This document shows, piece by piece, positions 1 through 64,000 of a stretch of 64,000 nt of DNA. The stretch spans positions 434,001 through 498,000 of the forward strand of contig NZ_FNRF01000003.1 of the NCBI RefSeq assembly GCF_900107775.1, written 5' to 3'. The position numbers and the translations under genes are program-made. Under the pieces are notes generated by a model. The model was not told the origin of the DNA. It worked only from the letters and a program-made list of their open reading frames with translations, and ran no database searches. The stretch's first letter is position 1; every line of letters starts with the position of its first letter. The DNA comes from Xylanibacter ruminicola. Its GTDB lineage: Bacteria > Bacteroidota > Bacteroidia > Bacteroidales > Bacteroidaceae.

Positions 1-1116
1 CTGGGTCATACCCAGTCGCTGCACACCAATGCGCTTGATGAGGCTATCGCTCTGCCTACCGACTTCTCGGCTCGTATTGCTCGTAACACCCAGATCTATA
101 TCCAGAACGAGACAAAGGTGTGCAAGCAGATCGACCCATGGGCTGGTTCTTATTATGTTGAGACCCTGACCAACGAGTTGGTTCACAAGGCTTGGGAGCA
201 TATCCAGGAGATTGAAAAACTGGGTGGTATGGCTAAGGCTATCGAGACAGGTCTGCCTAAGATGCGTATCGAGGAGGCTGCTGCCCGTACTCAGGCTCGT
301 ATCGATAGTGGCGTGCAAACCATCGTAGGTACCAACAAGTACCGTTTGGAGCACGAGGATCCTATCGATATCCTCGAGGTTGATAACACCGCTGTACGCA
401 AGCAGCAGGAAGAGAGCCTGAAGGAGGTTCGTTCTACCCGCGACGAGGCCGCTTGTCAGGCTGCACTCAAGGCTATCACCGAGTGTGTACGCGACTTCAA
501 GGAAGGTCGCAAGAGTGAGAACAACCTGCTCGATCTGGCTGTAAAGGCCGCTCAGCTTCGTTGTACTCTGGGTGAGATTTCAGATGCCTGCGAAGAGATC
601 GTGGGCCGTTATAAAGCAGTAATCAGAACAATTTCAGGCGTGTATAGTTCAGAATCTAAGAACGATAAGGAATTCGAGGAGGCTAAGAAGCTTACCGACG
701 AGTTTGCTCAGAAGGAAGGTCGACGTCCACGTATCTTCGTTGCCAAGATGGGGCAGGACGGTCACGACCGTGGTGCTAAGGTAGTGGCAACAGGTTATGC
801 CGACTGTGGCTTCGACGTGGATATGGGACCGCTGTTCCAGACTCCTGAGGAGGCTGCTCGTATGGCCGTTGAGAACGATGTGCACATTGTTGGTGCCTCG
901 TCGCTCGCTGCTGGTCATAAAACGCTCATTCCTCAGCTCATCGAGGAACTGAAGAAGTTGGGGCGTGATGATATCATGGTAACTGCCGGAGGTGTTATTC
1001 CTGCTCAGGATTACGACTTCCTCTACAAGGCAGGTGTGGCCTGTATCTTCGGTCCTGGTACCCCGATTCCGTATTCGGCCATCCAGATGATGAAGATATT
1101 GTTAGACAAAGAATAA
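1..1116 (+). CDS. mutB: Methylmalonyl-CoA mutase large subunit, C-terminal part (5' end outside window)
   Basis: The reading frame is open from base 1, so this is the last 371 residues of a longer protein. It interconverts succinyl-CoA and (R)-methylmalonyl-CoA with adenosylcobalamin in the cytoplasm, part of the succinate-to-propionate route of Bacteroidales. The fragment begins in the end of the substrate-binding barrel (LGHTQSLHTNALDEA, then DPWAGSYYVE). It ends in the B12-binding domain, with the cobalt-ligand motif DGHDRG at about residues 253-258 and the later GGVIPAQD and FGPGTPIP loops. The stop codon directly abuts the next start, which suggests co-transcription with the two reductases downstream. 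The family assignment is secure; the subunit name follows from the intact B12 domain. Confidence 0.95.
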   Translation: MGHTQSLHTNALDEAIALPTDFSARIARNTQIYIQNETKVCKQIDPWAGSYYVETLTNELVHKAWEHIQEIEKLGGMAKAIETGLPKMRIEEAAARTQARIDSGVQTIVGTNKYRLEHEDPIDILEVDNTAVRKQQEESLKEVRSTRDEAACQAALKAITECVRDFKEGRKSENNLLDLAVKAAQLRCTLGEISDACEEIVGRYKAVIRTISGVYSSESKNDKEFEEAKKLTDEFAQKEGRRPRIFVAKMGQDGHDRGAKVVATGYADCGFDVDMGPLFQTPEEAARMAVENDVHIVGASSLAAGHKTLIPQLIEELKKLGRDDIMVTAGGVIPAQDYDFLYKAGVACIFGPGTPIPYSAIQMMKILLDKE

Positions 1117-2169
1117 ATGAAAAAAGTAGATGTAGTGATAATCGGAGCCGGTCCTGCCGGCTCCGTTTGTGGTAGCTTATTGAAGCAGGCTGGGGTTGAC
1201 TGCGTGATTGTAGATCATGCTGATTTCCCGCGCGACAAGGTTTGTGGTGGAGGATTGACGGTTAAGGCGTGGCGACTGCTTGATTCGCTTCTGCCAGGAC
1301 TTTCTTACGATTTCCGTCCCATAAACCGCATTCGTCTCCAGTTCGAGAACGATGCCGTGTGCGAGTTTAATGCCGAATATCCCATCCGCATGACGTTGCG
1401 CAAGGATTTCGATAATTCTCTGCTTCAGTATTACAAACAAGCTGGCGGTGAGTTAATAAAGGGCTCGTTCGCTCGCTTTAAACAGCAGGACGATGGACAT
1501 GTGCTCGTACGTCTGAAGTCGGGTGAAGAGTTCCTGTGTAAATATCTTGTGGCCGCCGATGGTGGTAACAGCCGTATCCGTCGCCAGATAGCAGGACCGG
1601 TTGATATGAAGCGTCATGCACTTTTCCTTGAGTATTACGTAGATGGCAATCATCACGACGATGTGTATGTACATTTCTCGCATCAGTACAAACCAGGTGT
1701 ATTCTATCGTTTCTCAAGCAATGGGCGCGACATGTATGGCTTTGCCTCTGCCGATACCAACGAGGACTATCCGCGCCATCTGGGTAAGTTCCGCGATACG
1801 CTCACCAAGTTTCAGGTGCCCGAGGGAAATGTTCGTGGAGCATACATCCCGCTCAAGACGGTTTGTTCGCCTACTGATAATGTTATCCTTATCGGCGATG
1901 CAGGCGGATTCCCCAACAAACTTACTGGCGAGGGCCTTTACGATGCTTTCAAGACGGCCTATAATGCCAGTCGAGCCATCATTGAAAACAAATCATTCAA
2001 GGACACCAATAGCGAGGTGTTCCGTAAGATGCAGAATCAGCAGAAGGTCTACGAATTCTTCTTTAGCCGTTTTGGTTTCTGGCTGGTTCGCCGACTCCTG
2101 CATCACCCCGGAGCCATCAAATGGCTCTTCGATACAAAGATGAAACGCGAAAAATTTACAAATAAATGA
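1117..2169 (+). CDS. FAD-dependent oxidoreductase, geranylgeranyl reductase family (copy 1)
   Basis: This 350-residue flavoprotein has an N-terminal FAD-binding GAGPAGSVCG loop (residues 11-20), the family motif FPRDKVCGGGL (about 38-48) and the second FAD motif LIGDAGGFPN (about 258-267). Members reduce isoprenoid double bonds (geranylgeranyl chains, quinone or lipid precursors) or act as related monooxygenases. The substrate here cannot be read from sequence. The start codon follows the mutase stop with no gap, and the 3' end overlaps the next gene by four bases (ATGA), so the three genes probably form one transcript. The next gene is a clear paralogue, so the pair arose by tandem duplication. 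No signal peptide or transmembrane segment is evident. Confidence 0.85.
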   Translation: MKKVDVVIIGAGPAGSVCGSLLKQAGVDCVIVDHADFPRDKVCGGGLTVKAWRLLDSLLPGLSYDFRPINRIRLQFENDAVCEFNAEYPIRMTLRKDFDNSLLQYYKQAGGELIKGSFARFKQQDDGHVLVRLKSGEEFLCKYLVAADGGNSRIRRQIAGPVDMKRHALFLEYYVDGNHHDDVYVHFSHQYKPGVFYRFSSNGRDMYGFASADTNEDYPRHLGKFRDTLTKFQVPEGNVRGAYIPLKTVCSPTDNVILIGDAGGFPNKLTGEGLYDAFKTAYNASRAIIENKSFKDTNSEVFRKMQNQQKVYEFFFSRFGFWLVRRLLHHPGAIKWLFDTKMKREKFTNK

Positions 2170-3185
2170 GAGAGTTTGATGTAGTGATAATCGGAGCCGG
2201 TCCTGCTGGTTCTGTTTGTGGTTATTTGTTGAAGAAGGCTGGCGTATCGTGCTTGCTAATTGACCATGCTACATTCCCTCGTGATAAACTGTGTGGTGGC
2301 GGACTCACGCCAAAGTGTTGGAAACTTCTGGAAGAGCTTATTCCTGGCATCAAGTACGAGTACAACTGTATTCGTGACATCCGTTTAACAGTTGAAGACT
2401 GTCATTGTTGTGATTTTACAACAGAAACCGAGCTTCGTCTTGTTAAGCGCAAGGTGTTCGACAACCAGCTGCTTGAGCTCTATAAGTCGTTAGGTGGTGA
2501 GTTCCTTCATGGTGCATTCCTTCGCTACGACGAACAGTCTGACGGTTTAGTAGTTACATTGAAGTCGGGCGAGCAGATAGCTTGTCGTTATCTGGTGGGT
2601 GCCGATGGCTCTACCAGTACTGTGCGCCATTTCCTGACTGGCAATCACGACAATGGTTTCCTGATTCTTGAGCAGTATGAGAAGAAGGCGCCTGAGAACA
2701 GAATTGAGGTGGAATTGTCGCGTAAGTACAATCTGAGGGGATATTATTACCGTTTCCCTAACAGCGAATTCGATGCTATCGGTTTTGGTGCCGATGTGGC
2801 TACAGCGCAAACCTATCAAACATTCTACGATATACTGAAGGAGAAGAATATCCCTGTTACCAAGTTACGTGGATGCCACATTTATCTTAAGAACGATTAT
2901 CCTCTGAACGATCGTGTTATCTTGATTGGCGATGCAGGTGGATTTGCCAACCGTGTTACTTCTGAGGGTATTAAGGCCGCTTTCGAGACAGCCCGCAATG
3001 CAGCCCTGGCTATTACGAACGGTCGTCCCTTCCGCGAGGTAAACGCCCATATGTTTGCCAAGATGCAGAAAGAAGAGCGTTTTGCACATTTCTTCTTTAA
3101 ACCATCAATAATCAAGATTCTGGGTTGGCTATGTCATTTTCCATCAGTTGTTAAGTGGTGCTTCGATCGCACTTTACGTCCCTGA
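2166..3185 (+). CDS. FAD-dependent oxidoreductase, geranylgeranyl reductase family (copy 2)
   Basis: This 339-residue paralogue of the preceding gene is colinear with it over its whole length. Its FAD loop is GAGPAGSVCGYLL near the N-terminus, followed by FPRDKLCGGGLTPK and the late motif LIGDAGGFANRVTSEG. The start overlaps the previous stop by four bases, implying translational coupling. The two copies share motifs but differ in the central substrate-facing part, for example WEPRG-free loops and Cys-rich CHCCDF here. They may therefore have distinct substrates, though that is inference. A strong hairpin terminator follows the stop and closes the mutase-reductase transcript. Confidence 0.85.
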   Translation: MREFDVVIIGAGPAGSVCGYLLKKAGVSCLLIDHATFPRDKLCGGGLTPKCWKLLEELIPGIKYEYNCIRDIRLTVEDCHCCDFTTETELRLVKRKVFDNQLLELYKSLGGEFLHGAFLRYDEQSDGLVVTLKSGEQIACRYLVGADGSTSTVRHFLTGNHDNGFLILEQYEKKAPENRIEVELSRKYNLRGYYYRFPNSEFDAIGFGADVATAQTYQTFYDILKEKNIPVTKLRGCHIYLKNDYPLNDRVILIGDAGGFANRVTSEGIKAAFETARNAALAITNGRPFREVNAHMFAKMQKEERFAHFFFKPSIIKILGWLCHFPSVVKWCFDRTLRP

Positions 3186-3202
3186 TAGTGATTATCAAAT
3201 AG

Positions 3203-3240
3203 AAAAAAGCTCCCTCAGTTTTGGGGGAGCTTAATTCTTT
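3203..3240 (+). terminator. Intrinsic terminator after the reductase pair
   Basis: The arms AAGCTCCC (3207-3214) and GGGAGCTT (3225-3232) form an 8-base perfect stem around a short loop, flanked by A-rich sequence on the left and a T-rich tail on the right. It lies between convergent genes and may work in both directions. Confidence 0.8.
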
Positions 3241-3250
3241 CAGTTTGTAA

Positions 3251-3493
3251 TTAAATAAGCGAGTCTTGCTCGTTAATCATAAACGCCTTGTTATCCTTTT
3301 TTAAGTAGATTTGCAAATCGCCGAAGTAACCTGTTTGCTGGATCTCGGCCAGATTAATCTGAGCGTCTTCCTCCTGCTGGTACTCTTTGGCTTGAGCCAA
3401 ATAACTAGTAAATACCAGTTCTTTCTTGTCTGTGTCCAGAACCGATACCCACTCGTTCTTCGAACGGTTTCCAATTACAAATTCTCTACTCAT
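3251..3493 (-). CDS. Small conserved-looking protein of unknown function
   Basis: This 80-residue protein starts MSREFVIGNRSKNEW and is acidic and Gln/Glu-rich in the middle (QAKEYQQEEDAQINLAE). It has no signal peptide, no membrane segment and no motif that I recognise. It is accepted as a gene because it has a good Bacteroidota -7 box (TACCTTTG on the minus strand at 3546-3553) upstream, a compact frame and a clean terminator at its 3' side. It is probably cytoplasmic. No function is assigned. Confidence 0.6.
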   Translation of the reverse strand: MSREFVIGNRSKNEWVSVLDTDKKELVFTSYLAQAKEYQQEEDAQINLAEIQQTGYFGDLQIYLKKDNKAFMINEQDSLI

Positions 3494-3545
3494 AGGTCAC
3501 GTCTCGCATTCTATATTTCGACTTGTAGCTTGTTGTTTTGTAGAT

Positions 3546-3553
3546 GCAAAGGT
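3546..3553 (-). promoter_or_regulatory. -7 promoter box of the 80-residue gene
   Basis: On the minus strand this reads TACCTTTG, a perfect TAnnTTTG. It implies a leader of about 50 bases before the start at 3493. No convincing -33 box is seen. Confidence 0.6.
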
Positions 3554-3622
3554 ACATACTTTCTGCCAACATTATATCGCTAACCCTCGAAAATCTTATG
3601 TAAACGTTTGAGTAACCCCAAC

Positions 3623-3704
3623 GAAAAGTAGGTTTTCGCACAGCAAAAAGTAACTTTTCGGTCCCTAAAAAGTAGCTTTTCAGTATGCAAGAAGTTACTT
3701 TTCG
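3623..3704. repeat. Array of four 16-base palindromic units at exact 22-base period (locus 1)
   Basis: Units lie at 3623-3638, 3645-3660, 3667-3682 and 3689-3704, separated by unrelated 6-base spacers (cacagc, gtccct, gtatgc). The consensus is RAAAAGTARCTTTTCG; each unit is a near-perfect palindrome with GAAAAG and CTTTTC arms. The fourth unit supplies the in-frame stop (TTA on the plus strand at 3695-3697) of the GH97 remnant read from the other strand. A second four-unit array with the same period lies at 47705-47786. Confidence 0.9.
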
Positions 3705-4105
3705 AACGAGCCGCACCAGCCACCGTTGCGTACCAGATGGAGCGTAAGTTGGGTGGATGGGGTTACTTGCTGCACTTGCTTTTTGTAATCTACGGCGATG
3801 CGATGGGCATTGCGGCCGTCGCTGAAACTGGTGAGTGTGGCTGGCTGATTGAGGAAGTCGAGACTGATGGTGATATCCTGTGGCTTGCTGCCTGTGATGG
3901 CTCCTACAAACCATTTCGTGCCTTTGCGTTTGGCCACTACGTAGTAATCACCTGCCTTGGCAGCCAATACGCGGGTTTCGTCCCATGTGGTGGGTACCGA
4001 GGCAATCCTGCAACGGAGCAAGTAGTAAGTACCGAACTGATACGTACTAGTCAGAGTTGGGATGGGGTAGAACTGCCCGACTATCTGCAGGGCCGTCCTG
4101 AGCTG
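3695..4105 (-). pseudogene. Truncated, frameshifted C-terminal copy of the GH97 glycosidase
   Basis: From about 4012 down to 3710 this strand encodes the same C-terminal beta-domain as the intact GH97 gene (8098-10029). It shares the run IASVPTTWDETRVLAAK and the final NGGWCGS, with most substitutions silent or conservative. Similarity continues upstream at DNA level to about 4105 (around the CTGCAG site) but out of frame, so the piece is decayed. No catalytic barrel or signal peptide remains. The reading frame ends on a TAA supplied by the fourth unit of the adjacent repeat array. I see no homology for 4106-4210. It is read as the leftover of a duplication or recombination. Confidence 0.85.
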
Positions 4106-4210
4106 GTGGCTGTCAAGTACGTGTTTCCTGCCGGCAAGAAACTGGGGTGGCATCACCATCCTGTGATACCATTGGATTGATTTATTCCAAGGTTTTTGAG
4201 GAAAAGAATA

Positions 4211-4244
4211 AAATCCCGGCAATCTAAATGAATTGTCGGGATTT
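4211..4244. terminator. Hairpin terminator upstream of the UDP-glucuronate decarboxylase gene
   Basis: AAATCCCGGCAAT (4211-4223) pairs with ATTGTCGGGATTT (4232-4244), 13 bases with one G-T pair. It sits just before the promoter of the next gene and probably insulates it. Confidence 0.7.
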
Positions 4245-4249
4245 CTTTG

Positions 4250-4257
4250 TATCTTTG
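4250..4257 (+). promoter_or_regulatory. -7 promoter box of the UDP-glucuronate decarboxylase gene
   Basis: TATCTTTG, a perfect Bacteroidota -7 box, begins six bases after the hairpin and 27 bases before the start codon at 4285. Confidence 0.7.
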
Positions 4258-4284
4258 CAGTCGCTATTATAATAAAACAATTTT

Positions 4285-5223
4285 ATGAAAAGAATTCTGG
4301 TGACGGGTGGAGCAGGGTTTATAGGCTCTCACCTCTGTGAAAGACTCGTGAACGACGGACATGACGTAATCTGTCTTGACAATTTCTATAGTGGCTCGAA
4401 GGAGAATGTGTGGCACTTGATTGGTAAGCCGAATTTTGAGTTGGTGCGCCATGATGTGATCAATCCCTACTGGGCCGAGGTGGATGAGATTTATAATCTG
4501 GCTTGTCCCGCCTCACCTATTTATTATCAGAATGATCCTATACAGACCACCAAGACCAGCGTGTTTGGTGCCTACCACATGTTGGGCTTGGCCCGTCGCA
4601 CCAAGGCAAAGATACTGCAGAGCAGCACCAGCGAGGTGTATGGCGACCCGAATATCCACCCACAGCCCGAGAGTTATTGGGGAAATGTTAACCCCATAGG
4701 CTTGCGCTCATGTTATGACGAGGGTAAGCGCTGTGCCGAGACATTGTTTTTCGACTACCACCGACTGCACAAGGTGCGTGTCAAGGTCATCCGTATCTTT
4801 AATACCTATGGTCCGCGTATGGCTATCAGCGACGGACGTGTGGTGAGCAATTTCGTGGTGCAGGCGCTGCGTGGCGAAGATCTCACCATCTATGGCAACG
4901 GTCAGCAGACACGCTCTTTCCAGTATGTGAGCGACCTGATAGAGGGCATGATTCGCACGATGGCAACAGGTGATGATTTCACGGGACCGGTAAACCTCGG
5001 AAATCCAGGCGAGTTCACCATGCTTGAACTGGCAGAGAAGGTCATCCAGAAGATAGGCGGCAAGAGTAAGATCGTGTTCCGTCCGCTGCCAAGCGACGAT
5101 CCAAAGATGCGCCGTCCCGACATCACACTTGCCAAGCGTGAATTAGGATGGGAGCCCAAGGTGTCGCTCGACGAGGGACTGGATCATATCATTGCGTATT
5201 TCCGCCAAAAAGTGCTTATTTGA
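4285..5223 (+). CDS. UDP-glucuronate decarboxylase (UDP-xylose synthase), SDR family
   Basis: This 312-residue cytoplasmic enzyme converts UDP-glucuronate to UDP-xylose and CO2 using bound NAD. The Rossmann loop is TGGAGFIGS (7-15). The catalytic set is visible as Thr115 and Glu117 in SSTSEVYGD, and Tyr144 and Lys148 in YDEGKR, the last being typical of this decarboxylase rather than of general epimerases. The length matches the bacterial family. The product would feed surface-glycan synthesis, although no glycan gene cluster adjoins. The last eight bases overlap the 3' end of the convergent ABC gene. It has its own promoter at 4250. Confidence 0.88.
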
Positions 5224-7984
5224 TGGTGATGCGGAGGGTGCTGCCATCTACATGGATGTTGCGGCTGAAGTTGCGCAGGATGGTCACAGCTATGTCATCA
5301 CTTTCTTGGCTGAATACGCTGCTATCGACGGCATGAGGACTATTGACGATGAACTGTAACGTGTCTTCCTGTTCAGAATAAGCCAGCGTCAGGCGTGTAT
5401 TGGGGTGAGTGCCGAGGATGGTCAGTGTCTCGTCGATGACGTGTAGCACCGCAAAGATTTGCTGGCGCTGCAGATTATAATGCAGGCAGAACTGCTCCAT
5501 CTGGGCCGTCATAGCATACCAGTCGAATTGCTTGGTCTCGATGAGGAAGTGCATTTCGTGTATCTGCTGGATGAACTGTCGGGTGCGTTCGCGCTGCGGA
5601 TGGTCGAAGAGTTGGTCGGGGGTGCCATCCTCATAGATGACGCCATCGGCAAAGAATAGTACACGGCTACTCACCTGCCGGGCAAATCGCATCTCGTGTG
5701 TCACCACAATCATCGTCATCCCCTCACGTGCCAGTTTGGTCATTACGCCCAGCACCTCGCTCACCATGGTGGGGTCGAGGGCTGAGGTTGGCTCATCAAA
5801 GAGCAATATCTCCGGCTCCATGGCCAGTGCGCGGGCTATGGCCACACGCTGTTTCTGTCCGCCGGAAAGTTGCTCGGGCATGGCTGTGGCACGCTCGGCC
5901 AGTCCTACCATCTCAAGCAGTTGCTGAGCGCGTTTCTCGGCTTCCTCCCGTGTTTTTCCTAACAGTTGCATGGGCGCCAGACAGATATTGTCGAGCACCG
6001 ACATGCCATTGAACAAGTTGAACGACTGGAACACCATACCCATGCGTCGCCGTAATAGCGGCACGTCGGCATTGCGTTCCAGTATGTCTTTTCCACCTAT
6101 GAGAATGCTCCCGCCAGTAGGCTGCTCAAGGAGGTTAAGGCAGCGCAGGAAGGTGCTTTTACCTGTGCCGGATGGCCCTATGACAGAGATCACTTCGCCC
6201 CGATGCACATCAAGGTTGATGTCGCGCAGCACATCAAACGTGCCATAGCTCTTCTTCATGTGGGCGATGCTGATGACGGCCTCCTTCTCATCCTTCGGCT
6301 GCTCCAGTGCGTTGGTAGTAGGCTGCCGCTGGCTGTAGCGCTTGCGGCGAACGATGAACCAACCCCCGCTACCGGCAATGACAAGTATTGCTACCATCCA
6401 CGGCCAGGGGCTCGTGGGGTGCTCTGTGCTGAAAGAGTATGACGGATTCGTGATAATTGATGCTTCATTCTTGCGTGTGATCAGCACGATGTGCGACTCG
6501 ATGTAGCCATTGGAGAAGAGTACCTGCTTTTGTCGCTCTTCGGTGATGCTGATGGCACCCATGGCCATGTCGGCCTTGCCTGTCTGTACAGCGGGTATCT
6601 GAGCGGCAAAGTCCATTACCAGGAATTCCAGTTGCCAGTTGCGGCGGTTGGCCCACTCTGTCAGCAGGTCGATTTCCAGGCCCGATGGTTTGCCGGAGTT
6701 GATAAAGTTGAAGGGAGGCATGGCAGGATAGGTGGCTATGCGCACGGTGCGCCCAGTGCCGCGCTGCTGTGGAATGTCCATAGCCGACGGATTGGCGGAT
6801 TTCTGCCAGCGGTCGAATATTTTCTGATAGGTGCCGTCGCGTCGGATTTCTGCCAGGAAACTGTTGAAGTCTTGCTGCAGCTCAGTATTTTTCTGGTTGA
6901 AGCATGCGCCAATAGGAATCGGTGTAAGTCCGGCTCCTACGGAGTCAACCTTGTCAGCCAGTTCCTTGTTGAATATCAGTGTGAGGCTCTCGCTGCCTGC
7001 CACATCCACCTTGCCGTTCTCCAGGGCAGCCATCATGTCGGTGGTGGTGGTCATGCGCAGTATGTCGGCATCGGGCGCCATCGTGCTTACTGCAATATCT
7101 TGGATACTGCCGATGATGACACCTACGCGCTTGCCCGATAGTGCCTTGATGGCTGGTGGTGCGTCGGTTGTGTCTGCTGTCGTTGCCTGCGCATCTGTTA
7201 GTATCGAAGGCACGTAGGCCACGAGCCCCGACAGGGTCAGCATGACGGCTGCAGCTGTGGCTTTGGTCCGCTGTCGTTGCAGCAGCGCAGTGAGCAGTTG
7301 GCCGATGAGCCAGGCTATCAGGAAGTAGATGATGGCTGTGACGATGAGCGGGAAGAAGGCGTCGAAGGTGCGTGAGCGTATCAGGTCGGATGCTCGTGTC
7401 ATATCGTTCACGGCGATGTAGCCCACGATGCTTGTGCCTTTCAGCAGACTTATTACCTCGCCCTGATAGACGGGCATGACAGCCTTGACTACCTGTGGCA
7501 GTATGATTCTGATGAATGTTTGTCGTTGTGTGTAGCCCAATGCCAGTCCAGCCTCCGTCTGTCCTCGGTCAATGCCTTGGATGGAGGTGCGCAGCATCTC
7601 GCTGATGTAGGCTGCGGTGTTCAGGGCAAAGGTTACGATGGCTACCACGATGCCAGTGGCATCTATTGGCGCCATTAGTACATAGTACATCAGCATGAGC
7701 AGCACCAGTACGGGGGTGCCTCGCATCAGGTCGATATACGCGCTGGCTATGTGTCGCAGCCATTTGTGGCGGTTCATGCGCATCCAACACACCAGTCCGC
7801 CTAATAGTGTGCCGAGAATCGTGGCGCAAAGGGTGATGATGAGTGTTACCTGCAGGCCATCCAGAATCATCTGATAGCGGTTTTCTGCAATCAGGTTGTT
7901 ATTAAAACTCTCTGCCACATTGTTTGTTATGTCGGCACAGCCTGTCAGCAATAGGCTACCGGCTATTAGGATATTCTTTTTCAT
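5216..7984 (-). CDS. One-chain polar amino-acid ABC importer: permease, permuted binding protein, ATPase and extra C-terminal domain
   Basis: This 922-residue fusion carries a complete importer. Residues 1-20 form a lipoprotein-type signal (LLLTGC). Residues 36-235 are a His/Gln-type permease with the EAA loop [13 protein letters not shown] membrane helix lies at about 246-262. Residues 279-394 match the second lobe and C-terminus of a GlnH-type binding protein (SGKRVGV to [11 protein letters not shown]). Residues 413-508 match its first lobe ([15 protein letters not shown] to [10 protein letters not shown]). A helix lies at 527-546. Residues 569-805 are the ATPase with [28 protein letters not shown] and VVTHEM. 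The last 110 residues are an unassigned domain. The two binding halves are in reverse order to normal. The start at 7984 is chosen because an upstream TTG (8020) lies inside the promoter. Specificity is unknown. Confidence 0.9.
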
Positions 7985-8017
7985 AGGATTAATATTAGAT
8001 TGTTTTTTTCTTGGGCA

Positions 8018-8025
8018 CAAAGGTA
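8018..8025 (-). promoter_or_regulatory. -7 promoter box of the ABC fusion gene
   Basis: The minus strand reads TACCTTTG here. Transcription would begin about 10 bases on, which excludes the TTG at 8020 as the translation start and supports the ATG at 7984. Confidence 0.7.
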
Positions 8026-8097
8026 AAAAGAATATCCGGAAAAAACAAATTTGGCGGAGATAATTTTAGATATGTAATCTTAAAATGTTAGTTAGTG

Positions 8098-10029
8098 CTA
8101 TTCTATCGAGCCGCACCAGCCGCCGTTGCGTGCCAGATGGAGGGTGAGCGTGGTGGCAGGATTCACCTCCTGAGTCTCCTTTTTGTAATCTACGGCGATG
8201 CGATGGGCGTTGCGTCCGTCGCGGAAGGAGGTGAGCATGGCAGGACGAGTCAGGAAGTCGAGACTGATAGTGATGTCCTGAGGCTTGCTGCCTGTGATGG
8301 CTCCTACAAACCATTTTGCACCTTTGCGCTTGGCTACTACGTAGTAATCGCCTGCCTTGGCAGCCAATACGCGGGTTTCGTCCCATGTGGTGGGTACCGA
8401 GGCTATGAATTGGGTGCACGCCTCTTCGCGCAGATAGCGGGTAGGACTGTCGGCCAGCATCTGCAGTCCGCTCTCAAAGCACACGTAGAGTGCCATCTGA
8501 TAGGCACGTGTTCCTCCTCCCATCGGTAACGAGCCTGTGCCGTGATTATCCTCGGGCTGAGCGTTCTGCATCGAACCTGGTGTAAAGTCCATTGCACCAA
8601 CGGCATTACGCATAAACGGCAGCCAGATACTGTTCTCAGGTCGGCAACCTCCGCCTTGTTCCAAGCCACGCACACCTTCGTACGAAATCAGGTTGGGCAG
8701 GCGCTGTTCCAGGCCGGATGGCTTGAACGAACCGTGGAAATCCACCAGCAACTTGTGCTTGGCACACTCGCGGGCGGTGCGCTCGTAGAAGTTCACCATC
8801 CACTGGTCGCTGTGGTCCATAAAGTCGATCTTCAGTCCCTTCACACCCATATCGGCGTAATGCTTAATAAGGTCGGGATGCTGCTCAACGGTGAGCCATG
8901 ATAGCCAGAGAATGATGCCGACCTGCTTAGGGGCGCCATACTCCACTAATTCTTTCACGTCGATATCATTGCTGTAGGTAAATGGATCTTCAACACGCTT
9001 GTTCCAGCCTTCGTCGAGCAGTACGTATTCTACGCCAAACTTCTGGGCCGTGTCGATGATGTATTTGTAGGTGGCGTTGTTGATGCCCGACTCAAAGTCC
9101 ACATCCCATACTGTCCAGTGGTTCCACCAGTCCCAGTTAACCTGTCCGGGCTTAATCCACGATACATCCTGCAGTTCGCACTTGCCGCCAAGCACCAGTT
9201 CCATCTGGTTGGCAGCTATCGTGGCATCGCTGCCGATAACGGCAAAACGCCAGGGCAGGGTGCGCTGTCCGTTAGTACGGGCAATGCAGTTGCGCTCTTT
9301 GGTGATGGTCCAACCTCGGTCGCCACGTGGCTCCCATGTTTCGGGCGATTTTGGATGAACGGCTGTAAAACCATTGGCGCCCGTGCTCTTAAGGAAAGTG
9401 TGGGGATAGTCGCGCACATCGCTCTCGGAGATAAGTACCTTGGTGCCTTTGGGACTTTCGAGCAGTACTGGCAGATAGGTTATCTCGTCATCGGCCTTAT
9501 ACTGAGCTGTGCTGATGTGCGTGTAAGGCTGTTCGTACGAGGTGTTGAAGTTGCGAGTCTTCGAGATGTGAGCCTCGAAGGCTGTAGGCAGATGGTAGTT
9601 GATACCTTCGTTTACGATATCTACAACACCTTTCTTATTTATAATAAAGCGATAGGCCACCCCGTTGTCGTAGGCTCTGAACTCTACGCTGTAGCCCTTG
9701 AAGTTGAGCGTTAAGGCATTAGCCTTGTTGGGCACTACGGCCTGTTTTAAAGGCACTACAGGTCGTATCTGCTCATCAATCTTAGTACGTTTTGTGTTGC
9801 TTAACTTTGGGTTTACACCCAATAATTCCTGTCCAACTTGCAAGCTAAGGGGGCAATCTTTCAGAATCTGTTCGCCGTTGAACGAGGCGCTGTAAGTTAA
9901 CTCTTTGCCAATATTGATGTTGGCTACGATTTTGCCGTTAGGCGATGCAAGCTTCTCTTGTTTGTCGGCCCAGCTGGTGTTGGTCAGTCCTGCCGCAAGG
10001 ATAGTAATAATTAAAAATCTTTTATTCAT
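8098..10029 (-). CDS. Glycoside hydrolase family 97, probable retaining alpha-galactosidase
   Basis: This 643-residue exported enzyme has the signal peptide MNKRFLIITILAAGLTNTSWA. An N-terminal beta-sandwich (about 25-275), a catalytic barrel (about 280-540) and a C-terminal beta-domain follow. The barrel carries YVLLDEGW and GLKIDFMDHSD. Asp402 in the latter corresponds to the nucleophile of retaining GH97 alpha-galactosidases, whereas SusB-type inverting members lack it. Substrate assignment therefore rests on one motif. The start at 10029 overlaps the stop of the upstream lipoprotein gene by four bases; a longer frame to 10230 lies inside that gene and is rejected. It probably acts in the periplasm on galactosides. 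Its C-terminal DNA is duplicated at 3710-4012. Confidence 0.9.
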   Translation of the reverse strand: MNKRFLIITILAAGLTNTSWADKQEKLASPNGKIVANINIGKELTYSASFNGEQILKDCPLSLQVGQELLGVNPKLSNTKRTKIDEQIRPVVPLKQAVVPNKANALTLNFKGYSVEFRAYDNGVAYRFIINKKGVVDIVNEGINYHLPTAFEAHISKTRNFNTSYEQPYTHISTAQYKADDEITYLPVLLESPKGTKVLISESDVRDYPHTFLKSTGANGFTAVHPKSPETWEPRGDRGWTITKERNCIARTNGQRTLPWRFAVIGSDATIAANQMELVLGGKCELQDVSWIKPGQVNWDWWNHWTVWDVDFESGINNATYKYIIDTAQKFGVEYVLLDEGWNKRVEDPFTYSNDIDVKELVEYGAPKQVGIILWLSWLTVEQHPDLIKHYADMGVKGLKIDFMDHSDQWMVNFYERTARECAKHKLLVDFHGSFKPSGLEQRLPNLISYEGVRGLEQGGGCRPENSIWLPFMRNAVGAMDFTPGSMQNAQPEDNHGTGSLPMGGGTRAYQMALYVCFESGLQMLADSPTRYLREEACTQFIASVPTTWDETRVLAAKAGDYYVVAKRKGAKWFVGAITGSKPQDITISLDFLTRPAMLTSFRDGRNAHRIAVDYKKETQEVNPATTLTLHLARNGGWCGSIE

Positions 10030-10415
10030 TGTCTTTTTAGTTTGATAGTTTTGCCAGTGAGGGGTCCATACCATATCATTTCGGTGTTGGTGATTTTCTT
10101 GACTTGTGCCGACCAAGGCATGTTGTTGATTGTCATTACCAGTAGGTCGCCATCCCATTCGTATGTGCCTGTACCTGTGTAGTGCTCGCCTTGTACGTTG
10201 GTGAAACTGCCATCGGCACCATACCACCATTCGGTTCCAATCATATCCTGATCGTAACCCTCTTCAACGTAATAAACGGTCCACTTGCCTACAAGCTTTG
10301 ATTTTGCCAATACGTGGGATTGAATGGCATTGTCGTCGTTAGTGCAACTGTTCAGCGTTGCGGTTGTAAATAGGCCGCATGCTGCCATTGCAAGGAATAC
10401 AAATAGTTTTCTCAT
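10026..10415 (-). CDS. Lipocalin-like lipoprotein
   Basis: This 129-residue protein has a type II signal (MRKLFVFLAMAACGLFTTAT, then LNSC with the lipid-bearing Cys at about 24). The mature part starts with the lipocalin-family turn KLVGKWTVYYVEEG and alternates strand-forming stretches (GTGTYEWDGDLLVMTIN). It would be attached to a membrane and may bind a small ligand; no ligand can be named. Its stop codon overlaps the GH97 start, so the two are translationally coupled and probably work together. A weak -7-like sequence lies at 10441-10449. Confidence 0.75.
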   Translation of the reverse strand: MRKLFVFLAMAACGLFTTATLNSCTNDDNAIQSHVLAKSKLVGKWTVYYVEEGYDQDMIGTEWWYGADGSFTNVQGEHYTGTGTYEWDGDLLVMTINNMPWSAQVKKITNTEMIWYGPLTGKTIKLKRQ

Positions 10416-10448
10416 ACTTGATAAATTTAGTTAGAATGTTAAAAGCAT

Positions 10449-10481
10449 AATGGCCGCCTGCTGTGAAGCAGAACGGCCATT
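10449..10481 (-). terminator. Terminator of pgk
   Basis: AATGGCCG (10449-10456) pairs with CGGCCATT (10474-10481), with an inner CTGCT/AGCAG stem. On the minus strand it is followed by a T-rich run, about 40 bases after the pgk stop. Confidence 0.8.
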
Positions 10482-10517
10482 GATTGGTTATTTAAAAAAT
10501 CGAATCGTGTCTGATTT

Positions 10518-11789
10518 TTACTCACCCTTGATAGCAGCTACGCCAGGGAGAACCTTACCCTCGATGGCCTCGAGCAGAGCACCGCCACCAGTTGAGATGT
10601 AAGATACCTGATCAGCAAGTCCGAACTTGTTTACACAAGCTACAGAGTCGCCACCACCAATCAGTGAGAATGCACCGTTCTTGGTAGCCTCAGCGATAGC
10701 GTCGCCGATAGCACGTGAACCAGCGGTGAAAGCGTCGCACTCGAATACACCAGCAGGACCGTTCCACAGGATGGTCTTAGCACCCTTGATAGCCTCGGCA
10801 AATGCCTTCTGGCTCTCAGGACCAGCGTCAACACCCTCGAAACCAGCAGGTACGTTGTTAGCAGGGCAGTTGATGATCTGTGCACCCTCCTTAACACTCA
10901 TTGTGCCGAAGTCGAGACCGTTAGTAGCGGTGCAGTCAGAACCCAGAACGAGCTCTACACCGTTCTTCTTAGCCAGCTCCTCAACACCGAGAGCTACATC
11001 CAGCTTGTCGAGCTCAACGATTGAATCACCAATCTCACCGTTGTGAGCCTTAGCGAAGGTATATGTCATACCACCGCAGAGGATGAGCTTATCAACCTTA
11101 CCGAGCAGGTTCTCGATGATACCGATCTTAGAAGATACCTTTGAACCACCCATGATGGCAACGAAAGGACGCTTGATGTTAGAGAGAACGGCGTCAACAG
11201 CCTGAACCTCCTTCTCCATCAGCAGACCCAGCATCTTGTTGTCAGCGTCGAAGTAATCGGCGATAACAGCTGTAGAAGCGTGCTTACGGTGAGCTGTACC
11301 GAAGGCATCCATTACGTAGCAGTCAGCGTAAGAAGCGAGAGTCTTAGCAAACTCCTTCTGGCTGGCCTTCATAGCCTTCTTAGCCTCGTCGTATGCAGGA
11401 TCAGCCTTGTCGATACCTACTGGCTTACCCTCTTCCTCAGGATAGAAACGAAGGTTCTCGAGCAGCAGAGCCTCACCCATCTTCAGAGCCTTAGCAGCAT
11501 CAGCAGCCTTAGCGCAGTCGGGAGCGAAAGCAACGGGAACACCCAGAGCCTTCTCAACAGCCTCGCGGATCTGACCGAGTGACTTCTTAGCATCTACCTT
11601 ACCTTTGGGCTTACCCATATGGCTCATGATGATAGTAGCACCACCATCAGCCAGAATCTTCTTCAGGGTAGGCAGGGCACCACGGATACGGGTGTCGTCT
11701 GTGATCTTACCATTCTCATCGAGGGGTACGTTGAAGTCTACACGTACGATTGCCTTCTTACCGGCAAAGTTGAATTCGTTGATAGTCAT
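10518..11789 (-). CDS. pgk: Phosphoglycerate kinase
   Basis: This 423-residue cytoplasmic glycolytic enzyme transfers phosphate between 1,3-bisphosphoglycerate and ADP. The N-terminal signature [11 protein letters not shown], the substrate loop [20 protein letters not shown] in the hinge region, and the nucleotide motifs WNGPAGVFE and IGGGDSVA in the C-domain are all present and in order. The length is slightly above the usual 390-415. It is monocistronic: a -7 box (TAACTTTG) lies at 11838-11845 and a hairpin terminator at 10449-10481. Codon use is strongly biased, as expected for a highly expressed gene. Confidence 0.97.
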
Positions 11790-11837
11790 AATTTAAATAT
11801 TTAATAATGTGAAAAATTTCATTTTAAAATGCGACTG

Positions 11838-11845
11838 CAAAGTTA
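11838..11845 (-). promoter_or_regulatory. -7 promoter box of pgk
   Basis: The minus strand reads TAACTTTG, giving a leader of about 45 bases. The tandem heptamer repeat at 11852-11880 occupies the position of the -33 region. Confidence 0.65.
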
Positions 11846-11851
11846 CTAAAA

Positions 11852-11880
11852 AACATTGAACATTGAACATTGAACATTGA
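11852..11880. repeat. Four tandem heptamers (AACATTG) upstream of pgk
   Basis: AACATTG is repeated four times without interruption (11852-11879). Read on the minus strand it is TTCAATG-type, the same heptamer family found at 42218, 52587, 56863 and 62833-62925. Confidence 0.9.
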
Positions 11881-11948
11881 TTATTTAATTCTTTTTTGCG
11901 CTCAACTATCAATTATGTAAGCAAAATGTTCAAAAGTATAGCAAATTG

Positions 11949-13349
11949 TTATCCGAAGATTGCACGTAGGGCTTCTTCCACCTTTCTTACAGGGTGCAAA
12001 CGGATTGAATATTTATTCTTGTCGAAGCCCTGAAGGTTGTATTTTGGGATAATCATATCGGTAAATCCGAGCTTCTCGGCCTCGGCAATTCGCTGCTCGA
12101 TACGATTGACGGGGCGCACCTCGCCACTCAGTCCAACCTCGCCTGCCATGCACCAACCCGACTCGATAGGTGTGTCGACATTTGATGAGAGCACAGCCGC
12201 AATCACACTCAGGTCCATCGCCAAGTCGGTAACACGAAGTCCGCCTGCAATATTCACAAACACATCCTTCTGTGCCAGCTTAAAGCCCACGCGCTTTTCA
12301 AGCACAGCCAGTAGCATGTTCAGTCGGCGCTGATCAAAGCCTGTGGCCGAACGCTGAGGGGTGCCGTAGGCGGCTGTTGAAACAAGGGCCTGCGTCTCGA
12401 CTAAGAACGGACGAATACCCTCGATGGCCGATGTGATGGCGATGCCCGAAAGGCCGTCGCGATCCTGTGTGAGCAGCAGTTCGGATGGGTTCGATACCTG
12501 TCGCAATCCGTTCTGCAGCATCTCGTAGATGCCCAGTTCGGCTGTAGAACCAAAGCGGTTCTTGATGCTGCGCAGAATGCGGTACATATAGTGCTGGTCG
12601 CCTTCGAACTGGATAACTGTATCCACAATATGCTCGAGGATTTTAGGACCGGCCAAGGTGCCCTCTTTGGTGATGTGACCAATCAGGATTACGGGCACAC
12701 CGCTGGTTTTTGCAAAACGGAGTAGGGCTGAAGCGCACTCGCGCACCTGTGCGATAGAGCCTGCACTCGACTCAACATCCTCGGTAGAAATGGTTTGTAT
12801 CGAGTCGATCACAATTAGTTCGGGCTGTACCTCTTTAATATGGTCGAAGATAGTTTCGAGCGAGTTCTCGGTAAGTAGCAGGAAGTTCTCGTTTTCGCCA
12901 CCCAGTCGTTCTGCACGCATCTTTAGCTGATGGGCGCTTTCCTCACCGCTTACGTATAGAATCTTCTTCTCGGGCATGTTAAGCATCGTTTGTAGCGAAA
13001 GGGTTGATTTGCCGATACCAGGCTCGCCACCCAGCAGTACGATACTGCCAGGCACCAATCCGCCACCAAGCACACGGTTCAGTTCGGCATCGTGCATGTC
13101 GATACGAGGGTCGTCCTTCGAACTGATGTCGCGCAATCGCAGCACCTTACCTGCATGCAAAGCCGACGACTGGGCTGATGTGCCAGCGCTTAACCCGCCC
13201 CTTGCTGCAGCCGTTTTAGGGGTAGAACTAGGAGCTACTTTTATCTCCTTAAACGTATTCCATTGTCCGCAGGCAGGGCACTTGCCAATCCACTTTGGCG
13301 ATTCCTGTCCGCAGTTTGAACAAACGTATGCTATCTTATCTTTTGCCAT
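11949..13349 (-). CDS. radA: DNA repair protein RadA (Sms)
   Basis: This 466-residue cytoplasmic ATPase processes branched recombination intermediates. An N-terminal four-Cys zinc finger (CSNCGQESPKWIGKCPACG, about 10-28) precedes the RecA-like core. The core has Walker A GGEPGIGKST (about 104-113) and the RadA-specific KNRFGS motif. A C-terminal Lon-protease-like domain (from about 300) ends the protein. Length and order match the family. The start codon is only nine bases downstream of the -7 box, so the leader is extremely short. The gene is divergent from the 13425 lipoprotein gene. Confidence 0.96.
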   Translation of the reverse strand: MAKDKIAYVCSNCGQESPKWIGKCPACGQWNTFKEIKVAPSSTPKTAAARGGLSAGTSAQSSALHAGKVLRLRDISSKDDPRIDMHDAELNRVLGGGLVPGSIVLLGGEPGIGKSTLSLQTMLNMPEKKILYVSGEESAHQLKMRAERLGGENENFLLLTENSLETIFDHIKEVQPELIVIDSIQTISTEDVESSAGSIAQVRECASALLRFAKTSGVPVILIGHITKEGTLAGPKILEHIVDTVIQFEGDQHYMYRILRSIKNRFGSTAELGIYEMLQNGLRQVSNPSELLLTQDRDGLSGIAITSAIEGIRPFLVETQALVSTAAYGTPQRSATGFDQRRLNMLLAVLEKRVGFKLAQKDVFVNIAGGLRVTDLAMDLSVIAAVLSSNVDTPIESGWCMAGEVGLSGEVRPVNRIEQRIAEAEKLGFTDMIIPKYNLQGFDKNKYSIRLHPVRKVEEALRAIFG

Positions 13350-13357
13350 AATGTGTG

Positions 13358-13365
13358 CAAAGGTA
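13358..13365 (-). promoter_or_regulatory. -7 promoter box of radA
   Basis: The minus strand reads TACCTTTG, nine bases before the ATG at 13349. The predicted leader is about five bases. Confidence 0.65.
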
Positions 13366-13407
13366 ATAAAAAAAGCAAAAAAAAGAAGCTTTTTTTCAAA
13401 AAATCAG

Positions 13408-13415
13408 TACCTTTG
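13408..13415 (+). promoter_or_regulatory. -7 promoter box of the 13425 operon
   Basis: TACCTTTG, ten bases before the ATG at 13425, again with a leader of only about five bases. It is back-to-back with the radA promoter. Confidence 0.65.
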
Positions 13416-13424
13416 CACTCGATT

Positions 13425-14345
13425 ATGAAGAAATTAGTTTTAGCATTCATAGCTCTCGTCATGCTCGCCGCTTGCGGGCAGTCGTACGAAGAAACCAAAC
13501 GTCTCTCGCGTGAGCAGCGTTTGAAGTTGTGGCGTGAGGATTCGGCTGCACTCAAGATCGCCGTCATGCCCACATTGGATTGTCTGCCAGTGTTTGTGGC
13601 CAAAGAGCGCCAGATGTTTGATACTGCCGTTGACATCCGCCTGAAACGATATACTGCCCAGATGGACGTTGATACAGCCCTGATTCGTGGTCGTGCCGAA
13701 GGTGCCATTACCGACTTGGTACGTGCCGAGAAGATGGCGAAGGAGGGTACCCCCTTGCGATATGCTGCTGCTACCAATGCTTATTGGCTGATGCTGAGTC
13801 AGCGCCAGTTGCGTATCACTAACTTTAAGCATCTCGACGATAAGATGCTGGCCATGACCCGCTACTCGGTTACCGACATGCTGGGCGATATAGCTGTGGA
13901 TAGTGCCAAACTGGCTCCAGAGCGCGTGTTCCGCATACAGATTAACGATGTGAACGTTCGTCTGAAAATGCTTGAGAACAATGAGATGGATGCCATGCTG
14001 CTTACAGAACCACAGGCCAGTCAGGCCTTGCTGAAGAAGCACCACGTGATGCTCGACACCCGTAAGGAGGATATGCAGATGGGTGCCCTTGTGTTTCGCA
14101 CCAAGAATATGGACGATAAGACCCGCCAGCATCAGATGGAGGTGTTTATGAAGGGTTACAAGCAGGCTTGCGACTCGATTAACCATTTTGGTGTAACACA
14201 CTACAAGGAGATACTGAAAAAGTACTACGGCTTAACACCTCAGGCCATCAATGCCTTGCCCGATTCGCTGAAGTTTACCTATCAGGCACCACGACAGAAA
14301 GACATTGACCGCGCTAAGAACTGGCTTGAAAAAAAGAAGAAGTAA
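13425..14345 (+). CDS. Lipoprotein resembling ABC-transporter substrate-binding proteins (NMT1/SsuA-like)
   Basis: This 306-residue protein has a lipoprotein signal MKKLVLAFIALVMLAAC. The following region (LKIAVMPTLDCLPVFVAKE, then TDLVRAEKMAKEGTPLRY) looks like the first lobe of the NMT1/NitT/TauT binding-protein fold, with a later MLENNEMDAMLLTEPQA resembling the second-lobe crossover. It would sit in the periplasm bound to lipid. No permease or ATPase gene adjoins, so import is not assured; a sensory or binding role is possible. It starts at 13425 because upstream frame codons lie in the promoter. The TPR gene begins three bases after its stop, so the two are co-transcribed. Confidence 0.7.
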   Translation: MKKLVLAFIALVMLAACGQSYEETKRLSREQRLKLWREDSAALKIAVMPTLDCLPVFVAKERQMFDTAVDIRLKRYTAQMDVDTALIRGRAEGAITDLVRAEKMAKEGTPLRYAAATNAYWLMLSQRQLRITNFKHLDDKMLAMTRYSVTDMLGDIAVDSAKLAPERVFRIQINDVNVRLKMLENNEMDAMLLTEPQASQALLKKHHVMLDTRKEDMQMGALVFRTKNMDDKTRQHQMEVFMKGYKQACDSINHFGVTHYKEILKKYYGLTPQAINALPDSLKFTYQAPRQKDIDRAKNWLEKKKK

Positions 14346-14348
14346 CAC

Positions 14349-16538
14349 ATGTTTAGAGACGATACTTTAGAAAAAGTTTTGGGTGCACTCAAGGGAAAAG
14401 ACCTGATGTGCGCTATCAAGGATATGGAGAATTATCTGGCAGCCCATCCGCACCAGATTAATTCCGACCGGCTGTTTGCCATCAAAACCGATTATCAGAT
14501 GATGATCGACTATTGGCGCAAAGGATACAAAGACCCGGAACTGCCACAGCTTTACCATAAGCTGCTGCACCGCATGTATGTGCTTTATGCCAACGTGATG
14601 ACCAATGCCCGCGTGCTGCAATCGCCCCTGATGGCATCGCTCTTTATGAAGGCACACCTGAGTCCGCGTGACTGGTCGGTACAGGTAGTTCGCGAACAGT
14701 TAGAGAAGTTCGTGTCTGATATCGCCTTGCTCGAACTGGAACCTCAGCACATCGTAAAAGAGCGTCGCAAAGCGCTGCACCAGCAGCACACTCAACTGAT
14801 GACTGAGCTTTTTGCCCACATTCTGACTGCCGACTTATGGACCGACGGACAGGGTGAGTCTATCGAGCAGCTGTTGTTGTCGCCCACCGTTGATTCTGCC
14901 GACCAGCAGCTCATTGTAAGTGCCATCACACTAGCATCCATGAACTGCTACGATATGGTTAAGTTCCGTACACTCATCCATGTGTACCAGCAGTCGATTG
15001 ATGAGTATGTGCGCCAGCGAGCCCTGTTCGGTTGGGTGTTCTCGCTCGATAACGAGTTAGAGGAATTCCTCTTCCCTGAGATGCGAACGCTGGTTGAGCA
15101 AACCGTGCAGAACCCCAACTGCATGAAGGAACTGATTGAACTTCAGGAGCAGTTCTTCTATTGTCTGAGTGCCGATGAGGACCGTAATACCATTGAGAAG
15201 GAGATTATGCCCGAGTTGTTAAAGAATCAGCAGAAGATGCAGCATAGAGACGAGCAGGAACAGGACGAGGAGAGTATCCTGAATGATATTCTGCATCCTG
15301 ATGCCGAAGAGCAGGAGTTTGAAAAGTTAGAGAACACCTTCCATCGTATGATCGACATGCAGAAGCAGGGTAGCGATGTGTATTTTGGTGGTTTCTCGCA
15401 GATGAAGCGTTACCCGTTCTTTAACGAGATATCTAACTGGTTTACTCCGTTCTTTACCGATCACCCAGGCGTAGCACAGACTTGGGATAAGTATGGCAAC
15501 GTTAAGTTCCTGTCGGGCATTCTTGAGTTTGGCCCGTTCTGCAATAGCGATAAGTACTCGTTCCTGCTGGCCTTCGAGACTGTGCTGAATGGTATTCCCG
15601 AAAATGTCCGCCAGATGCTGGATCGTGGCGAGGCCGTGATGTATCAGAAGTTAGGAACAGAGGAAATGAGTACGCCTGCCTATATCCGTCGTATCTATCT
15701 GCAGGACATGTTCCGTTTCTTCCGTCTTAATCCGCTTCACAACGAGTTTAAGAACGTGTTCGAGAAGGATTCGTTCCAGAGCATGTTCATTACCCGAACT
15801 GCATTTGATAATACTGATATACAGGCTTATTTTAAGGATGTGGTTGCTTTCCTGATTAAACGTAACCAGAAGTATTATGCCAAAGGGTTGATGGATAATT
15901 GGTTTGAGGAGAGGTATCACGATTACGATTACTATATGCTAAAGGGGTATCTGGGTGATAATGCCGAGGATAGCTATCGCAAGGCCCTTGAGTTGAATCC
16001 TCAGAGTGAGCGGGCTTTATTAGGCTTGGCCCGTATCTGGTTTAAACATATGGATTATGAGAAAGCGCTCGATGCCTATAACCAGTTGCTGGAGATGAAT
16101 GCCGATAAGAAATCGTATCAGCTTAACAAAGCCATCTGTCTTACCAACCTGTATCGTTTTGATGAGGCCGAACAGATTCTGTTCCGTCTGAACTACGAGG
16201 ATGCCGATAATCTGGATGTAGTACGTGTATTGGCTTGGGCACTTACTGGCAACGGCAAGTACGAACAGGCAGAGCGCCTGTACGAACAGCTGAATGAACA
16301 GGAAGAACCTAATGAAATCGATGCCATCAACTATGGTTTCTATCTGTGGTTCACAGGTAAGATTGACGATGCCGCCAACTGCTTCCGTACCTACGTAACC
16401 AATGCCAAACCCAGGGAGGATCGTTGGAGTGCCGTTTGTGATCTGATTTACAAAGAGCACGAACTGCTCATGCAAAAAGGCATTACTGAGCGTGAGATGC
16501 GGATGATGGTAGATTGGGTTGACGTTTACAACGCTTAG
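14349..16538 (+). CDS. Large TPR-repeat protein of unknown function
   Basis: This 729-residue protein has no signal peptide and is largely helical. Its C-terminal third has clear tetratricopeptide repeats, such as AEDSYRKALELNPQSERAL, MDYEKALDAYNQLLEMN and GKYEQAERLYEQLNEQ. The N-terminal 400 residues are helical and acidic but carry no motif that I recognise. TPR proteins scaffold protein complexes; the partner is unknown. It is likely cytoplasmic and co-transcribed with the lipoprotein three bases upstream. Its last 56 bases overlap the convergent acyltransferase gene. Confidence 0.75.
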   Translation: MFRDDTLEKVLGALKGKDLMCAIKDMENYLAAHPHQINSDRLFAIKTDYQMMIDYWRKGYKDPELPQLYHKLLHRMYVLYANVMTNARVLQSPLMASLFMKAHLSPRDWSVQVVREQLEKFVSDIALLELEPQHIVKERRKALHQQHTQLMTELFAHILTADLWTDGQGESIEQLLLSPTVDSADQQLIVSAITLASMNCYDMVKFRTLIHVYQQSIDEYVRQRALFGWVFSLDNELEEFLFPEMRTLVEQTVQNPNCMKELIELQEQFFYCLSADEDRNTIEKEIMPELLKNQQKMQHRDEQEQDEESILNDILHPDAEEQEFEKLENTFHRMIDMQKQGSDVYFGGFSQMKRYPFFNEISNWFTPFFTDHPGVAQTWDKYGNVKFLSGILEFGPFCNSDKYSFLLAFETVLNGIPENVRQMLDRGEAVMYQKLGTEEMSTPAYIRRIYLQDMFRFFRLNPLHNEFKNVFEKDSFQSMFITRTAFDNTDIQAYFKDVVAFLIKRNQKYYAKGLMDNWFEERYHDYDYYMLKGYLGDNAEDSYRKALELNPQSERALLGLARIWFKHMDYEKALDAYNQLLEMNADKKSYQLNKAICLTNLYRFDEAEQILFRLNYEDADNLDVVRVLAWALTGNGKYEQAERLYEQLNEQEEPNEIDAINYGFYLWFTGKIDDAANCFRTYVTNAKPREDRWSAVCDLIYKEHELLMQKGITEREMRMMVDWVDVYNA

Positions 16539-17637
16539 TCTTCCACTTTTCAGATAGCCATGTGCCCAGTAATGGTAAGCCTACACCAGCAATGGTGTAG
16601 AGCACCCAGAACGCGTCGTGCTGCGAGTTGTGGTGTATCACCATGTGGCAACCTATCTGGCGGATATCCAAGCTGTAATACCATATCTTTATCAAGCTAA
16701 CCACCTTGTAGGCTACAATGTGGAAGATAAAGATATTCAGCGTGTGGTCGCCCGTATATACCAGGAATCGTTTCAGCCAGTTATCTTTCTTGTCAAGCAG
16801 CATACTGATGTTGTACATCATCAGGAATCCCAGAATGGCTGGTATAGGCAGCGACAGGAACTGGGTATAGGTAGAGCGCCAGTTCATGTTGGCTGTGAGG
16901 TAGTGCGAGAACAGATATACAACAATGCCAAACATTATAGTAGTCCAGAAGATGGCATAGTAGCGCTTGATAGCCGCTTGATAACTCTCGGCATACTGTC
17001 GGAAAATAAATCCGCAACCAAAGAAGAAACAGCCCATCATATCGCGATAACCGCCCTGTATCAGTGTCAGCACCCTCAGCCCCTCGTAGGTTTTCCAGCC
17101 GCACAGCAACAGCATAATGACACAGATGAGGTAGGGGATGGCTTTTTTATAGCGTGCGGATGATATCGTGCTGTCGAACACCTTATATATAATAAGGTAT
17201 AAGATGCTAGCTACAAACAATCCACGGAAGAACCAGAACGCACCACATAGGAATGCATCGTATCCTGCCATCGAGGTAAAGATGGTCCATAGGTTCTGCT
17301 GCATCTGGTGCCAGCTGTAAGGGTGGGTAACACCGCCCATCTCGTTGCCATACATTTCGTTCAGGATACCAATCTTGAACATCAGATTATGGATAAGCAG
17401 GAAGAACACGCTCCATTTTACAAAGGGGATATAAAGGCCCTTTACGCGCTTTTTTACAAACGTGGCTTCATCGTTCAGGTACTTCAGTGAGAAGAAGTAG
17501 CCTGCAGTGATAAAGAATAGCGGCATGTGAAACTCGAAAATGAATCGGCATAGCCAGCCTGGAGCCTCGGCATGAGCTATCACCATCAGGATGATGGCTA
17601 AACCCTTTGCTATAGATATGACGGTGTTTCTGTTCAT
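16483..17637 (-). CDS. Membrane acyltransferase, family 3
   Basis: This 384-residue integral membrane protein has about ten hydrophobic segments. The N-terminal SIAKGLAIILMVIAHAEAPG with its His, and the following HMPLFFITAGYFF, are typical of acyltransferase family 3 (OafA/WecH-like). These move acyl groups onto surface sugars or lipids at the inner membrane; the acceptor is unknown. It lies six bases after the cardiolipin-synthase-like gene in the same direction, as the last gene of the operon begun by the regulator at 22655. Its 3' end overlaps the convergent TPR gene by 56 bases. Confidence 0.85.
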   Translation of the reverse strand: MNRNTVISIAKGLAIILMVIAHAEAPGWLCRFIFEFHMPLFFITAGYFFSLKYLNDEATFVKKRVKGLYIPFVKWSVFFLLIHNLMFKIGILNEMYGNEMGGVTHPYSWHQMQQNLWTIFTSMAGYDAFLCGAFWFFRGLFVASILYLIIYKVFDSTISSARYKKAIPYLICVIMLLLCGWKTYEGLRVLTLIQGGYRDMMGCFFFGCGFIFRQYAESYQAAIKRYYAIFWTTIMFGIVVYLFSHYLTANMNWRSTYTQFLSLPIPAILGFLMMYNISMLLDKKDNWLKRFLVYTGDHTLNIFIFHIVAYKVVSLIKIWYYSLDIRQIGCHMVIHHNSQHDAFWVLYTIAGVGLPLLGTWLSEKWKTKRCKRQPNLPSSASHAQ

Positions 17638-17643
17638 GAGTGC

Positions 17644-18879
17644 TTACATAAATGGGGTAAATAATTGGGCAAACCAGCCACGGAACTTCTGCCAGCCTGT
17701 ACGGAACTTGTTCCACTCGTCGGGCGTTAACAGCACGCTCTTCTTGGTGTCGCGTATAAACATATCCTGCAACTCCTGGGTTACCTGCTTGTTAATTATC
17801 AATGCATTCACCTCGTAGTCGTATCGCAAGCTGCGTGAATCCAGGTTGGTACTGCCCACGGTGCAGAACCGGCCATCCACCATCATAATCTTAGAGTGAT
17901 GGAATCCTGGCTGATACAGCCAAATGTTGGCGCCCTTCTTCATCAGTTTGTGTACATTATAGAATACGGCATCGGGTGTTAAGGGAATATCGCTCTTGGC
18001 TGATACCAGGATATCAACCTTTACACCACGCTTGATGGCACGATGAATAGCCTTTTTTACAGATGGCGTGAGTGTAAAGTAGGGGTTGATAATCTGGATA
18101 GAGTCCTGTGCATCGTCGAGTGCCGAGATATAGAACTGACGCATGATCTTGTTGGTTTTGTTGGGTTCACGATTTGCGATACCCACCATCTTATTGCCTT
18201 TGTCCTGACCCTGATAGTATTTGGAATCGTTCAGTTGCTCCTTGGTAACCTTCTGCCAGATACGGGCAAAGATTTCCTGCAGTTCGTTAACTACAGGCCC
18301 CTCAATGCGGCAATGCATATCGCGCCATTCGCCCACCTGTTTGGTGCCCACAATATAGTAATCGGCCACGTTCATACCACCCGTATAGGCAATACGTCCG
18401 TCGATCACAACAATCTTTCGATGATCGCGAGGCCAGATGTGGTTTACCCAAGGAAAACGCACAGGGTCGTACTCGTGGATATCGATGCTGTCGGCACGTA
18501 GACTCTTGATGTGATGTTTCTTCAGTGGCTGGTTGTTCGAGTCATTACCAAACCCGTCGAACAGCGCACGTACCTCAACACCCTGCTTGCGCTTCTCGCG
18601 CAGTATGTCGAACAGCAGCGAGGCTATCGAGTCGTTGCGAAAATTAAAATACTCAAGGTGTACACTGCTCTTGGCCTGTCGGATGTCCTCGAACAAGAGG
18701 TCGAACTTATCCTTACCCGACATAATCAGTTGTACCTCGTTATGTGGGTAGAAGTTAATACCAACAGTTTTCATTTGGCTCACTATCAGCGAGTCGCTTG
18801 TCTGAGCTTTTCCAATCAGAGAAATCAGCAGGAATAGCATGATGGCTATTCCTGTCTGATGTTGTTTACTTAATATCAT
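17644..18879 (-). CDS. Phospholipase D / cardiolipin synthase family protein with export signal
   Basis: This 411-residue protein has two catalytic HKD motifs, DHRKIVVIDGRIAYTGG (about 155-171) and HHSKIMMVDGRFCTVGS (about 329-345). These are the pair used by cardiolipin synthases and other phospholipase D enzymes. Usual bacterial cardiolipin synthases start with two membrane helices. Here the N-terminus is a signal peptide (HQTGIAIMLFLLISLIGKAQT), placing the catalytic domain in the periplasm or outside. It may make cardiolipin from phosphatidylglycerol on the outer leaflet or hydrolyse another phosphodiester. The start overlaps the regulator's stop by four bases, so expression is coupled to it. 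Confidence 0.85.
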   Translation of the reverse strand: MILSKQHQTGIAIMLFLLISLIGKAQTSDSLIVSQMKTVGINFYPHNEVQLIMSGKDKFDLLFEDIRQAKSSVHLEYFNFRNDSIASLLFDILREKRKQGVEVRALFDGFGNDSNNQPLKKHHIKSLRADSIDIHEYDPVRFPWVNHIWPRDHRKIVVIDGRIAYTGGMNVADYYIVGTKQVGEWRDMHCRIEGPVVNELQEIFARIWQKVTKEQLNDSKYYQGQDKGNKMVGIANREPNKTNKIMRQFYISALDDAQDSIQIINPYFTLTPSVKKAIHRAIKRGVKVDILVSAKSDIPLTPDAVFYNVHKLMKKGANIWLYQPGFHHSKIMMVDGRFCTVGSTNLDSRSLRYDYEVNALIINKQVTQELQDMFIRDTKKSVLLTPDEWNKFRTGWQKFRGWFAQLFTPFM

Positions 18880-21800
18880 TTACGATGTTTCAATCTGTAT
18901 TCGAGTGGCGTCATGCCGAACTTTTCCTTGAAGATATTGATGAAGTTCTCGGCCGTCATAAATCCAATGTTCGACGCCAACTCACTCATGTTAATATTAG
19001 TGCGTTTCAGCAGAATGCAGGCGTGTTTCAGTCGCATGTCTCTCACGAGCTCTGCTGGTGTTTTGCTTGTCAGGCTGCGAACACGATGGAAGAATGGTAC
19101 GCGTCCCATTCCCATGGCATTGGCCATCTCTTCCAGACTGATTTGTCCGCGGCTCATATTCTGTAGTACGTATTGCTCAATGTTCTTCAGCAGCTGACGG
19201 TCCATTGCATCCATCATCGAGAAGTCGTTACCGCCGCCTTCCTCTTCGTCGTCGATGCCCTTGATACCTTCAGGTAGGTTGCTGGATGTTGCCTGACTGC
19301 GTGGGTTCTTAACCACTGTATCTACCTTGTTCATGGGGTCGTCGGCACTTACCTCGGCCAGTGCGGTGGCGCTTATCTCGCCAGCATCCATTGTCTCGGT
19401 AGCTGTGGTCATACTGCTGCTCTGTCCTTCCAGTCGACGTGTCTCTGCACCCTCAATCAGGTTGCTGTCCATCTGTACGGCACCCAATCCCAGTACCTTG
19501 TTGAATCGCATCGTGGCCTCCTGCATGTTGAATGGCTTGGCCAGATAGTCATCGGCACTTAGGGTGATATTCTTCGAGCGCATATCCTGAGGTGTTAATA
19601 CGGTGTCGGTCATCAGGATAAACTTTATGTTCTGAGTAGCGTAGTTGGTCTTCAACTGGTTACACAGGTCGCTACCAGTCATACCAAACATATCCTGCTT
19701 ACAAACCACCAGGTCGCACTTAATCTGCTCCAGATCCTCGGCAGCTTTCTCGATGTCGTTATAAACGTGGAAGTTATATACAAATCTCAGTCGTGCACCA
19801 GCAAACTCCAGAAACTCTTCGTTGTCATCGATCATGATAACGGTAAACTTCGAAGTTGGCGAGTCGATAGCAGCACGTGAGTGAGTCGATTCAGATGTCA
19901 GAACATCGCTAGCAATCTCTGGCAACTCAATCTCGCCCTTGCTGTTGATGGTCAAACGGTCCTGAACCATAGTCTTAGCGCGCTCCTCTGGGTGTTCCAG
20001 ATTCATCTGCATATCAGCCACTCGAGTGATAATCTGTAGCATCTGCGAGTGCAGTGCATTCAACTGTTCTTTCTCCTCAAGCGTCTTCTCTTTCTCCGAC
20101 AGGTTACCAATGATAGATGTCATACGAGCCATAGGCTGTCGTAAGTCGTCGCTCGCAGCCTTAATCTCCTCGCGTTGCAGTTTCAGTTCTTTGATCACAG
20201 CCTCCTTACGGTGCTTGATGGCTTTAAGCTGATTGATACCTATGCGCCAGAAGTAGATGATTACCGCCAGCACAATCAGATAGGCTGTTATCATCCACCA
20301 CGACAGCAGGAAGTGGCGCTCTACGTTGATTTCAAGCACACGCTCCTGCGTACTTACTGCTCCCTCGGCGTTGATGGCTTTTACGTGCAGATAGTACTTA
20401 CCTGCCGACAGGTTGTTGAAGTTTACACCATGCGACAGCGCGTCACCATGATGCCAGTCTTCGTCTCGACCTTCCATCCAGTACATAAACTGTAGGCGCT
20501 CGCTCTGGTTGTAGTTACCAGCAGCAAACTTGATGCTGAAGGTGCTCTGGTTGTGAGCCAGATCGATACGACTGGTTTCGTTCAGAGCCTGAGTAAGTAT
20601 CACCTTGCCATGATACTCATGACCGGTAATAATCTCTTCTTCGCCGATAAACAGCTGGGTGAGCATCACACGTGGCAGGTCCTCCTTCTCGGCACCATCT
20701 CTGTGCAGTACCCAGTTCACACCATATAGTCCGCCCAGCAATACCTCGCCATCTTGTTTGGTTAGGATAGCACCGGTATTAAACTCGTTGCTCTGCAAAC
20801 CATCGGCTGTGCTGTAGTTGTACAGACCATAGTTGTTTACACCGTCCTCGTGGTTACGCTGTATCACAATACGGCTCACACCACGGCTTGTGGTTACCCA
20901 GATGCAGTGGTTCTTGTCCTCGGCAATACCGCAGATGTTATTATTGCATAAGCCCTGCTTCTCGGTAAGATAGTCGAGCTCATCTGTCTCCAGATTCAGA
21001 ATGTTCAGTCCTTCGCGAGTACCAACCCAAATCAGTCCGCGCGAATCCTGGAATATCTGCGTAATATAGTTGTTGGTAAAGCTCTTCAGGTTGGTGCTGT
21101 TACCTGTCAGAACCTTCTTCTCGGTGGTTGAGAGGTTCAGGATAATCAGTCCCTCGCTGGTACCTACCAAAAGGTTATTGGCATTAGCATCCTGCTTGTA
21201 GAACAAACTGGTAATGCTGTTGGTGCTCAACTTACCATTCTCGCGTGTATAACTTGAGAACGAGTTCATTCGTGGGTTGTACACCTGCAGACCACCGTTG
21301 GTGGCTATCCACAGGTTACCAATCTTATCGCATGTCAGGGCGTTGATATGGTCGTCGATAATGGTACGAACGCTGTCCTTTGATACCGAGTAGATGGTTG
21401 ATACACCATCCTTGATGCGTGTCAGTCCGTTACGCTTTGAACCAATCCAGATACTTCCATCAGGGGTGGTGCTCATGCACGATACCTTCAGACTAGCCAA
21501 CTTTCCATCGAAACCTATCACACCTCGGTCGCTTGTTCCGTACCAGATGGTGCCATTGGGATGTTGCGCCATAGCGGTTACATCGCCCATTAGGTCGGAA
21601 CCAAAGCGGTAGATATACTTACCGGTATAGGCCACACCCGATTTCTCGGTTCCTACCCAGAGCAAACCAGTATCGTCCATATACAGACTCTGAATACTGG
21701 TGTGGTCTTTTACCCATTGCTGCTCGTTGATGTTCTTAGGCTGAACCTCCTGATACTCGAAGGTCTTAGGATCAAAGCGAATCAGTCCTAACTGGTCGCT

Positions 21801-22655
21801 ACCAACCCATATGCTACCGGCACTACTAGCCATTCCGTTGATGTTACGATCCACACCCAGACCTGTTACACCCAGTTTCTCGCCCATGGTGTAGTCCCAA
21901 GTGCCTTTCTGTTTGTCGTACATCACCAGAGTGCCCTGTCCGTACAACCAGATGTTATCATTCACATCTGCGTAGGCACGCAGCGATTTTGTGCGATGAT
22001 CTCTCAGTGCGGGGATTCCCTCTTTTACCCAGAGAGTGCTTTGCTGGTGCATCACATCGCAGCAGGCTATCTTACCATCGTCGTAAACAATCAGGGCACC
22101 CTCCTTGCATTCGCTGATTGAGCAAACCACGCCTTGCGGCACACCTTTCGCATCATCGGTATAACCAAACTCATGCAGTGTTTGCTGCTGTTGGTTATAG
22201 CAAACCACACCTTTGTTAGGGATGGCTCCCCAAAGATTCTTGTGCTTATCTACATATACCACCGATGGGATGGTTTCGATACCCATGCGTGCAAAGGCTT
22301 GCTTCATATCGCGCTCAAAGCTCTCTGTCTGTGGGTGGTAGATGCAGTAGCCTGAGGCTGTTTCGATGAGCAGGTTGCCATCGAGTGTTTCCTGGATAGA
22401 GTTGATATAGCTATCGCTCAGCGAGCTGCCGTTCTGCGAGTCGCTCTGGAAGTTACGGAAGGTGTATCCATCAAAGCGGTACAAGCCTGCTGGGGTACCA
22501 AACCACATGTAACCTCGAGAGTCCTTTAATATGCAGTTTACCTGACTGGATGTCAGTCCATCGCGGGCTTCCAGTGTTTTAAACAGATAAGCAGCCACCA
22601 CTCCCAGCGGAATGATGAGCATTAAGGCGATTAGTATTTTCTTTATAGTCTTCAT
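18876..22655 (-). CDS. HTCS-type membrane regulator without kinase: beta-propeller sensor, degenerate receiver, AraC domain
   Basis: This 1259-residue protein has the outline of a Bacteroidales hybrid two-component regulator. An N-terminal membrane anchor and two periplasmic propellers of Reg_prop repeats (DSRGYMWFGTPAGLYRFDG and many more) precede a Y_Y_Y domain. A transmembrane helix (WWMITAYLIVLAVIIYFW), a coiled coil, a receiver domain (about 935-1050) and a C-terminal AraC DNA-binding domain (about 1160-1259) follow. The kinase is missing: the usual SHELRTP box reads SDDLRQP (Asp836 replaces the phosphorylated His), no ATP-binding domain follows, and the receiver's phospho-acceptor is Lys986 (VVCKQDMFG). 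It must signal without phosphotransfer. The ATG at 22655 replaces an upstream GTG. It leads an operon with two envelope enzymes. Confidence 0.88.
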   Translation of the reverse strand: MKTIKKILIALMLIIPLGVVAAYLFKTLEARDGLTSSQVNCILKDSRGYMWFGTPAGLYRFDGYTFRNFQSDSQNGSSLSDSYINSIQETLDGNLLIETASGYCIYHPQTESFERDMKQAFARMGIETIPSVVYVDKHKNLWGAIPNKGVVCYNQQQQTLHEFGYTDDAKGVPQGVVCSISECKEGALIVYDDGKIACCDVMHQQSTLWVKEGIPALRDHRTKSLRAYADVNDNIWLYGQGTLVMYDKQKGTWDYTMGEKLGVTGLGVDRNINGMASSAGSIWVGSDQLGLIRFDPKTFEYQEVQPKNINEQQWVKDHTSIQSLYMDDTGLLWVGTEKSGVAYTGKYIYRFGSDLMGDVTAMAQHPNGTIWYGTSDRGVIGFDGKLASLKVSCMSTTPDGSIWIGSKRNGLTRIKDGVSTIYSVSKDSVRTIIDDHINALTCDKIGNLWIATNGGLQVYNPRMNSFSSYTRENGKLSTNSITSLFYKQDANANNLLVGTSEGLIILNLSTTEKKVLTGNSTNLKSFTNNYITQIFQDSRGLIWVGTREGLNILNLETDELDYLTEKQGLCNNNICGIAEDKNHCIWVTTSRGVSRIVIQRNHEDGVNNYGLYNYSTADGLQSNEFNTGAILTKQDGEVLLGGLYGVNWVLHRDGAEKEDLPRVMLTQLFIGEEEIITGHEYHGKVILTQALNETSRIDLAHNQSTFSIKFAAGNYNQSERLQFMYWMEGRDEDWHHGDALSHGVNFNNLSAGKYYLHVKAINAEGAVSTQERVLEINVERHFLLSWWMITAYLIVLAVIIYFWRIGINQLKAIKHRKEAVIKELKLQREEIKAASDDLRQPMARMTSIIGNLSEKEKTLEEKEQLNALHSQMLQIITRVADMQMNLEHPEERAKTMVQDRLTINSKGEIELPEIASDVLTSESTHSRAAIDSPTSKFTVIMIDDNEEFLEFAGARLRFVYNFHVYNDIEKAAEDLEQIKCDLVVCKQDMFGMTGSDLCNQLKTNYATQNIKFILMTDTVLTPQDMRSKNITLSADDYLAKPFNMQEATMRFNKVLGLGAVQMDSNLIEGAETRRLEGQSSSMTTATETMDAGEISATALAEVSADDPMNKVDTVVKNPRSQATSSNLPEGIKGIDDEEEGGGNDFSMMDAMDRQLLKNIEQYVLQNMSRGQISLEEMANAMGMGRVPFFHRVRSLTSKTPAELVRDMRLKHACILLKRTNINMSELASNIGFMTAENFINIFKEKFGMTPLEYRLKHRK

Positions 22656-22658
22656 ATC

Positions 22659-22679
22659 GTTCACTGTTCACTCTTCACT
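22659..22679. repeat. Three tandem heptamers (GTTCACT) between kdsD and the regulator
   Basis: GTTCACT, GTTCACT, CTTCACT at 22659-22679. The repeat covers the whole gap between the kdsD stop and the regulator start, and overlaps two bases of the kdsD stop codon. Confidence 0.75.
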
Positions 22680-23628
22680 AAATCATGCACGAGTAATGGT
22701 CAACCACTCCTAGCAGGTGGTTTTCGCCATCGGTTACAAGTACCGAGTGTACCTTGTATTGGTTCATGATTCGTTGAATCTCTGTTATCTTTGTATCAGG
22801 TTTTACCATCTTTGGTGTTCGTGTCATAATGTCGCTCACGGTACGATCGAAGAACTGGGCCTGCCATTTCTCCATAGCACGACGAATGTCGCCATCGGTA
22901 ATCAGACCCACAATCTCGTTGTTCACCATCGCGATGCCCAGACCTAACTTGGCCTTGCTCACTAAGATGATGGCCTCGCCCAGATGCATCTCTGGTGGCA
23001 ATACAGGCATATCCTCTGTACGCATTACATCCTGAGCGGTTGTCAGCAGACGCTTGCCAAGCTCGCCACCGGGGTGGAACTGAGCAAAGTCGCGTGGTTG
23101 GAAGTTACGCTTTTCCATCAAGGCAATAGCCAGTGCATCGCCCATTGTTAACTGGGCTGTAGTACTGCTGGTAGGAGCCAGATTCAACGGACATGCCTCT
23201 TTCTCGACCTGCACGTTCAGGTGATAGGTAGAATATTTGGCCAACAGCGATTTGGGGTTGCCGCTCATGCCGATGATAGGTATCTGCATATGCAGTACCA
23301 TGGGGATGAAACGCAGAAGCTCGTCTGTCTGGCCTGAGTTTGATATAGCCAAAACCACGTCGTCCTGGGTCATCACACCTAAGTCGCCGTGGAATACATC
23401 CAGAGGGTTTGTAAAGAACGATGGGGTGCCAGTGCTCGACAGGGTGGCAGCAATCTTGGCACCGATATGGCCGCTCTTGCCCACGCCTGTTACGATTACC
23501 TTGCCTTTGCAGTTTAAAATCAGCTCTACAGCCTTATCGAAGTTCTCGTCAAGCTGTGGAATCAGACTCAGCACTGCCTCCGCCTCGTCTTTAATACATT
23601 GTATTGCGATATCTCTTGTAGTCTTCAT
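22678..23628 (-). CDS. kdsD: Arabinose-5-phosphate isomerase
   Basis: This 316-residue cytoplasmic enzyme converts ribulose-5-phosphate to arabinose-5-phosphate, the first step of Kdo synthesis for lipopolysaccharide. The N-terminal sugar-isomerase domain has KVIVTGVGKSGHIG (about 43-56), LDVFHGDLG and ISNSGQTDE. Two CBS domains occupy about 205-316 (MRTEDMPVL and IMTRTPKMV). Length and order match KdsD/KpsF. It starts nine bases after the kdsA stop, and the two genes are successive steps, so a shared transcript from the promoter at 24413 is likely. A heptamer repeat abuts its stop codon. Confidence 0.95.
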   Translation of the reverse strand: MKTTRDIAIQCIKDEAEAVLSLIPQLDENFDKAVELILNCKGKVIVTGVGKSGHIGAKIAATLSSTGTPSFFTNPLDVFHGDLGVMTQDDVVLAISNSGQTDELLRFIPMVLHMQIPIIGMSGNPKSLLAKYSTYHLNVQVEKEACPLNLAPTSSTTAQLTMGDALAIALMEKRNFQPRDFAQFHPGGELGKRLLTTAQDVMRTEDMPVLPPEMHLGEAIILVSKAKLGLGIAMVNNEIVGLITDGDIRRAMEKWQAQFFDRTVSDIMTRTPKMVKPDTKITEIQRIMNQYKVHSVLVTDGENHLLGVVDHYSCMI

Positions 23629-23637
23629 TTTAATCCT

Positions 23638-24402
23638 TTAATCTTCAATCAGCTTCTTTACCAGGGGCTCAAAGTTGGCGAGCTCTAACATGTTGGCGGC
23701 ATCGCTGAGGCCTTGATCTGGGGTAGGGTGCACTTCAAAGAAGTAGCCTGTGGCACCAAAGGCCTTTGCGGCCAATGCCATCTGTGGTACAAAACGGCGA
23801 TCGCCACCAGTCTTGCCATCGCTGCCACCAGGGCGCTGAACACTATGTGTACAGTCCATGATAACCGTTGGTACAATCTCCAGCATGTCAGGGATGTTAC
23901 GGAAATCAACCACCAGGTTGTTATAGCCCATCATGTTGCCACGCTCAGTCAACCAAACATCCTTGGCGCCAGCATCCTTTGCCTTGCCTACGGGGTAAAC
24001 CATGTCTTTACCCGAAAGGAACTGGGCTTTCTTGATGTTTACTACAGCACCAGTCTTGGCTGCAGCAACAATCAAATCGGTCTGTCTGCACAGAAATGCC
24101 GGTATCTGAATTACGTCGCACACCTCGCCAACGGGCTTAGCCTGCCAGCTCTCGTGTATATCTGTCAGAATGCGCAATCCGTACTTCGACTTGATGTCAG
24201 CCAACATCTGCAGTCCACGGTCGATACCTGGGCCACGGAATGAAGTAATCGATGTACGGTTAGCCTTGTCGAACGAGGCTTTGAAGATAATGTCGGTACC
24301 ATGTGTTTTATTGATACTCACCAATTCCTGCGCTACCGTGTCGAGCAGTTCAGCCGACTCGATAACGCAAGGTCCTGCTATGATAGTTGTCATTTTGCTC
24401 AT
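23638..24402 (-). CDS. kdsA: Kdo-8-phosphate synthase
   Basis: This 254-residue cytoplasmic aldolase condenses arabinose-5-phosphate with phosphoenolpyruvate to give Kdo-8-phosphate. Visible family motifs are AGPCVIES (8-15), FKASFDKANRTS (about 41-52), LTDIHES and the C-terminal FFEVHPTPDQGLSDAANML. The protein is shorter than the E. coli enzyme (284), as is common in this family. It is followed directly by kdsD, its substrate supplier, so the pair forms a small Kdo operon. Confidence 0.96.
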   Translation of the reverse strand: MSKMTTIIAGPCVIESAELLDTVAQELVSINKTHGTDIIFKASFDKANRTSITSFRGPGIDRGLQMLADIKSKYGLRILTDIHESWQAKPVGEVCDVIQIPAFLCRQTDLIVAAAKTGAVVNIKKAQFLSGKDMVYPVGKAKDAGAKDVWLTERGNMMGYNNLVVDFRNIPDMLEIVPTVIMDCTHSVQRPGGSDGKTGGDRRFVPQMALAAKAFGATGYFFEVHPTPDQGLSDAANMLELANFEPLVKKLIED

Positions 24403-24412
24403 AATTATGCTG

Positions 24413-24420
24413 CAAAAATA
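24413..24420 (-). promoter_or_regulatory. -7 promoter box of kdsA-kdsD
   Basis: The minus strand reads TATTTTTG, 11 bases before the kdsA start, giving a very short leader. Confidence 0.55.
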
Positions 24421-24498
24421 CGCATTTTCTCTAAATCCGCCAAATTATTTATTAATAATTTTAGTTTTGCTTACGGATTATGCGGAATTTACAACTTT

Positions 24499-26835
24499 TT
24501 ACCCATTGATTAAGTGTACATCGTGCTGTGGGAATGGGATAGAGATGTGATGCTCGTTCAGTGTGTCGTAAACGCACTTCAGTACCTCGCTGATAACGTA
24601 TGTACGCTTAGGAGCCTCGGCCCAGATTGCCAGTTTGAAGTTCACACTCGAGTCGGCCATTTCGGTAGCCACGCACTTGGCCTGTTTCTCAGGGTCGATA
24701 TACTGGTTGTGCATGGCGTTTACAGCCGCTTCAACCAAGTTGGTCACCTCCTTAAGGTTCGAGCCGTAGGCCACGCCGAATGGGATGGTAGTGAGCACAT
24801 AACCATGATTACGTGTCAGGTTCTTGTAGTTCTTAGTGAACAGCTGAGCGTTCTGGAAGGTAATTACTTCACCTTGGATTGATTCTATCACTGTAGATGT
24901 GTAGCTGATAGATACTACTTTACCCATCGTGCCATCTACATCAATCCAGTCGCCCACTTTTATGCGTCCTGCCATCAGCGAGGCGCCATAGTAGATATTC
25001 TCAATGATATCTTTTGAGGCGAAACCGATACCTGTTGATAAGCCGCCTCCCAAGGCAAGCATCCAGTAGATACTGATGTTAAGCAACGATAGCGAGAACA
25101 TCAGCCACATGCCCCATACCAGTACCTGTATCACGTTGCGTCCCATCACCTCCTTGCTGGCGGCTGTAGATGGATCGCTTATCTGGTAGTGCATCTTCAG
25201 GAATGCCAGAATTGTCTTGGATACGTAACGGAACAGGAACCACGAGTTAATCACCATAATCAGTTTTACCAGCGATATCTGCAGGTTTGGCGTATCTACA
25301 ACGGGATACATGAATATTCTCACACACATATCCGTGAGGTTAAATACCTTGGCAGCCCAGTAGATACTCAGCAGGATGGAGTGTACACCCAGTACAGGCA
25401 TAGCCACTTTCTCAACCAGATAGTACCACCATGTCTGCGTTATGGGTTTGTCGGTCAGTCGTTTACGCTTAGCGTATATCTCCAGGTAACGGCTGATGCA
25501 GGTGATGGTAAGGATACATGTGAGCTGCATGATCCACCAGATGATGAGTTGTACGGCAAACAATGTGTAACCTATCATCGAGCATACTACTGAAGCTACG
25601 AATACGATGAGCGATACGTAGGTGTAGAAGATGTCGCTACGTGGAATGTTCTGATTGTGGCGACGTATTACCAGCCATTGCCACAGCGCACACAGCAGCA
25701 GGATAGGAGGCAGTACCAGGTTTACCAGCTCGTTAGGAATCAGGATGATACGACATCCGATCACTACGAATCCTACTGCAATTAAAGGCGCGTAGATACG
25801 GAAGGCGCTCTTTATTTGGTCGCCTTTCACGCGCAGCAGTAGCGAGAACAATACCACACCCAGCAGCCACGAATACTCTACCAGCAGGCCCGAGGCCATA
25901 ATCAGGAAGTTCTGATTCGAGTTATTGATCACCAGTCCCTGTATGATGGCAAAGGTTACCGTGGTGGTAGCCATGATAATGCAGGCGCGTTTTTTCTTGA
26001 ACTCCTCGGTCTTTACCTTGTTGGGGAGTATGAACTTGAAGAACAGTAGGTTGAGTATGATAGATACGATGACGTAGAACACGATACCAAGGAACATGCC
26101 GAATATCCACTGCGGACTCCATTGCGAGTTGGCATTGGCATTAAAGCTGTACTTTTTCTGTATGTTGTCGGTTATCTGTTGCCATCGGCGACCTAAGTTC
26201 TGTAGCAGGGTGGGGTAGCTGTCGCCGCCATTAATGAAAATGCTCTGCTGTATGTCCGAATAGCGTTTCTGGGCGTACTCGTTCAGTTCGCTCAAACGGT
26301 TTTCGGCCTTTGTGTACAGATAGATGTTTCGACGCAGTATATTGGCGTTCACCTCCAGTTTCTCACGGATGCTCTGGGCCAGCACCAGACAAGAGTCGCG
26401 ATTGCTGGTACCGTATTTGGTCATAATGCGTGTAGGGATACCTTGCAGATGGTTTATCAGACTGTCGTATCTGACAATCTCACCCTCGGTTTTCTCCAAG
26501 AAACTGGTAAAAGGCAGTTGCTGTCTATGAAAATCGCGATACTGCTGTGTGGCCTCATGGCAAGCATAAGTCAGGTCGAACACATTATCCTGCTGCTGCG
26601 AGTACAGCATCAGTGCATTCTGATCGGCTCGCTTCATGGTGCCCATCAACTGCTGTATCAGTCGTTTGGCGCGATCCCTGCGTGCTGTCGAACGTCGGTC
26701 CAGTTCGTTGTTGTATTGCTTCAGTTCGGTACGCAGAATACCCAACGTCTGTTCCAGATCTTTCTCCTTTAGTACCGCGCCAGCCTCGGTAACGATGGCC
26801 AATGCGAATATACAAAACACCAATAATCTTTTCAT
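24499..26835 (-). CDS. MscS-family mechanosensitive channel with long N-terminal extension
   Basis: This 778-residue membrane protein opens a pore under membrane tension. A signal peptide (MKRLLVFCIFALAIVTEAGA) precedes about 220 residues of periplasmic, helical, coiled-coil sequence (ELKQYNNELDRRSTARRDRA). Many membrane segments follow. The MscS core is near the C-terminus: the pore helix has ALGGGLSTGIGFASKDIIEN, followed by the beta-domain GRIKVGDWIDVDGTMGKVV. It resembles the large MscK/YbdG-type members rather than the 286-residue MscS. It has its own promoter and is divergent from the BadF-type kinase gene. Confidence 0.9.
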   Translation of the reverse strand: MKRLLVFCIFALAIVTEAGAVLKEKDLEQTLGILRTELKQYNNELDRRSTARRDRAKRLIQQLMGTMKRADQNALMLYSQQQDNVFDLTYACHEATQQYRDFHRQQLPFTSFLEKTEGEIVRYDSLINHLQGIPTRIMTKYGTSNRDSCLVLAQSIREKLEVNANILRRNIYLYTKAENRLSELNEYAQKRYSDIQQSIFINGGDSYPTLLQNLGRRWQQITDNIQKKYSFNANANSQWSPQWIFGMFLGIVFYVIVSIILNLLFFKFILPNKVKTEEFKKKRACIIMATTTVTFAIIQGLVINNSNQNFLIMASGLLVEYSWLLGVVLFSLLLRVKGDQIKSAFRIYAPLIAVGFVVIGCRIILIPNELVNLVLPPILLLCALWQWLVIRRHNQNIPRSDIFYTYVSLIVFVASVVCSMIGYTLFAVQLIIWWIMQLTCILTITCISRYLEIYAKRKRLTDKPITQTWWYYLVEKVAMPVLGVHSILLSIYWAAKVFNLTDMCVRIFMYPVVDTPNLQISLVKLIMVINSWFLFRYVSKTILAFLKMHYQISDPSTAASKEVMGRNVIQVLVWGMWLMFSLSLLNISIYWMLALGGGLSTGIGFASKDIIENIYYGASLMAGRIKVGDWIDVDGTMGKVVSISYTSTVIESIQGEVITFQNAQLFTKNYKNLTRNHGYVLTTIPFGVAYGSNLKEVTNLVEAAVNAMHNQYIDPEKQAKCVATEMADSSVNFKLAIWAEAPKRTYVISEVLKCVYDTLNEHHISIPFPQHDVHLING

Positions 26836-26864
26836 AATCAGCTAAAGTTCTTTTATTCTGCTTG

Positions 26865-26872
26865 CAAAATTA
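26865..26872 (-). promoter_or_regulatory. -7 promoter box of the MscS gene
   Basis: The minus strand reads TAATTTTG, 30 bases before the start codon. Confidence 0.6.
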
Positions 26873-26915
26873 CTCTTTTTTTCTTTATTTTCTGCAAGTT
26901 CTCCATTTTTTTTGT

Positions 26916-26923
26916 TACTTTTG
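26916..26923 (+). promoter_or_regulatory. -7 promoter box of the BadF-type kinase gene
   Basis: TACTTTTG, 33 bases before the ATG at 26956, in the same intergenic gap as the divergent MscS promoter. Confidence 0.65.
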
Positions 26924-26955
26924 CACCAAAATGAACGCTTTAACATTGCTTAGTT

Positions 26956-27801
26956 ATGAAACTGATAGCCGATAGTGGCAGTACAAAGACCGATTGGGTT
27001 TGTATTAATGCCGATAACTCTATTCAACCTGTCGAGGCCCATACCGTGGGCTTGAATCCATTCCATATGTCAGACGACGAGTTCCGTCAGGTACTTGTTC
27101 GCGACTTACTTCCCCAGTTGGGTGATGTAGAGATTACTGATGTATATTTTTATGGTAGTGGCGTACGTCCTGAGGTTGAGGAGCGTGTAACAGGTTTGTT
27201 GCGTGAGGCATTCCCTGGGGCTCAAACCATCGAGGCTCATAGCGATATGTTAGGTGCAGCTCGTGCCTTGTGCGGTCGTACTTCGGGTATAGCCTGCATT
27301 CTTGGGACAGGTGCTAACTCGTGTGTTTACGATGGTTGTAAGATTATTCATAACACCCCTGCTTTGGGCTATATTATTGGCGATGAGGGTAGTGGCGCTG
27401 TGTTAGGTAAGCATTTGATTCACGACATCTATACAGGCGTTCTATCACAGCGTGTGCGTAATATGTTTGAACAGGAAACAAAACTTAAATTGTCGGATAT
27501 TATTGATAAGGTTTACCGTCAGCCGCAGCCTAATCGTTTCCTGGCTTCGTTCTCAGAGTTTATTCATCGCCATCTCGATGATGATGGTATCCGTGAGATG
27601 GTTTACAGTGCTTTTAGCGATTTTGTAAACCTGCATCTGTCGCGTTACGGCCGTCCTGAGCTGCCCGTATCGTTTGTAGGTAGTATAGCATGGTACTATC
27701 AGATACAATTAAGCCTAGTGCTGCAAACACTAGGCTATCATGTGGGTACTATATTAAAGAGTCCCTTAGAAGGTTTGATAACCTATCACCAGGACTCTTA
27801 G
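26956..27801 (+). CDS. BadF/BadG/BcrA/BcrD-type ATPase, likely N-acetylglucosamine-kinase-like
   Basis: This 281-residue protein belongs to the ASKHA sugar-kinase fold. The phosphate-1 loop is DSGSTKTDWV (6-15), the middle has CILGTGANSCVYDG (about 114-127), and the adenosine region has YIIGDEGSGAVLGK. Close relatives in Bacteroidota are annotated as GlcNAc kinases, which phosphorylate amino sugars recovered from cell wall or glycans. The substrate is inferred only. It is monocistronic and its stop lies three bases from the end of the convergent membrane-protein gene. A 9-base perfect hairpin (27712-27736) lies inside the coding 3' end. Confidence 0.8.
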   Translation: MKLIADSGSTKTDWVCINADNSIQPVEAHTVGLNPFHMSDDEFRQVLVRDLLPQLGDVEITDVYFYGSGVRPEVEERVTGLLREAFPGAQTIEAHSDMLGAARALCGRTSGIACILGTGANSCVYDGCKIIHNTPALGYIIGDEGSGAVLGKHLIHDIYTGVLSQRVRNMFEQETKLKLSDIIDKVYRQPQPNRFLASFSEFIHRHLDDDGIREMVYSAFSDFVNLHLSRYGRPELPVSFVGSIAWYYQIQLSLVLQTLGYHVGTILKSPLEGLITYHQDS

Positions 27802-27804
27802 TCA

Positions 27805-28779
27805 TTAGTTCATGTTCAGGCGCTCAACCTCGAAGTCGGCTGCTGAGAACCACTTTGAGTTGTAGGCTTTTCCAGTGAAGCTCTTATCGGTTGTCACACC
27901 GAATACCAGTGTATCATCGTCCTTCACCTCGATGGTAACTACTACCTTACTCCAGCCAAAGCCCTCGCCGTTGTTGGCTTCCTTGATGTCTGAACCCTCA
28001 GGAGCATTCTCCCACAGTTCACCACCGCTGTTGCCATAGTGAGGAACCTCAACCAGTTTCAGGCCGCTCTTCTTGCTGGTTGTAGTAGCAAAGATGTAAC
28101 AGCCGTTACCCTCGGCACGTGCGCTACAGATCACGCGGTATGTACCTGGTTCAACAGGCATGCGCTTCTCTGCGTGGTAAACCTGCTGTCCTGCAGGGTT
28201 CCAAGCGTCCAGATATGCATGCTCGGTATCGCCTGTGTAGTACTCGCCCTTGCGTACGTAGTTGTCGTTACAGTGCTCGTGCTTAACCAGTGTCCAACCG
28301 TTCTTAATCAGGTAGTTCTTGCTAAACTCGTCCATCTGTGTGCCCATATAGGTGTTGCGATCCTCGTCCTGAGGTGCCAGGGCCTTCTCTGTAGCATCGA
28401 AAATACTCTTGGTAGTGGGCAGCAATACGCAGAGTGATACCACGAAGATGGCACCTACTGCAATCTGCTCAATACGCTTCATGGGTGCAATGTTGAATGT
28501 AGCTCTGCCGATAGCGTGCAGCAGGGCATAGATAGCAGCCAACAATGTTGTTGCGAGTGTAAATACGTAAGTTGTAAGTACGCCTGGGTTGCTAGCTTCC
28601 ATTGCGTCAAGTCCAAGTTTCTTGAATGTAAATGGCAGTTCCATTCCCTCTGGAGCCATTCTTACACCGATAATGTCCATGGCCAGCATAATCATGGGTA
28701 CTACAGCAAAGATGCCGACTGTAACCAGAATTCCAGCCACTACTTTTGTACAAATGCTAATAATTTCTTTCTTATCCAT
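27805..28779 (-). CDS. Membrane protein with C-terminal beta-sandwich-like domain, unknown function
   Basis: This 324-residue protein has about three hydrophobic helices in the first 130 residues (VVAGILVTVGIFAVVPMIML, VFTLATTLLAAIYALLHAI, AVGAIFVVSLCVLLPTT). The C-terminal half (about 190-324) is rich in aromatic and Gly residues (VEPGTYRVICSARAEGNGC, FEVERLNMN). It looks like a galactose-binding-type jelly roll, exposed outside the membrane. No catalytic motif is seen. The ATG at 28779 is preferred because an upstream TTG at 28809 lies inside the promoter; an intermediate ATG at 28794 is also possible. Function is unknown. Confidence 0.65.
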   Translation of the reverse strand: MDKKEIISICTKVVAGILVTVGIFAVVPMIMLAMDIIGVRMAPEGMELPFTFKKLGLDAMEASNPGVLTTYVFTLATTLLAAIYALLHAIGRATFNIAPMKRIEQIAVGAIFVVSLCVLLPTTKSIFDATEKALAPQDEDRNTYMGTQMDEFSKNYLIKNGWTLVKHEHCNDNYVRKGEYYTGDTEHAYLDAWNPAGQQVYHAEKRMPVEPGTYRVICSARAEGNGCYIFATTTSKKSGLKLVEVPHYGNSGGELWENAPEGSDIKEANNGEGFGWSKVVVTIEVKDDDTLVFGVTTDKSFTGKAYNSKWFSAADFEVERLNMN

Positions 28780-28806
28780 ATAGTTGTATAACATGTTTTC
28801 AACCTG

Positions 28807-28814
28807 CAAAATTA
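28807..28814 (-). promoter_or_regulatory. -7 promoter box of the 28779 membrane-protein gene
   Basis: The minus strand reads TAATTTTG. Its position rules out the TTG at 28809 as a start. Confidence 0.6.
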
Positions 28815-28896
28815 CATATTTTATTACTAATTTTCTGTATGTAATCTGACTATTTTAGAATATTTAACTGAACGCGCGCCCGTAATATATAAAAAG

Positions 28897-28920
28897 AATC
28901 CCGCTATATGGCGGGACTCT
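28897..28920 (-). terminator. Terminator of the GH51 gene
   Basis: The hairpin GAATCCCGC / GCGGGACTC surrounds a short AT loop. On the minus strand it is followed by a T-rich run from the A tract at 28891-28895. It lies 24 bases after the GH51 stop. Confidence 0.7.
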
Positions 28921-28943
28921 TGATGGTGTTGCGATATACTTGA

Positions 28944-30953
28944 TTACTTTTTAATCTTATAAATGCGGAAGCTCTTAGCTGGCAGATTATCGTTGATAGC
29001 CGCAGCCTGCTTGCCGGCCTCTACCTGACATGTGCCAGGCTGAGGGATAATCTTCTCTGGCTGATCCAGGGTGTTCTCGTCGTCCATACCATCGTGACAG
29101 AGTGTGATGGTGTTGGCTGTACGTGCGCCCTTGATGCCCTGCAGCTGAATGCTAACGGGCTGTGCCTGATCGCCAGTGTTAACCACCTTCACAATCACCT
29201 CGCCTGTGGCGGCATCCCATACGCTCGATGCAAACAGTCCGTCCTGACCAGGCTGACCTGCTACAGGCTTCTTGTCCATCGTCAGCTTCAGTACGTTGGT
29301 ACCCTTGTTCATGGCATAGAGCTGCTGAACATAGTAGCTAACCGACTTGAACATGCGCAGGTTGTCGTACCAGATAGCATCTGGGCGCCACTGCCAACCC
29401 TCAACATGTGCAAAGAGTGGGGCATAGGTAGCCATGTGAACGATGTCGGCATTACGCTCGATACCAGTCATGTGGGCAGCCTCTAACAGTGATGTATAGT
29501 AGTGGTTCCACTTGTGCTTGTTGCTGCCATGACAGGCATACTCGCCGGCAAACACCTTTGGACCCTTGCGGTCGTATGAGTCGTAACGCAGTCCGTGGCT
29601 CAGGAACCACTCCTCGTTGCGATAGTAGTGCTCGTCGTACAGATCTACCTTCAGCTCCTTCATACGAGGCTGCAGCAGGTCGAAATCCCAACCCTCTGAG
29701 TTAGGACCGGTAGTACCGATGAGCTTGATGTTAGGATACTTCTTACGGATGGCATCGCTGAACTTCTTCAGGCGTGCTGTGAACACAGGACCAAAGCCGC
29801 CATGTGCCTCGTCGTAGTCCCACTGCTCGTTACCTACACCCAGATACTTCAGGTTGAATGGCTCAGGATGGCCCATCTCTGCGCGTACCTTACCCCATTT
29901 GCTGTCGGCAGGACCATTGGCAAACTCAATCAGGTCGAGTGCGTCCTGAATATATGGCTCCAGATCCTCGAGTGCTACGTGTACACCAGGCTTGGTAGGA
30001 TCAGGGTTCTGGAACTGACAAGAAAGTCCGCATGAGATGACTGGCAGTGCCTCTGAACCGAAGTCCTCGCACAGCTGGAAGAACTCAAAGAATCCCAGTC
30101 CGTAGCTCTGATAGTAATCTGGGAAGTAACGGTTGGTGAATGTATAGTGCCAGCGGTTCTCGTTCAGTGGTCGGTTCTCAACGGGACCAACTGTGTTCTT
30201 CCACTGGTAGCGTGTAGCCAGATCGGTACCCTCAACGATACAGCCTCCAGGGAAACGGAATACGCCAGGGTGCATATCAAACAGGGCCTGTGCCAGATCC
30301 TTACGCATGCCGTTTTCGCGTCCCTTCCAAGTGTCGGTTGGGAACAGGCTTACATGCTCCACATCGGTAGTTACCTTACTATCCGCCCATACGCGCAGGT
30401 GCGCCTTAGCAAAGGTAGTCTTTGGCTTCAGTGTGGCTGTGTACTTTTTCCACTCGCTGCCGCTAACCTCTACGCCAGCGTTGCATAGCTTCTGGTCTTC
30501 GCCCATTGTAGCGTTGTCAACCAGGTCGATCCACAGCTTGGCCTTTCCACCATCAGGTACACGGGCCCAAACCGAGAAACGATACTCCTGACCGCCCTTG
30601 ACACCCATGCCGAAGAACCCGCGATTCTCAATCATCGAGTGCTTGTCGCCATGTCCTGTAGGCGCCATGCGTACGTAGTGAGGGTTTCGCTCAAATGGAC
30701 CGTCATCCTTGATGGTTACGTTGCCCGATACATCCCATCCGGCAAAGTGATTGGGGTACTCGAACGAGCGGTTCATTACAAGCTCGGCATACAGTCCGCC
30801 ATCAGCCGCATAGTTGATATCCTCGAAAAAGATACCGTACATAGTGGGCTGTACGGGTGCCCCTAGTTTCTTGGTGTTCACGTCGAGAACGTGAGTCTGC
30901 GCTCCAGCACTCATACTGGCTGCAAGCAGCAGGATTGTTGATAAATATTTCAT
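28944..30953 (-). CDS. Secreted alpha-L-arabinofuranosidase, glycoside hydrolase family 51
   Basis: This 669-residue enzyme has a signal peptide (MKYLSTILLLAASMSAGAQT) and so acts in the periplasm or outside, releasing terminal arabinofuranose from arabinan or arabinoxylan. The family opening PTMYGIFFEDINYAADGGLY is present. An inserted carbohydrate-binding-like beta-domain (about 75-180, from WDVSGNVTIKDDGPF) interrupts the N-terminal part. Catalytic residues are Glu376 (acid/base, GVGNEQW) and Glu471 (nucleophile, VFAGEYACH). It is transcribed away from a kinase - sugar porter - response regulator operon, which suggests a shared role in pentose use. It has its own promoter at 30985 and terminator at 28897. 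Confidence 0.92.
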   Translation of the reverse strand: MKYLSTILLLAASMSAGAQTHVLDVNTKKLGAPVQPTMYGIFFEDINYAADGGLYAELVMNRSFEYPNHFAGWDVSGNVTIKDDGPFERNPHYVRMAPTGHGDKHSMIENRGFFGMGVKGGQEYRFSVWARVPDGGKAKLWIDLVDNATMGEDQKLCNAGVEVSGSEWKKYTATLKPKTTFAKAHLRVWADSKVTTDVEHVSLFPTDTWKGRENGMRKDLAQALFDMHPGVFRFPGGCIVEGTDLATRYQWKNTVGPVENRPLNENRWHYTFTNRYFPDYYQSYGLGFFEFFQLCEDFGSEALPVISCGLSCQFQNPDPTKPGVHVALEDLEPYIQDALDLIEFANGPADSKWGKVRAEMGHPEPFNLKYLGVGNEQWDYDEAHGGFGPVFTARLKKFSDAIRKKYPNIKLIGTTGPNSEGWDFDLLQPRMKELKVDLYDEHYYRNEEWFLSHGLRYDSYDRKGPKVFAGEYACHGSNKHKWNHYYTSLLEAAHMTGIERNADIVHMATYAPLFAHVEGWQWRPDAIWYDNLRMFKSVSYYVQQLYAMNKGTNVLKLTMDKKPVAGQPGQDGLFASSVWDAATGEVIVKVVNTGDQAQPVSIQLQGIKGARTANTITLCHDGMDDENTLDQPEKIIPQPGTCQVEAGKQAAAINDNLPAKSFRIYKIKK

Positions 30954-30984
30954 ATCTCGTTTTGTAATTAGTTGTCAGCGGGCA

Positions 30985-30992
30985 CAAAAATA
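30985..30992 (-). promoter_or_regulatory. -7 promoter box of the GH51 gene
   Basis: The minus strand reads TATTTTTG, 32 bases before the start codon at 30953. Confidence 0.55.
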
Positions 30993-31052
30993 CATAAAAA
31001 TTCTGATATTAGTGTAGTTTATACGAAAAATAACATTTTAAGCCCGAAAAAG

Positions 31053-31084
31053 TTTGGCGATTTCGCAGAAAAACGTTACTTTTG
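31053..31084 (+). promoter_or_regulatory. Complete promoter of the kinase - porter - regulator operon
   Basis: -33 box TTTG (31053-31056), 20-base spacer, -7 box TACTTTTG (31077-31084). It is one of the clearest Bacteroidota promoters in the window and fixes the kinase start downstream at 31115. Confidence 0.8.
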
Positions 31085-31114
31085 CGGAGGATTTTCCAAA
31101 TAAACCTATTTAGA

Positions 31115-32950
31115 ATGACTTTGAACCATTGGACAAAATATATATTCTGTGCTGCTACACTGTTGGTTACGTTGCCTGCGGTGTCTCAGACAGACTTCTG
31201 TAGCGACACGGCTAAGCATAGCAAGCTGCGTGATGCGATGTGGGCCGCATGCTCTCAGGACGACTCTCATAAGGTGTATGCTGCTTGCTGGGCTTATCAG
31301 GCTCATTGTATTGAATGTAAGGATAATACCGGCTATTACGACTCGTGGGTGTGCGGTGTGATGTACAATCTCGACCGCATGAATATTCACGATGCCTACC
31401 ATATTGCCAACACCATGAAGGACGACTTGGTACGTCGACGTGATGTGGCTAAGGACGAGCAGTTTCTGGCGCCCAAGATGTTAGGTCATGTGTATAATGC
31501 CTGCGGTAATATTCCCGGTGCCTTGAAAGAGTTTGAGAAGGCTATCGATCTGATTAAAGGTACCAAGTACGAGAAGGATGGACTGAGCTTCCTGTACTTA
31601 GGTATGGCGCACATACAGCTTAATAACAATAGCGAAGAAACGCTGAAGTGGCTTGATAAGGACTTAGAGGAATTGGCACGCAATAAGGATCAGAAGGATT
31701 ACTGGCGTGGACTGGCCGATGCCTATGCTATGAAGGCCATCGTGATGTTTAAAAAGCGTAGGTACGCCGATTTCCATAAGTATATCACTCTGTCTGAGCA
31801 GGCGGATGCCAAGAACGCCAACCCTCAGGGCGACATTTTCCTGCCCTATGCCCGTATCTATCAAACGCTGCTCAACGGCAATACCCAGGCAGCTTTAGCC
31901 CAGGTTGAGACCCTGCTCAATTTGAAAGAACGCTATCTGGTTAGTTGCGATATCTACACCTATTTAGGCGAAACGGATAAGGCGTTCCAGATGCAGCGCG
32001 ACCTGATGCATACACGCGACTCTATCACAGGTGTGATTATAGCCGAGAACATCCAGAATCAGGAAGAGGAGATGTATCTGCTGAACCAGAAGCAGAAGGC
32101 TGCCCGTATGATGAATATCGTATTGGTGATAGCCATGGTGCTGGCCTTGATGCTGATAGTTGGTCTGGCCATGTCGATCTATGGACGCCGCCGCTTCCAG
32201 GAGATGCTGCTCACCAAGAACAAGGAGCTGAAGCGTGCCTATAAGCAGGTGGCTGCAGCCGATGAGATGAAAACAGAGTTTATCCGTAGTGTGAGTCACG
32301 AGATACGTACGCCGCTCAATATCATCAATGGCTTTACCCAGGTGCTGATGGAACCCAATGCTGAGTTTGAGCCCGAGGAGCGTCAGAGTCTGGCCGACAC
32401 CATCGGTAAGAACACCCGTCAGATTACATCGTTGGTTAACAAGATGCTGGCTTTGGCTAATGAGCATACCAAGGACCTGCTGAAGGATGTAGAGGAAACT
32501 GATGCCCTTGATATCTGCCACAAGGCCCTGAGTGCCATGCCGCCAGTTAATCCCGACCGTGTGAGCCTGGAACTGGTAGATCAGGCCGAAGGTCATAGCA
32601 AGACGCTCACCACCAACAGCGACAGCTTGCTGCAGATGTTGGGCAACATCCTTGAGAACTCGGCTAAGTTTACCGACGACGGCTATATCCGTCTTATACT
32701 CAGCAAAGATAAGAACTACTTCCACTTCACTATCGAGGATACCGGTTGTGGTATTCCGTCTGATAAGATTGGTACCATCTTCAACCGCTTTACCAAGGTA
32801 GATGAATTCAAGGAAGGATTAGGACTGGGACTGGCCTACTGCCACGAAACCGTGGCCAAGTTAGGTGGCACGCTTGTGCTCGATCAGACCTCTGCGGCTG
32901 GAACCACCTTTACACTCAGTTTGCCAATTAAACTTAAAACAAATAATTAG
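31115..32950 (+). CDS. Membrane sensor histidine kinase with periplasmic TPR-like sensor
   Basis: This 611-residue protein has a signal peptide (MTLNHWTKYIFCAATLLVTL), a periplasmic helical repeat region of about 310 residues (GNIPGALKEFEKAIDLIKG) and a transmembrane helix (MNIVLVIAMVLALMLIVGLA). The cytoplasmic kinase follows: phospho-acceptor His395 in VSHEIRTPLN, N-box NILENSAKFT, DTGCGIP and GLGLGLAYCHE. It senses an unknown periplasmic cue and autophosphorylates. Its stop is two bases from a sugar porter start, and a receiver protein follows that. The three form one operon opposite a secreted arabinofuranosidase, so a pentose-related signal is a reasonable inference. Confidence 0.9.
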   Translation: MTLNHWTKYIFCAATLLVTLPAVSQTDFCSDTAKHSKLRDAMWAACSQDDSHKVYAACWAYQAHCIECKDNTGYYDSWVCGVMYNLDRMNIHDAYHIANTMKDDLVRRRDVAKDEQFLAPKMLGHVYNACGNIPGALKEFEKAIDLIKGTKYEKDGLSFLYLGMAHIQLNNNSEETLKWLDKDLEELARNKDQKDYWRGLADAYAMKAIVMFKKRRYADFHKYITLSEQADAKNANPQGDIFLPYARIYQTLLNGNTQAALAQVETLLNLKERYLVSCDIYTYLGETDKAFQMQRDLMHTRDSITGVIIAENIQNQEEEMYLLNQKQKAARMMNIVLVIAMVLALMLIVGLAMSIYGRRRFQEMLLTKNKELKRAYKQVAAADEMKTEFIRSVSHEIRTPLNIINGFTQVLMEPNAEFEPEERQSLADTIGKNTRQITSLVNKMLALANEHTKDLLKDVEETDALDICHKALSAMPPVNPDRVSLELVDQAEGHSKTLTTNSDSLLQMLGNILENSAKFTDDGYIRLILSKDKNYFHFTIEDTGCGIPSDKIGTIFNRFTKVDEFKEGLGLGLAYCHETVAKLGGTLVLDQTSAAGTTFTLSLPIKLKTNN

Positions 32951-32952
32951 TT

Positions 32953-34434
32953 ATGAATCAACAAACAGAACAAGGTAGCAAGGCCTACCTCATTTCAATC
33001 GTGATGGTCGCCGTACTTGGCGGTCTGCTGTTCGGATACGACACTGCTGTTATATCCGGTGCAGAAAAGGGATTACAGGCGTTTTTTAAAACGGCAAGCG
33101 ATTTTGATTACACTGATGGTTGGCATGGCTTTACCTCTGCCTCGGCCCTCATTGGCTGTATCATCGGTTCTGCCATCTCTGGATTCCTGGCCACTAACCT
33201 GGGACGTAAAAAGTCGCTTATCGTTGCCGGCTTGCTGTTCTTTATCTCAGCCCTCGGCTCAATGGACCCCGAGTTCCTGTTCTTCGAGTATGGACAGCCC
33301 ACTTACACACTGGCTCTGATGTTCAACTTCTACCGTGTTATCGGTGGTATCGGTGTAGGTCTGGCTTCGGCCATCTGCCCCATGTACATTGGCGAGGTTG
33401 CCCCTTCAAATATCCGTGGTATGCTTGTAAGCTGGAACCAGTTTGCCATTATCTTCGGTCAGCTGGTAGTTTACTTCGTTAACTTCTTTATCCTGGGCGA
33501 CCACCTTCAGCCACTGGTTGAGGATATCGGTAAGCAGATTGCCGAGATTACGCCTGCTGCACAGTGGACTGTTACTACCGGTTGGCGTTATATGTTTGGT
33601 AGCGAGGCTGTACCTGCAGGCTTGTTTGCCCTGCTCATCTGCTTTGTACCCGAGACTCCACGTTACCTTGTTTCTATTGGCGAGGATAAGAAGGCCGAGG
33701 GTATTCTGGCCAAGATCAACGGTACTGCCAAGGCTCAGCAGATTCTGCAGGATATCAAGGATACCATGGTTGTTAAGACCGAGAAGCTGCTCACTTACGG
33801 TGCGCTCTGCATTTTTGTGGGTATCATGCTCTCAGTATTCCAGCAGGCTGTAGGTATCAATGCTGTGCTTTACTATGCACCACGTATCTTTGGTGATATG
33901 GGAATGGATAACCCCATGATTCTTACTGTATTTATGGGTATTATCAATATTACGTTCACCCTGGTGGCTGTGTTCACCGTCGAGAAGTGGGGACGTAAGC
34001 CTTTGTTGATTAGCGGTTCGTTGGGTATGGCACTTGGTGCCTTCGGTGTGGCACTCACCTTCGGACATGCCGGACTCGAGATGCTTACAGCTGCATCGCT
34101 GTTGGTATATTCGGCTTCGTTCATGTTCTCATGGGGCCCCATCACCTGGGTGCTCATTGCCGAGATCTTCCCCAACACCATTCGTGGTGGTGCTGTAGCT
34201 ATCGCTGTAGCATTCCAGTGGATTTCAAACTTCATCGTCAGCTCATCGTTCGTGCCCATGTTCAACATGCACCTTTCTGAGGGCGACGACTTTGGTCACT
34301 GGTTCACTTACGGACTCTATGGCATTATCTGTGTAGTGGCCGCCCTGTTTGTATGGCGCCTTGTGCCTGAGACCAAGGGTAAGACACTCGAGGATATGAG
34401 TAAGATGTGGAAAGATAAACTCACTAACAAATAA
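32953..34434 (+). CDS. Sugar-proton symporter of the major facilitator superfamily (XylE/AraE-like)
   Basis: This 493-residue inner-membrane protein has twelve predicted helices and sugar-porter signatures: GLLFGYDTAVISG near the N-terminus, GRKKSLIVAG between helices 2 and 3, PMYIGEVAPSNIRG, PETPRYLVS at the end of the first half, and VPETKGKTLE at the C-terminus. It imports a monosaccharide with protons; xylose, arabinose or glucose are all possible. It lies between a histidine kinase and a response regulator in one operon, so uptake and signalling are co-expressed. Confidence 0.92.
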   Translation: MNQQTEQGSKAYLISIVMVAVLGGLLFGYDTAVISGAEKGLQAFFKTASDFDYTDGWHGFTSASALIGCIIGSAISGFLATNLGRKKSLIVAGLLFFISALGSMDPEFLFFEYGQPTYTLALMFNFYRVIGGIGVGLASAICPMYIGEVAPSNIRGMLVSWNQFAIIFGQLVVYFVNFFILGDHLQPLVEDIGKQIAEITPAAQWTVTTGWRYMFGSEAVPAGLFALLICFVPETPRYLVSIGEDKKAEGILAKINGTAKAQQILQDIKDTMVVKTEKLLTYGALCIFVGIMLSVFQQAVGINAVLYYAPRIFGDMGMDNPMILTVFMGIINITFTLVAVFTVEKWGRKPLLISGSLGMALGAFGVALTFGHAGLEMLTAASLLVYSASFMFSWGPITWVLIAEIFPNTIRGGAVAIAVAFQWISNFIVSSSFVPMFNMHLSEGDDFGHWFTYGLYGIICVVAALFVWRLVPETKGKTLEDMSKMWKDKLTNK

Positions 34435-34445
34435 CTTTTTGACAC

Positions 34446-34802
34446 ATGAAAAAGATTTTAGTAGCTGAAGACAATGACAGCAATTACGTACTGATGACGT
34501 ATCTGCTTAAGAAGGATTTTGAGTTTGAGCGTGCCAAGAACGGTCAGATTGCAGTAGAGATGGTTGATGCCAACGCTTACGATCTGGTACTGATGGACAT
34601 TAAGATGCCTATCATGGACGGATTGGAGGCCACTCGCCAGATTAAGGAGAAGCATCCCGATCTGCCTGTTGTAGCCCTTACGGCCAATGCTTTTGATAGC
34701 GACCGTACCGCTGCCGAACAGGCAGGATGCTGTGGATTCCTCTCAAAGCCCGTTAATCGCGATGAGTGCATGACACTGCTTAAGAAAATTCTTGGAGAGT
34801 AA
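34446..34802 (+). CDS. Single-domain response regulator
   Basis: This 118-residue protein is a bare receiver domain with no output domain. The acidic pair is AEDND (7-11), the phospho-acceptor is Asp51 in LVLMDIKMPIMDG, followed by the switch Thr in ALTAN and the Lys in FLSKPVN. It starts 11 bases after the sugar porter stop and is probably phosphorylated by the kinase two genes upstream. Without an effector domain it must act by protein contact or as a phosphate relay. A terminator follows. Confidence 0.92.
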   Translation: MKKILVAEDNDSNYVLMTYLLKKDFEFERAKNGQIAVEMVDANAYDLVLMDIKMPIMDGLEATRQIKEKHPDLPVVALTANAFDSDRTAAEQAGCCGFLSKPVNRDECMTLLKKILGE

Positions 34803-34814
34803 TAGAAAAGAAAA

Positions 34815-34841
34815 TGGCTTGAGTCGGAATGACTCAAGCCA
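34815..34841. terminator. Bidirectional terminator between the response regulator and dnaX
   Basis: TGGCTTGAGTC (34815-34825) pairs perfectly with GACTCAAGCCA (34831-34841), 11 bases around a 5-base loop. The dnaX stop codon (34834-34836) lies inside the right arm. Confidence 0.85.
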
Positions 34842-36633
34842 ATTCTAAATCGAATGCCTGCTGTAGCTTTGCTACGGCAGCATTTTTTTCTGCCATCTGC
34901 TCAAACTGTTCGCGTCGCGATAGTATCTTCACGTGTTCCGTTTGTTCGGCTACACGGACAGTTATCTGTATCTGGTCGTTGTGCAGATATATCTGTAGGG
35001 TTTTGGCAATGCTCTTCTGGATATCCTCAATCTCTTGCTTGATGAGCTCGTTATCCACCACCACCTCAACCGTAGGAAACTCTGTTATCTCAGGGTTCAT
35101 GTTCTTCATACGGGTAGCAATACCGCTCAGTTTCTGTGGCATACGGTTACACATGGCCATCCACTGGAATTCCAGGTCGGTTTGTGTAAACTGTGCATCG
35201 GTGATGGTATCCTGTCCGGTAGGCATGTTAATCGATCCTGGGATGATCTGCATGCCGCCCTTCTGCGGCCCATTGTCCTGCTGGCGCAGTTTCTTCCACG
35301 AAAAGCCGATGCCGCCCAGCGATAGCTTGGGCTTGCTTGTAGTGTTTGCCTCGCTGACAGTGGAGCCAGCCGTTTGCGTTTCGCCAGTTGCTTCTGCAGT
35401 TACAGCTGCAGCAGCCGATACAGCAACTTTAGCCGCAGCTACCTGTGGGGCTGCGTTCTTGGGCTTCTGTTGCTGAATCATGTTCTTAAACAGGGATTTC
35501 AGTCGTCGGGGCTTGCGCCCCGCACTCGCGCCATCCTCCGCAGGCTGTGTTATCTGGGCTATCTCAATCAGTGTGAGCTCTACCAGCAGGCGCTTGTTGC
35601 TCGACTGTCGGTAGTTAATATCGCACTGGTTCATCAGCTTCAGCGCGTCGTACAGGAATGTTATCTGGCATTTCTTGGCCTGCTCCTCGTAGCGTGCACG
35701 CATCTGGTCGCTCACCTCCAGCAGTGGCAGTGTCTGTGGGTCGCGTGCCATCAGCACGTTACGCACATGCTTAGCCAGCCCCTGAATCAGCAGTCCGCCG
35801 TCAAAGCCTTTGTTAATCACACCGTTCAGCAGCACCATTATGTCGCTCACTTTATTATCTATGGCCAGGTCGATAATCTTAAAGTAGTTTTCGCTGTCAA
35901 GCACGTTCAGGTCCTCAATCACCTTCTCGTAGGTGATGTTACCCTGACAGAACGATGCTGCCTGATCGAAGATCGAGAGGGCATCGCGCATACCGCCATC
36001 AGCCTTCTCGGCGATTACTGCCAGTGCCTGCTCCTCGTAGGTGATACCTTCCTGCTCGGCCACATGCTTCAGGTGGTCGATAGTGTTGCGTATGGTCATA
36101 CGCTCAAAGTCGTATATCTGGCAACGGCTCAGGATGGTAGGCAGAATCTTATGCTTCTCGGTTGTGGCCAGAATAAAGATTACGTGTGCAGGCGGCTCCT
36201 CCAGCGTCTTCAGGAATGCGTTGAAGGCAGCTGTTGACAGCATGTGCACCTCGTCGATGATAAACACCTTATACCTGCCCAACTGCGGTGGAATGCGTGT
36301 CTGCTCCATCAGGGTCTTGATGTGCTCAACCGAGTTGTTTGATGCGGCGTCGAGTTCAAAGATGTTCAGCGATCGCTGCTCGTTAAAGCTCTGGCACGAT
36401 TCACATTCATTACAAGCCTCGCCCTCAGCCGTAGGGTGCTGGCAGTTAATGGCCTTGGCAAAGATACGTGCGCAGGTGGTTTTTCCCACACCACGCGGTC
36501 CGCAGAACAGATAGGCATGAGCCAGCTTCCCACTCTTCACTGCGTTCTTCAGTGTAGTAGTGAGGGCCGCCTGACCTACCACTGTATCAAAGCTCAGCGG
36601 ACGGTATTTTCTGGCCGAAACGATATATTCCAT
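34834..36633 (-). CDS. dnaX: DNA polymerase III subunit gamma/tau
   Basis: This 599-residue clamp-loader ATPase belongs to the replisome. It starts MEYIVSARKYRPLSF, then the Walker A loop FCGPRGVGKTTCAR (about 44-57), a zinc site (CNECESC), Walker B FIIDEVHML and the sensor ATTEKHKILPTILSRC. The tau part (from about 370) has an Ala-rich linker. The ATG at 36633 is chosen over an upstream TTG (36660) that coincides with the -7 box. The gene is alone in its transcript, and its stop lies inside the terminator hairpin. Confidence 0.96.
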   Translation of the reverse strand: MEYIVSARKYRPLSFDTVVGQAALTTTLKNAVKSGKLAHAYLFCGPRGVGKTTCARIFAKAINCQHPTAEGEACNECESCQSFNEQRSLNIFELDAASNNSVEHIKTLMEQTRIPPQLGRYKVFIIDEVHMLSTAAFNAFLKTLEEPPAHVIFILATTEKHKILPTILSRCQIYDFERMTIRNTIDHLKHVAEQEGITYEEQALAVIAEKADGGMRDALSIFDQAASFCQGNITYEKVIEDLNVLDSENYFKIIDLAIDNKVSDIMVLLNGVINKGFDGGLLIQGLAKHVRNVLMARDPQTLPLLEVSDQMRARYEEQAKKCQITFLYDALKLMNQCDINYRQSSNKRLLVELTLIEIAQITQPAEDGASAGRKPRRLKSLFKNMIQQQKPKNAAPQVAAAKVAVSAAAAVTAEATGETQTAGSTVSEANTTSKPKLSLGGIGFSWKKLRQQDNGPQKGGMQIIPGSINMPTGQDTITDAQFTQTDLEFQWMAMCNRMPQKLSGIATRMKNMNPEITEFPTVEVVVDNELIKQEIEDIQKSIAKTLQIYLHNDQIQITVRVAEQTEHVKILSRREQFEQMAEKNAAVAKLQQAFDLELA

Positions 36634-36657
36634 AAAGCTAAATTTAATTTCGTGGTG

Positions 36658-36665
36658 CAAAGATA
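36658..36665 (-). promoter_or_regulatory. -7 promoter box of dnaX
   Basis: The minus strand reads TATCTTTG, 25 bases before the start at 36633. Confidence 0.65.
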
Positions 36666-36675
36666 CAGAAAATTA

Positions 36676-36753
36676 GGCACGGATTGCGCGGATTATACGG
36701 ATTTTTTTAGAAAATTATTATTAATCTGTGTTAATCCGTGTAATCAGTGCCAA
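36676..36753. repeat. Palindromic repeat element (copy 1) upstream of the ftsB-like gene
   Basis: The left arm (GGCACGGATTGCGCGGATTA, from 36677) is nearly the reverse complement of the right arm (TTAATCCGTG, then TAATCAGTGCC, ending 36752), giving an imperfect stem of about 30 bases around an AT-rich centre. A second copy lies at 51615-51682. Both stand just before the -7 box of the next gene. Confidence 0.8.
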
Positions 36754-36761
36754 AAAAACTA

Positions 36762-36769
36762 TAACTTTG
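36762..36769 (+). promoter_or_regulatory. -7 promoter box of the ftsB-like operon
   Basis: TAACTTTG, 20 bases before the ATG at 36789 and 9 bases after the palindromic repeat. Confidence 0.6.
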
Positions 36770-36788
36770 CAGGCAAATTGTTGAGCTT

Positions 36789-37148
36789 ATGAAAGTTTTG
36801 TTGAGTATTAAGGCTTACGCACTGCTGGTGTGGCGCTCGGTTTACTTTAAGTATGCCGTGGTTTGTATTGTAGGTGTGCTGCTGGTAGGCTTCCTCGACG
36901 ACAACAGTTTGTGGAGCCATTTCAAGAACCGTCAGCGTATTGCCGAGCTTACCGAGGAGAAGGAGCAGTTCGAAGCTGATTTTAACCGCGATCAGGCTCA
37001 GATCAAGGAGTTGGACCGTAATCCCAAGGCCATCGAGAAGATAGCGCGCGAACGCTACTTCATGAAGGCCGACGATGAAGATATATTTGTATTGAGCGAT
37101 GATGATCGCGATGTAAAACCTTTAGAGACTAATGAGAGAGTTGAATAA
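36789..37148 (+). CDS. Septum-formation initiator protein (FtsB/DivIC family)
   Basis: This 119-residue protein has one membrane helix (YAVVCIVGVLLVGFL, about 27-41), a coiled coil (RIAELTEEKEQFEADFNRDQ) and the family ending KIARERYFMKADDEDIFVL. FtsB/DivIC proteins join FtsL and FtsQ in the divisome at the inner membrane. The length fits. The 3' end overlaps the next gene by 17 bases, indicating one transcript. A promoter lies at 36762, just downstream of a palindromic repeat. Confidence 0.85.
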   Translation: MKVLLSIKAYALLVWRSVYFKYAVVCIVGVLLVGFLDDNSLWSHFKNRQRIAELTEEKEQFEADFNRDQAQIKELDRNPKAIEKIARERYFMKADDEDIFVLSDDDRDVKPLETNERVE

Positions 37149-37530
37149 ACTGCAAACCGCCATCTTTCTGTTTGGCGGTATATTAATGGCTGTTGGAGCC
37201 GGTACTACATTATTAGGGTGGGGCAGTGCCCCTTATATTTTTGCCATCGGCGCTCTGGGCTTCAGCTCTATGCAGATGCAGCAGCGTTACGAGGGTCAGA
37301 ACTTCACCATCCGTCGCCTGCGCCGCATGATGCTGCTCAGCGATGTACTGTTCCTGGTGGCAGCCCTGCTGATGTTTGCCAGCAAAGGCAACTTTTTAGG
37401 CTTGAGCTATATTACCTATATAGAATATGTGTATAACAAGTGGGTAATAGTGCTTCTGATTGCCGCTCTGCTGCAGCTTTATTCTATGCACCGAATTGGT
37501 AGTGAACTCGAAAAAGAGGCAAAAAAATAA
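37132..37530 (+). CDS. Small membrane protein next to the ftsB-like gene
   Basis: This 132-residue protein has four hydrophobic segments (TAIFLFGGILMAVGAGTTLL, APYIFAIGALGF, MLLSDVLFLVAALLMFAS, WVIVLLIAALLQLYSM) and a basic loop FTIRRLRRMM. It overlaps the ftsB-like gene by 17 bases. No characterised family is recognised. Its coupling suggests a role linked to envelope or division, but that is inference only. A hairpin terminator follows. Confidence 0.75.
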   Translation: MRELNKLQTAIFLFGGILMAVGAGTTLLGWGSAPYIFAIGALGFSSMQMQQRYEGQNFTIRRLRRMMLLSDVLFLVAALLMFASKGNFLGLSYITYIEYVYNKWVIVLLIAALLQLYSMHRIGSELEKEAKK

Positions 37531-37538
37531 TTAAAAGA

Positions 37539-37571
37539 TTGCGCATTTGTTTTAAAATGCGCAAAATTATT
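37539..37571 (+). terminator. Terminator of the ftsB-like operon
   Basis: TTGCGCATTT (37539-37548) pairs with AAATGCGCAA (37555-37564), followed by AATTATTTT. Confidence 0.75.
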
Positions 37572-37592
37572 TTCATACCTCAATATATAGTT

Positions 37593-37600
37593 GTAATTTC
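37593..37600 (+). promoter_or_regulatory. Probable -7 box of the DUF4369 - pyrC operon
   Basis: TAATTTCG, one mismatch from TAnnTTTG, 21 bases before the ATG at 37621. Confidence 0.45.
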
Positions 37601-37620
37601 GCGGCCGAAAACAATATGTT

Positions 37621-38394
37621 ATGAACAAGATATTCTACGCATTACTAACAGCAGTAACTTTCGCATCGTGTGCTGAATCATACAACATTCAGGGTTCAAC
37701 CTCTGTGTCGGCACTTGATGGAAGTAAGCTTTACCTCAAAACAATGGTCAACGACGAGTTGAAGAATCTCGACTCGTGCGATGTCGTACATGGAAAATTT
37801 AAATTCGCCGGCTTGCTCGACACCATCAAGATGGCCAGTCTGTATATGGACGATGAGCCACTCATGATGCCTGTTGTGATTGAGCAGGGCGATATCGAGA
37901 TACATATCGACAATACCAATCGTACCGTTAGCGGTTCACCTCTCAACGAGAAACTCTATGAGTTTATGAAGCGCCACGATCAGCTGGGTAACGAGCTCAA
38001 CGAGCTCTCGCACAAGCAGAGTCAGATGCTGCTCGAGGGTATCGACGAGAACGTCATCAACCGTCAGCTCTCTGCCGAGGCCAATCGTATCGCCATGCAG
38101 GAGGATTCGCTCGTTACCAACTTTATTGTCGAGAACTTTGATAATGTACTTGGTCCTGGTGTGTTTATGATGATTACCGGTAACTACCAGTATCCAGTCC
38201 TTACTCCCCAGATCGAGGATATTATGAGCAAGGCTACCAAGAAGTTCAAGGCCGATCCTTATGTGAAGCAGTACTACCAGGTAGCAAACGAGATTCAGGC
38301 TCGTCAGAACGGACTTGTTGAAGATGTAAAACCCACTCCAGCACCAGCTCAAGAAAACAATGAAACGCCTGATTCTACACGGAACGCTCGTTAA
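37621..38394 (+). CDS. DUF4369-type lipoprotein
   Basis: This 257-residue protein has a lipoprotein signal MNKIFYALLTAVTFASC with the lipidated Cys at 17. The first 110 residues match the DUF4369 pattern (GSKLYLKTMVNDELKNLDSC, HGKFKFAGLLD, VVIEQGDIEIHID). In Bacteroidales this domain often precedes a thioredoxin fold, but here a helical region follows and no CxxC motif is present. A Pro/Glu-rich tail ends the protein. It is a periplasmic lipoprotein of unknown role. Its last 35 bases overlap the start of pyrC, so the two are translated from one message. Confidence 0.75.
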   Translation: MNKIFYALLTAVTFASCAESYNIQGSTSVSALDGSKLYLKTMVNDELKNLDSCDVVHGKFKFAGLLDTIKMASLYMDDEPLMMPVVIEQGDIEIHIDNTNRTVSGSPLNEKLYEFMKRHDQLGNELNELSHKQSQMLLEGIDENVINRQLSAEANRIAMQEDSLVTNFIVENFDNVLGPGVFMMITGNYQYPVLTPQIEDIMSKATKKFKADPYVKQYYQVANEIQARQNGLVEDVKPTPAPAQENNETPDSTRNAR

Positions 38395-39694
38395 CGACGC
38401 CAACAAATTCGACGGTTCTGTCATCGTCGAAGATTCTAAGATAACTAAGATTGTAGAAGGAAACACCGTCCCGAACGCATCATTCGACGAAGTGATTGAT
38501 GCTTCGGGATGTTTCGTTCTTCCCGGTCTGATTGATGATCATGTGCACTTTCGTGAGCCAGGCTTAACTGCCAAGGCCGATATCGATAGCGAGAGTAGGG
38601 CAGCAGCTGCAGGTGGCGTTACCACCTATTTTGACATGCCCAACTGCGTGCCGCAGACTACCACCCTCGAGGCCCTCGACGAGAAGTTTAAGCTGGCCGC
38701 TCAGAAAAGTCACGTCAACTATAGTTTCTTTTTCGGTGCCACCAACGATAATGTCGATCTGTTTTCGCAGCTCGATGTGCATCGTATTCCTGGCATCAAG
38801 CTCTTCATGGGCAGTTCAACGGGTAACATGCTCGTGGATCGTCGTGAGGCCTTAGAGAAGATATTCTCTACCGCCCAGATGCCTATCATGGTGCATTGCG
38901 AGGATACCGACATTATTAACCGCAATATGGCCGAGGCTAAGCGCCTGTATGGCGACGACCCTAAGGTAACCCATCACCCCGAGATTCGTAGCGTTGAGGC
39001 CTGCTATCAGAGCACCAGACTGGCTGTAGAGCTTGCCCTGAAGCACCATGCCCAGCTGCACATCGCCCACCTCACTACGGCCAAGGAGTTAGAGCTCCTT
39101 CCTCCTTCCTCCTCCCTCCTTCCTCCAATTACTGCCGAAGTTACGCCTTCGCACCTCTATTTCTGCGATCGCGATTACAATGCCTTAGGCACGCGTATCA
39201 AGTGCAACCCTGCCATCAAGTCGGCAGCCGATCGCGATGCTCTGCGTCAGGCTGTGGCCGATGGGCGTATCGCTGTGATTGGTACCGACCATGCGCCCCA
39301 CCTGTTAGAACAGAAAGAGGGAGGCTGCTGTAAGGCTGCCAGTGGCATGCCCATGCTGCAGTTCTCGTTGGTAACCATGCTTGAGCTGGTGGATAAGGGT
39401 GTGCTCACCATCGAGCGTTTAGTTGAGCTGATGTGCCATCGCCCAGCCGATTTGTTCGGCGTGCGTAACCGTGGCTATCTGCGCGAGGGCTATCAGGCCG
39501 ACATCGTGATTGTGCGTCCTAATGCCGCTTGGACCGTAACCAAGGATGTGATTCAGAGCAAGTGTGGTTGGAGTCCGATGGAGAACCATACCTTCCTGTG
39601 GCGTGTGGAACAGACCCTTTGCAATGGTCATACCGTTTACAAGGATGGTGTTGTGGATACCAACTATATCGGTCAACCCGTACAGTTTAGATGA
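38360..39694 (+). CDS. pyrC: Dihydroorotase
   Basis: This 444-residue cytoplasmic zinc enzyme closes carbamoyl-aspartate to dihydroorotate in pyrimidine synthesis. The metal-binding DDHVHFREPG (about 57-66), the carboxylated-Lys motif GIKLFMGSSTGN, the His ligands in MVHCEDTD and HIAHLTTAKE, and the catalytic Asp in IGTDHAPHL are present. It is the class I, allantoinase-like type. A period-7 microrepeat (39095-39126) encodes the odd loop LLPPSSSLLPP at about residues 246-256, in a variable position between conserved strands, so activity is probably kept. The start lies inside the DUF4369 gene and the stop overlaps the MetH-domain gene. Confidence 0.94.
   Translation: MKRLILHGTLVNDANKFDGSVIVEDSKITKIVEGNTVPNASFDEVIDASGCFVLPGLIDDHVHFREPGLTAKADIDSESRAAAAGGVTTYFDMPNCVPQTTTLEALDEKFKLAAQKSHVNYSFFFGATNDNVDLFSQLDVHRIPGIKLFMGSSTGNMLVDRREALEKIFSTAQMPIMVHCEDTDIINRNMAEAKRLYGDDPKVTHHPEIRSVEACYQSTRLAVELALKHHAQLHIAHLTTAKELELLPPSSSLLPPITAEVTPSHLYFCDRDYNALGTRIKCNPAIKSAADRDALRQAVADGRIAVIGTDHAPHLLEQKEGGCCKAASGMPMLQFSLVTMLELVDKGVLTIERLVELMCHRPADLFGVRNRGYLREGYQADIVIVRPNAAWTVTKDVIQSKCGWSPMENHTFLWRVEQTLCNGHTVYKDGVVDTNYIGQPVQFR
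39095..39126. repeat. Tandem heptamers (CTCCTTC) inside pyrC
   Basis: CTCCTTC, CTCCTTC, CTCCTCC, CTCCTTC, then CTCC, in exact 7-base register. The same heptamer occurs inside the MFS gene at 57236-57263. Confidence 0.9.
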
Positions 39695-40506
39695 AGATTA
39701 CCTACCGCATATCCGAGCTGGTGCCCTATATCAACTGGGTGTACTACTACTTTGCCTGGCAGGTAAAGGAAGAGGCCGAGAAGCAGCGTATGCACGCCGA
39801 AGCCCTTGCCAAGCTGCAGGAGCTTGACGGCCAGTACCAGGTGCATGCCGTGTTCGAGCTGTTCGACGCCCGTAGTCAGGATGATGATATCGAGATCTAC
39901 CGCACTCAGCTGTGCCCCGATTGTGGCGTTATGCACCCCGTGCGTGTAGCCTCCATCCCCTGTCTGCGTCAGCAGCAAGGCAATCCCCCGTTTATGTGCT
40001 TAGCCGATTTTATTTCGCCCAAAGCCTCTAAAATCGGCTTGTTCGCCACCACCGTTGATATCGGCTTAGAGACCGATTTTGATGGCGATGTGTATCAGAA
40101 GATGCTCACCCAGCTGCTAGCCGACCGTTTGGCCGAAGCCGCTGCCGAGCGTCTGCACGAGCAGGTACGTAAGGAGTATTGGGGCTATGCCAAGGATGAG
40201 AACCTGAGCATAGAGGATATGCTCGTCGAGAAGTTTCAGGGTATCCGTCCCGCTGTGGGCTATCCTTCGTTGCCCGATACCAGTTTGAATTTCCTGTTAG
40301 ATGAGATATTGGATATGAAACAGATTGGCATCCGCCTTACCGAGAGCGGTGCCATGAAGCCCCATGCCAGTGTGAGTGGCATGATGATATCCAATCCAAA
40401 AGCCCGTTATTTTGCCATTGGTAAAATCGGCGAAGATCAGTTACAGGATTACGCCCGCCGCCGCGCCGTTCCTGCCGAAGTCCTAAGAAAGTGGCTTAGC
40501 CTGTAA
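39691..40506 (+). CDS. Standalone methionine synthase activation domain protein
   Basis: This 271-residue cytoplasmic protein matches only the last module of B12-dependent methionine synthase, the S-adenosylmethionine-binding reactivation domain. Diagnostic stretches are GIRPAVGYPSLPD (about 188-200), LTESGAMKPHASVSG (about 217-231) and ARYFAIGKIGEDQLQDYARR. The Cys-bearing N-terminal region (LCPDCGVMHPVR) is less familiar. It would help reduce and remethylate oxidised cobalamin on a partner MetH lacking this domain. The start overlaps the pyrC stop by four bases. No other methionine gene is in the window. Confidence 0.85.
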   Translation: MKITYRISELVPYINWVYYYFAWQVKEEAEKQRMHAEALAKLQELDGQYQVHAVFELFDARSQDDDIEIYRTQLCPDCGVMHPVRVASIPCLRQQQGNPPFMCLADFISPKASKIGLFATTVDIGLETDFDGDVYQKMLTQLLADRLAEAAAERLHEQVRKEYWGYAKDENLSIEDMLVEKFQGIRPAVGYPSLPDTSLNFLLDEILDMKQIGIRLTESGAMKPHASVSGMMISNPKARYFAIGKIGEDQLQDYARRRAVPAEVLRKWLSL

Positions 40507-40538
40507 TTTTTGCATTTTTACATTTTTGCATTTTTCAA
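40507..40538. repeat. Period-8 tandem repeat (TTTTTGCA type) at the end of the metallophosphoesterase gene
   Basis: TTTTTGCA, TTTTTACA, TTTTTGCA, TTTTTCAA at exact 8-base spacing. Read on the minus strand it encodes the last residues KNAKM and the stop of the adjacent gene. Confidence 0.85.
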
Positions 40539-41456
40539 TTCTATCACCACAATCTCTCCTGTGGCACCAAAGCGGAACGGAATCAATCCCCCTAAGCCCG
40601 CTGTTACAAACAACGATTGACGGCCTTCCTCGTACCAGCCGTTAATCTCCTTGCCCGTCAACTTCATCGGCGCCCAACCAAACAGTGCAAACTGCATGTT
40701 GTGCGTGTGTCCGCTCAGCGTCAGCTGTGCGCGCCCGTCGGGCAGTATCTTGCGTCGCCATCCACTCGGGTCGTGCTCCAGCATAATCACAAACGGTGTA
40801 GCCCCTTGCAGCGCCTTTTTTACGTCGCCTCGCTGTGGAAATCGTTCGCCATCGCCATCATTGTCCATGCCAGCAATCGTCAGCGTGTCGCTGCCACGTA
40901 CGATGATGCAGTTCTCGTTCTGCAGCACGTGCCAGCCCATGCGCTTCTCCAGTGCGATAGTCTCTGGGCAGGGTTGCGTGTCAAGCCCGTCCTTTTGTAG
41001 CAAGTACTTATCGTAGTCGTGATTGCCCAGCACGCTGTACACGCCGTCCTTAGCCTTCAGTTGGCTCAGTGTGCTCAGGTGTTCGGCTATCTCCTGCGGA
41101 TCCACGTTCTGCAGGTCGCCAGTAAACACAATCATGTCGGGCTTCTGTGCGTTGATCGAGTCAACCGCCCGTTGCAGCAGCCACTCGTTGCGCCCCGTGT
41201 AGCTGCCCACGTGCGCATCCGAGAAGAGCACAATCTTGTAACCGTCGAAAGCCTTCGGCAGCTCGGCCGATGTATATGTCTGATGGTTCACCTCCAGTTT
41301 CTGGAAGCCCACAAAGGTGCCGTACAGCGCTATATACCACACCACGGCTGCTCCGGCCATCACCAGCTTCTGTCGGCGCTTATAGGCCCAGATGGTAACG
41401 GCAGTAAGTGCTATCACAAATAGCACCGTGATGATGATAAAGCGGATGATAATCAT
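40518..41456 (-). CDS. Membrane-anchored metallophosphoesterase (YkuE/YaeI-like)
   Basis: This 312-residue protein has two N-terminal hydrophobic segments (IIIRFIIITVLFVIALTAV, LVMAGAAVVWYIALYGTFVG) and a calcineurin-like phosphoesterase domain outside the membrane. Metal-binding motifs are LFSDAHVGSY, FTGDLQNVD, LGNHDYDKY and LSGHTHNMQFALFG. Relatives of this type act on lipid or nucleotide pyrophosphates; the substrate is not determined. The last five codons and stop lie inside a period-8 repeat, so the C-terminus was probably remade by repeat insertion. The start overlaps the plsC-like stop by four bases. Confidence 0.88.
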   Translation of the reverse strand: MIIIRFIIITVLFVIALTAVTIWAYKRRQKLVMAGAAVVWYIALYGTFVGFQKLEVNHQTYTSAELPKAFDGYKIVLFSDAHVGSYTGRNEWLLQRAVDSINAQKPDMIVFTGDLQNVDPQEIAEHLSTLSQLKAKDGVYSVLGNHDYDKYLLQKDGLDTQPCPETIALEKRMGWHVLQNENCIIVRGSDTLTIAGMDNDGDGERFPQRGDVKKALQGATPFVIMLEHDPSGWRRKILPDGRAQLTLSGHTHNMQFALFGWAPMKLTGKEINGWYEEGRQSLFVTAGLGGLIPFRFGATGEIVVIELKNAKM

Positions 41457-42214
41457 TGATCGGGATTCTCTACAAAGCCCTGATATTTAGGGTCGAGTGC
41501 CGACATCACCGAGTCGTACGCCTGTCGCAGAGTAGCCTCTACGTTCTCAGGACCCTGTCCTACGGGGTAGATAGGCTCGTGTATGGTCAGCGTCATCGGA
41601 TGCCAGTTCACAAAGTTAAAGCCTTTCATACGTGGCAGGATGTCGAACGATCCGTTGATGGTGAGTGGTACTACTGGCAACTGCAGTTCGTCGGCCAGTG
41701 CAAAGGCGCCCTTTCTGAACACGCCCATATGCCCGGTAAACGAGCGTGCACCCTCTGGGAATACCGTTACGCTGTAGCCCTCCTTCAGTATCTCACGTGC
41801 ATCGTTGTAGGTCTTACGTATCTTGCTGGGGCCGCGCTTATCTACAAATATCTGATGACTCTTGGCGCACGCATAGCCTAAGAATGGCACCTTGCGCAGC
41901 GCCTGTTTCATCATCCACTTAAAGTTGCGGTTCAGATGTCCGTAAATCAGGAATATGTCGAACGATCCCTGATGGTTGGCCACAAACACGTAGCTCTGGT
42001 TCTTTTCCAGATGCTCGCGCCCCTCCACCTTTACCGGTATCAGAAACATCTTGAGGATGATTTTTCCCCATATATGGCCAGGCATGTAACCCCAGAAGTG
42101 GCCATTGCCTATGGTGGTACCAATGCCCACCTCGAGTGCTGTAATCATCGTCATCAGCACTATTCCCGGCAAACAAACAATAAACTGGTAGATTCTGTAT
42201 AGTATCTTAAGCAT
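41453..42214 (-). CDS. 1-acyl-sn-glycerol-3-phosphate acyltransferase (PlsC family)
   Basis: This 253-residue inner-membrane enzyme adds the second acyl chain in phosphatidic acid synthesis. It starts with a hydrophobic anchor (IVCLPGIVLMTMITALEVGI) and carries the catalytic NHQGSFD motif (NHx4D, about 82-88), the FPEGARS glycerol-phosphate motif and VPLTINGSFD. The ATG at 42214 is chosen over a TTG at 42223 inside a repeat. Downstream coupling to the phosphoesterase suggests both handle lipid phosphates. The short gap to the glycosyltransferase upstream is filled by a heptamer repeat. Confidence 0.9.
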   Translation of the reverse strand: MLKILYRIYQFIVCLPGIVLMTMITALEVGIGTTIGNGHFWGYMPGHIWGKIILKMFLIPVKVEGREHLEKNQSYVFVANHQGSFDIFLIYGHLNRNFKWMMKQALRKVPFLGYACAKSHQIFVDKRGPSKIRKTYNDAREILKEGYSVTVFPEGARSFTGHMGVFRKGAFALADELQLPVVPLTINGSFDILPRMKGFNFVNWHPMTLTIHEPIYPVGQGPENVEATLRQAYDSVMSALDPKYQGFVENPDQ

Positions 42215-42217
42215 AAT

Positions 42218-42245
42218 GTTCAATGGTCAATGGTCAATTTTCAAT
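42218..42245. repeat. Four tandem heptamers (GGTCAAT type) between plsC and the glycosyltransferase gene
   Basis: GTTCAAT, GGTCAAT, GGTCAAT, TTTCAAT. On the minus strand the repeat encodes the final IEN and the TGA stop of the glycosyltransferase. Confidence 0.9.
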
Positions 42246-42983
42246 TTTCGGATAGCGGCGTGTCCATCCATCCCAGCGCAACTTCATCACGCCAAAGAAT
42301 GCCTCGCCGAATATGCCACCGCTCATCTTGCTCACACCCTCCTGTCGGTTCACGAATATCACGCTTACCTCCTTGATCTTAAAGCCAATCTTGTAGGCAG
42401 TGTACTTCATTTCTATCTGGAAGGCATAGCCCTTAAAGCGAATCTTATCCAGTTCGATGGTCTGCAGTACGCGGCGCTTGTAGCACTTAAATCCTGCAGT
42501 AGTGTCGTGTACGTTAAAGCCCGTAACCAAGCGCACGTATTTCGATGCAAAGTAGCTCATCAGCACACGTCCGATAGGCCAGTTAACCACGTTCACACCG
42601 CTCACGTAGCGACTGCCGATAGCCACATCGTAGCCCTCGTCTTTGCAGGCTGCATACAGTCGTGGCAGATCGTTGGGATCGTGACTAAAGTCGGCGTCCA
42701 TCTCAAATATGTATTCGTAGTCGCGCTCCAGTGCCCACTTAAATCCGGCAATGTAAGCTGTTCCCAGTCCCAGTTTGCCGCTACGTTCCACCAGGTGCAG
42801 CTGTCCGCCAAACTCGTTGGCCATCAGGCTACGCACAATGGCAGCCGTACCGTCAGGCGATCCATCGTCGATCACCAGTATATGGAAACTCTTCTCCAAC
42901 CCGAATATCGCGCGTATAATCTTCTCGATATTCTCCTTCTCATTATAGGTTGGTATGATAACTATACTATCGCTTTGCTTCAT
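42234..42983 (-). CDS. Polyprenol-phosphate mannosyltransferase-like glycosyltransferase (GT2, DPM1 type)
   Basis: This 249-residue cytoplasmic or membrane-surface enzyme moves a sugar from a nucleotide donor to a polyprenyl phosphate. GT2 motifs are VIIPTYNEKENIEKI (about 7-21), VIDDGSPDGTA, FEMDADFSHDP (metal-binding DxD) and the DPM1-like DTTAGFKCYKRRVL and GYAFQIEMKY. There is no C-terminal membrane helix, unlike some relatives. The ATG at 42983 is used because an upstream TTG at 43007 coincides with the -7 box. The last codons and stop come from a heptamer repeat. It leads a likely operon with plsC and the phosphoesterase. Confidence 0.88.
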   Translation of the reverse strand: MKQSDSIVIIPTYNEKENIEKIIRAIFGLEKSFHILVIDDGSPDGTAAIVRSLMANEFGGQLHLVERSGKLGLGTAYIAGFKWALERDYEYIFEMDADFSHDPNDLPRLYAACKDEGYDVAIGSRYVSGVNVVNWPIGRVLMSYFASKYVRLVTGFNVHDTTAGFKCYKRRVLQTIELDKIRFKGYAFQIEMKYTAYKIGFKIKEVSVIFVNRQEGVSKMSGGIFGEAFFGVMKLRWDGWTRRYPKIEN

Positions 42984-43004
42984 ACTTTCTTTATTAAATC
43001 GCTG

Positions 43005-43012
43005 CAAAGATA
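43005..43012 (-). promoter_or_regulatory. -7 promoter box of the glycosyltransferase - plsC - phosphoesterase operon
   Basis: The minus strand reads TATCTTTG, 22 bases before the ATG at 42983. Confidence 0.65.
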
Positions 43013-43095
43013 GTGCAAATCGAGCGAAATACCAAAGGAAAACTCGTTTTTCTTTGTATTGTTATAATTTTGTATTGCAGAGGGTAGGGGTGTGC

Positions 43096-43689
43096 TTAAT
43101 CTATAATGGTTTGTGCCCAGAGGGGAATGTCGTCGGTGTAGCGCTTAAAGGGCTGTCCGTCAGTGGTGCGATAAAGCAGTTTAGGCAGTTGGTTGTCTAC
43201 AGAATTGTCGTAAATGTAGGCTCGGTCAACGAAGGTGATGGCCTTTGCTGCATTGGCGAGTGACTTGTAGTAGCGAGTGATAATCTTAGAGATGGGTACT
43301 TCGTGACCGCCGTTCATATAACGCTGTGTGATGCGGGCTACATTGATGGCAGGATCTGATGTGCAGACGTAAAATAGGCGAATGAAGAAACCTGCTTCCT
43401 TTGCCTTACGGAGGAACTCCAGCTTCTCTGGCGACGAGAAGACTGTCTCGAAGACAAAGTTTCTGTCTTGTTCCAAGCATTCGTAACGCTGGCGTGTGGC
43501 TTCCTCGGCAGCCTTCAAAACGGCTTCAGGCGAATTCCAGTCGCCGAAGATTTCTTGCGCAATGTTATCGGGATTGATGTACAAACTATCAGCCGTCCAC
43601 TCGTTTTCAAGCAACTGGGTAGTGGTAGTCGTCTTGCCCGACCCGTTGGGACCGGCAACAACGCAGAGTGTGGGTCTTATTTCTGTCAT
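43096..43689 (-). CDS. Zeta-toxin-like P-loop kinase
   Basis: This 197-residue protein has Walker A GPNGSGKTT (13-21), the substrate-site YINPD (Asp40), a conserved FVFETVFSSPEKLEF (Glu80) and a late basic region RITQRYMNGGHEVP. These match zeta-toxin / UDP-N-acetylglucosamine kinase-like proteins of bacterial chromosomes. Zeta toxins phosphorylate peptidoglycan sugar precursors; whether this one is toxic is unknown, and some relatives are plain kinases. It follows a 61-residue charged helical protein with a four-base overlap, the usual gene order of an antitoxin-toxin pair. Confidence 0.8.
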   Translation of the reverse strand: MTEIRPTLCVVAGPNGSGKTTTTTQLLENEWTADSLYINPDNIAQEIFGDWNSPEAVLKAAEEATRQRYECLEQDRNFVFETVFSSPEKLEFLRKAKEAGFFIRLFYVCTSDPAINVARITQRYMNGGHEVPISKIITRYYKSLANAAKAITFVDRAYIYDNSVDNQLPKLLYRTTDGQPFKRYTDDIPLWAQTIID

Positions 43690-43871
43690 ACTGCAGCCTT
43701 ACTTTTCCATTCTTTGATTTCATCGGCTACGGCTTGCAGTCGTCTGCGCTTCTCTGCCTCAGCCTTTGCGTTCGACTCGCGGGCAGTCTGTGCCACCTTT
43801 TCCATCAGGGCCTGCAGCACCTCATCAGTAGGCTCCTCTGTGCTTGTCAGTTTGTAAGTGTCGATGCTCAT
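43686..43871 (-). CDS. Small helical protein, probable antitoxin of the zeta-like pair
   Basis: This 61-residue protein is almost wholly charged and helical (QALMEKVAQTARESNAKAEA, then EKRRRLQAVADEIKEWKSK). It overlaps the zeta-like gene by four bases and is preceded by a -7 box at 43900. Small helical antitoxins (epsilon type) wrap around zeta toxins and block the ATP site. Sequence similarity to epsilon is not evident; the call rests on size, charge and gene order. Confidence 0.65.
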   Translation of the reverse strand: MSIDTYKLTSTEEPTDEVLQALMEKVAQTARESNAKAEAEKRRRLQAVADEIKEWKSKAAV

Positions 43872-43899
43872 ATCTGCATATGTTTATACTTTCTGCGTG

Positions 43900-43907
43900 C
43901 AAAGATA
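43900..43907 (-). promoter_or_regulatory. -7 promoter box of the zeta-like pair
   Basis: The minus strand reads TATCTTTG, 29 bases before the start at 43871. Confidence 0.65.
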
Positions 43908-43950
43908 CATCTTTTTTCTGATAGCGGTACGAAAATCGCTTTTTTTTTGT

Positions 43951-43958
43951 TACTTTTG
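43951..43958 (+). promoter_or_regulatory. -7 promoter box facing the 44142 gene
   Basis: TACTTTTG, leaving a long leader of about 180 bases before the ATG at 44142. The leader holds an AGCCCA / TGGGCT hairpin near 44005-44025 and no convincing coding sequence. Confidence 0.55.
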
Positions 43959-44141
43959 CATTCCGGAATGCCCGAAGTAGCTAACACAACAACTAATTAT
44001 CTAAGCCCAGGATCGATTTGTTGGGCTGCTTTCCTGGCTATGGGCGCACGATTTGAAAACTCGCCTAATACATCATTGGCCAACGTCTAATCTATTAATC
44101 ATTTGGCGTTTAACTCTAAATTAATTATGATTATATAGATT

Positions 44142-44471
44142 ATGAAGAAAAAACATATTTCTGCCGATACACCGCTGTCGGCGCTCTTTCATGATGGATG
44201 TCATGATCAGCTAGAGAATGATATCAAGTACTTGTGCGACTTTCTGATTGATTGCCAATCGGATGTTGATGTGCTTAAGGTGAGTAGATTTGATTTTAAT
44301 TTCAGCTCCCCCAAGTTTCGTCCATGCAAGGTGTATCAGAAACTGGCTAACATGGTTAACCGTCATCTACTGATTGTATCGCACAGAGAGTTGAGCCGCT
44401 ATATGGCTGAACATTCTAATCTGCATGCCAGTGCCGAATCGATATATCGTTCGATATATAAGTATATGTAA
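44142..44471 (+). CDS. Hypothetical protein at the left edge of the phage-like block
   Basis: This 109-residue protein starts MKKKHISADTPLSALFHDG and is mixed helical with many Cys, Tyr and Arg residues. Its C-terminus (SRYMAEHSNLHASAESIYRS) could form a helix-turn-helix-like fold. No family is recognised. It has its own upstream promoter and long leader and is closed by a strong terminator at 44497, so it is separate from the operon to its right. It probably belongs to the accessory island by position. Confidence 0.55.
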   Translation: MKKKHISADTPLSALFHDGCHDQLENDIKYLCDFLIDCQSDVDVLKVSRFDFNFSSPKFRPCKVYQKLANMVNRHLLIVSHRELSRYMAEHSNLHASAESIYRSIYKYM

Positions 44472-44496
44472 GCACTGTTGCTAATGCACTCTGATG

Positions 44497-44537
44497 GGAA
44501 GAAACTTGTCCTAATTTAGGACTGGTTTCTTCCTTTT
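44497..44537 (+). terminator. Strong two-part terminator after the 44142 gene
   Basis: Outer stem GGAAGAAAC (44497-44505) with GTTTCTTCC (44525-44533), inner stem GTCCTAA (44508-44514) with TTAGGAC (44516-44522), then TTTT. Confidence 0.85.
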
Positions 44538-44540
44538 ACT

Positions 44541-44572
44541 ATTGGAATAGCCTGAAAAAAGCATTACCTTTG
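44541..44572 (+). promoter_or_regulatory. Promoter of the M15 peptidase - primase-helicase operon
   Basis: -33 box ATTG (44541-44544), 20-base spacer, -7 box TACCTTTG (44565-44572). It is followed by a palindrome GGTTCC-A-GGAACC at 44578-44590. Confidence 0.7.
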
Positions 44573-44619
44573 CAGGTGGTTCCAGGAACCATTATTACTC
44601 ACTAAAAACTGTAAATGTA

Positions 44620-44724
44620 TGAATCAACAACAACCAGCAAACAGATTATTACGGTTGGGCGTCACCTGCAGGGTGGCGCCCTTCTTAGGGTTAGCAATTA
44701 AACGTGTAATCATTAAAAAATAAT
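44620..44724 (+). CDS. Possible 34-residue leader peptide containing a strong hairpin
   Basis: A short open frame (MNQQQPANRLLRLGVTCRV to IKRVIIKK) lies in the leader of the M15 operon. Inside it, GGGCGTCACC (44658-44667) pairs along all ten bases with GGTGGCGCCC (44673-44682) around a 5-base loop. Translation of the peptide would open or cover this hairpin, so it could control the downstream genes, or the hairpin alone may be the functional part. No protein family is recognised. Confidence 0.3.
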
Positions 44725-44735
44725 TTACCAACATT

Positions 44736-45206
44736 ATGCAGAAAACTATCATTGATACGACCATGCGTCTAACAGAGCATTTTACGCTGGGCGAGATGTG
44801 TTACTCAGCAACAGCCGAAGCTAAACAGATTCCTAACATCCCTCTAAAGCAGCACATCACGGCGATGCAGAACCTTTGCGAGCGCTGTCTGGAGCCCATA
44901 CGCCAGCAGCTGCGACTGCCCATCAAGGTTAACAGCGGCTACCGTTGCCCGCTGCTGAACCAGATGGTGGGCGGTGTGTCCACGTCGCAGCACCTGAAGG
45001 GTGAGGCTGCCGACATCACCATCCCCCGTAAGCACCGTCCGTTCGGCCACCCTACAGATGAGCAGACAGCACGGCTGCTACTGAAGTATGCCGAGCAGTT
45101 TGCCGACTTTGACCAGCTGATACTGGAGCACAGCGCCACTGCCTGGTGGATACACATCAGCTGCCGTATCAACTACCGACTTAACCGACGCCAAGTGATA
45201 CGATGA
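44736..45206 (+). CDS. Peptidase M15-type D-Ala-D-Ala carboxypeptidase, phage endolysin-like
   Basis: This 156-residue protein without signal peptide has the M15A metal site: SGYRCPLLN, then SQHLKGEAADI (His and Asp ligands) and WWIHIS (third His ligand). Such enzymes cut the peptide cross-links of peptidoglycan and are often phage lysins. Absence of a signal fits a phage-type protein released by another route. The stop overlaps the next start by four bases, and the next genes encode replication proteins, so it is the first full gene of a phage-like operon. Confidence 0.88.
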   Translation: MQKTIIDTTMRLTEHFTLGEMCYSATAEAKQIPNIPLKQHITAMQNLCERCLEPIRQQLRLPIKVNSGYRCPLLNQMVGGVSTSQHLKGEAADITIPRKHRPFGHPTDEQTARLLLKYAEQFADFDQLILEHSATAWWIHISCRINYRLNRRQVIR

Positions 45207-45703
45207 ACAGTGGCTATTTGAAATTACAGCGTAACTTGCTGTCGCAGCCTGATATAATCGATATGTATGCGGCTGAAGGAGCTACAGGTTTGGGCTTGTA
45301 TGTTTCCATTAATCTTTACCTCTCTCATTGCGAGGGCGGGTGGGGTGCCTATACCGGTACGCAAATGAGTGTGCTGGCTGTTGAGGGCCATCGTCATCGC
45401 TCGGATGTGAAGCGCCTGATTACCAGTTATGGTCTGTTTGTGGTGGATGACGAAAAGAAGCGTTTTACCAGCTATTGGATGCAACAACAGTTCGGCAAGG
45501 TTGCCAGTAAGATGCGGCAAAGTTGCGGCACTCCCGCGCGTACTTATCATTCGCACGCGGAAGAAATAGAAATAAAAATAGAAAAAGAAAATAAAGAAAA
45601 ACAGTCTGCTTGCGTGTGTGTCGACGACACGCAGCAGCCTGAGGAGGGTGGCGCGCGCGAGCAAACCGACTACCGCAATTACGATAATTATCTGAAGAGA
45701 TGA
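45203..45703 (+). CDS. DUF4373-type (Lin1244/Lin1753-like) replication-associated protein
   Basis: This 166-residue protein has an N-terminal winged-helix-like region typical of the Lin1244/Lin1753 domain: DIIDMYAAEGATGLGLYVSI, then a domain end YGLFVVDDEKKRFTS. A charged Lys/Glu-rich linker (EIEIKIEKENKEKQ) and an acidic tail follow. These domains occur in phage and plasmid replication proteins beside helicases, which fits the primase-helicase gene overlapping its end by four bases. It probably binds DNA and loads or helps that enzyme; this is inference from context. Confidence 0.75.
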   Translation: MNSGYLKLQRNLLSQPDIIDMYAAEGATGLGLYVSINLYLSHCEGGWGAYTGTQMSVLAVEGHRHRSDVKRLITSYGLFVVDDEKKRFTSYWMQQQFGKVASKMRQSCGTPARTYHSHAEEIEIKIEKENKEKQSACVCVDDTQQPEEGGAREQTDYRNYDNYLKR

Positions 45704-47526
45704 AACAAACGAATAGCAATACATGGCTGCTCGACAGCATAGACGAACTGCGCTCGCGGGCCAAGAGTAGCGACCGCGGCAAACAGAAGTACCGTTTCCA
45801 CTGTCCGCTGTGCGGCGACGAGGGGCATCACAGCAAGCGCACCGATGGCGCATTCGACGAGGCGAAAGGCGTGGGACACTGCTTTTGTTGCGGCGCCAAC
45901 TTTATGGCAGCCAAATGGAAGTATAAGCCCAGCAGTGAGCAGATGAAACAGAAGCCCGAAATATCGTTGGGTTCATACCCCTCGTCGATCATGGCCTACC
46001 TGAAGCAGCGTGGCATCAAACCCGAGACGATGCACCGGTTGGGAGTGGGGTGGGCAGAACTGCCTGCCGATACGCCTGATGGCAAGAAAACGTTTATGGC
46101 ATTCCGGTTCATGGAGCAGGGCGTGGTATACAATGTGCAGTATAAGTCGCCCGACAAGGAGTTCAGGTTCGAGAAGGGCTGCCGCATCATTCCTTACAAC
46201 ATCGATGCGGTGCTGGGTGCCGACACGGTGTATATCACTGAAGGCATGATGGATACGGCGGTGCTGGTGCAGTGTGGCTACGAGAGTGTGATATCGCTGC
46301 CCAATGGCTGCGGCACGCGCATGTCCTGTTTCGACCCCTATCGCGAACACTTCAGTGGTGTGCGCATTGTTTACGCCGGCGATACCGACGAGAAGGGTAA
46401 CGAGAAACGTAAGGAGGTGGCCAAGTACTTTGCCGAAAACGAATTCTATTATGTTGACTGGATGGGCGGCAAGGATGCCAACGATGTGCTGCTGGCTGAA
46501 GGCGAGGACGCCGTGCGCCGATGTATGGAGAACGTGTGCGAGCAGATGCCGGTGGGTGTGGCGACGATCGACGATGAGGTAGAGGCATTCCGTGAACTGG
46601 TGGACAATGGTGTGCCGCGATTCCCAGGTATCAAGCTGCACGGCTTTGCCCATCTGGTACGTTTTGAGCCCGGACGACTGATGGTTATCTCGGGTTTCCC
46701 TGGTGCGGGTAAGTCGAGTTTTGCCGACTATCTGATGATGTCGCTGGCTGTGCAGCAGGGATGGAAGGCGGCCGTTTACTCGCCCGAGAAGTACCCGATG
46801 AGTCTGCACTATTACGAACTGGGTCAGATACTGATGGGACGCGAGATGTCGGTCAAGAACTTTACGCCGCAGGCACTCGATCGTGGATTCCGTTTTTTGC
46901 GCGAGAACATCTTCCACATCTCTGAGGAGAACAACTCTATCGAGGATATCCTGGCGTCGGCCACACAACTGGTGCGGCAGAAGGGCATACGCGTGCTGTT
47001 GATTGATCCATTTAACTATATCGAACTACCTGTGCTGTCGGGTGCCAACGATACGCAGAAGATATCGTATGTACTGAAGCGTATGGTTGACTTCGGACAT
47101 AAAGAGAAGGTACTGGTTATACTGGTGGCGCACCCCAAGAAACCGCAGACCGAGGGTAAGGGCAGCTTGCAGTCGCAGTTGCCGTCGCTCTATGATATCG
47201 CCGGTTCGGCCGACTTCTACAACAAGTGCGACTATGGATTGATACTGCAGCGCGAGCGCCGCGACGAATACACAAAGGCCGCACCGCTAACGTGGATACA
47301 CGTGCTGAAGATACGCTTTCGCCATCTGGGACAGATTGGTAAGCGGGCGTTCGGGTTCGACAATACATGCGGTCGGTTTGTTGGTACCGAGGATGATAAC
47401 ATGACCCTGCACGACCGCGATCGCAACGACTGGAGTTATCGCGAAGCCGAACAGCAGCAGATTAACTTTGATGCCGCCCCTACGGCCGACGACACTGCCG
47501 ACTGGAAAGATGGCGATCCGTTTTAA
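45700..47526 (+). CDS. Primase-helicase fusion, T7 gp4 / Twinkle-like
   Basis: This 608-residue protein combines primase and replicative helicase. An N-terminal zinc finger (CPLCGDEGHH and CFCCGANF, about 28-66) is followed by a TOPRIM domain (VYITEGMMDTAVLV, about 176-189; YAGDTDEKGN, about 225-234). A DnaB/RecA-like helicase follows, with Walker A ISGFPGAGKSSFADY (about 328-342), Walker B VLLIDPFNY and VLVILVAHPKK. This layout is that of phage T7 gp4 rather than the host's separate DnaG and DnaB. With the DUF4373 and M15 genes it indicates a phage-derived replication block. No integrase or structural genes adjoin. Confidence 0.9.
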   Translation: MKQTNSNTWLLDSIDELRSRAKSSDRGKQKYRFHCPLCGDEGHHSKRTDGAFDEAKGVGHCFCCGANFMAAKWKYKPSSEQMKQKPEISLGSYPSSIMAYLKQRGIKPETMHRLGVGWAELPADTPDGKKTFMAFRFMEQGVVYNVQYKSPDKEFRFEKGCRIIPYNIDAVLGADTVYITEGMMDTAVLVQCGYESVISLPNGCGTRMSCFDPYREHFSGVRIVYAGDTDEKGNEKRKEVAKYFAENEFYYVDWMGGKDANDVLLAEGEDAVRRCMENVCEQMPVGVATIDDEVEAFRELVDNGVPRFPGIKLHGFAHLVRFEPGRLMVISGFPGAGKSSFADYLMMSLAVQQGWKAAVYSPEKYPMSLHYYELGQILMGREMSVKNFTPQALDRGFRFLRENIFHISEENNSIEDILASATQLVRQKGIRVLLIDPFNYIELPVLSGANDTQKISYVLKRMVDFGHKEKVLVILVAHPKKPQTEGKGSLQSQLPSLYDIAGSADFYNKCDYGLILQRERRDEYTKAAPLTWIHVLKIRFRHLGQIGKRAFGFDNTCGRFVGTEDDNMTLHDRDRNDWSYREAEQQQINFDAAPTADDTADWKDGDPF

Positions 47527-47527
47527 T

Positions 47528-47713
47528 ATGGAGTACATAACTTGTACGCGTTGCGGGCAAACGCTGCCGCGCAGCAAATTAGAACGTATGAAGACGGGCA
47601 CCTACCGCCGTGTGTGCAACCACTGCAAGTGGCTGTACTACGTAAAGCCCAGTCGCGACCGGCGCATCCTGCGCGACTTGGAGGCGCGCCACCACCATCC
47701 CAACAAAAAGTAG
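47528..47713 (+). CDS. Small zinc-ribbon protein
   Basis: This 61-residue basic protein has four Cys in two pairs, CTRCGQ (about 6-11) and CNHCKW (about 31-36), separated by 23 residues. It therefore likely binds one zinc and nucleic acid. It begins one base after the primase-helicase stop and is part of that operon. The stop codon TAG (47711-47713) is provided by the first unit of the repeat array at 47705, and the last residues NKK are also repeat-encoded. Confidence 0.7.
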   Translation: MEYITCTRCGQTLPRSKLERMKTGTYRRVCNHCKWLYYVKPSRDRRILRDLEARHHHPNKK

Positions 47714-47786
47714 CTTTTCGCCCTCCGAAAAGTAACTTTTCACCCATCAAAAAGTAGCTTTTCGATGCATGAAAAGCTACTTTTTA
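47705..47786. repeat. Array of four 16-base palindromic units at exact 22-base period (locus 2)
   Basis: Units lie at 47705-47720, 47727-47742, 47749-47764 and 47771-47786 with 6-base spacers ccctcc, cccatc and atgcat. The unit AAAAAGTAGCTTTTCG is the same as at locus 1 (3623-3704). The first unit carries the TAG stop of the zinc-ribbon gene. Confidence 0.9.
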
Positions 47787-47877
47787 TAACACAAAAAAAA
47801 TCATTTTATGGCAGACCGGTGGTCATAGCGCTGTCAGGAACCTGTCCCCTGGCAGGGTGTTAAAAACTATTAATTTT

Positions 47878-47914
47878 TGCACAGAAAACAAAGAATTATT
47901 TGGTTTTCTGTGCA
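47878..47914. promoter_or_regulatory. Inverted-repeat operator of the AbiE pair
   Basis: TGCACAGAAAAC (47878-47889) and GTTTTCTGTGCA (47903-47914) are perfect 12-base inverted repeats. The right arm fills the start of the spacer between the -33 and -7 boxes. AbiEi antitoxins are known to bind inverted repeats and repress their own promoter, so this is the likely binding site. Confidence 0.75.
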
Positions 47915-47930
47915 GTTTTTTATAGATTTG
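47899..47930 (+). promoter_or_regulatory. Promoter of the AbiE pair
   Basis: -33 box TTTG (47899-47902), 20-base spacer, -7 box TAGATTTG (47923-47930), 20 bases before the ATG at 47951. The operator overlaps it. Confidence 0.8.
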
Positions 47931-47950
47931 CAGCCAAAAGAATAGTGCTT

Positions 47951-48583
47951 ATGAAGGTAAATCCTTTGATACAATTGGGGAATGTTCCTGTACAGACTGG
48001 CACCATAGCTGCCTGTTTTGATTATCTGGCAGCTCCTAACGAAAAGGTGCGGGCCTTAGAAAAGGACGGACAGCTTATCCGATTAAAGCGCGGACTATAT
48101 GTGGTGGATGAGCAAGTAAGTGGCAAGCCCATCAATGTACGACTGTGCGCCAATCATATCTATGGCCCTTCGTATGTCTCGCTGCAATGGGCTTTAAGAT
48201 GGTACGGACTGATTCCAGAGCGCGTATTTACCATGACCTCAATCACCACCAAGCGTAGCAGAGAGTTTGAGAATAAATTAGGACGTTTCACCTATTATCA
48301 GGTAAAGCCCAGTTATTTTCCAATCGGCATCAGGAGTGTAGAGGAGAATGGCGTAAATTGCCTGATGGCTACACCCGAAAAGGCACTTTGCGATACCATG
48401 CTATACGACTCTTACCTACCGTCGCAATCGGTTATTAGATTACAGCAATATCTCGAAGAGGATATACGCTTTGATATGGATGCCTTGAACGAATTCGACA
48501 TCAGTATTATCGAGGCTTGCGCCCAGAATGGTGGTAAGGAACAGATATTTAATAACCTCATTAAAATTATAAAGCGAGTATGA
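47951..48583 (+). CDS. AbiEi-family antitoxin
   Basis: This 210-residue protein has an N-terminal winged-helix region (TGTIAACFDYLAAPNEKVRA, then LIRLKRGLYVV) and a C-terminal domain with the family run MATPEKALCDTMLYDSYLPS. It matches AbiEi transcriptional-regulator antitoxins. It would repress its own operon through the inverted repeat at 47878 and counteract the nucleotidyltransferase toxin encoded next. A longer frame beginning at 47900 is rejected because it covers the promoter. The toxin start overlaps its stop by four bases. Confidence 0.88.
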   Translation: MKVNPLIQLGNVPVQTGTIAACFDYLAAPNEKVRALEKDGQLIRLKRGLYVVDEQVSGKPINVRLCANHIYGPSYVSLQWALRWYGLIPERVFTMTSITTKRSREFENKLGRFTYYQVKPSYFPIGIRSVEENGVNCLMATPEKALCDTMLYDSYLPSQSVIRLQQYLEEDIRFDMDALNEFDISIIEACAQNGGKEQIFNNLIKIIKRV

Positions 48584-49401
48584 GTATTTACGACGAAATG
48601 GTGGCGCAACTAGCCGAGAGAGTGGGCACTGCCACGCCAAACGTTGAACAAGAAGTTATGCAACGCATAGCTCTTGCAGGATTACAACGAGGCGGATTTT
48701 TTCAGCATGCAGCCTTTTATGGTGGTACATGTCTGCGAATATTCCATAACCTGCCACGTTTTTCAGAAGACATGGACTTCTCGTTAGTCGAGAAGCGCGA
48801 TGACATACATCTCGAAAACTACTTCCCAGCTATCATCGAGGAGTTTAAGTTGGCAGGGCATGAAGTAAATATCGTAAAGAAAGAGAAGAAGACATTCGGA
48901 CGTGTAGAGTCGGCTTTCCTAAAGGAGAATACTGAAGCTTACGATATTAAGTTCCAAACCAAGAAAACGATAAAAGTAAAGATTGAGCTTGATACCAATC
49001 CACCATTGGCGTTTGAAACAGAGCAGAAAACTCTGATTATGCCATACACCTTTATCACTCGGTGCTTTACGTTGCCCGATCTGTATGCTGGCAAGATGCA
49101 TGCATTGGTTTATCGTGCTTGGCAACGCAGAATAAAGGGCCGTGACTGGTACGATTTTGAATGGTATGTACGTCACCAGATACCGCTTGATTATCACCAC
49201 CTGCAGGAAAGAATTCGCGAGTTCAGTGGAGAGTTAATTGAGAAAGAAGTTTTTATGCAGCAGCTTCGTGAAAAGCTCGCAACATCCGATATCAATCTTG
49301 TAAAACAAGATGTTGAGGGATTCATCGATAACCCTCGCGAACTCGACATCTGGTCGAATGATTACTTCCTGCAACTGGCCGACATGATAGTGTTTAAATA
49401 A
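48580..49401 (+). CDS. AbiEii-type nucleotidyltransferase toxin
   Basis: This 273-residue protein has the nucleotidyltransferase site YGGTCLRIF plus RFSEDMDFS (about 48-70) and the later acidic KIELDTNPP. The family lysine-rich motif DLYAGKMHAL and KGRDWYDFEW (about 185-195) are also present. AbiEii toxins transfer nucleotides to tRNA or other targets and stop growth, giving phage abortive infection in type IV systems. The pair is complete, with overlapping genes, promoter and operator. A third gene starts 11 bases downstream. Confidence 0.9.
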   Translation: MSIYDEMVAQLAERVGTATPNVEQEVMQRIALAGLQRGGFFQHAAFYGGTCLRIFHNLPRFSEDMDFSLVEKRDDIHLENYFPAIIEEFKLAGHEVNIVKKEKKTFGRVESAFLKENTEAYDIKFQTKKTIKVKIELDTNPPLAFETEQKTLIMPYTFITRCFTLPDLYAGKMHALVYRAWQRRIKGRDWYDFEWYVRHQIPLDYHHLQERIREFSGELIEKEVFMQQLREKLATSDINLVKQDVEGFIDNPRELDIWSNDYFLQLADMIVFK

Positions 49402-49412
49402 TAATTTTAATC

Positions 49413-50174
49413 ATGATGATAGACGTTAGACAATTGAAGAAACTGTTTTTATGGATGCTGCTGATTGCGGGCTGTATGACGGGCATGGCGCAGCAGCGGG
49501 TTAAGATATCGGGCTGTGTTACTGATTTTGATGGCAAGCCTGTCAGTCACTGTGCAGTGATGCTGATGGACAAGCATTTTCATGCTGTGGATAGTGCATC
49601 TACCGATAGTGCCGGTTATTACTGTATCGCCAACGTTAAACCTGGTCGGTATATGGCTCTTACGGCTGTGAGGTGGGACGAGTACGTAAGATTCAGTAAG
49701 CTGCCCGAGCAGGACCGAAGACTGGAGTTCTGGGCTTGGAATATCATGGCCGACAAGGATCTGACTATCAACCCTCGCTATCACCGACTTGAACTGTATG
49801 GCACTACGGCATTCTGTCCCACAGGCACCAATGCACTGATGGTTTACACACGTCCGATGAGTGCTACCGAGGCGATGAAATACGACGAAAAACTGTATCG
49901 CGACAACAACAATGGTGTGATCGACTATTCGGTGAAGCTGGAGGATTTTAAGGTGCAGGCGTTCGTAGATGGTCAGGAGGTAAAGATTCTGAGCATCCAG
50001 AATATGACCGAGCAATACGGCAATCAGAAGATGGGTGCATTCTTGATGATGCTCGACTACAAGGTGTGTAACGACGATACCGACGTCCACCAGATACGCA
50101 TCACCGCCGAGAACACCAAGCACCACGAGAAAGGCGAAAACCTCTGCAACTTCCAATCCGCAGATTATAAATAA
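49413..50174 (+). CDS. Exported protein with carboxypeptidase-regulatory-like domain
   Basis: This 253-residue protein has a signal segment (LFLWMLLIAGCMTGMAQQ). A carboxypeptidase-regulatory-like beta-domain (VKISGCVTDFDGKPVSHCAV, then SAGYYCIANVKPGRYMALTA) occupies about 28-90. The remaining 160 residues are a beta-rich region without recognised motif. It starts 11 bases after the AbiEii gene with no separate promoter seen, so it may be read through from the AbiE promoter. That is an odd companion for a cytoplasmic toxin pair. The function is unknown. Confidence 0.6.
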   Translation: MMIDVRQLKKLFLWMLLIAGCMTGMAQQRVKISGCVTDFDGKPVSHCAVMLMDKHFHAVDSASTDSAGYYCIANVKPGRYMALTAVRWDEYVRFSKLPEQDRRLEFWAWNIMADKDLTINPRYHRLELYGTTAFCPTGTNALMVYTRPMSATEAMKYDEKLYRDNNNGVIDYSVKLEDFKVQAFVDGQEVKILSIQNMTEQYGNQKMGAFLMMLDYKVCNDDTDVHQIRITAENTKHHEKGENLCNFQSADYK

Positions 50175-50183
50175 ATTTTTTCG

Positions 50184-50455
50184 GCTACTGCAAGGGACTA
50201 CTGCAAGGGACTACTGCAAGGTCAGTAGCCCTAAGAAAAACGTCCTGTCTCGGAGGCCGGCTGTAATATTATCGGAATCATTCGAAGAACTCGCTGCGCT
50301 CAAACAGCTTCTCATGTCGATTTACTTGTCTCGCTACGCGACACAAGAATCGAAGACGATTCCGATAATAGTACAGCCTCTAAAGACCTCCTCGTGCGGT
50401 AATCGCGAAGCGCTTCGCTTGTCGAAGAATGTTTTTCTTAGGGCTACTGACCTTG
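50184..50455. repeat. Tandem 13-mers leading into a long imperfect inverted repeat
   Basis: CTACTGCAAGGGA is repeated nearly three times (50184-50220). Then AAGGTCAGTAGCCCTAAGAA (from 50219) is matched by its reverse complement ending at 50454, and GGCTGTAATATTATCGGAAT (from 50262) by a diverged inverse near 50354-50374. The region folds as a long interrupted hairpin of about 230 bases. No reverse transcriptase, transposase or reading frame that I trust is associated. Confidence 0.75.
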
Positions 50456-50465
50456 AAAAATATGG

Positions 50466-50692
50466 AGCACGAAGTGCTGGGGTTTGGGGGCTTGCCCCCA
50501 TTAAGCAAGGAATGGCGAACCCCGAAGGGGCAAAGGCTGGAGAGCCATACCAAAATTTTGATGGAGAGGGTTTTCCCTCGGAATCAACTTAAGCCCCTTG
50601 CCAAAGATTGGCGAGGGGTTTGGGGAGTGGTTTGAGATCCTCCTTAGGACAAGGAGGATTAAGGTGGTTGTGACTCAGCTGGGGAACCCAGC
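50466..50692. other. Train of short perfect hairpins in a gene-free stretch
   Basis: No gene is supported between 50175 and 50857. Successive hairpins are AGCAC/GTGCT (50466-50478), TGGGGGC/GCCCCCA (50485-50500), CCCC/GGGG (50520-50530), GAGGG/CCCTC (50566-50579), CCCC-GCC/GGC-GGGG (50594-50618), ATCCTCCTT/AAGGAGGAT (50637-50659) and GCTGGG/CCCAGC (50678-50692). The frame across 50314-50592 is low-quality and is rejected as coding. Confidence 0.7.
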
Positions 50693-50725
50693 ATGATTTT
50701 GGCTAACTGCCAAAGGCTAATTTTC

Positions 50726-50756
50726 TTGGAAAAGGGTTAAAAATATTGTATCTTTG
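50726..50756 (+). promoter_or_regulatory. Promoter of the HU-like gene
   Basis: -33 TTG (50726-50728), 20-base spacer, -7 TATCTTTG (50749-50756). The leader of about 95 bases holds two hairpins (GCAGGA/TCCTGC near 50785 and GGGAT/ATCCC near 50830) and an unusually strong ribosome site AAAGGAGG before the ATG at 50858. Confidence 0.75.
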
Positions 50757-50857
50757 CAGTGCATTTGAAAAATGATGCTGCAAGCAGGAAACTCCTGCCC
50801 TAAGTAGTAATTAACGCAGTAGGGATGTGAATCCCGAGTAAAGAAAGGAGGAGCAAT

Positions 50858-51394
50858 ATGTCTGTATTTTACAGATTGTCGAAAGTAACATCGCCTAAGG
50901 CTAAAGGCTATGGCAAGTGGTATCCACGAGCCGTGATCACCCAGACCGTGGATACGGAGATGCTGGCCACTATCATGCAGCGTAACTGTACCTTGAAAAG
51001 GGCCGATATCGTGGCTGTGATCACTGAGCTCATCGAGACGATGGCCGACCAGTTGCAGGATTCTAAGCGTGTAAAGCTGAATGGCTTTGGATCGTTTAAG
51101 ATCGGCATTCATGGCGAGGGTGCTAACAGCGCAGCCGACTTCAGCGTAAGCAAGAACATAAAGGACTTGCACGTGCTGTTCCAGCCCGAGGTTAAGACCG
51201 ATGGCAGTGGCGTGCGTCAGAAGACCTTCATCACTGGTTGCAGTGTGCAGGAAGCCCCCAAGAATGATGTTGACACCACTAAGCCTGCTAACAACGGCAG
51301 CAACAGTGGTAACAACAGCGGTAACACTGGCGGCAACACCCAGCCCAGCAATGGTGGCGGCAATGGTGACGACGATGAGTCGTACGGCGATTAA
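50858..51394 (+). CDS. HU-like DNA-binding protein with Asn/Gly-rich tail
   Basis: This 178-residue protein has a Bacteroidota-type HU domain at about 1-125: VFYRLSKVTSPKAKGYGKWY, then TLKRADIVAVITELIETMAD and RVKLNGFGSFKIGI. A low-complexity Asn/Gly/Ser tail with acidic end (GNGDDDESYGD) follows. Such proteins bend or bind DNA, and a long disordered tail is common in this subgroup. The strong Shine-Dalgarno sequence is rare in this phylum and implies high expression. It is followed by a tiny hydrophobic protein gene with the same kind of ribosome site. Confidence 0.85.
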   Translation: MSVFYRLSKVTSPKAKGYGKWYPRAVITQTVDTEMLATIMQRNCTLKRADIVAVITELIETMADQLQDSKRVKLNGFGSFKIGIHGEGANSAADFSVSKNIKDLHVLFQPEVKTDGSGVRQKTFITGCSVQEAPKNDVDTTKPANNGSNSGNNSGNTGGNTQPSNGGGNGDDDESYGD

Positions 51395-51467
51395 GGTTTG
51401 GGGCTTCGGCCCCGGCCTTATTAAAAGGTAAAAAAGAAATAATGTAAAAATTAGGAAAGGAGGAATT

Positions 51468-51569
51468 ATGATGAAGAACTGGAGGACTTATGCAAAGTTC
51501 CTTTTGGCAGTGCTGACCGCCTTGTTAGGTGCGGCAGGAGCAGCTGCCTCGGGCGTACAGATCGTGTAA
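51468..51569 (+). CDS. Tiny hydrophobic protein resembling Bacteroidales 'smalltalk' proteins
   Basis: This 33-residue protein starts MMKNWRTYAKFLLAVLTALL and ends in an Ala/Gly-rich stretch (GAAGAAASGVQIV), forming one membrane helix. A strong ribosome site GGAAAGGAGG lies upstream. In Bacteroidales, tiny 'smalltalk' proteins of similar size and K-x-W start follow HU-like genes and precede an amidase gene. The first two parts of that order are present here, but the amidase is absent. The family call rests on pattern and position. Confidence 0.55.
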   Translation: MMKNWRTYAKFLLAVLTALLGAAGAAASGVQIV

Positions 51570-51570
51570 A

Positions 51571-51589
51571 CGCTTCGCTTGTCGAAGAA
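51571..51589. repeat. Second copy of a 19-base repeat also at 50411-50429
   Basis: CGCTTCGCTTGTCGAAGAA occurs identically at 50411-50429 (inside the inverted repeat) and here, two bases after the tiny-protein stop. The two copies bracket the hairpin train, HU-like gene and tiny gene. Confidence 0.85.
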
Positions 51590-51614
51590 ATCGTGTAGCG
51601 CCAGAGTGAAGAAA

Positions 51615-51682
51615 GAGGCGCGAATTACGCGAAATACACGAATTTTATTATTAATCCGTGTTAATCCGTGTAATCCGTGCCA
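51615..51682. repeat. Palindromic repeat element (copy 2) upstream of mfd
   Basis: The right arm TTAATCCGTG, TTAATCCGTG, TAATCCGTGCC matches copy 1 (36676-36753) almost base for base. The left arm (GGCGCGAATTACGCG) is a diverged inverse. It stands ten bases before the mfd -7 box. Confidence 0.8.
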
Positions 51683-51691
51683 ATTTTTTTG

Positions 51692-51699
51692 TACTTTTG
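51692..51699 (+). promoter_or_regulatory. -7 promoter box of mfd
   Basis: TACTTTTG, 14 bases before the ATG at 51713. Confidence 0.65.
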
Positions 51700-51712
51700 C
51701 AACCGAATCACA

Positions 51713-54700
51713 ATGAAGATAGAAGAACTAGAGAAGGTATATGCCAAGTTGCCACAGGTGGCGGCGCTGGCTCATGAGATTGAAAATGCGGCAACACGAC
51801 GTATTTTCCTTGAGGGGCTGTTGGCCTCGAGTGCACCCATGTTGTTTGGAAGTCTGGCTGCTAAGTGTAAGTCGCCCATCCTGTTTATACTGCAGGATGC
51901 CGAGGAGGCGGGCTACTTTTATCACGACCTGACACAGCTGTTGGGCACCCGACGGGTGCTGTTCTTCCCAAGCAGCTACCGTCGTGCCATCAAGTACGGA
52001 CAGCTTGATTCGGCCTCACAAATCCTGCGCACTGAGGTGATGACACAGATCGACAAATCGGTGTTCATCGTAACCTATCCCGAGGCTCTGGCCGAAATGG
52101 TGGTGCCTAAGCAAACGCTTAACGACCGTACGGTGGTGATTGAGAAAGGGCAGGAGGTGCCCGTGGGAGATATCACCAAGCAGTTGCGCGAGTTGGGCTT
52201 TAACGAGGTGGACTACGTGTACGAGCCCGGACAGTTTGCGTTGCGAGGTTCTATCCTCGACGTGTACAGCTACAGCTGCGAGTACCCGTATCGTATCGAC
52301 TTTTTTGGCGACGATGTGGAGAGCGTGCGCACCTTCCAGGTGGAGGATCAGCTCTCACTGGATGCCCGTGACAGGGTAGAGATAGTGCCCGAACTGGAGG
52401 CCGACGAGGCTGCCCAGGAGCCGTTCCTGTCGTTGTTGCCCCAGGATACCATCATTGCCACCAAGGACTATCTGTATGTGCGCGATGCCATCGATGCCGC
52501 TTTCCAGGAGGATATGCCGCTGGTAACAGGCGTGCAGTTTATGCATCAGGCTGAGGGCTTCCGCAGGATTGAGTTCGGTCATCGCCAGTCAATGGTCAAT
52601 GGTCAATGGTCAATGATCAGCTTCCACATCACCATTCAGCCTCTGTTCCACAAGAACTTCGAGATGCTGTTTCAGGCTTTCGACAACTATCTGCATAAGG
52701 GCTACCAGGTGTATATACTGGCCGACAGCGCCAAGCAGAACGAGCGCTTGAAGGATATCTTTGCGCAGCGCGCCGAAAACGAGGGCGAGCATGCACAGAT
52801 ACGTTTTACACCGGTAGATAAGACACTGCACGAGGGTTTTATCGACGACGACCTGAAGGTGTGCTTCTTTACCGACCACCAGATATTTGACCGTTTCCAC
52901 AAGTACAACCTGAAGAGCGACAAGGCCCGTAGCGGAAAGATGGCGCTGACGCTGAAGGAGATACAGCAGTTTGAGATTGGCGACTACGTGGTACACGTGG
53001 ATCATGGTGTGGGACGGTTCGGCGGACTGGTACGTATGCCGCAGGGCGATGGCTATCAGGAGATGATCAAACTCACCTATCAGCATGGCGATGCCATCTA
53101 CGTGAGCATCCACTCGCTGTATAAGGTGGCCAAATACAAGTCGCAGGATAATGGCGAGGCACCACGACTCTCTACCTTGGGTACGGGACAGTGGGAACGC
53201 CTGAAGGAGCGCACCAAACAGCACATTAAGGAGATTGCGCGCGACCTGATAAAACTGTATGCCAAGCGTAGGAAGGAAAAGGGCTTTGCCTTTAGTCGCG
53301 ACTCGTATATGCAGCACGAGCTGGAGGCATCGTTCCTGTATGAGGACACGCCCGACCAGTTGAAGGCTACACAGGATGTGAAGGCCGATATGGAGAAGGC
53401 ACGTCCGATGGACCGACTGGTGTGCGGCGATGTGGGCTTTGGTAAGACCGAGGTGGCTGTGCGTGCAGCCTTTAAGGCCGCCGTGGATGGTAAGCAGGTG
53501 GCTGTGCTGGTGCCTACTACGGTATTGGCCTATCAGCATTTCCGTACGTTCAGCAACCGACTGAAGGACATGCCTGTAACGGTGGATTACCTGACACGTG
53601 CACGTACCACTAAGGATACCAATCGCATACAGAAGGATCTGGCCGAGGGTAAGATAGATATCATCATCGGCACACACCGACTGATCAGCAAGAGCGTGAA
53701 GTTTAAGGACCTGGGATTGCTGATTATCGACGAGGAGCAGAAGTTCGGCGTGTCAACCAAGGAAAAGCTGCGCCAGATGAAGACATCGGTAGATACGCTT
53801 ACGATGAGTGCTACACCTATACCACGTACGTTGCAGTTCTCGCTGGTGGGCGCACGCGATCTGAGTGTGATACAAACGCCACCACCTAACCGCTATCCGA
53901 TACAGACCGAGATCCACACCTTTAGTCCGGAGATTATTGCCGAGGCTGTGAACTACGAGATGAGCCGAAACGGACAGGTGTACTTTGTGAACAACCGCAT
54001 AGCCGATTTGCAGCATATAGCCGAGATTATACAGAAGTACGTGCCCGATGCGCGTATATGTATCGGACACGGACAGATGAAGCCCGAGGAACTGGAAAAG
54101 ATTATCCTCGACTTCTCGAACTACGATTACGACATACTGCTCTCGACCACTATCGTTGAGAACGGTATCGACATACCTAATGCCAATACCATCATTATTA
54201 ATGGTGCCCACAACTTCGGACTGAGCGATCTGCACCAGATGCGCGGACGTGTGGGACGTGGCAACCGCAAGGCCTTCTGCTATCTGCTGGCACCGCCACT
54301 CTCGGCATTGAATCCTGAGAGTCGCCGACGACTGGAGGCCCTGGAGAACTTCTCCGACTTAGGTTCGGGCATTAACATCGCCATGCAGGATCTGGATATC
54401 CGTGGTGCCGGAAACCTGTTGGGTTCGGAGCAGAGCGGCTTTATTGCCGATTTGGGCTACGAAACGTACCAGAAGATATTGAGCCAAGCAATGAGTGAGC
54501 TTAAAAACGAAGAGCCCGAATTCCTAGCTTCGGCCGAATCGGCCGCTTCAGCGGCAGACTCTGCCGCTGGAAAAACTAGCCCGGCTAGCCTGGCTAGTGA
54601 TACAAGTAATATCTCCTGGGTTGATGACTGTGCACTGGATAGCGATATCGAGATGTACTTCCCCGATCAGTATGTGCCGAGCGATTCGGAGCGTATGCTG

Positions 54701-55087
54701 CTGTATCGTGAGCTTGACAACCTGGCTAACAGTACGCAGTTGGAGCTGCAGCTGGATGCCTATCGCAAACGTCTGGTTGACCGTTTCGGTGCCATACCTG
54801 CTGTGAGCGAGGAGCTGATTCTGGTGGTACCGCTACGTGTGGCCGGTAAGCAGCTGGGTATCGAGAAAATCATGCTGAAGCAGCAGAAGATGTACTTCTA
54901 CTTTGTGAGTCGCGACGATAGTCCTTACTTCCAGAGCGAGGCCTTTGGTAAGATACTGCAGTACGTGTCGCGCTATCCCCGTAAGTGCAACTTCCGCGAG
55001 GGTAAAGGTAAGCACTCGGTGGTTATATCCGAGGTACCTACTGTAGCTTCTGCGCTGACAATCTGTCAGGAGATTCTGTCAATCTGA
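51713..55087 (+). CDS. mfd: Transcription-repair coupling factor
   Basis: This 1124-residue DNA translocase removes RNA polymerase stalled at lesions and recruits UvrA. Its parts are an N-terminal UvrB-like region (about 1-340), an RNA-polymerase-interacting CarD-like domain (FEIGDYVVHVDHGVGRFGG, about 420-438) and helicase motifs GDVGFGKTEVA (about 572-582), DEEQKFGV, MSATPIPRTL and HQMRGRVGRGNRK. A C-terminal TRCF domain ends it. Two oddities lie in the coding frame. Heptamer repeats at 52587-52614 encode the loop SMVNGQWSM at about 292-301. A hairpin-rich stretch at 54531-54597 encodes an Ala/Ser-rich linker at about 940-962. Both are in linker-like positions. The ATG at 51713 follows the promoter; an earlier frame start is excluded. 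Confidence 0.95.
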   Translation: MKIEELEKVYAKLPQVAALAHEIENAATRRIFLEGLLASSAPMLFGSLAAKCKSPILFILQDAEEAGYFYHDLTQLLGTRRVLFFPSSYRRAIKYGQLDSASQILRTEVMTQIDKSVFIVTYPEALAEMVVPKQTLNDRTVVIEKGQEVPVGDITKQLRELGFNEVDYVYEPGQFALRGSILDVYSYSCEYPYRIDFFGDDVESVRTFQVEDQLSLDARDRVEIVPELEADEAAQEPFLSLLPQDTIIATKDYLYVRDAIDAAFQEDMPLVTGVQFMHQAEGFRRIEFGHRQSMVNGQWSMISFHITIQPLFHKNFEMLFQAFDNYLHKGYQVYILADSAKQNERLKDIFAQRAENEGEHAQIRFTPVDKTLHEGFIDDDLKVCFFTDHQIFDRFHKYNLKSDKARSGKMALTLKEIQQFEIGDYVVHVDHGVGRFGGLVRMPQGDGYQEMIKLTYQHGDAIYVSIHSLYKVAKYKSQDNGEAPRLSTLGTGQWERLKERTKQHIKEIARDLIKLYAKRRKEKGFAFSRDSYMQHELEASFLYEDTPDQLKATQDVKADMEKARPMDRLVCGDVGFGKTEVAVRAAFKAAVDGKQVAVLVPTTVLAYQHFRTFSNRLKDMPVTVDYLTRARTTKDTNRIQKDLAEGKIDIIIGTHRLISKSVKFKDLGLLIIDEEQKFGVSTKEKLRQMKTSVDTLTMSATPIPRTLQFSLVGARDLSVIQTPPPNRYPIQTEIHTFSPEIIAEAVNYEMSRNGQVYFVNNRIADLQHIAEIIQKYVPDARICIGHGQMKPEELEKIILDFSNYDYDILLSTTIVENGIDIPNANTIIINGAHNFGLSDLHQMRGRVGRGNRKAFCYLLAPPLSALNPESRRRLEALENFSDLGSGINIAMQDLDIRGAGNLLGSEQSGFIADLGYETYQKILSQAMSELKNEEPEFLASAESAASAADSAAGKTSPASLASDTSNISWVDDCALDSDIEMYFPDQYVPSDSERMLLYRELDNLANSTQLELQLDAYRKRLVDRFGAIPAVSEELILVVPLRVAGKQLGIEKIMLKQQKMYFYFVSRDDSPYFQSEAFGKILQYVSRYPRKCNFREGKGKHSVVISEVPTVASALTICQEILSI
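52587..52614. repeat. Four tandem heptamers (GGTCAAT) inside mfd
   Basis: AGTCAAT followed by three perfect GGTCAAT units. The 28 bases are not a multiple of three, yet the frame stays open on both sides, so the flanks must have been adjusted when it arose. Confidence 0.9.
54531..54597. repeat. Consecutive hairpins inside mfd encoding an Ala/Ser linker
   Basis: GGCCGA/TCGGCC (54532-54544), CAGCGGCAG/CTGCCGCTG (54549-54569) and CTAGCC/GGCTAG pairs (54576-54597) follow one another without gaps. The DNA is repeat-like, while the protein effect is a flexible linker. Confidence 0.7.
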
Positions 55088-55197
55088 CGCATAATTTGCC
55101 TCTGGTATCTGTTTTGCAATCATGGCTTGTGAACGCCACTAGGCGCTCAACAACATGGTTTAACAATTTTAAAAAATAGAATTAGGAGGTAAAAATT

Positions 55198-55623
55198 ATG
55201 ATGCCAGTAATGAGAACTAACAGTTGGATTCCAAGTGTATTTGCAGATTTGTTCGACACCGAGTATATGCCGAAGGCAAATTGCACAGCACCAGCTATCA
55301 ACGTAAAAGAAAGCGACAAGGCCTACACCGTAGAGCTTGCAGCACCGGGCATGAAGAAGGAGGATTTTAATGTTCATATTAACGATGAGGGCAACCTGAT
55401 TATTAAGATGGAACAGAAGCAGGAGCACAAGGATGAGGATAAGAACATGCGCTATCTGCGCCGCGAGTTCTCGTACTCGAAGTTTGAGCAGACACTGATA
55501 CTGCCCGACGACGTTAAGAAGGAGGACATTAAGGCACGCGTAGAAAACGGAGTACTTACTGTAGAGCTGCCTAAGATAGTAGAAGAGAAGGTTAAGCTAT
55601 CGCGACAGATAGACATAGCATAA
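55198..55623 (+). CDS. Small heat shock protein, Hsp20/IbpA family
   Basis: This 141-residue holdase chaperone has the alpha-crystallin domain: PAINVKESDKAYTVELAAPG, then FNVHINDEGNLIIKME and the C-terminal strand VENGVLTVELPKI with its A-x-x-x-G-V-L signature. It keeps unfolded proteins soluble in the cytoplasm. A good ribosome site AGGAGG lies upstream. No TAnnTTTG promoter is visible, so expression may depend on a heat-shock or alternative sigma factor, which is inference. A strong terminator follows at 55635. Confidence 0.93.
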   Translation: MMPVMRTNSWIPSVFADLFDTEYMPKANCTAPAINVKESDKAYTVELAAPGMKKEDFNVHINDEGNLIIKMEQKQEHKDEDKNMRYLRREFSYSKFEQTLILPDDVKKEDIKARVENGVLTVELPKIVEEKVKLSRQIDIA

Positions 55624-55634
55624 TAAAACATCGG

Positions 55635-55672
55635 AGAAGCGGTTAACAAATGTTAACTGCTTCTTTTTTTTC
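55635..55672 (+). terminator. Terminator of the hsp20 gene
   Basis: AGAAGC-GTTAAC arms (55635-55647, 55652-55664) form a long stem followed by eight T. Confidence 0.9.
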
Positions 55673-55683
55673 GGATTATTTCT

Positions 55684-55691
55684 TATCTTTG
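55684..55691 (+). promoter_or_regulatory. -7 promoter box of the 55718 kinase gene
   Basis: TATCTTTG, 27 bases before the ATG, directly after the hsp20 terminator. Confidence 0.65.
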
Positions 55692-55717
55692 CACTCAATA
55701 ACCTAAAATATAGCATT

Positions 55718-56545
55718 ATGAGTTGGCAATCGATTATTTTTATTCTGATTCTGTTTTTGTTTGCAATCTGTCTTTTCCTTGTGCAGCATTATTATCATGT
55801 GCGCCTAAGAAATGAAATAGGTCGTGCACAGCGTAGCGAGCGTATTAAAACGGTGTTTATGGCCAATGTGAGTCATGCCTTGCGTACGCCTTTGAATGCT
55901 ATTATTACCGATAGTCAGAAGCTGCTGGATACTGAAGAAACAAATCCTAAGAAGCTGAATGCCGCGATGACTACCATTAACCAGAATGGTAAGCAGTTGC
56001 TGTATTTTATATCGCAGCTACTCGAACTGTCGAGCTTTGATAGTAATATGGCCACTTTTACCATGATAGAGGTGAATCTGGCCGAGCTGATGGCGTCGTA
56101 TCGCCGTGAGGCTCAGCGCGACGCAGGTGCCAATGTACAAGTAGTTGTACGTTCGCCATTGTCGCCACACGCCAAGGGCATGGTAGATACCAACCTGATG
56201 TATCAGCTGATGACACACCTGTTGCACAATGCGCTTGCGCACACCCAGGAGGGTACCATTACCATCGATTATGACCAAGAGGATAAGGGCCTGAGGATTG
56301 AGGTGATTGATACAGGCGACGGTGAGCCTCAGGACTTCCAGTCGAACTTCTCAACACTCATTCAGGGTAACGATTCGCTGGCACTGTTTAATCAGCGTTC
56401 GGGTCTGGGCTTATCTATCTGCAAGTCGATTGTTGAGGGTCTGCATGGCACCATCGAACTGAAGTCGGAGAAAGGCAAGGGTACCCATGTTACGGTTTGG
56501 ATACCTTGTAAGATGCGCGACACGAAGAAGGGGTTGGTAAGATAA
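55718..56545 (+). CDS. Short membrane histidine kinase without sensor domain
   Basis: This 275-residue protein has one N-terminal helix (IIFILILFLFAICLFLVQHY). The kinase core follows directly, with His53 in VSHALRTPLN, an N-box MTHLLHNALAHT, the weak glycine box DTGDGEPQDF and SGLGLSICKS. It has no periplasmic or PAS sensing domain and no adjacent response regulator, so it is an orphan kinase. The D-box departs from the usual DTGxGI, which may lower activity. It may sense the membrane itself or act with a partner. Confidence 0.85.
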   Translation: MSWQSIIFILILFLFAICLFLVQHYYHVRLRNEIGRAQRSERIKTVFMANVSHALRTPLNAIITDSQKLLDTEETNPKKLNAAMTTINQNGKQLLYFISQLLELSSFDSNMATFTMIEVNLAELMASYRREAQRDAGANVQVVVRSPLSPHAKGMVDTNLMYQLMTHLLHNALAHTQEGTITIDYDQEDKGLRIEVIDTGDGEPQDFQSNFSTLIQGNDSLALFNQRSGLGLSICKSIVEGLHGTIELKSEKGKGTHVTVWIPCKMRDTKKGLVR

Positions 56546-56557
56546 TCACAACATGTT

Positions 56558-57823
56558 TTAGCGTACGGTAGGATTGAGGTTGCGGCGCAGGAAGAAGGCG
56601 CGCGTAGCCAGGAAATATGTGGCTACACCCGTACCGTTAACGAGTACTACCGTCCAGAAAGCTGCGCTGTAGCTAATCAACTCGGCTACGATACCACCAA
56701 CCAGAATTCCTAATCCCATACCGATATCCCACGAGATAAGGATGGTACTGTTGGCAGTGCCACGCTGTTTGTTGGTGGCCACATTGATGGTCATGTTCTG
56801 GAACGCAGGCCACATATGACCGTTGCCCAAACCAATCAACAATGCGGAACCATAGTAGCCGATGAACATTGACCATTCTTGCCTTGCAAGCCAGCAGAGC
56901 TGGAGCGGAACATTGACCATGGAACATTGAGTTAGCGTTGGCATTAAAATGAACAATGTGTAGCCTACCAGGGAGATGACCATACCGGTAGCGGCGTTAT
57001 GGGTTACACGACCTTCGCGGAGGGCTTTGCTGCCTTGCAGGCGACTGAGGATAAGACCTACTGAGCACAGCATGAAATAGGTGCCTGTGCCACCGGTAAT
57101 ACCCATAACCTCCTTACCATAAATGGCCAGATAGTTGCTAAGCACACCAAAGCTAAAGCCAAAAGCCACCATGTTCAGGCCCAACAGCCAGCCACGTGTA
57201 AGAAAGAAGCGGTCTAATGAGAGAGTTGAACAATTCTCCTTTCTCCTTCCTCCTTCGTCCTTCCTCGATAAATCAACGGTTGAGTCGATCAGCCAGCCTG
57301 TAGTGGCCACGATAAGCGCTAGCCAGAACAGAACTTCGAAGCTGTTGGTAAGCTGGTAGATGAAAATGCCGATGGTGGGTGCGATGGCCATGGCTAGGTT
57401 GTTACTCAAGCCGTAATAGCCGATACCCTCGGTACGTCGACTGCTGGGCAGCACATCGATGGCTACTGTGGCATTGGCCGTGGTAACTGAGCCGAAGGGA
57501 CCGCCATGCAGCGTGCGCACAATGGTGAACAGCAGCAGGGTAGAGGCGGCCAGATAGCCTGCAAAGAAGATGGCAAACAAACCGAAGGCTATCATGAGCA
57601 CTGTTTTGCGGGGGAACGTATCTACCACATAACCACTGAATGGACGCACCAGCAGGGCGGTAATGGTATAGCCCGAGAGTACCAGTCCGATTACATCCTT
57701 AGTAGCGCCGAAATGCTCGCTCAGGTAGAGCGGCAGCAGCGGTGTAAGCACGTAAAAGGCAAAAAACAACGTAAAGTTGGCTGCCATCACCTTGCAGTAG
57801 TTCCTATTCCAAAGTCTGTCCAT
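56558..57823 (-). CDS. Major facilitator superfamily transporter, drug/arabinose-efflux type
   Basis: This 421-residue inner-membrane protein has about twelve helices and the loop FGATKDVIGLVLSGYTITAL with RPFSGYVVDTFPRK, typical of MFS efflux carriers. The substrate is unknown. The gene carries two kinds of microrepeat: CTCCTTC heptamers at 57236-57263 give the loop EGGRRKENCSTL (about 187-196), and heptamer clusters at 56863-56930 give CSMVNVPLQLCW and EWSMF (about 298-320). Both fall in loops between helices, so the protein may still fold. The ATG at 57823 is preferred over a TTG at 57835. A -7 box lies at 57855. Confidence 0.85.
   Translation of the reverse strand: MDRLWNRNYCKVMAANFTLFFAFYVLTPLLPLYLSEHFGATKDVIGLVLSGYTITALLVRPFSGYVVDTFPRKTVLMIAFGLFAIFFAGYLAASTLLLFTIVRTLHGGPFGSVTTANATVAIDVLPSSRRTEGIGYYGLSNNLAMAIAPTIGIFIYQLTNSFEVLFWLALIVATTGWLIDSTVDLSRKDEGGRRKENCSTLSLDRFFLTRGWLLGLNMVAFGFSFGVLSNYLAIYGKEVMGITGGTGTYFMLCSVGLILSRLQGSKALREGRVTHNAATGMVISLVGYTLFILMPTLTQCSMVNVPLQLCWLARQEWSMFIGYYGSALLIGLGNGHMWPAFQNMTINVATNKQRGTANSTILISWDIGMGLGILVGGIVAELISYSAAFWTVVLVNGTGVATYFLATRAFFLRRNLNPTVR
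56863..56930. repeat. Two heptamer clusters flanking a hairpin inside the MFS gene
   Basis: GAACATT-GACCATT (56863-56877) and GAACATT-GACCATG-GAACATT (from 56908) flank a stretch with the CCAGC/GCTGG hairpin (56891-56903). The heptamers are the TTCAATG family in inverse orientation. Confidence 0.75.
57236..57263. repeat. Four tandem heptamers (CTCCTTC) inside the MFS gene
   Basis: CTCCTTT, CTCCTTC, CTCCTTC, GTCCTTC, the same heptamer as inside pyrC (39095-39126). Confidence 0.9.
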
Positions 57824-57854
57824 CTTATCTTCCAATCTTTCTACTTTTAAAATG

Positions 57855-57862
57855 CAAAGGTA
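57855..57862 (-). promoter_or_regulatory. -7 promoter box of the MFS gene
   Basis: The minus strand reads TACCTTTG, 32 bases before the ATG at 57823. Confidence 0.65.
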
Positions 57863-57977
57863 CGCTTTTTTGGGCGGTTATCGGCAGAACTAACGTTAAC
57901 GAACTATAACGCGGCTTAACTTTTGACCTCGGCATGCGTCATAACAACAAAAAAAATAATCATTATCAACTATAAGT

Positions 57978-58778
57978 ATGAAAAGAATTGTATTGCTTTC
58001 GGCCGTAGCCCTGGTCCTTTCATCGGCAGCTATGGCTCAGAACAAAGAGGTGAAGATTGGTGATGTAACCATGATTATCAACCCCGAAAAGGGCGCCAAA
58101 ATCATGTCGCTCAAGTATCAGGATCAGGAAGTAATTTCGCAGCTCAAGTGGCCCGAAAGCTTCGGAAGCACTTTCTGGACAAGTCCGCAGAAGGAGTGGA
58201 ACTGGCCTCCCGTATTCGAACTCGACAAGGGCGTGTACGAGGTAGTAGAGAAAGACGGGCATCTGGTGATGACCAGTCCGGTGTCGGAGAAGCTGAAGTA
58301 CCGTGTGCGCAAGGACTTCAGTACCGATAACAAGGATGGTGCCATTGTGATTACCTACAGTATTATTAACGAGAGCGGCGAAGAACGCAAAGTGGCCCCA
58401 TGGGAGATTACCCGTGTGCCTAATGCTGGTGTGATTAAGTTTGATGCCCCTGTGGAGAGCATATGGCCTGCCGGTTTGATGAACTTTGAGCAGAAAGACG
58501 GTGTGGCTTGCTATGCTGCCGACGAGGCGCCGCAGAACCGTAAGGTGAATGCCGACGGTAAGGGCTGGCTGAGCTACGAGAACAACGGCCTGGTATTGAC
58601 CAAGAAGTTTGCTGACCTGAAGGCTGATGAGCCTGCTCCTGGCGAGGCCGAGATACAGGTGTACGTGAACCGTGGCAAGACCTATATAGAAATAGAGAGC
58701 CAAGGTGCTTATACAACCCTGGCTCCCAATGCTGAGCTAAGCTGGACGGTACGCTGGTACCTGCAGCCTGCTAAATAA
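57978..58778 (+). CDS. Exported DUF4380-like protein
   Basis: This 266-residue protein has a signal peptide (MKRIVLLSAVALVLSSAAMA). The mature protein is beta-rich with WPESFGSTFWTSPQKEWNWP (about 53-72), VAPWEITRVPNAGVI and a final ELSWTVRWYL. It resembles the DUF4380 family, which has an aldose-epimerase-like beta-supersandwich fold, so binding or modifying a sugar is plausible but unproved. No lipobox is present, so it should be a soluble periplasmic protein. Its last eight bases overlap the end of the convergent lactate permease gene. Confidence 0.7.
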   Translation: MKRIVLLSAVALVLSSAAMAQNKEVKIGDVTMIINPEKGAKIMSLKYQDQEVISQLKWPESFGSTFWTSPQKEWNWPPVFELDKGVYEVVEKDGHLVMTSPVSEKLKYRVRKDFSTDNKDGAIVITYSIINESGEERKVAPWEITRVPNAGVIKFDAPVESIWPAGLMNFEQKDGVACYAADEAPQNRKVNADGKGWLSYENNGLVLTKKFADLKADEPAPGEAEIQVYVNRGKTYIEIESQGAYTTLAPNAELSWTVRWYLQPAK

Positions 58779-60375
58779 CGTGCAAGCCTAAGAATACCAT
58801 CAGACCGTTCATCAGTATCCAGAAGATAGCGAACGGCATGGTCTTACGCATAATATCGCCATCCTGACCCTCCATGTCACATGCTGCGGTTGCGATGGCG
58901 ATACTTTGTGGCGACAGCAGCTTACCACCTTCTGATCCGGCACAGTTGGCTGCGGCCAGCCAGTTGGTTTCGCTACCACTCACACCAAAGAAGGTGCCCT
59001 GGTTAACCAGTCCTAAGTCGCTGGCGGCAGTGGCCTGCAGCTTACCAAACAGAATGTTGGCATTGGTGGCGCTACCCGTTACAAACGTACCGATACTACC
59101 AATGAGCGGTGCAAAGAATGGGAAGGCCACACCGGTAAGCATTACCAATCCCTTAGCGATATCGTTAGTCATACCCGTATTGTTCATGAGCATGGCCATG
59201 GCTACCAGACAGCAGATGGTAACTACCGTCTTCTGCAGGTTCAGTGTGGTTTTGGCCAGCAGCTTCATCAGCGCACCAAAACTCATGCCCTGTATCAATC
59301 CACCAATCACGGCACCCAGGAAAATCATCAGTCCGGCATTCGACAGCCAGCCAAACTTAAAGGTGTTGCCAATAACGGGCAGGTCGAACTTGGTAACCAG
59401 TGTGCTACCCAACAACTCGTTAACAGGAGGCACAATCTTACTGCTGATCAGGATGAAGAAGATAATCAAGCCGTAGACACTCCAGGCCTTGAGCGTTTTA
59501 ACCAGACCGAAGTTCTTCTTCTCGATCTGTACCGTATCGTTAGCACTCTCATCGTGTATAAACAGCTTGTTGTAAATCAGCATGGCGGCGATGGCGGCTA
59601 CCGAACCCAGAATGGCTGGTGTCTCAGGACCGATAAAGTGGGCACAGCAGAACTGCACGATAATAGAGAACGAACCCACAAACAGCGCAATGCAGATGTT
59701 CTTGATAACCTTGGTCTTATCCGTTAGCATCAGGATGAGGAACGGGGTGATAAAGAACATGAGCGACAGTTGCAGGATAATAAAGGTGGCTACCTCGCAA
59801 AGCTCCTCAGGGGTTGCGGTACCGCTGGCAGCAACCTGGTTGGCCAGTGTGGTGGCGGGCAATCCCACAGCACCAAATCCTACAGCTACGGTGTTGGCAA
59901 TCAAACAGATAACAGCCGAGAACATCGGCTTGAAACCTAAGCCGATAAGGATGGCTGCAGGGATGGCTACAGCCGTTCCAAAGCCTGCCATACCTTCGAG
60001 CACACCACCAAGACCCCATGTAAGCAGCAGTACCAGCAGACCTTTATCCGAGGTCATCTGGATAAACTGCGTCTTAATAGTCTCAATTTCCTTGGTTTCG
60101 CAAAGGATGTTATAACTAAAAATCGCACATATAATAATAAGTATGATAGGGAAGCAGGCCTTGAGCAGTCCCTCGACTACCGACCATAGCGTGATGCCAA
60201 CGATGCTTGCCTGTGCATACTTCTCGGGCACAATGCCTAAGGCTGGTGCTGCGAACAGTGCCAATACAACGGTTACAATCAGCGTAATGATAGCGCTCTT
60301 GTAGCCAGATACCTTGAAACCCATCATTAAAACAATGAGTAACAGAATAGGGATAGCAGATACTAATGCTGACAT
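58771..60375 (-). CDS. lctP: L-lactate permease family transporter
   Basis: This 534-residue inner-membrane protein has a dozen or more helices. Family runs are visible: LEGMAGFGTAVAIPAAILIG, GAVGLPATTLANQVA, and near the C-terminus SGVGSETNWL-like residues (FFGVSGSETNWLAAANCAGS) with SPQSIAIATAA. It imports lactate or glycolate with protons. It is transcribed away from a D-lactate dehydrogenase gene, each with its own promoter, forming a lactate-use module. The 3' end overlaps the DUF4380-like gene by eight bases. Confidence 0.93.
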   Translation of the reverse strand: MSALVSAIPILLLIVLMMGFKVSGYKSAIITLIVTVVLALFAAPALGIVPEKYAQASIVGITLWSVVEGLLKACFPIILIIICAIFSYNILCETKEIETIKTQFIQMTSDKGLLVLLLTWGLGGVLEGMAGFGTAVAIPAAILIGLGFKPMFSAVICLIANTVAVGFGAVGLPATTLANQVAASGTATPEELCEVATFIILQLSLMFFITPFLILMLTDKTKVIKNICIALFVGSFSIIVQFCCAHFIGPETPAILGSVAAIAAMLIYNKLFIHDESANDTVQIEKKNFGLVKTLKAWSVYGLIIFFILISSKIVPPVNELLGSTLVTKFDLPVIGNTFKFGWLSNAGLMIFLGAVIGGLIQGMSFGALMKLLAKTTLNLQKTVVTICCLVAMAMLMNNTGMTNDIAKGLVMLTGVAFPFFAPLIGSIGTFVTGSATNANILFGKLQATAASDLGLVNQGTFFGVSGSETNWLAAANCAGSEGGKLLSPQSIAIATAACDMEGQDGDIMRKTMPFAIFWILMNGLMVFLGLHVI

Positions 60376-60416
60376 AGGATTTTAGTGTTAGTGAATATTT
60401 ATATAAGTTCTGCCGA

Positions 60417-60424
60417 CAAATATA
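60417..60424 (-). promoter_or_regulatory. -7 promoter box of lctP
   Basis: The minus strand reads TATATTTG, 42 bases before the start at 60375. Confidence 0.6.
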
Positions 60425-60518
60425 CGAAAACTTTTGATACGTACCACGATTTTTTTTGTGAAAAAATCAAAAGAGGCAAAAAAACGTTGAAAAAGTGTGA
60501 TGATATCGAAAAATTTTG

Positions 60519-60526
60519 TATATTTG
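60519..60526 (+). promoter_or_regulatory. -7 promoter box of the D-lactate dehydrogenase gene
   Basis: TATATTTG, identical to the lctP box, 38 bases before the ATG at 60564. Confidence 0.6.
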
Positions 60527-60563
60527 CTCACAAAAATCGAGTATAACTAAACCCAAGAGCCCT

Positions 60564-63500
60564 ATGCTAAACGAATTCTTATCAGAACTTCGGCGATTCA
60601 TGCCTGCCGAGCGCATTTACACCGACGAGCTACGTACCTTAGGTTGGGGTACCGACGCCAGTTTTTATCGCCAGATTCCGAAGGTAGTGCTTCGTAGTGA
60701 TGGTGAGGAAGAGATATCAAAGATTGTACAGTTGTGCGATAAGTATAAACTGCCCTTTACCTTCCGTGCTGCTGGCACATCGCTCTCAGGACAGAGCTGT
60801 ACCGACAGCGTGCTCATTGTGGCTGGCAAGCATTGGGAGAAATATACACTCTCGGAAAATGCCGAAAGCATCAAACTGCAGCCTGGTATAGTAGGGGCGA
60901 GGGTTAATCAGATACTGAAGCCTTATGGACGCGTGTTCCCACCTGATCCGGCATCTATAGGTGCTGCCATGGTAGGTGGTATCGTGGTAAACAATGCATC
61001 GGGTATGAACTGTGGCGTGCATGCCAATAGCGACCGTATGCTGCTGTCGGCGCGTATCATCCTGACCGATGGTACGGAGCTGGATACTGGCGACCCGGTG
61101 AGTCGCGAGGTATTCAAGAAACAACATCCTGATTTTATCTCTAAGATCGAGGCACTGCGTGACAAGGTACGTGCCGATCAGGAGCTGACCGATCGCATTA
61201 CCAAGAAATACAGTATTAAGAACGTAACGGGTTTGAATCTGCGCCCACTGGTGGCTTACGACGACCCGTTTGATATCATCGCACACTCTATCGTAGGTAG
61301 CGAGGGCACACTGGCCTTCCTGTCGGAGGTAACGATGAAAACACTGAAGGACTATCCGTTCAAGGCATCGGCCATGGTTTACTTTATGACCATGAAGGAG
61401 AGTTGTGAGGCTGTGGTGGCTATGAAGAAGCTGAAGGCTGGCGACGAAGACCTGGAGATGAGCGCCGAGAACCTGATGGTGAAGAGTGCAGAGATGCTCG
61501 ACTATAAGTCGCTCTCGTCGGTTGATGATCCCGTTTATCTGCAGTATAAGCAGGATGTGGATGCCGGTAAGATTGAGGGCGTGCAGCCTGGCGATTACCA
61601 TAACTTGACGGCTATACTGACCGAGACCAAGGGTATTACCCACGATCAGCTGCTGATGAAGATCGAGAAGATCAAGGAGTGCTTAGGGGCATTCAAACTC
61701 TATATTCCTGCTGAGTTTACCGAGGATCCGGCGGTGTACGGTAAGTACTGGGCTATCCGTAGCGGTATATTCCCATCGGTAGGTGGTACACGTCCGGTAG
61801 GCACCTCGTGCCTGATTGAGGATGTGGCATTCCCCATCGAGAGTCTGCCTGAGGCTACGGTGAAGTTGCAGAAGCTGATAGCCGATCATGGCTACGACGA
61901 TGCTTGTATCTACGGTCATGCCTTTGAGGGTAACTACCACTTTATCTTGAATCAGAGCTTTGCCGATGAGCACGAGGTGGCCCGTTATGCCGAGATGATG
62001 CGCGATGTGGCTAAGCTGGTGGTTGAGGGCTACGACGGTAGTTTGAAGGCAGAGCACGGTACAGGTCGCAACATGGCACCGTTTGTGAAGTATGAGTGGG
62101 GTGAGAAGGCCTACGAGGTGATGAAGGAGCTGAAGTCTATCTTCGACCCGAACGGACTACTGAACCAGGGTGTGATATTCAACGACGATCCCGACTGCTT
62201 TATTAAGTGTCTGAAGCCGCTGCCAGAGTTGGATTACGACTTCAAGAGTGTGCCTGATGGCGGACACTACCTGATGGATCACAAGCTGAGTACAGCCAAG
62301 GAAACCATCGAGCAGGTGAAGCGTGCCAACAAGTGTATTGAATGCGGATTCTGCGAGGTTAACTGTATGTCGTGCGGACTCACACTATCTTCTCGTATGC
62401 GTATCGCCGTACAGCGCGAGATTCGTCATCTGATTAAGACTGGTGAGGACGACGAGCGCTTGGAGCGCCTGCAGAAACAGTATAAGTACTATGGCGATCA
62501 GACCTGTGCTACCGATGGCTTGTGTTCAACCTCATGCCCCATGAAGATTAATACGGGCGAGCTGACACACCTGATTCGTCAGATGGATATGAACACGCGT
62601 CCGTTGGGCTACTGGGTGGGCGATTATGCATCCAAGCATATGGCGGGCATCAAGAGCGGACTGCGCGTAGTGCTCGACGTGGCACATGCCGCACACGTCA
62701 CACTCGGTCCGACACTGATGACTACCGTATGTCGTACGATGAACAAGATGGGCCTGCCACTCTGGACTACCGCTATGCCTAAGAAGCATCGCCAGCCCAA
62801 GAAGAGCGACCTGACGCAGTTTATCATTAATTCCATTGACCATTCACCGTTGACCATTGACCATTCTGCTGCGCAAACAGAAGATAAAAATGTTCAATGT
62901 TCAATGTTCAATGTTCAATGTTCAAAGGTGGTTTACTTCCCCAGCTGTATCAATCAGACCATGGGACAGTCGAAGAGTGGCGGCAAGATTCACGACCTGG
63001 TGGATGAGGTGATACAGTTGATGGCTAAGGCTGGCTACGAGGTAATCTTCCCAGAGGGCATGGAGCGTATGTGCTGTGGCCAGATATGGGAGAGTAAGGG
63101 TATGCTGGATATTGCCGACCGTAAGAGTGCCGAACTGGAGGCAGCCCTGTGGAAAGCCAGCGAGGAGGGTAAGTATCCTGTGCTGTGCGCCCAGAGTCCG
63201 TGTCTGCACCGTATGAAGAAGGTGATGCATAAAATGCATCTTTATGAGCCTGCTGAGTTTATTATGAAGTTCCTGGTACCTCGATTGGATTTCCATCCTA
63301 TCGACCGTCATATAGCACTACACCTGACGTGTTCTACCCGACAGATGGGTGTAGATAAGGATATGATAGCCTTGGCTAAGCTGTGCTCAAACAACGTGTT
63401 CCTGCCCGAGGGTGTGGGCTGTTGCGGTTTTGCTGGCGACAGAGGCTTTACCTTCCCTGAGCTGAATAAGTACGGATTGCGCAAGCTGCGCCCACAGATT

Positions 63501-63629
63501 GAGGCTAACCATATCGAGGTGGGCTACTCTAACAGTCGTACCTGTGAGATCGGTCTCGAATCGAACACAGGCATACCTTATATGAGTATTGTGTATCTGG
63601 TAAATGAATGTACAACAACTAAAAAATAA
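60564..63629 (+). CDS. FAD and iron-sulfur D-lactate dehydrogenase (GlcD-GlcF fusion type)
   Basis: This 1021-residue membrane-associated or cytoplasmic enzyme oxidises D-lactate or a similar 2-hydroxyacid. Its parts are an FAD-binding domain (about 35-190; FRAAGTSLSGQS and PPDPASIGAAMVGG), an FAD-oxidase C-terminal domain (about 210-530; KAEHGTGRNMAPF) and a two-cluster ferredoxin part (CIECGFCEVNC, CATDGLCSTSCP, about 592-670). Two CCG motifs end it (MCCGQIWES and GCCGFAGDRG). Between the ferredoxin and CCG parts, inverse heptamer clusters (62833-62925) encode a repeat-derived linker at about 757-788. The start at 60564 lies after the promoter. The neighbouring lactate permease supports lactate as substrate. 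Confidence 0.92.
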   Translation: MLNEFLSELRRFMPAERIYTDELRTLGWGTDASFYRQIPKVVLRSDGEEEISKIVQLCDKYKLPFTFRAAGTSLSGQSCTDSVLIVAGKHWEKYTLSENAESIKLQPGIVGARVNQILKPYGRVFPPDPASIGAAMVGGIVVNNASGMNCGVHANSDRMLLSARIILTDGTELDTGDPVSREVFKKQHPDFISKIEALRDKVRADQELTDRITKKYSIKNVTGLNLRPLVAYDDPFDIIAHSIVGSEGTLAFLSEVTMKTLKDYPFKASAMVYFMTMKESCEAVVAMKKLKAGDEDLEMSAENLMVKSAEMLDYKSLSSVDDPVYLQYKQDVDAGKIEGVQPGDYHNLTAILTETKGITHDQLLMKIEKIKECLGAFKLYIPAEFTEDPAVYGKYWAIRSGIFPSVGGTRPVGTSCLIEDVAFPIESLPEATVKLQKLIADHGYDDACIYGHAFEGNYHFILNQSFADEHEVARYAEMMRDVAKLVVEGYDGSLKAEHGTGRNMAPFVKYEWGEKAYEVMKELKSIFDPNGLLNQGVIFNDDPDCFIKCLKPLPELDYDFKSVPDGGHYLMDHKLSTAKETIEQVKRANKCIECGFCEVNCMSCGLTLSSRMRIAVQREIRHLIKTGEDDERLERLQKQYKYYGDQTCATDGLCSTSCPMKINTGELTHLIRQMDMNTRPLGYWVGDYASKHMAGIKSGLRVVLDVAHAAHVTLGPTLMTTVCRTMNKMGLPLWTTAMPKKHRQPKKSDLTQFIINSIDHSPLTIDHSAAQTEDKNVQCSMFNVQCSKVVYFPSCINQTMGQSKSGGKIHDLVDEVIQLMAKAGYEVIFPEGMERMCCGQIWESKGMLDIADRKSAELEAALWKASEEGKYPVLCAQSPCLHRMKKVMHKMHLYEPAEFIMKFLVPRLDFHPIDRHIALHLTCSTRQMGVDKDMIALAKLCSNNVFLPEGVGCCGFAGDRGFTFPELNKYGLRKLRPQIEANHIEVGYSNSRTCEIGLESNTGIPYMSIVYLVNECTTTKK
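62833..62925. repeat. Two opposed heptamer clusters inside the D-lactate dehydrogenase gene
   Basis: Five CCATTGA-type heptamers (62833-62867) are followed, after 23 bases, by five perfect TGTTCAA heptamers (62891-62925) in the opposite orientation. The frame stays open through both. Confidence 0.9.
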
Positions 63630-63643
63630 TAATTAAACAAGTG

Positions 63644-64000
63644 ATGAAAGTGTTACTTAGAAAACTGTTGCTGGTTGTCATCGTGATGGCAGCCAGCACT
63701 GCTGTGCAGGCGCAAGCGCTCCTGACTACACATGTAGAAACTGGTGATGTACAAGGTGTACTGGACGATGGACTGGCCGTGTATAAGGCCATCCCGTACG
63801 CAGCACCTCCTGTAGGTAATCTGCGTTGGCGCGCTCCACAGCCTGCTAAGGCCTGGGAGGGTGTACGCGTGTGCGATGAGTTTGGAAAAATGCCTCCACA
63901 GCCCACACGTCCTGGTCGTACGGCCGATATGATGAGCGAGGACTGCCTGTATCTGGGTATTGCCACACCTGCTAAGACCGTAAACGACAAACTGCCTGTG
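63644..64000 (+). CDS. Carboxylesterase type B family protein, N-terminal part (3' end outside window)
   Basis: The first 119 residues are present. A signal peptide (MKVLLRKLLLVVIVMAASTA, cleaved near QAQA) is followed by the family opening VETGDVQGVLDDGLAVYKAI, PYAAPPVGNLRWRAPQPA and the conserved SEDCLYL. Carboxylesterases hydrolyse esters with a Ser-Glu/Asp-His triad, which lies beyond the window. In this phylum exported members often remove acyl groups from plant polysaccharides. The start is 14 bases after the dehydrogenase stop, so a shared transcript is possible. Confidence 0.88.
   Translation, partial: MKVLLRKLLLVVIVMAASTAVQAQALLTTHVETGDVQGVLDDGLAVYKAIPYAAPPVGNLRWRAPQPAKAWEGVRVCDEFGKMPPQPTRPGRTADMMSEDCLYLGIATPAKTVNDKLPV

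Follow-up and report, generated by a model that had tools for sequence, protein, structure and literature searches.

Hybrid two-component systems (HTCSs) are the closest described systems to the regulator analysed here. In proteins such as BT4663 (PDB 4a2l) and BT4124, a propeller and a Y_Y_Y domain, membrane segments, a HisKA-like hairpin, a receiver fold and an AraC domain are joined in a single chain. In Bacteroides HTCSs, an S/CHIP motif of the receiver and a D...K pair of the AraC domain keep the latter inactive until phosphorylation, and deviations allow DNA binding without phosphorylation (PMC11253607). The same source described BT4236, an HTCS whose His is replaced by Gln848, for which its authors suggested a phosphorylation-independent mechanism (PMC11253607). 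HisKA domains lack the His in 0.9% of cases and receiver domains the Asp in 2.0% (PMC12632262); common replacements of the receiver Asp are Glu, Asn, Ser, Gly and Ala, and Lys is not among them (PMC4395418). Transmembrane transcription regulators have also been surveyed (PMC10269533).

The window, i.e. the whole stretch of 64,000 nucleotides of Xylanibacter ruminicola DNA that was analysed, carries a gene, here called REG, whose product is probably an HTCS-derived, membrane-anchored one-component regulator of the AraC type that works independently of phosphotransfer, with DNA binding predicted from homology. All the parts listed above for HTCSs have their counterparts in REG. In contrast to HTCSs, REG has no HATPase, Asp or Glu replaces the His, and Lys replaces both the receiver Asp and the Pro of the SHIP region; about 100 residues (94-176) separate receiver and AraC domain, against 27-38 in sister HTCSs, and the gene belongs to a kdsA-kdsD group instead of a polysaccharide locus. 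The features that define an HTCS were thus found in part: a propeller/Y_Y_Y sensor and AraC/HTH_18 are present, whereas the His, HATPase_c and the receiver Asp are absent. Nor was REG linked to a polysaccharide utilisation locus, a common but not strictly defining trait of HTCSs.

Natural loss of the phospho-acceptor His is common to REG and BT4236; by its description, BT4236 is a His substitution in one HTCS, whereas REG represents a syntenic clade that is also without HATPase and receiver Asp (PMC11253607). Propeller-Y_Y_Y-TM-AraC one-component proteins likewise join a membrane sensor to AraC with no kinase, but they have neither hairpin nor receiver, both of which REG keeps in an inactive but conserved form. 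Like aspartate-less receivers (RitR, ChxR and others; PMC4395418, PMC12632262), REG shows a receiver fold without phospho-Asp and keeps T1019 and K1043; it differs from them by a replacement that is Lys, invariant and located inside a pseudo-HTCS. Finally, a histidine-kinase-like protein of Caulobacter was repurposed for a non-kinase role (PMC4211667). REG may be similar in this respect. The Caulobacter pseudo-histidine kinase in question, which we take to be DivL, retains a catalytic domain and has a separate kinase as its target, whereas REG is without a catalytic domain and has a DNA-binding output of its own.

Domain layout and phosphotransfer positions

Residues of REG are numbered from the GTG start, i.e. 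three higher than the ATG-based numbers of the initial annotation. Most orthologues align from residue 4, which makes the ATG at 22655 the more likely start. The frame is intact over the 1259 residues that had been annotated.

18876-22664 (-), whole REG ORF; 1262 aa from GTG, 1259 aa from ATG at 22655
22581-22643 (-), N-terminal signal sequence or membrane segment, residues 8-28; hydrophobic stretch in the sequence
20565-22580 (-), periplasmic Reg_prop beta-propeller sensor, about residues 29-700; Pfam E 7.3e-31, six stretches
20322-20516 (-), Y_Y_Y domain, residues 717-781; Pfam E 3.7e-10
20244-20303 (-), second membrane helix, about residues 788-807; sequence, and a continuous helix in the AlphaFold2 model
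19974-20228 (-), pseudo-DHp or HisKA-like hairpin, about residues 813-897; weak in-register HisKA match, two modelled helices, invariant motif
20148-20150 (-), codon of D839 (Asp836 of the initial annotation), at the phospho-acceptor His position; codon read directly, alignment
19851-19973 (-), variable spacer of about 41-42 residues at the usual place of HATPase_c; sequence comparison, model
19479-19850 (-), pseudo-receiver, residues 939-1062, (beta-alpha)5 fold; Pfam E 1.7e-11, structural matches with Z up to 17.5
19698-19700 (-), codon of K989 (Lys986 of the initial annotation), at the phospho-acceptor Asp position; codon read directly, invariant
19221-19478 (-), receiver-to-AraC linker, residues 1063-1148, mostly disordered; alignment, AlphaFold2
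18879-19220 (-), AraC-type DNA-binding domain, residues 1149-1262; Pfam HTH_18 at 1180-1257, E 4.2e-15

The sensor, membrane helix, receiver and AraC parts named in the initial annotation were all recovered by Pfam, sequence and AlphaFold2, in the order signal/TM, Reg_prop propeller, Y_Y_Y, TM, HisKA-like hairpin, receiver-like domain and AraC domain, and a membrane segment and a DNA-binding domain consequently share one chain. The nearest solved structures were the HTCS sensors 4a2l (E 5e-63 with the REG sensor), 3v9f and 3ott; the Pfam Response_reg match covered residues 942-1050. An AlphaFold2 model of the cytoplasmic part of REG, made with 18 orthologues, had one long helix spanning TM and hairpin, then a second hairpin helix. 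A disordered spacer led from there to the (beta-alpha)5 receiver, and a further disordered stretch, the long linker, to the helices of the AraC domain. The overall confidence of the model was low (pTM 0.32), and domain packing is not readable from it, but there is no doubt about the fold of the receiver. When the whole model was compared with known structures, receiver matches alone were listed, the hairpin and AraC parts being hardly covered.

The annotated replacement of the phospho-acceptor His was confirmed at codon level: D839, within A-S-D-D-L-R-Q-P, sits on the usual His column of the HisKA profile. This profile matched REG below threshold (E 0.04; residues 830-885 on profile positions 2-57) and weakly matched 15 of 18 diverse orthologues, in register (Pfam). 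A first alignment of 81 sequences contained D (67) or E (14) at residue 839 and D (53) or E (28) at residue 840, followed by invariant L841-R842-Q843-P844, within the conserved pattern QREEIK..S[DE][DE]LRQPM[AS]RM. The hairpin is predicted to dimerise. H872, an invariant residue of the second hairpin helix, was considered as a shifted phospho-acceptor and rejected; it also occurs in intact HTCSs (IHRN) and therefore looks structural.

Absence of the ATP-binding domain, the second element of the initial reading, also stood. HATPase_c was not found in REG by Pfam, nor in 18 diverse orthologues even at E<=1 among the matches listed (25 of 44 families); hairpin and receiver are about 42 residues apart, and the AlphaFold2 model left no space there for a HATPase fold. 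A divergent HATPase hidden at residues 850-935 was ruled out by these Pfam searches of REG and the 18 orthologues and by AlphaFold2.

As for the receiver, the reported Lys was again found at codon level, as K989 within V-C-K-Q-D. The initial annotation had proposed a comparison of orthologues at both acceptor positions: D or E occupied residue 839 and Lys residue 989 in 81/81 sequences, and no orthologue with intact His and Asp was among them. C988, D946, T1019 and K1043 were also invariant and Y1040 nearly so, while D947, the second metal-binding acid, was variable. With the fold kept (Pfam, structural match) and the phospho-Asp gone, this domain is an aspartate-less pseudo-receiver. D991, two residues after K989, was rejected as a shifted acceptor since the position is variable (Asp in 52/81). 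No route for His-Asp phosphotransfer is left in REG.

At the contact between receiver and AraC domain, the Pro of the SHIP region was Lys1014 in 80/81 REG sequences; the D on the AraC side was kept in 80/81, its partner K being K or R. Sister HTCSs are also without a perfect S/CHIP, theirs being x-[G/D/S]-IP or a similar sequence, so that the argument from a relieved inhibitory contact is partial for REG. Plain loss of S/CHIP was accordingly discarded as a hallmark, the sisters being non-consensus at S/C-H already and the Pro-to-Lys change alone being REG-specific. The linker has a conserved IEG-ETR-LE--SMTTAT stretch near its start, and the AraC domain is the most conserved of all REG domains (mean 85% identity to the window copy). 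The Pro-to-Lys change, the lengthened linker and the fixed kdsA-kdsD operon were not in the initial annotation.

Conservation, ancestry and genomic setting

A genome scan recovered 80 orthologues of REG, with 60-98% identity, from Prevotella-type genomes. When loci from further genomes were added, S-[DE]-[DE] preceded LRQP in 105 distinct relatives, and Lys stood at the receiver Asp position ('CK') in all 103 that could be scored. Pairwise dN/dS was 0.017-0.060 over the whole gene, 0.014-0.065 in the sensor and, where dS was measurable, 0.013-0.030 in the hairpin and 0.015-0.079 in the pseudo-receiver; all domains are under strong purifying selection. That the protein is not a product of simple decay, as had been proposed, was upheld by identical substitutions in every orthologue, dN/dS of about 0.02-0.06 and fixed synteny. 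All three phosphotransfer elements are gone, as might be expected of a recent pseudogene or of a single-genome oddity left open by chance. However, more than 100 relatives keep the same altered form in the same genomic place, hence REG is not a decaying outlier, and a pseudogene, contradicted by 105 distinct intact relatives with these dN/dS values and synteny, can be given next to no credence.

In a sensor-profile search of 198 genomes of the genus, REG-type proteins, taken as matches above 900 bits, occurred in 65 genomes (REG+) and not in the other 133 (REG-). Below these scores there was a sharp fall to about 540 bits, the level of ordinary HTCSs of about 1390 residues. An IQ-TREE phylogeny of the sensors placed the REG clade (support 100) beside another clade (100), made up of intact HTCSs and derivatives; the sister HTCSs retain SHELRTP (SHDLRAP in one), the glycine boxes of the HATPase and the Asp of the receiver. 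REG is best read as derived from an HTCS. A cytoplasmic-profile search of 295 genomes of the order (E<=1e-30) found the REG clade in one GTDB genus only, to which strong full-length matches within the family were likewise confined.

The neighbourhood of REG in the window comprised the following features.

24499-26835 (-), MscS-type gene; at many orthologous loci a flank of the kdsA-kdsD-REG-PLD group
24409-24444 (-), predicted Bacteroidetes-type promoter TTTGG ... TATTTTTG, before kdsA; conserved at this place in other species
23638-24402 (-), kdsA, 3-deoxy-8-phosphooctulonate synthase; TIGR01362 E 4e-104
22678-23628 (-), kdsD, KpsF/GutQ family arabinose-5-phosphate isomerase, directly upstream of REG; TIGR00393 322 bits
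17644-18879 (-), cardiolipin-synthase-like PLD protein with signal sequence; TIGR04265 287 bits (just below the cut-off of 290), PLDc_2
16483-17637 (-), Acyltransferase-3 gene; flanks the same group in many orthologous loci

The start codon of the PLD gene overlaps the REG stop. The order kdsD-REG-PLD was observed at 80/80 orthologous loci, most of which also had mscS and kdsA before and the acyltransferase after; spacing was about -12 to 65 nt between kdsD and REG, and REG and PLD often overlapped. We infer co-transcription of kdsA-kdsD-REG-PLD. Upstream of kdsA the standard Bacteroidetes promoter was clear, and no separate REG site was found there. This promoter lies only about 10 nt before the kdsA start, which implies a very short 5' leader.

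Of 21 REG- genomes from the genus, 20 had kdsD as the direct collinear neighbour of the PLD gene, and the remaining one (G609) had the two adjacent but divergent. In a kdsD+PLD tree, REG+ loci stood apart from REG- loci (bipartition support 61), which fits a single gain or a single loss of REG and vertical descent. An apparent kdsD-REG fusion in G694 (a 1535-aa frame) was rejected, the extension being not KdsD protein but merely open frame. The MscS-type and Acyltransferase-3 flanks lend the REG neighbourhood an envelope theme. From gene position alone, it may be guessed that the regulon is envelope-related (Kdo/LPS, phospholipid); target genes are not deducible from a single operon position.

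Proposed mechanism

The initial annotation had proposed membrane-to-DNA signalling without phosphotransfer. The second half of this proposal stood, phosphotransfer parts being lost under purifying selection; the signalling and the DNA binding are likely by homology. In such a regulator, a periplasmic propeller/Y_Y_Y dimer would bind a signal or a partner, and the resulting sensor movement would pass through the second membrane helix to the retained pseudo-DHp hairpin, which may work as a dimerising mechanical rod with no enzymatic role. The pseudo-receiver could serve as a protein-protein module for docking or dimerisation, in which K989 might form a salt bridge to the invariant D946, a possible stand-in for Mg2+ and phosphate. 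Presentation to DNA of the two AraC domains, carried on long flexible linkers, would then be altered by the transmitted movement. The same genome encodes six propeller-Y_Y_Y-TM-AraC proteins without kinase, hairpin or receiver, which indicates that coupling to AraC without a kinase is nothing exceptional in this family.

Transmission from sensor to DNA-binding domain is hard to dissect in HTCSs because phosphotransfer and conformational change share one chain. REG can be regarded as a natural experiment from which phosphotransfer has been removed while sensor, hairpin, receiver and output were kept under selection, and it lets the roles of hairpin and receiver be asked apart from chemistry. 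It also suggests that HTCS-type sensors serve outside glycan utilisation.

Related sensor paralogues and alternative readings

Several further sensor proteins were recorded.

L090:1456-4554 (= L253:7018-10116; contig C8 of the genome that encodes REG, about 205018-208116), L090 paralogue of 1032 aa; sensor-TM-coil-HATPase
L260:9101-12142, L264:5911-9033, L265:300-3449, L266:5742-8876, sensor-TM-pseudoDHp-AraC proteins without HATPase and receiver
L254:3947-6568, L258:3754-6360, L263:9330-11981, short sensor + TM proteins of 868-883 aa

It is unlikely that K989, as the initial annotation had suggested, fixes the receiver in one state, leaving a constitutive activator or repressor for which the sensor is irrelevant. 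Such a lock would agree with the invariance of K989, with the phosphate-independent activity that Asp replacement can give to receivers (PMC4395418) and with the unphosphorylated DNA binding permitted by non-consensus REC-AraC contacts in Bacteroides (PMC11253607). However, a locked protein would not need a sensor, and that of REG is as constrained as the rest of the protein (mean 72% identity over orthologues, with the dN/dS given above); the six one-component relatives, moreover, keep their sensors without any receiver. A kinase-dead phosphatase, whose D/E840 and Q843 would dephosphorylate another response regulator in trans, is highly improbable. Both the acid that follows the His column and the amide Q843 are indeed invariant, but canonical HisKA phosphatases use Thr or Asn, not Gln, at the position of Q843, and REG has no phosphate to remove from its own receiver and no known partner. 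A survey also argued that kinases without the His do not in general serve as phosphatases (PMC12632262).

A dominant-negative or adaptor role, with heterodimerisation of REG with an intact HTCS or another membrane partner, which it would sequester or whose ATPase it would borrow, seems decidedly unlikely, even though its pseudo-DHp dimerisation hairpin is retained and strongly conserved. A candidate partner was the L090-type paralogue, which consists of propeller, Y_Y_Y, TM, a coil with an invariant W-M and a HATPase_c with degraded G2 box; no HisKA, receiver or HTH match was found in L090 and its relatives. It was present in 33/65 REG+ and 0/133 REG- genomes (Fisher p about 1e-19). Yet it is missing from 32 REG+ genomes, its sensor falls within the HTCS clade, apart from REG, its gene lies in a sugar locus next to GH31-like genes (so called by eye), and in one genome it has its own adjoining pseudoDHp-AraC partner; REG, for its part, has its own highly conserved AraC domain. 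The co-occurrence, which shared ancestry alone can explain and to which it is most simply ascribed, is thus confounded, and L090 was rejected as the missing half of REG on account of the sensor tree and gene context. A self-contained one-component regulator remains the preferred reading of REG.

The hairpin motif of the L260, L264, L265 and L266 proteins reads SDELRQPF, SDELRLSF, NDELRQPF or SGDLRPCF, and the His-to-Asp change in hairpins of the L260 type apparently arose independently of that in REG. As a similar SDELRQP occurs separately in these receiver-less relatives (L260; partly L264-L266), S-[DE]-[DE]-L-R-Q-P may be recurrent. It is conceivable, but rather doubtful, that this motif represents a selected, kinase-free propeller-to-AraC coupling and that an HTCS-type clade was rebuilt as a phosphate-free mechanical switch and moved from glycan utilisation to the operon for lipopolysaccharide (Kdo) biosynthesis, where it would monitor the envelope. 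The L260 gene, which encodes SDELRQPF, directly follows a HATPase-only gene, which suggests a split pair. The short L254, L258 and L263 proteins end in an acidic tail only (EEAIILDDEE-like), which resembles the tail of the adjoining HATPase-only proteins.

Follow-up and report, generated by a model that had tools for sequence, protein, structure and literature searches.

Heptamer clusters in a D-lactate-dehydrogenase-like gene of Xylanibacter ruminicola form a palindromic cassette that recurs in unrelated genes

Two opposed heptamer arrays and a core occupy an interdomain linker

We analyzed a stretch of 64,000 nucleotides of the Xylanibacter ruminicola contig NZ_FNRF01000003.1, in the following called the window. 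Near its end, an open reading frame on the plus strand (60561–63629) encodes a predicted FAD-linked oxidase with an Fe-S part, in which the Pfam scan found FAD_binding_4, FAD-oxidase_C and Fer4_8 (residues 589–663) and a GlpC-type model matched the C-terminal part (residues 817–1011). None of the NCBIfam equivalog models for GlcD, YdiJ and D-lactate dehydrogenase reached its cut-off; D-lactate dehydrogenase is hence a plausible but putative name, and we abbreviate the gene and its relatives as LDH. An AlphaFold2 model was of no use for locating the linker discussed here (mean pLDDT 40.8).

Two heptamer clusters lie in the linker between Fer4_8 and the GlpC-type part. Tandem Repeats Finder (TRF) described the left one (62833–62865, plus strand) as a CCATTGA array of 4.7 units with 84% match, and the right one (62889–62925, minus strand) as an AATGTTC array of 5.3 perfect units (100% match), inverted with respect to the left. 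This confirmed the opposed clusters that the first-pass annotation of the window had reported. Both arms belong to a single heptamer family, TGAMCAT, and are 81% complementary over 32 nt. Between them lies a core (62866–62888, plus strand; CTGCTGCGCAAACAGAAGATAAA), the first 12 bases of which are common, by alignment, to copies in other genes. The host frame is open across both clusters (NSIDHSPLTIDHSAAQTEDKNVQCSMFNVQCSK), which bears out the earlier proposal of a repeat-derived linker that is read in frame. In the second unit of the left arm, CATTCAC, the frame reads TCA where a perfect unit would give an in-frame TGA.

In its full form the element measures about 95–100 nt and consists of about 32 nt of CATTGAM units, followed by a core 23–30 nt long that begins with CTGCTGCGCAAA, and then by the inverted array. 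We conclude that the two opposed clusters and the core are one protein-coding palindromic cassette and not independent clusters. The earlier description of heptamers tolerated inside a gene thus holds as to frame and repeat origin and is otherwise incomplete, because arms and core make up a composite cassette that recurs in unrelated genes.

Linkers of LDH relatives

We compared the linker with the best 80 of 252 LDH loci found; one of the six search patterns had been taken from the insert itself, and L009, L010, L015 and L036, i.e., the window's own gene or relatives already counted, were left out of the 80. The linker measured 42–48 nt in 49 of these relatives and 51–105 nt in 31, compared with 99 nt in the window. 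We looked among them for orthologues with an unrelated linker of equal length and found none. The nearest relative, L039, has no array; it is 97% identical over the whole protein and 99% identical in the tree columns without the linker. L040, L043 and L046 carry opposed TGAMCAT arms round the same core as the window gene, and in L088 and L096 the opposed arms are built from another heptamer (AGAGGGG with CCTCTCA or CCTCTCC). A different inverted-repeat insert, which encodes an LTPNPSPKGEG-type peptide, sits in the same linker in five of the 80 relatives (L075, L083, L085, L095 and L097) and needs five separate changes on the LDH tree.

Near-identical relatives with cassette-free linkers were available for two carriers, i.e., L039 for the window gene and L063 for L040. 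The 60-nt windows flanking the linker are 0.97–1.00 identical between L040 and L063 and the linkers differ; the old linker had been replaced and not just split, and no target-site duplication was seen in this pair. Simple insertion is therefore an inadequate description, and of the insertion named in the first-pass annotation what stands is that the linker is longer than in most relatives.

The cassette could also have entered this gene when rumen species exchanged LDH alleles by homologous recombination, with no new insertion. The four LDH carriers sit on separate branches and have the same core at the same position, and L040 and L063 differ almost solely in the linker, both of which would agree with such an exchange. 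However, carriers are not unusually similar to each other in the 60 nt on either side of the linker (identity 0.70 on the left and 0.82 on the right for the window gene and L043), so that any exchange tract would be almost confined to the linker, and the copies in other genes would be left unexplained. We regard exchange of LDH alleles as rather unlikely. A single origin of the LDH cassettes by descent was rejected: on a quick tree of 81 rows with SH-aLRT only, the four carriers need four changes, no fewer than with shuffled labels.

The cassette is read in one frame in unrelated genes

Samples of 398 or 150 congeneric genomes, drawn from a larger group, were searched for copies. With at most one mismatch, the core CATTCTGCTRCGCAAA had matches in 95 of the 398 genomes, many of them single-mismatch matches without heptamers; 50 of the core loci were read, some being the same place found twice. 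The exact core occurs at 11 places in the 398 genomes, and all 11 lie between TGAMCAT arms inside long open reading frames and are read in one frame (HSAAQ type).

Pfam assigned the 14 copies that we examined to six unrelated families: LDH (four; the window, L040, L043 and L046), OEP/TolC-like (four; L127, L329, L333 and L342), the Y-family polymerase family IMS (two; L326 and L332), RsgA (two; L334 and L335), an NRPS with the cassette at the edge of its Condensation domain (L328), and CobT (L331). The gene frame is stop-free in all 14 copies and is the sole stop-free frame of six in nine of them. Throughout, the core is read in one frame as HSAAQ, HSATQ, HFAAQ or YSAAQ. In RsgA, the insert (query residues 230–258) maps between residues 220 and 223 of 1u0l, a relative of known structure.

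Thirteen copies were aligned; L334, whose arms run into sequence resembling the J sequence described below, was omitted. Full left arms have CATTC in their second unit, by which the in-frame TGA becomes TCA or TCT, with the exception of L342, which has CATGGA instead. A heptamer array gives the same peptide cycle (H*PLTID) in every frame; the argument for a single frame is therefore based on the core and on the constant place of the stop-free unit within the arm, and evidence from the arms by themselves was dropped. The left arm differs by 21 nt, i.e., three heptamers, between lineages (L046 versus the other LDH copies, and L332 versus L326).

One may ask whether selection for a DNA or mRNA hairpin, of the REP or BIME type and serving pausing or protection, maintains the inverted arms, with the protein insert as a side effect. 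The arms are complementary, the NRPS copy has an A-type unit in both arms and L043 a C-type unit in both, and inverted pairs of heptamer arrays are reported for Xanthomonas in the available part of PMC4692102. Yet covariation of the arms is weak, with one of 12 predicted pairs changed on both sides and this very pair broken in four of 13 copies; moreover, the right arm is largely missing from L331, as is the left arm from L046 and L332. Hairpin selection was rejected on the weak covariation, and we consider this explanation improbable.

A search with a cassette peptide of 30 residues yielded 119 rows from 40 of the 398 genomes. Merging left 98 places, of which 86 lie in a stop-free frame 200 aa or more in length and 12 do not. 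Some of the weaker matches share the arms and have another core, hence the 98 places count arm-type cassettes and not identical copies. We read 30 of the peptide loci and scanned 20 carrier ORFs, of which 15 had Pfam families at E ≤1e-8 and five had none. Further Pfam carriers found were Asn synthase, LeuA type, TRCF, HerA, GH2, GH94, alpha-L-fucosidase, pullulanase and others. Genome G143 has repeated palindromes (L283 and L285) in which TGAMCAT arms of about 33 nt enclose a different 16-nt core of GCTGGCGCATCGGAGG type.

Single heptamer arrays in the window and in the own genome

Outside the cassette, TGAMCAT arrays of at least three units were found at exactly four places of the window, the number given in the first-pass annotation, compared with one array per strand in the reversed-sequence control. 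By pattern search and gene calls from ORFs and codons, the first lies between predicted genes (11854–11881, plus strand) and the second at a predicted-gene junction (42219–42246, minus strand). The third is a single TGACCAT array inside a TRCF/Mfd-type gene identified by Pfam (52588–52615, minus strand); the cassette peptide also occurs in the TRCF genes of two relatives (L355 and L370, Pfam). The fourth, inside an MFS transporter gene on the minus strand (56561–57787), is an array split by a 33-nt sequence that we call J (56880–56935, plus strand), in which the family array itself occupies 56911–56931.

Genome-wide, AATGTTCAATGTTC had 114 matches with at most one mismatch versus one in the reversed control, and exact KTCAATGKTCAATG had 78 versus none. 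Sampled own DNA contained 59 arrays, among which there were three close pairs; single arrays are the rule, and in all three close pairs the arrays face each other. According to home-made gene calls from ORFs and a codon score, counted by hand, 41 of the 59 arrays lie between predicted genes, many a few bases from a stop or start, and 13 of the 18 intragenic ones are in stop-free orientation. The core is not a frequent element of the own genome: CTGCTGCGCAAA gave 36 matches with at most one mismatch versus seven in the control, and 20 further regions that we read (19 for the core, one for J) had no heptamer arms round a core. Among the own-genome regions read, the cores with heptamer arms are those of the LDH and TolC-like copies only.

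Could the clusters then be ordinary heptamer microsatellites, made by slippage in place in a tolerant linker and opposed by chance? Period-7 arrays are abundant in the genus, since TRF gave 80 period-7 rows with 39 distinct units for the best 80 of 252 LDH loci plus the window (737 kb), compared with two rows in one Markov shuffle; in addition, single arrays are usual in the own genome and arm length varies by whole heptamers. However, a core and a stop-free left arm common to six unrelated gene families contradict slippage for the cassette, if not for single arrays, and the close pairs all point at each other. Moreover, among 63 array segments in 269 kb of own DNA (none in the reversed control), starts are spread and 43 end in ...CATT; free slippage would not give arrays that stop at one particular base of the unit. 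Slippage appears very improbable as the source of the cassette.

The common end suggests that arrays spread as units with a defined end, though not generally, and fixed-base ends in some genomes would fit a templated or enzyme-defined synthesis. As a general rule, fixed ends were rejected: they are strong in the own genome and in G143 (13 of 16 at CATT or CATTG), G044 uses another phase, G115 shows little of them, and arrays elsewhere were too few.

J contains a small hairpin and interrupts heptamer arrays at five places of the own genome, four of them exact and one with one change; a sixth match with three changes is probably due to chance. Its hosts include the MFS gene of the window, TolC-like, GH2 and QueH-type genes and one more locus (L127, L145, L146 and L183). 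Of 150 congeneric genomes, 44 contain its 21-nt middle when at most three mismatches are allowed, and a common variant alters both hairpin sides in a compensatory way (CCAGC-AGA-GCTGG to CGAGC-AGA-GCTCG).

The Y1_Tnp genes of the own genome (five matches) are not adjacent to heptamers or J, and for this reason we rejected the view that either of these represents REPs that belong to a Y1 transposase. The arrangement that marks REP/RAYT systems, an element flanking a Y1_Tnp gene, was not found for the cassette. Of the features that mark MITEs, i.e., terminal inverted repeats, a target-site duplication and a cognate transposase, the inverted arms are present; no duplication was seen between L040 and L063, where the linker is replaced, and among transposases the comparison covered the Y1_Tnp genes, which are not adjacent. 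At L253 (G000:C8 near 319320), a Y1_Tnp gene bears GGGACAGGTTCCTGT-type palindromes at both ends, which are not the cassette and likely form a REP pair with the gene.

A proposed selfish element inside protein-coding genes

We propose, with a probability of about 0.8, that the clusters make up the two arms of a single palindromic, protein-coding cassette that is shared with unrelated genes in one frame and would spread selfishly. Its distribution points to mobility and its open frames to translation. Copies may be made by an enzyme or by recombination between heptamer arrays; in the loci compared, no mobilising enzyme, target duplication or movement was seen. In the one frame read, the left arm has lost its TGA stops, mostly by TGA to TCA, so that loops and interdomain linkers gain about 30 residues. 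Copies that land out of frame or within a structured region would be lost, and surviving cassettes may persist as nearly neutral linkers. The arms can shift in length by three heptamers (21 nt, seven codons) with the frame kept.

In its features, the cassette works like the Rickettsia palindromic elements (RPE). RPE and the Wolbachia palindromic elements are described, in the available parts of PMC10969869, PMC2229807 and PMC3767692, as palindromic repeats of 100–150 bp that lie in unrelated ORFs, leave the frame intact and add an exposed peptide, and orthologues may bear different elements of this type at or near the same site. The cassette is likewise a dispersed inverted repeat, slightly shorter with its full arms; it has in-frame copies in several unrelated conserved genes, and frame and peptide are conserved in all copies examined. 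It differs in that it occurs in Prevotella/Xylanibacter (Bacteroidota) and in that its arms are tandem heptamers also found alone at gene junctions.

Heptamer arrays as such have been described. GGGAATC heptamers of Xanthomonas and Nostoc form dispersed arrays, mostly of four units, and two genomes have 70 and 75 close pairs that converge; in contrast to the cassette, they are G-rich and mostly intergenic (89% and 93%), and the available text of PMC4692102 mentions neither a shared core nor a coding cassette in one frame. TAACTGA direct repeats of Beggiatoaceae, cyanobacteria and five Bacteroidetes form heptamer arrays at gene junctions, a few inside ORFs, with stops in all frames one way and open frames the other; theirs is a different heptamer in direct repeats, with one indirect repeat in the main genome, and no dispersed palindromic cassette appears in the available text of PMC4679880. 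The arms, as dispersed tandem heptanucleotides, fit heptamer tandem repeats of the STRR type, which the core does not. Short tandem repeats, reportedly heptamers, are said to be tolerated inside a conserved RNA gene, whereas here protein genes are concerned.

In the literature searched, which covered few subscription papers, we found such a cassette described neither for Prevotella nor for other Bacteroidota. To our knowledge, protein-coding palindromes are known mainly from Rickettsia and Wolbachia, i.e., from intracellular bacteria. About 100 detectable places in a free-living rumen and gut genus would show that the joining of selfish DNA to working enzymes is not peculiar to reduced genomes, and the cassette shows how repeated DNA can join working proteins. 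As RsgA, CobT, asparagine synthetase and LDH can be assayed and near-identical relatives without the insert exist, its cost or benefit is directly testable.

Heptamers differ between species at the same sites

The period-7 rows from the LDH loci were of similar size, with 45 of the 80 being 29–36 nt long. Inside LDH genes, the linker (4.6 kb in total) accounts for 19 rows and a turn near residue 118 for six, and 239 kb of LDH sequence contained no others; a further 12 lie upstream of LDH. Differing heptamer arrays stand upstream of the LDH start in L066, L087, L102, L111, L114, L117 and L118, just before a T-rich stretch and what we take to be a TAnnTTTG-like box of the promoter region. In relatives of the MFS gene, the loop that holds the window's array has TCAATGK (L229 and L230), TCAATTA (L231), TCACTCT-like units (L232, L235 and L238) or TCACTTT (L240), and it is short in L242–L251. 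Arrays of other heptamers thus fill the same LDH linker, promoter and transporter loop in other species.

It is conceivable, if doubtful, that a genus-wide process in Prevotella sets heptamer arrays, each about 32 nt long, at permissive sites that are fixed, i.e., gene junctions, promoter spacers and protein loops, with the heptamer varying by species and site and length persisting; palindromic protein-coding cassettes would be its composite form. The swapping of heptamer types at the same sites offers a comparative handle on the origin of bacterial heptamer arrays, which have long been noted.

Units with TGA on a strand make up 21 of the 39, whereas about 21% would be expected for random heptamers; we rejected the notion that all heptamers contain a stop codon, as this count is suggestive only and the units may be related by descent. 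In G008, the reversed control of the heptamer pattern gave 41 matches, hence the heptamer of this genome seems to be GTAACTK. The window holds two arrays of a second heptamer family, CTCCTTC (39095–39126 and 57236–57266), as well as 22-nt repeats with AAAAGTAGCTTTTCG units (3624–3681 and 47699–47784).
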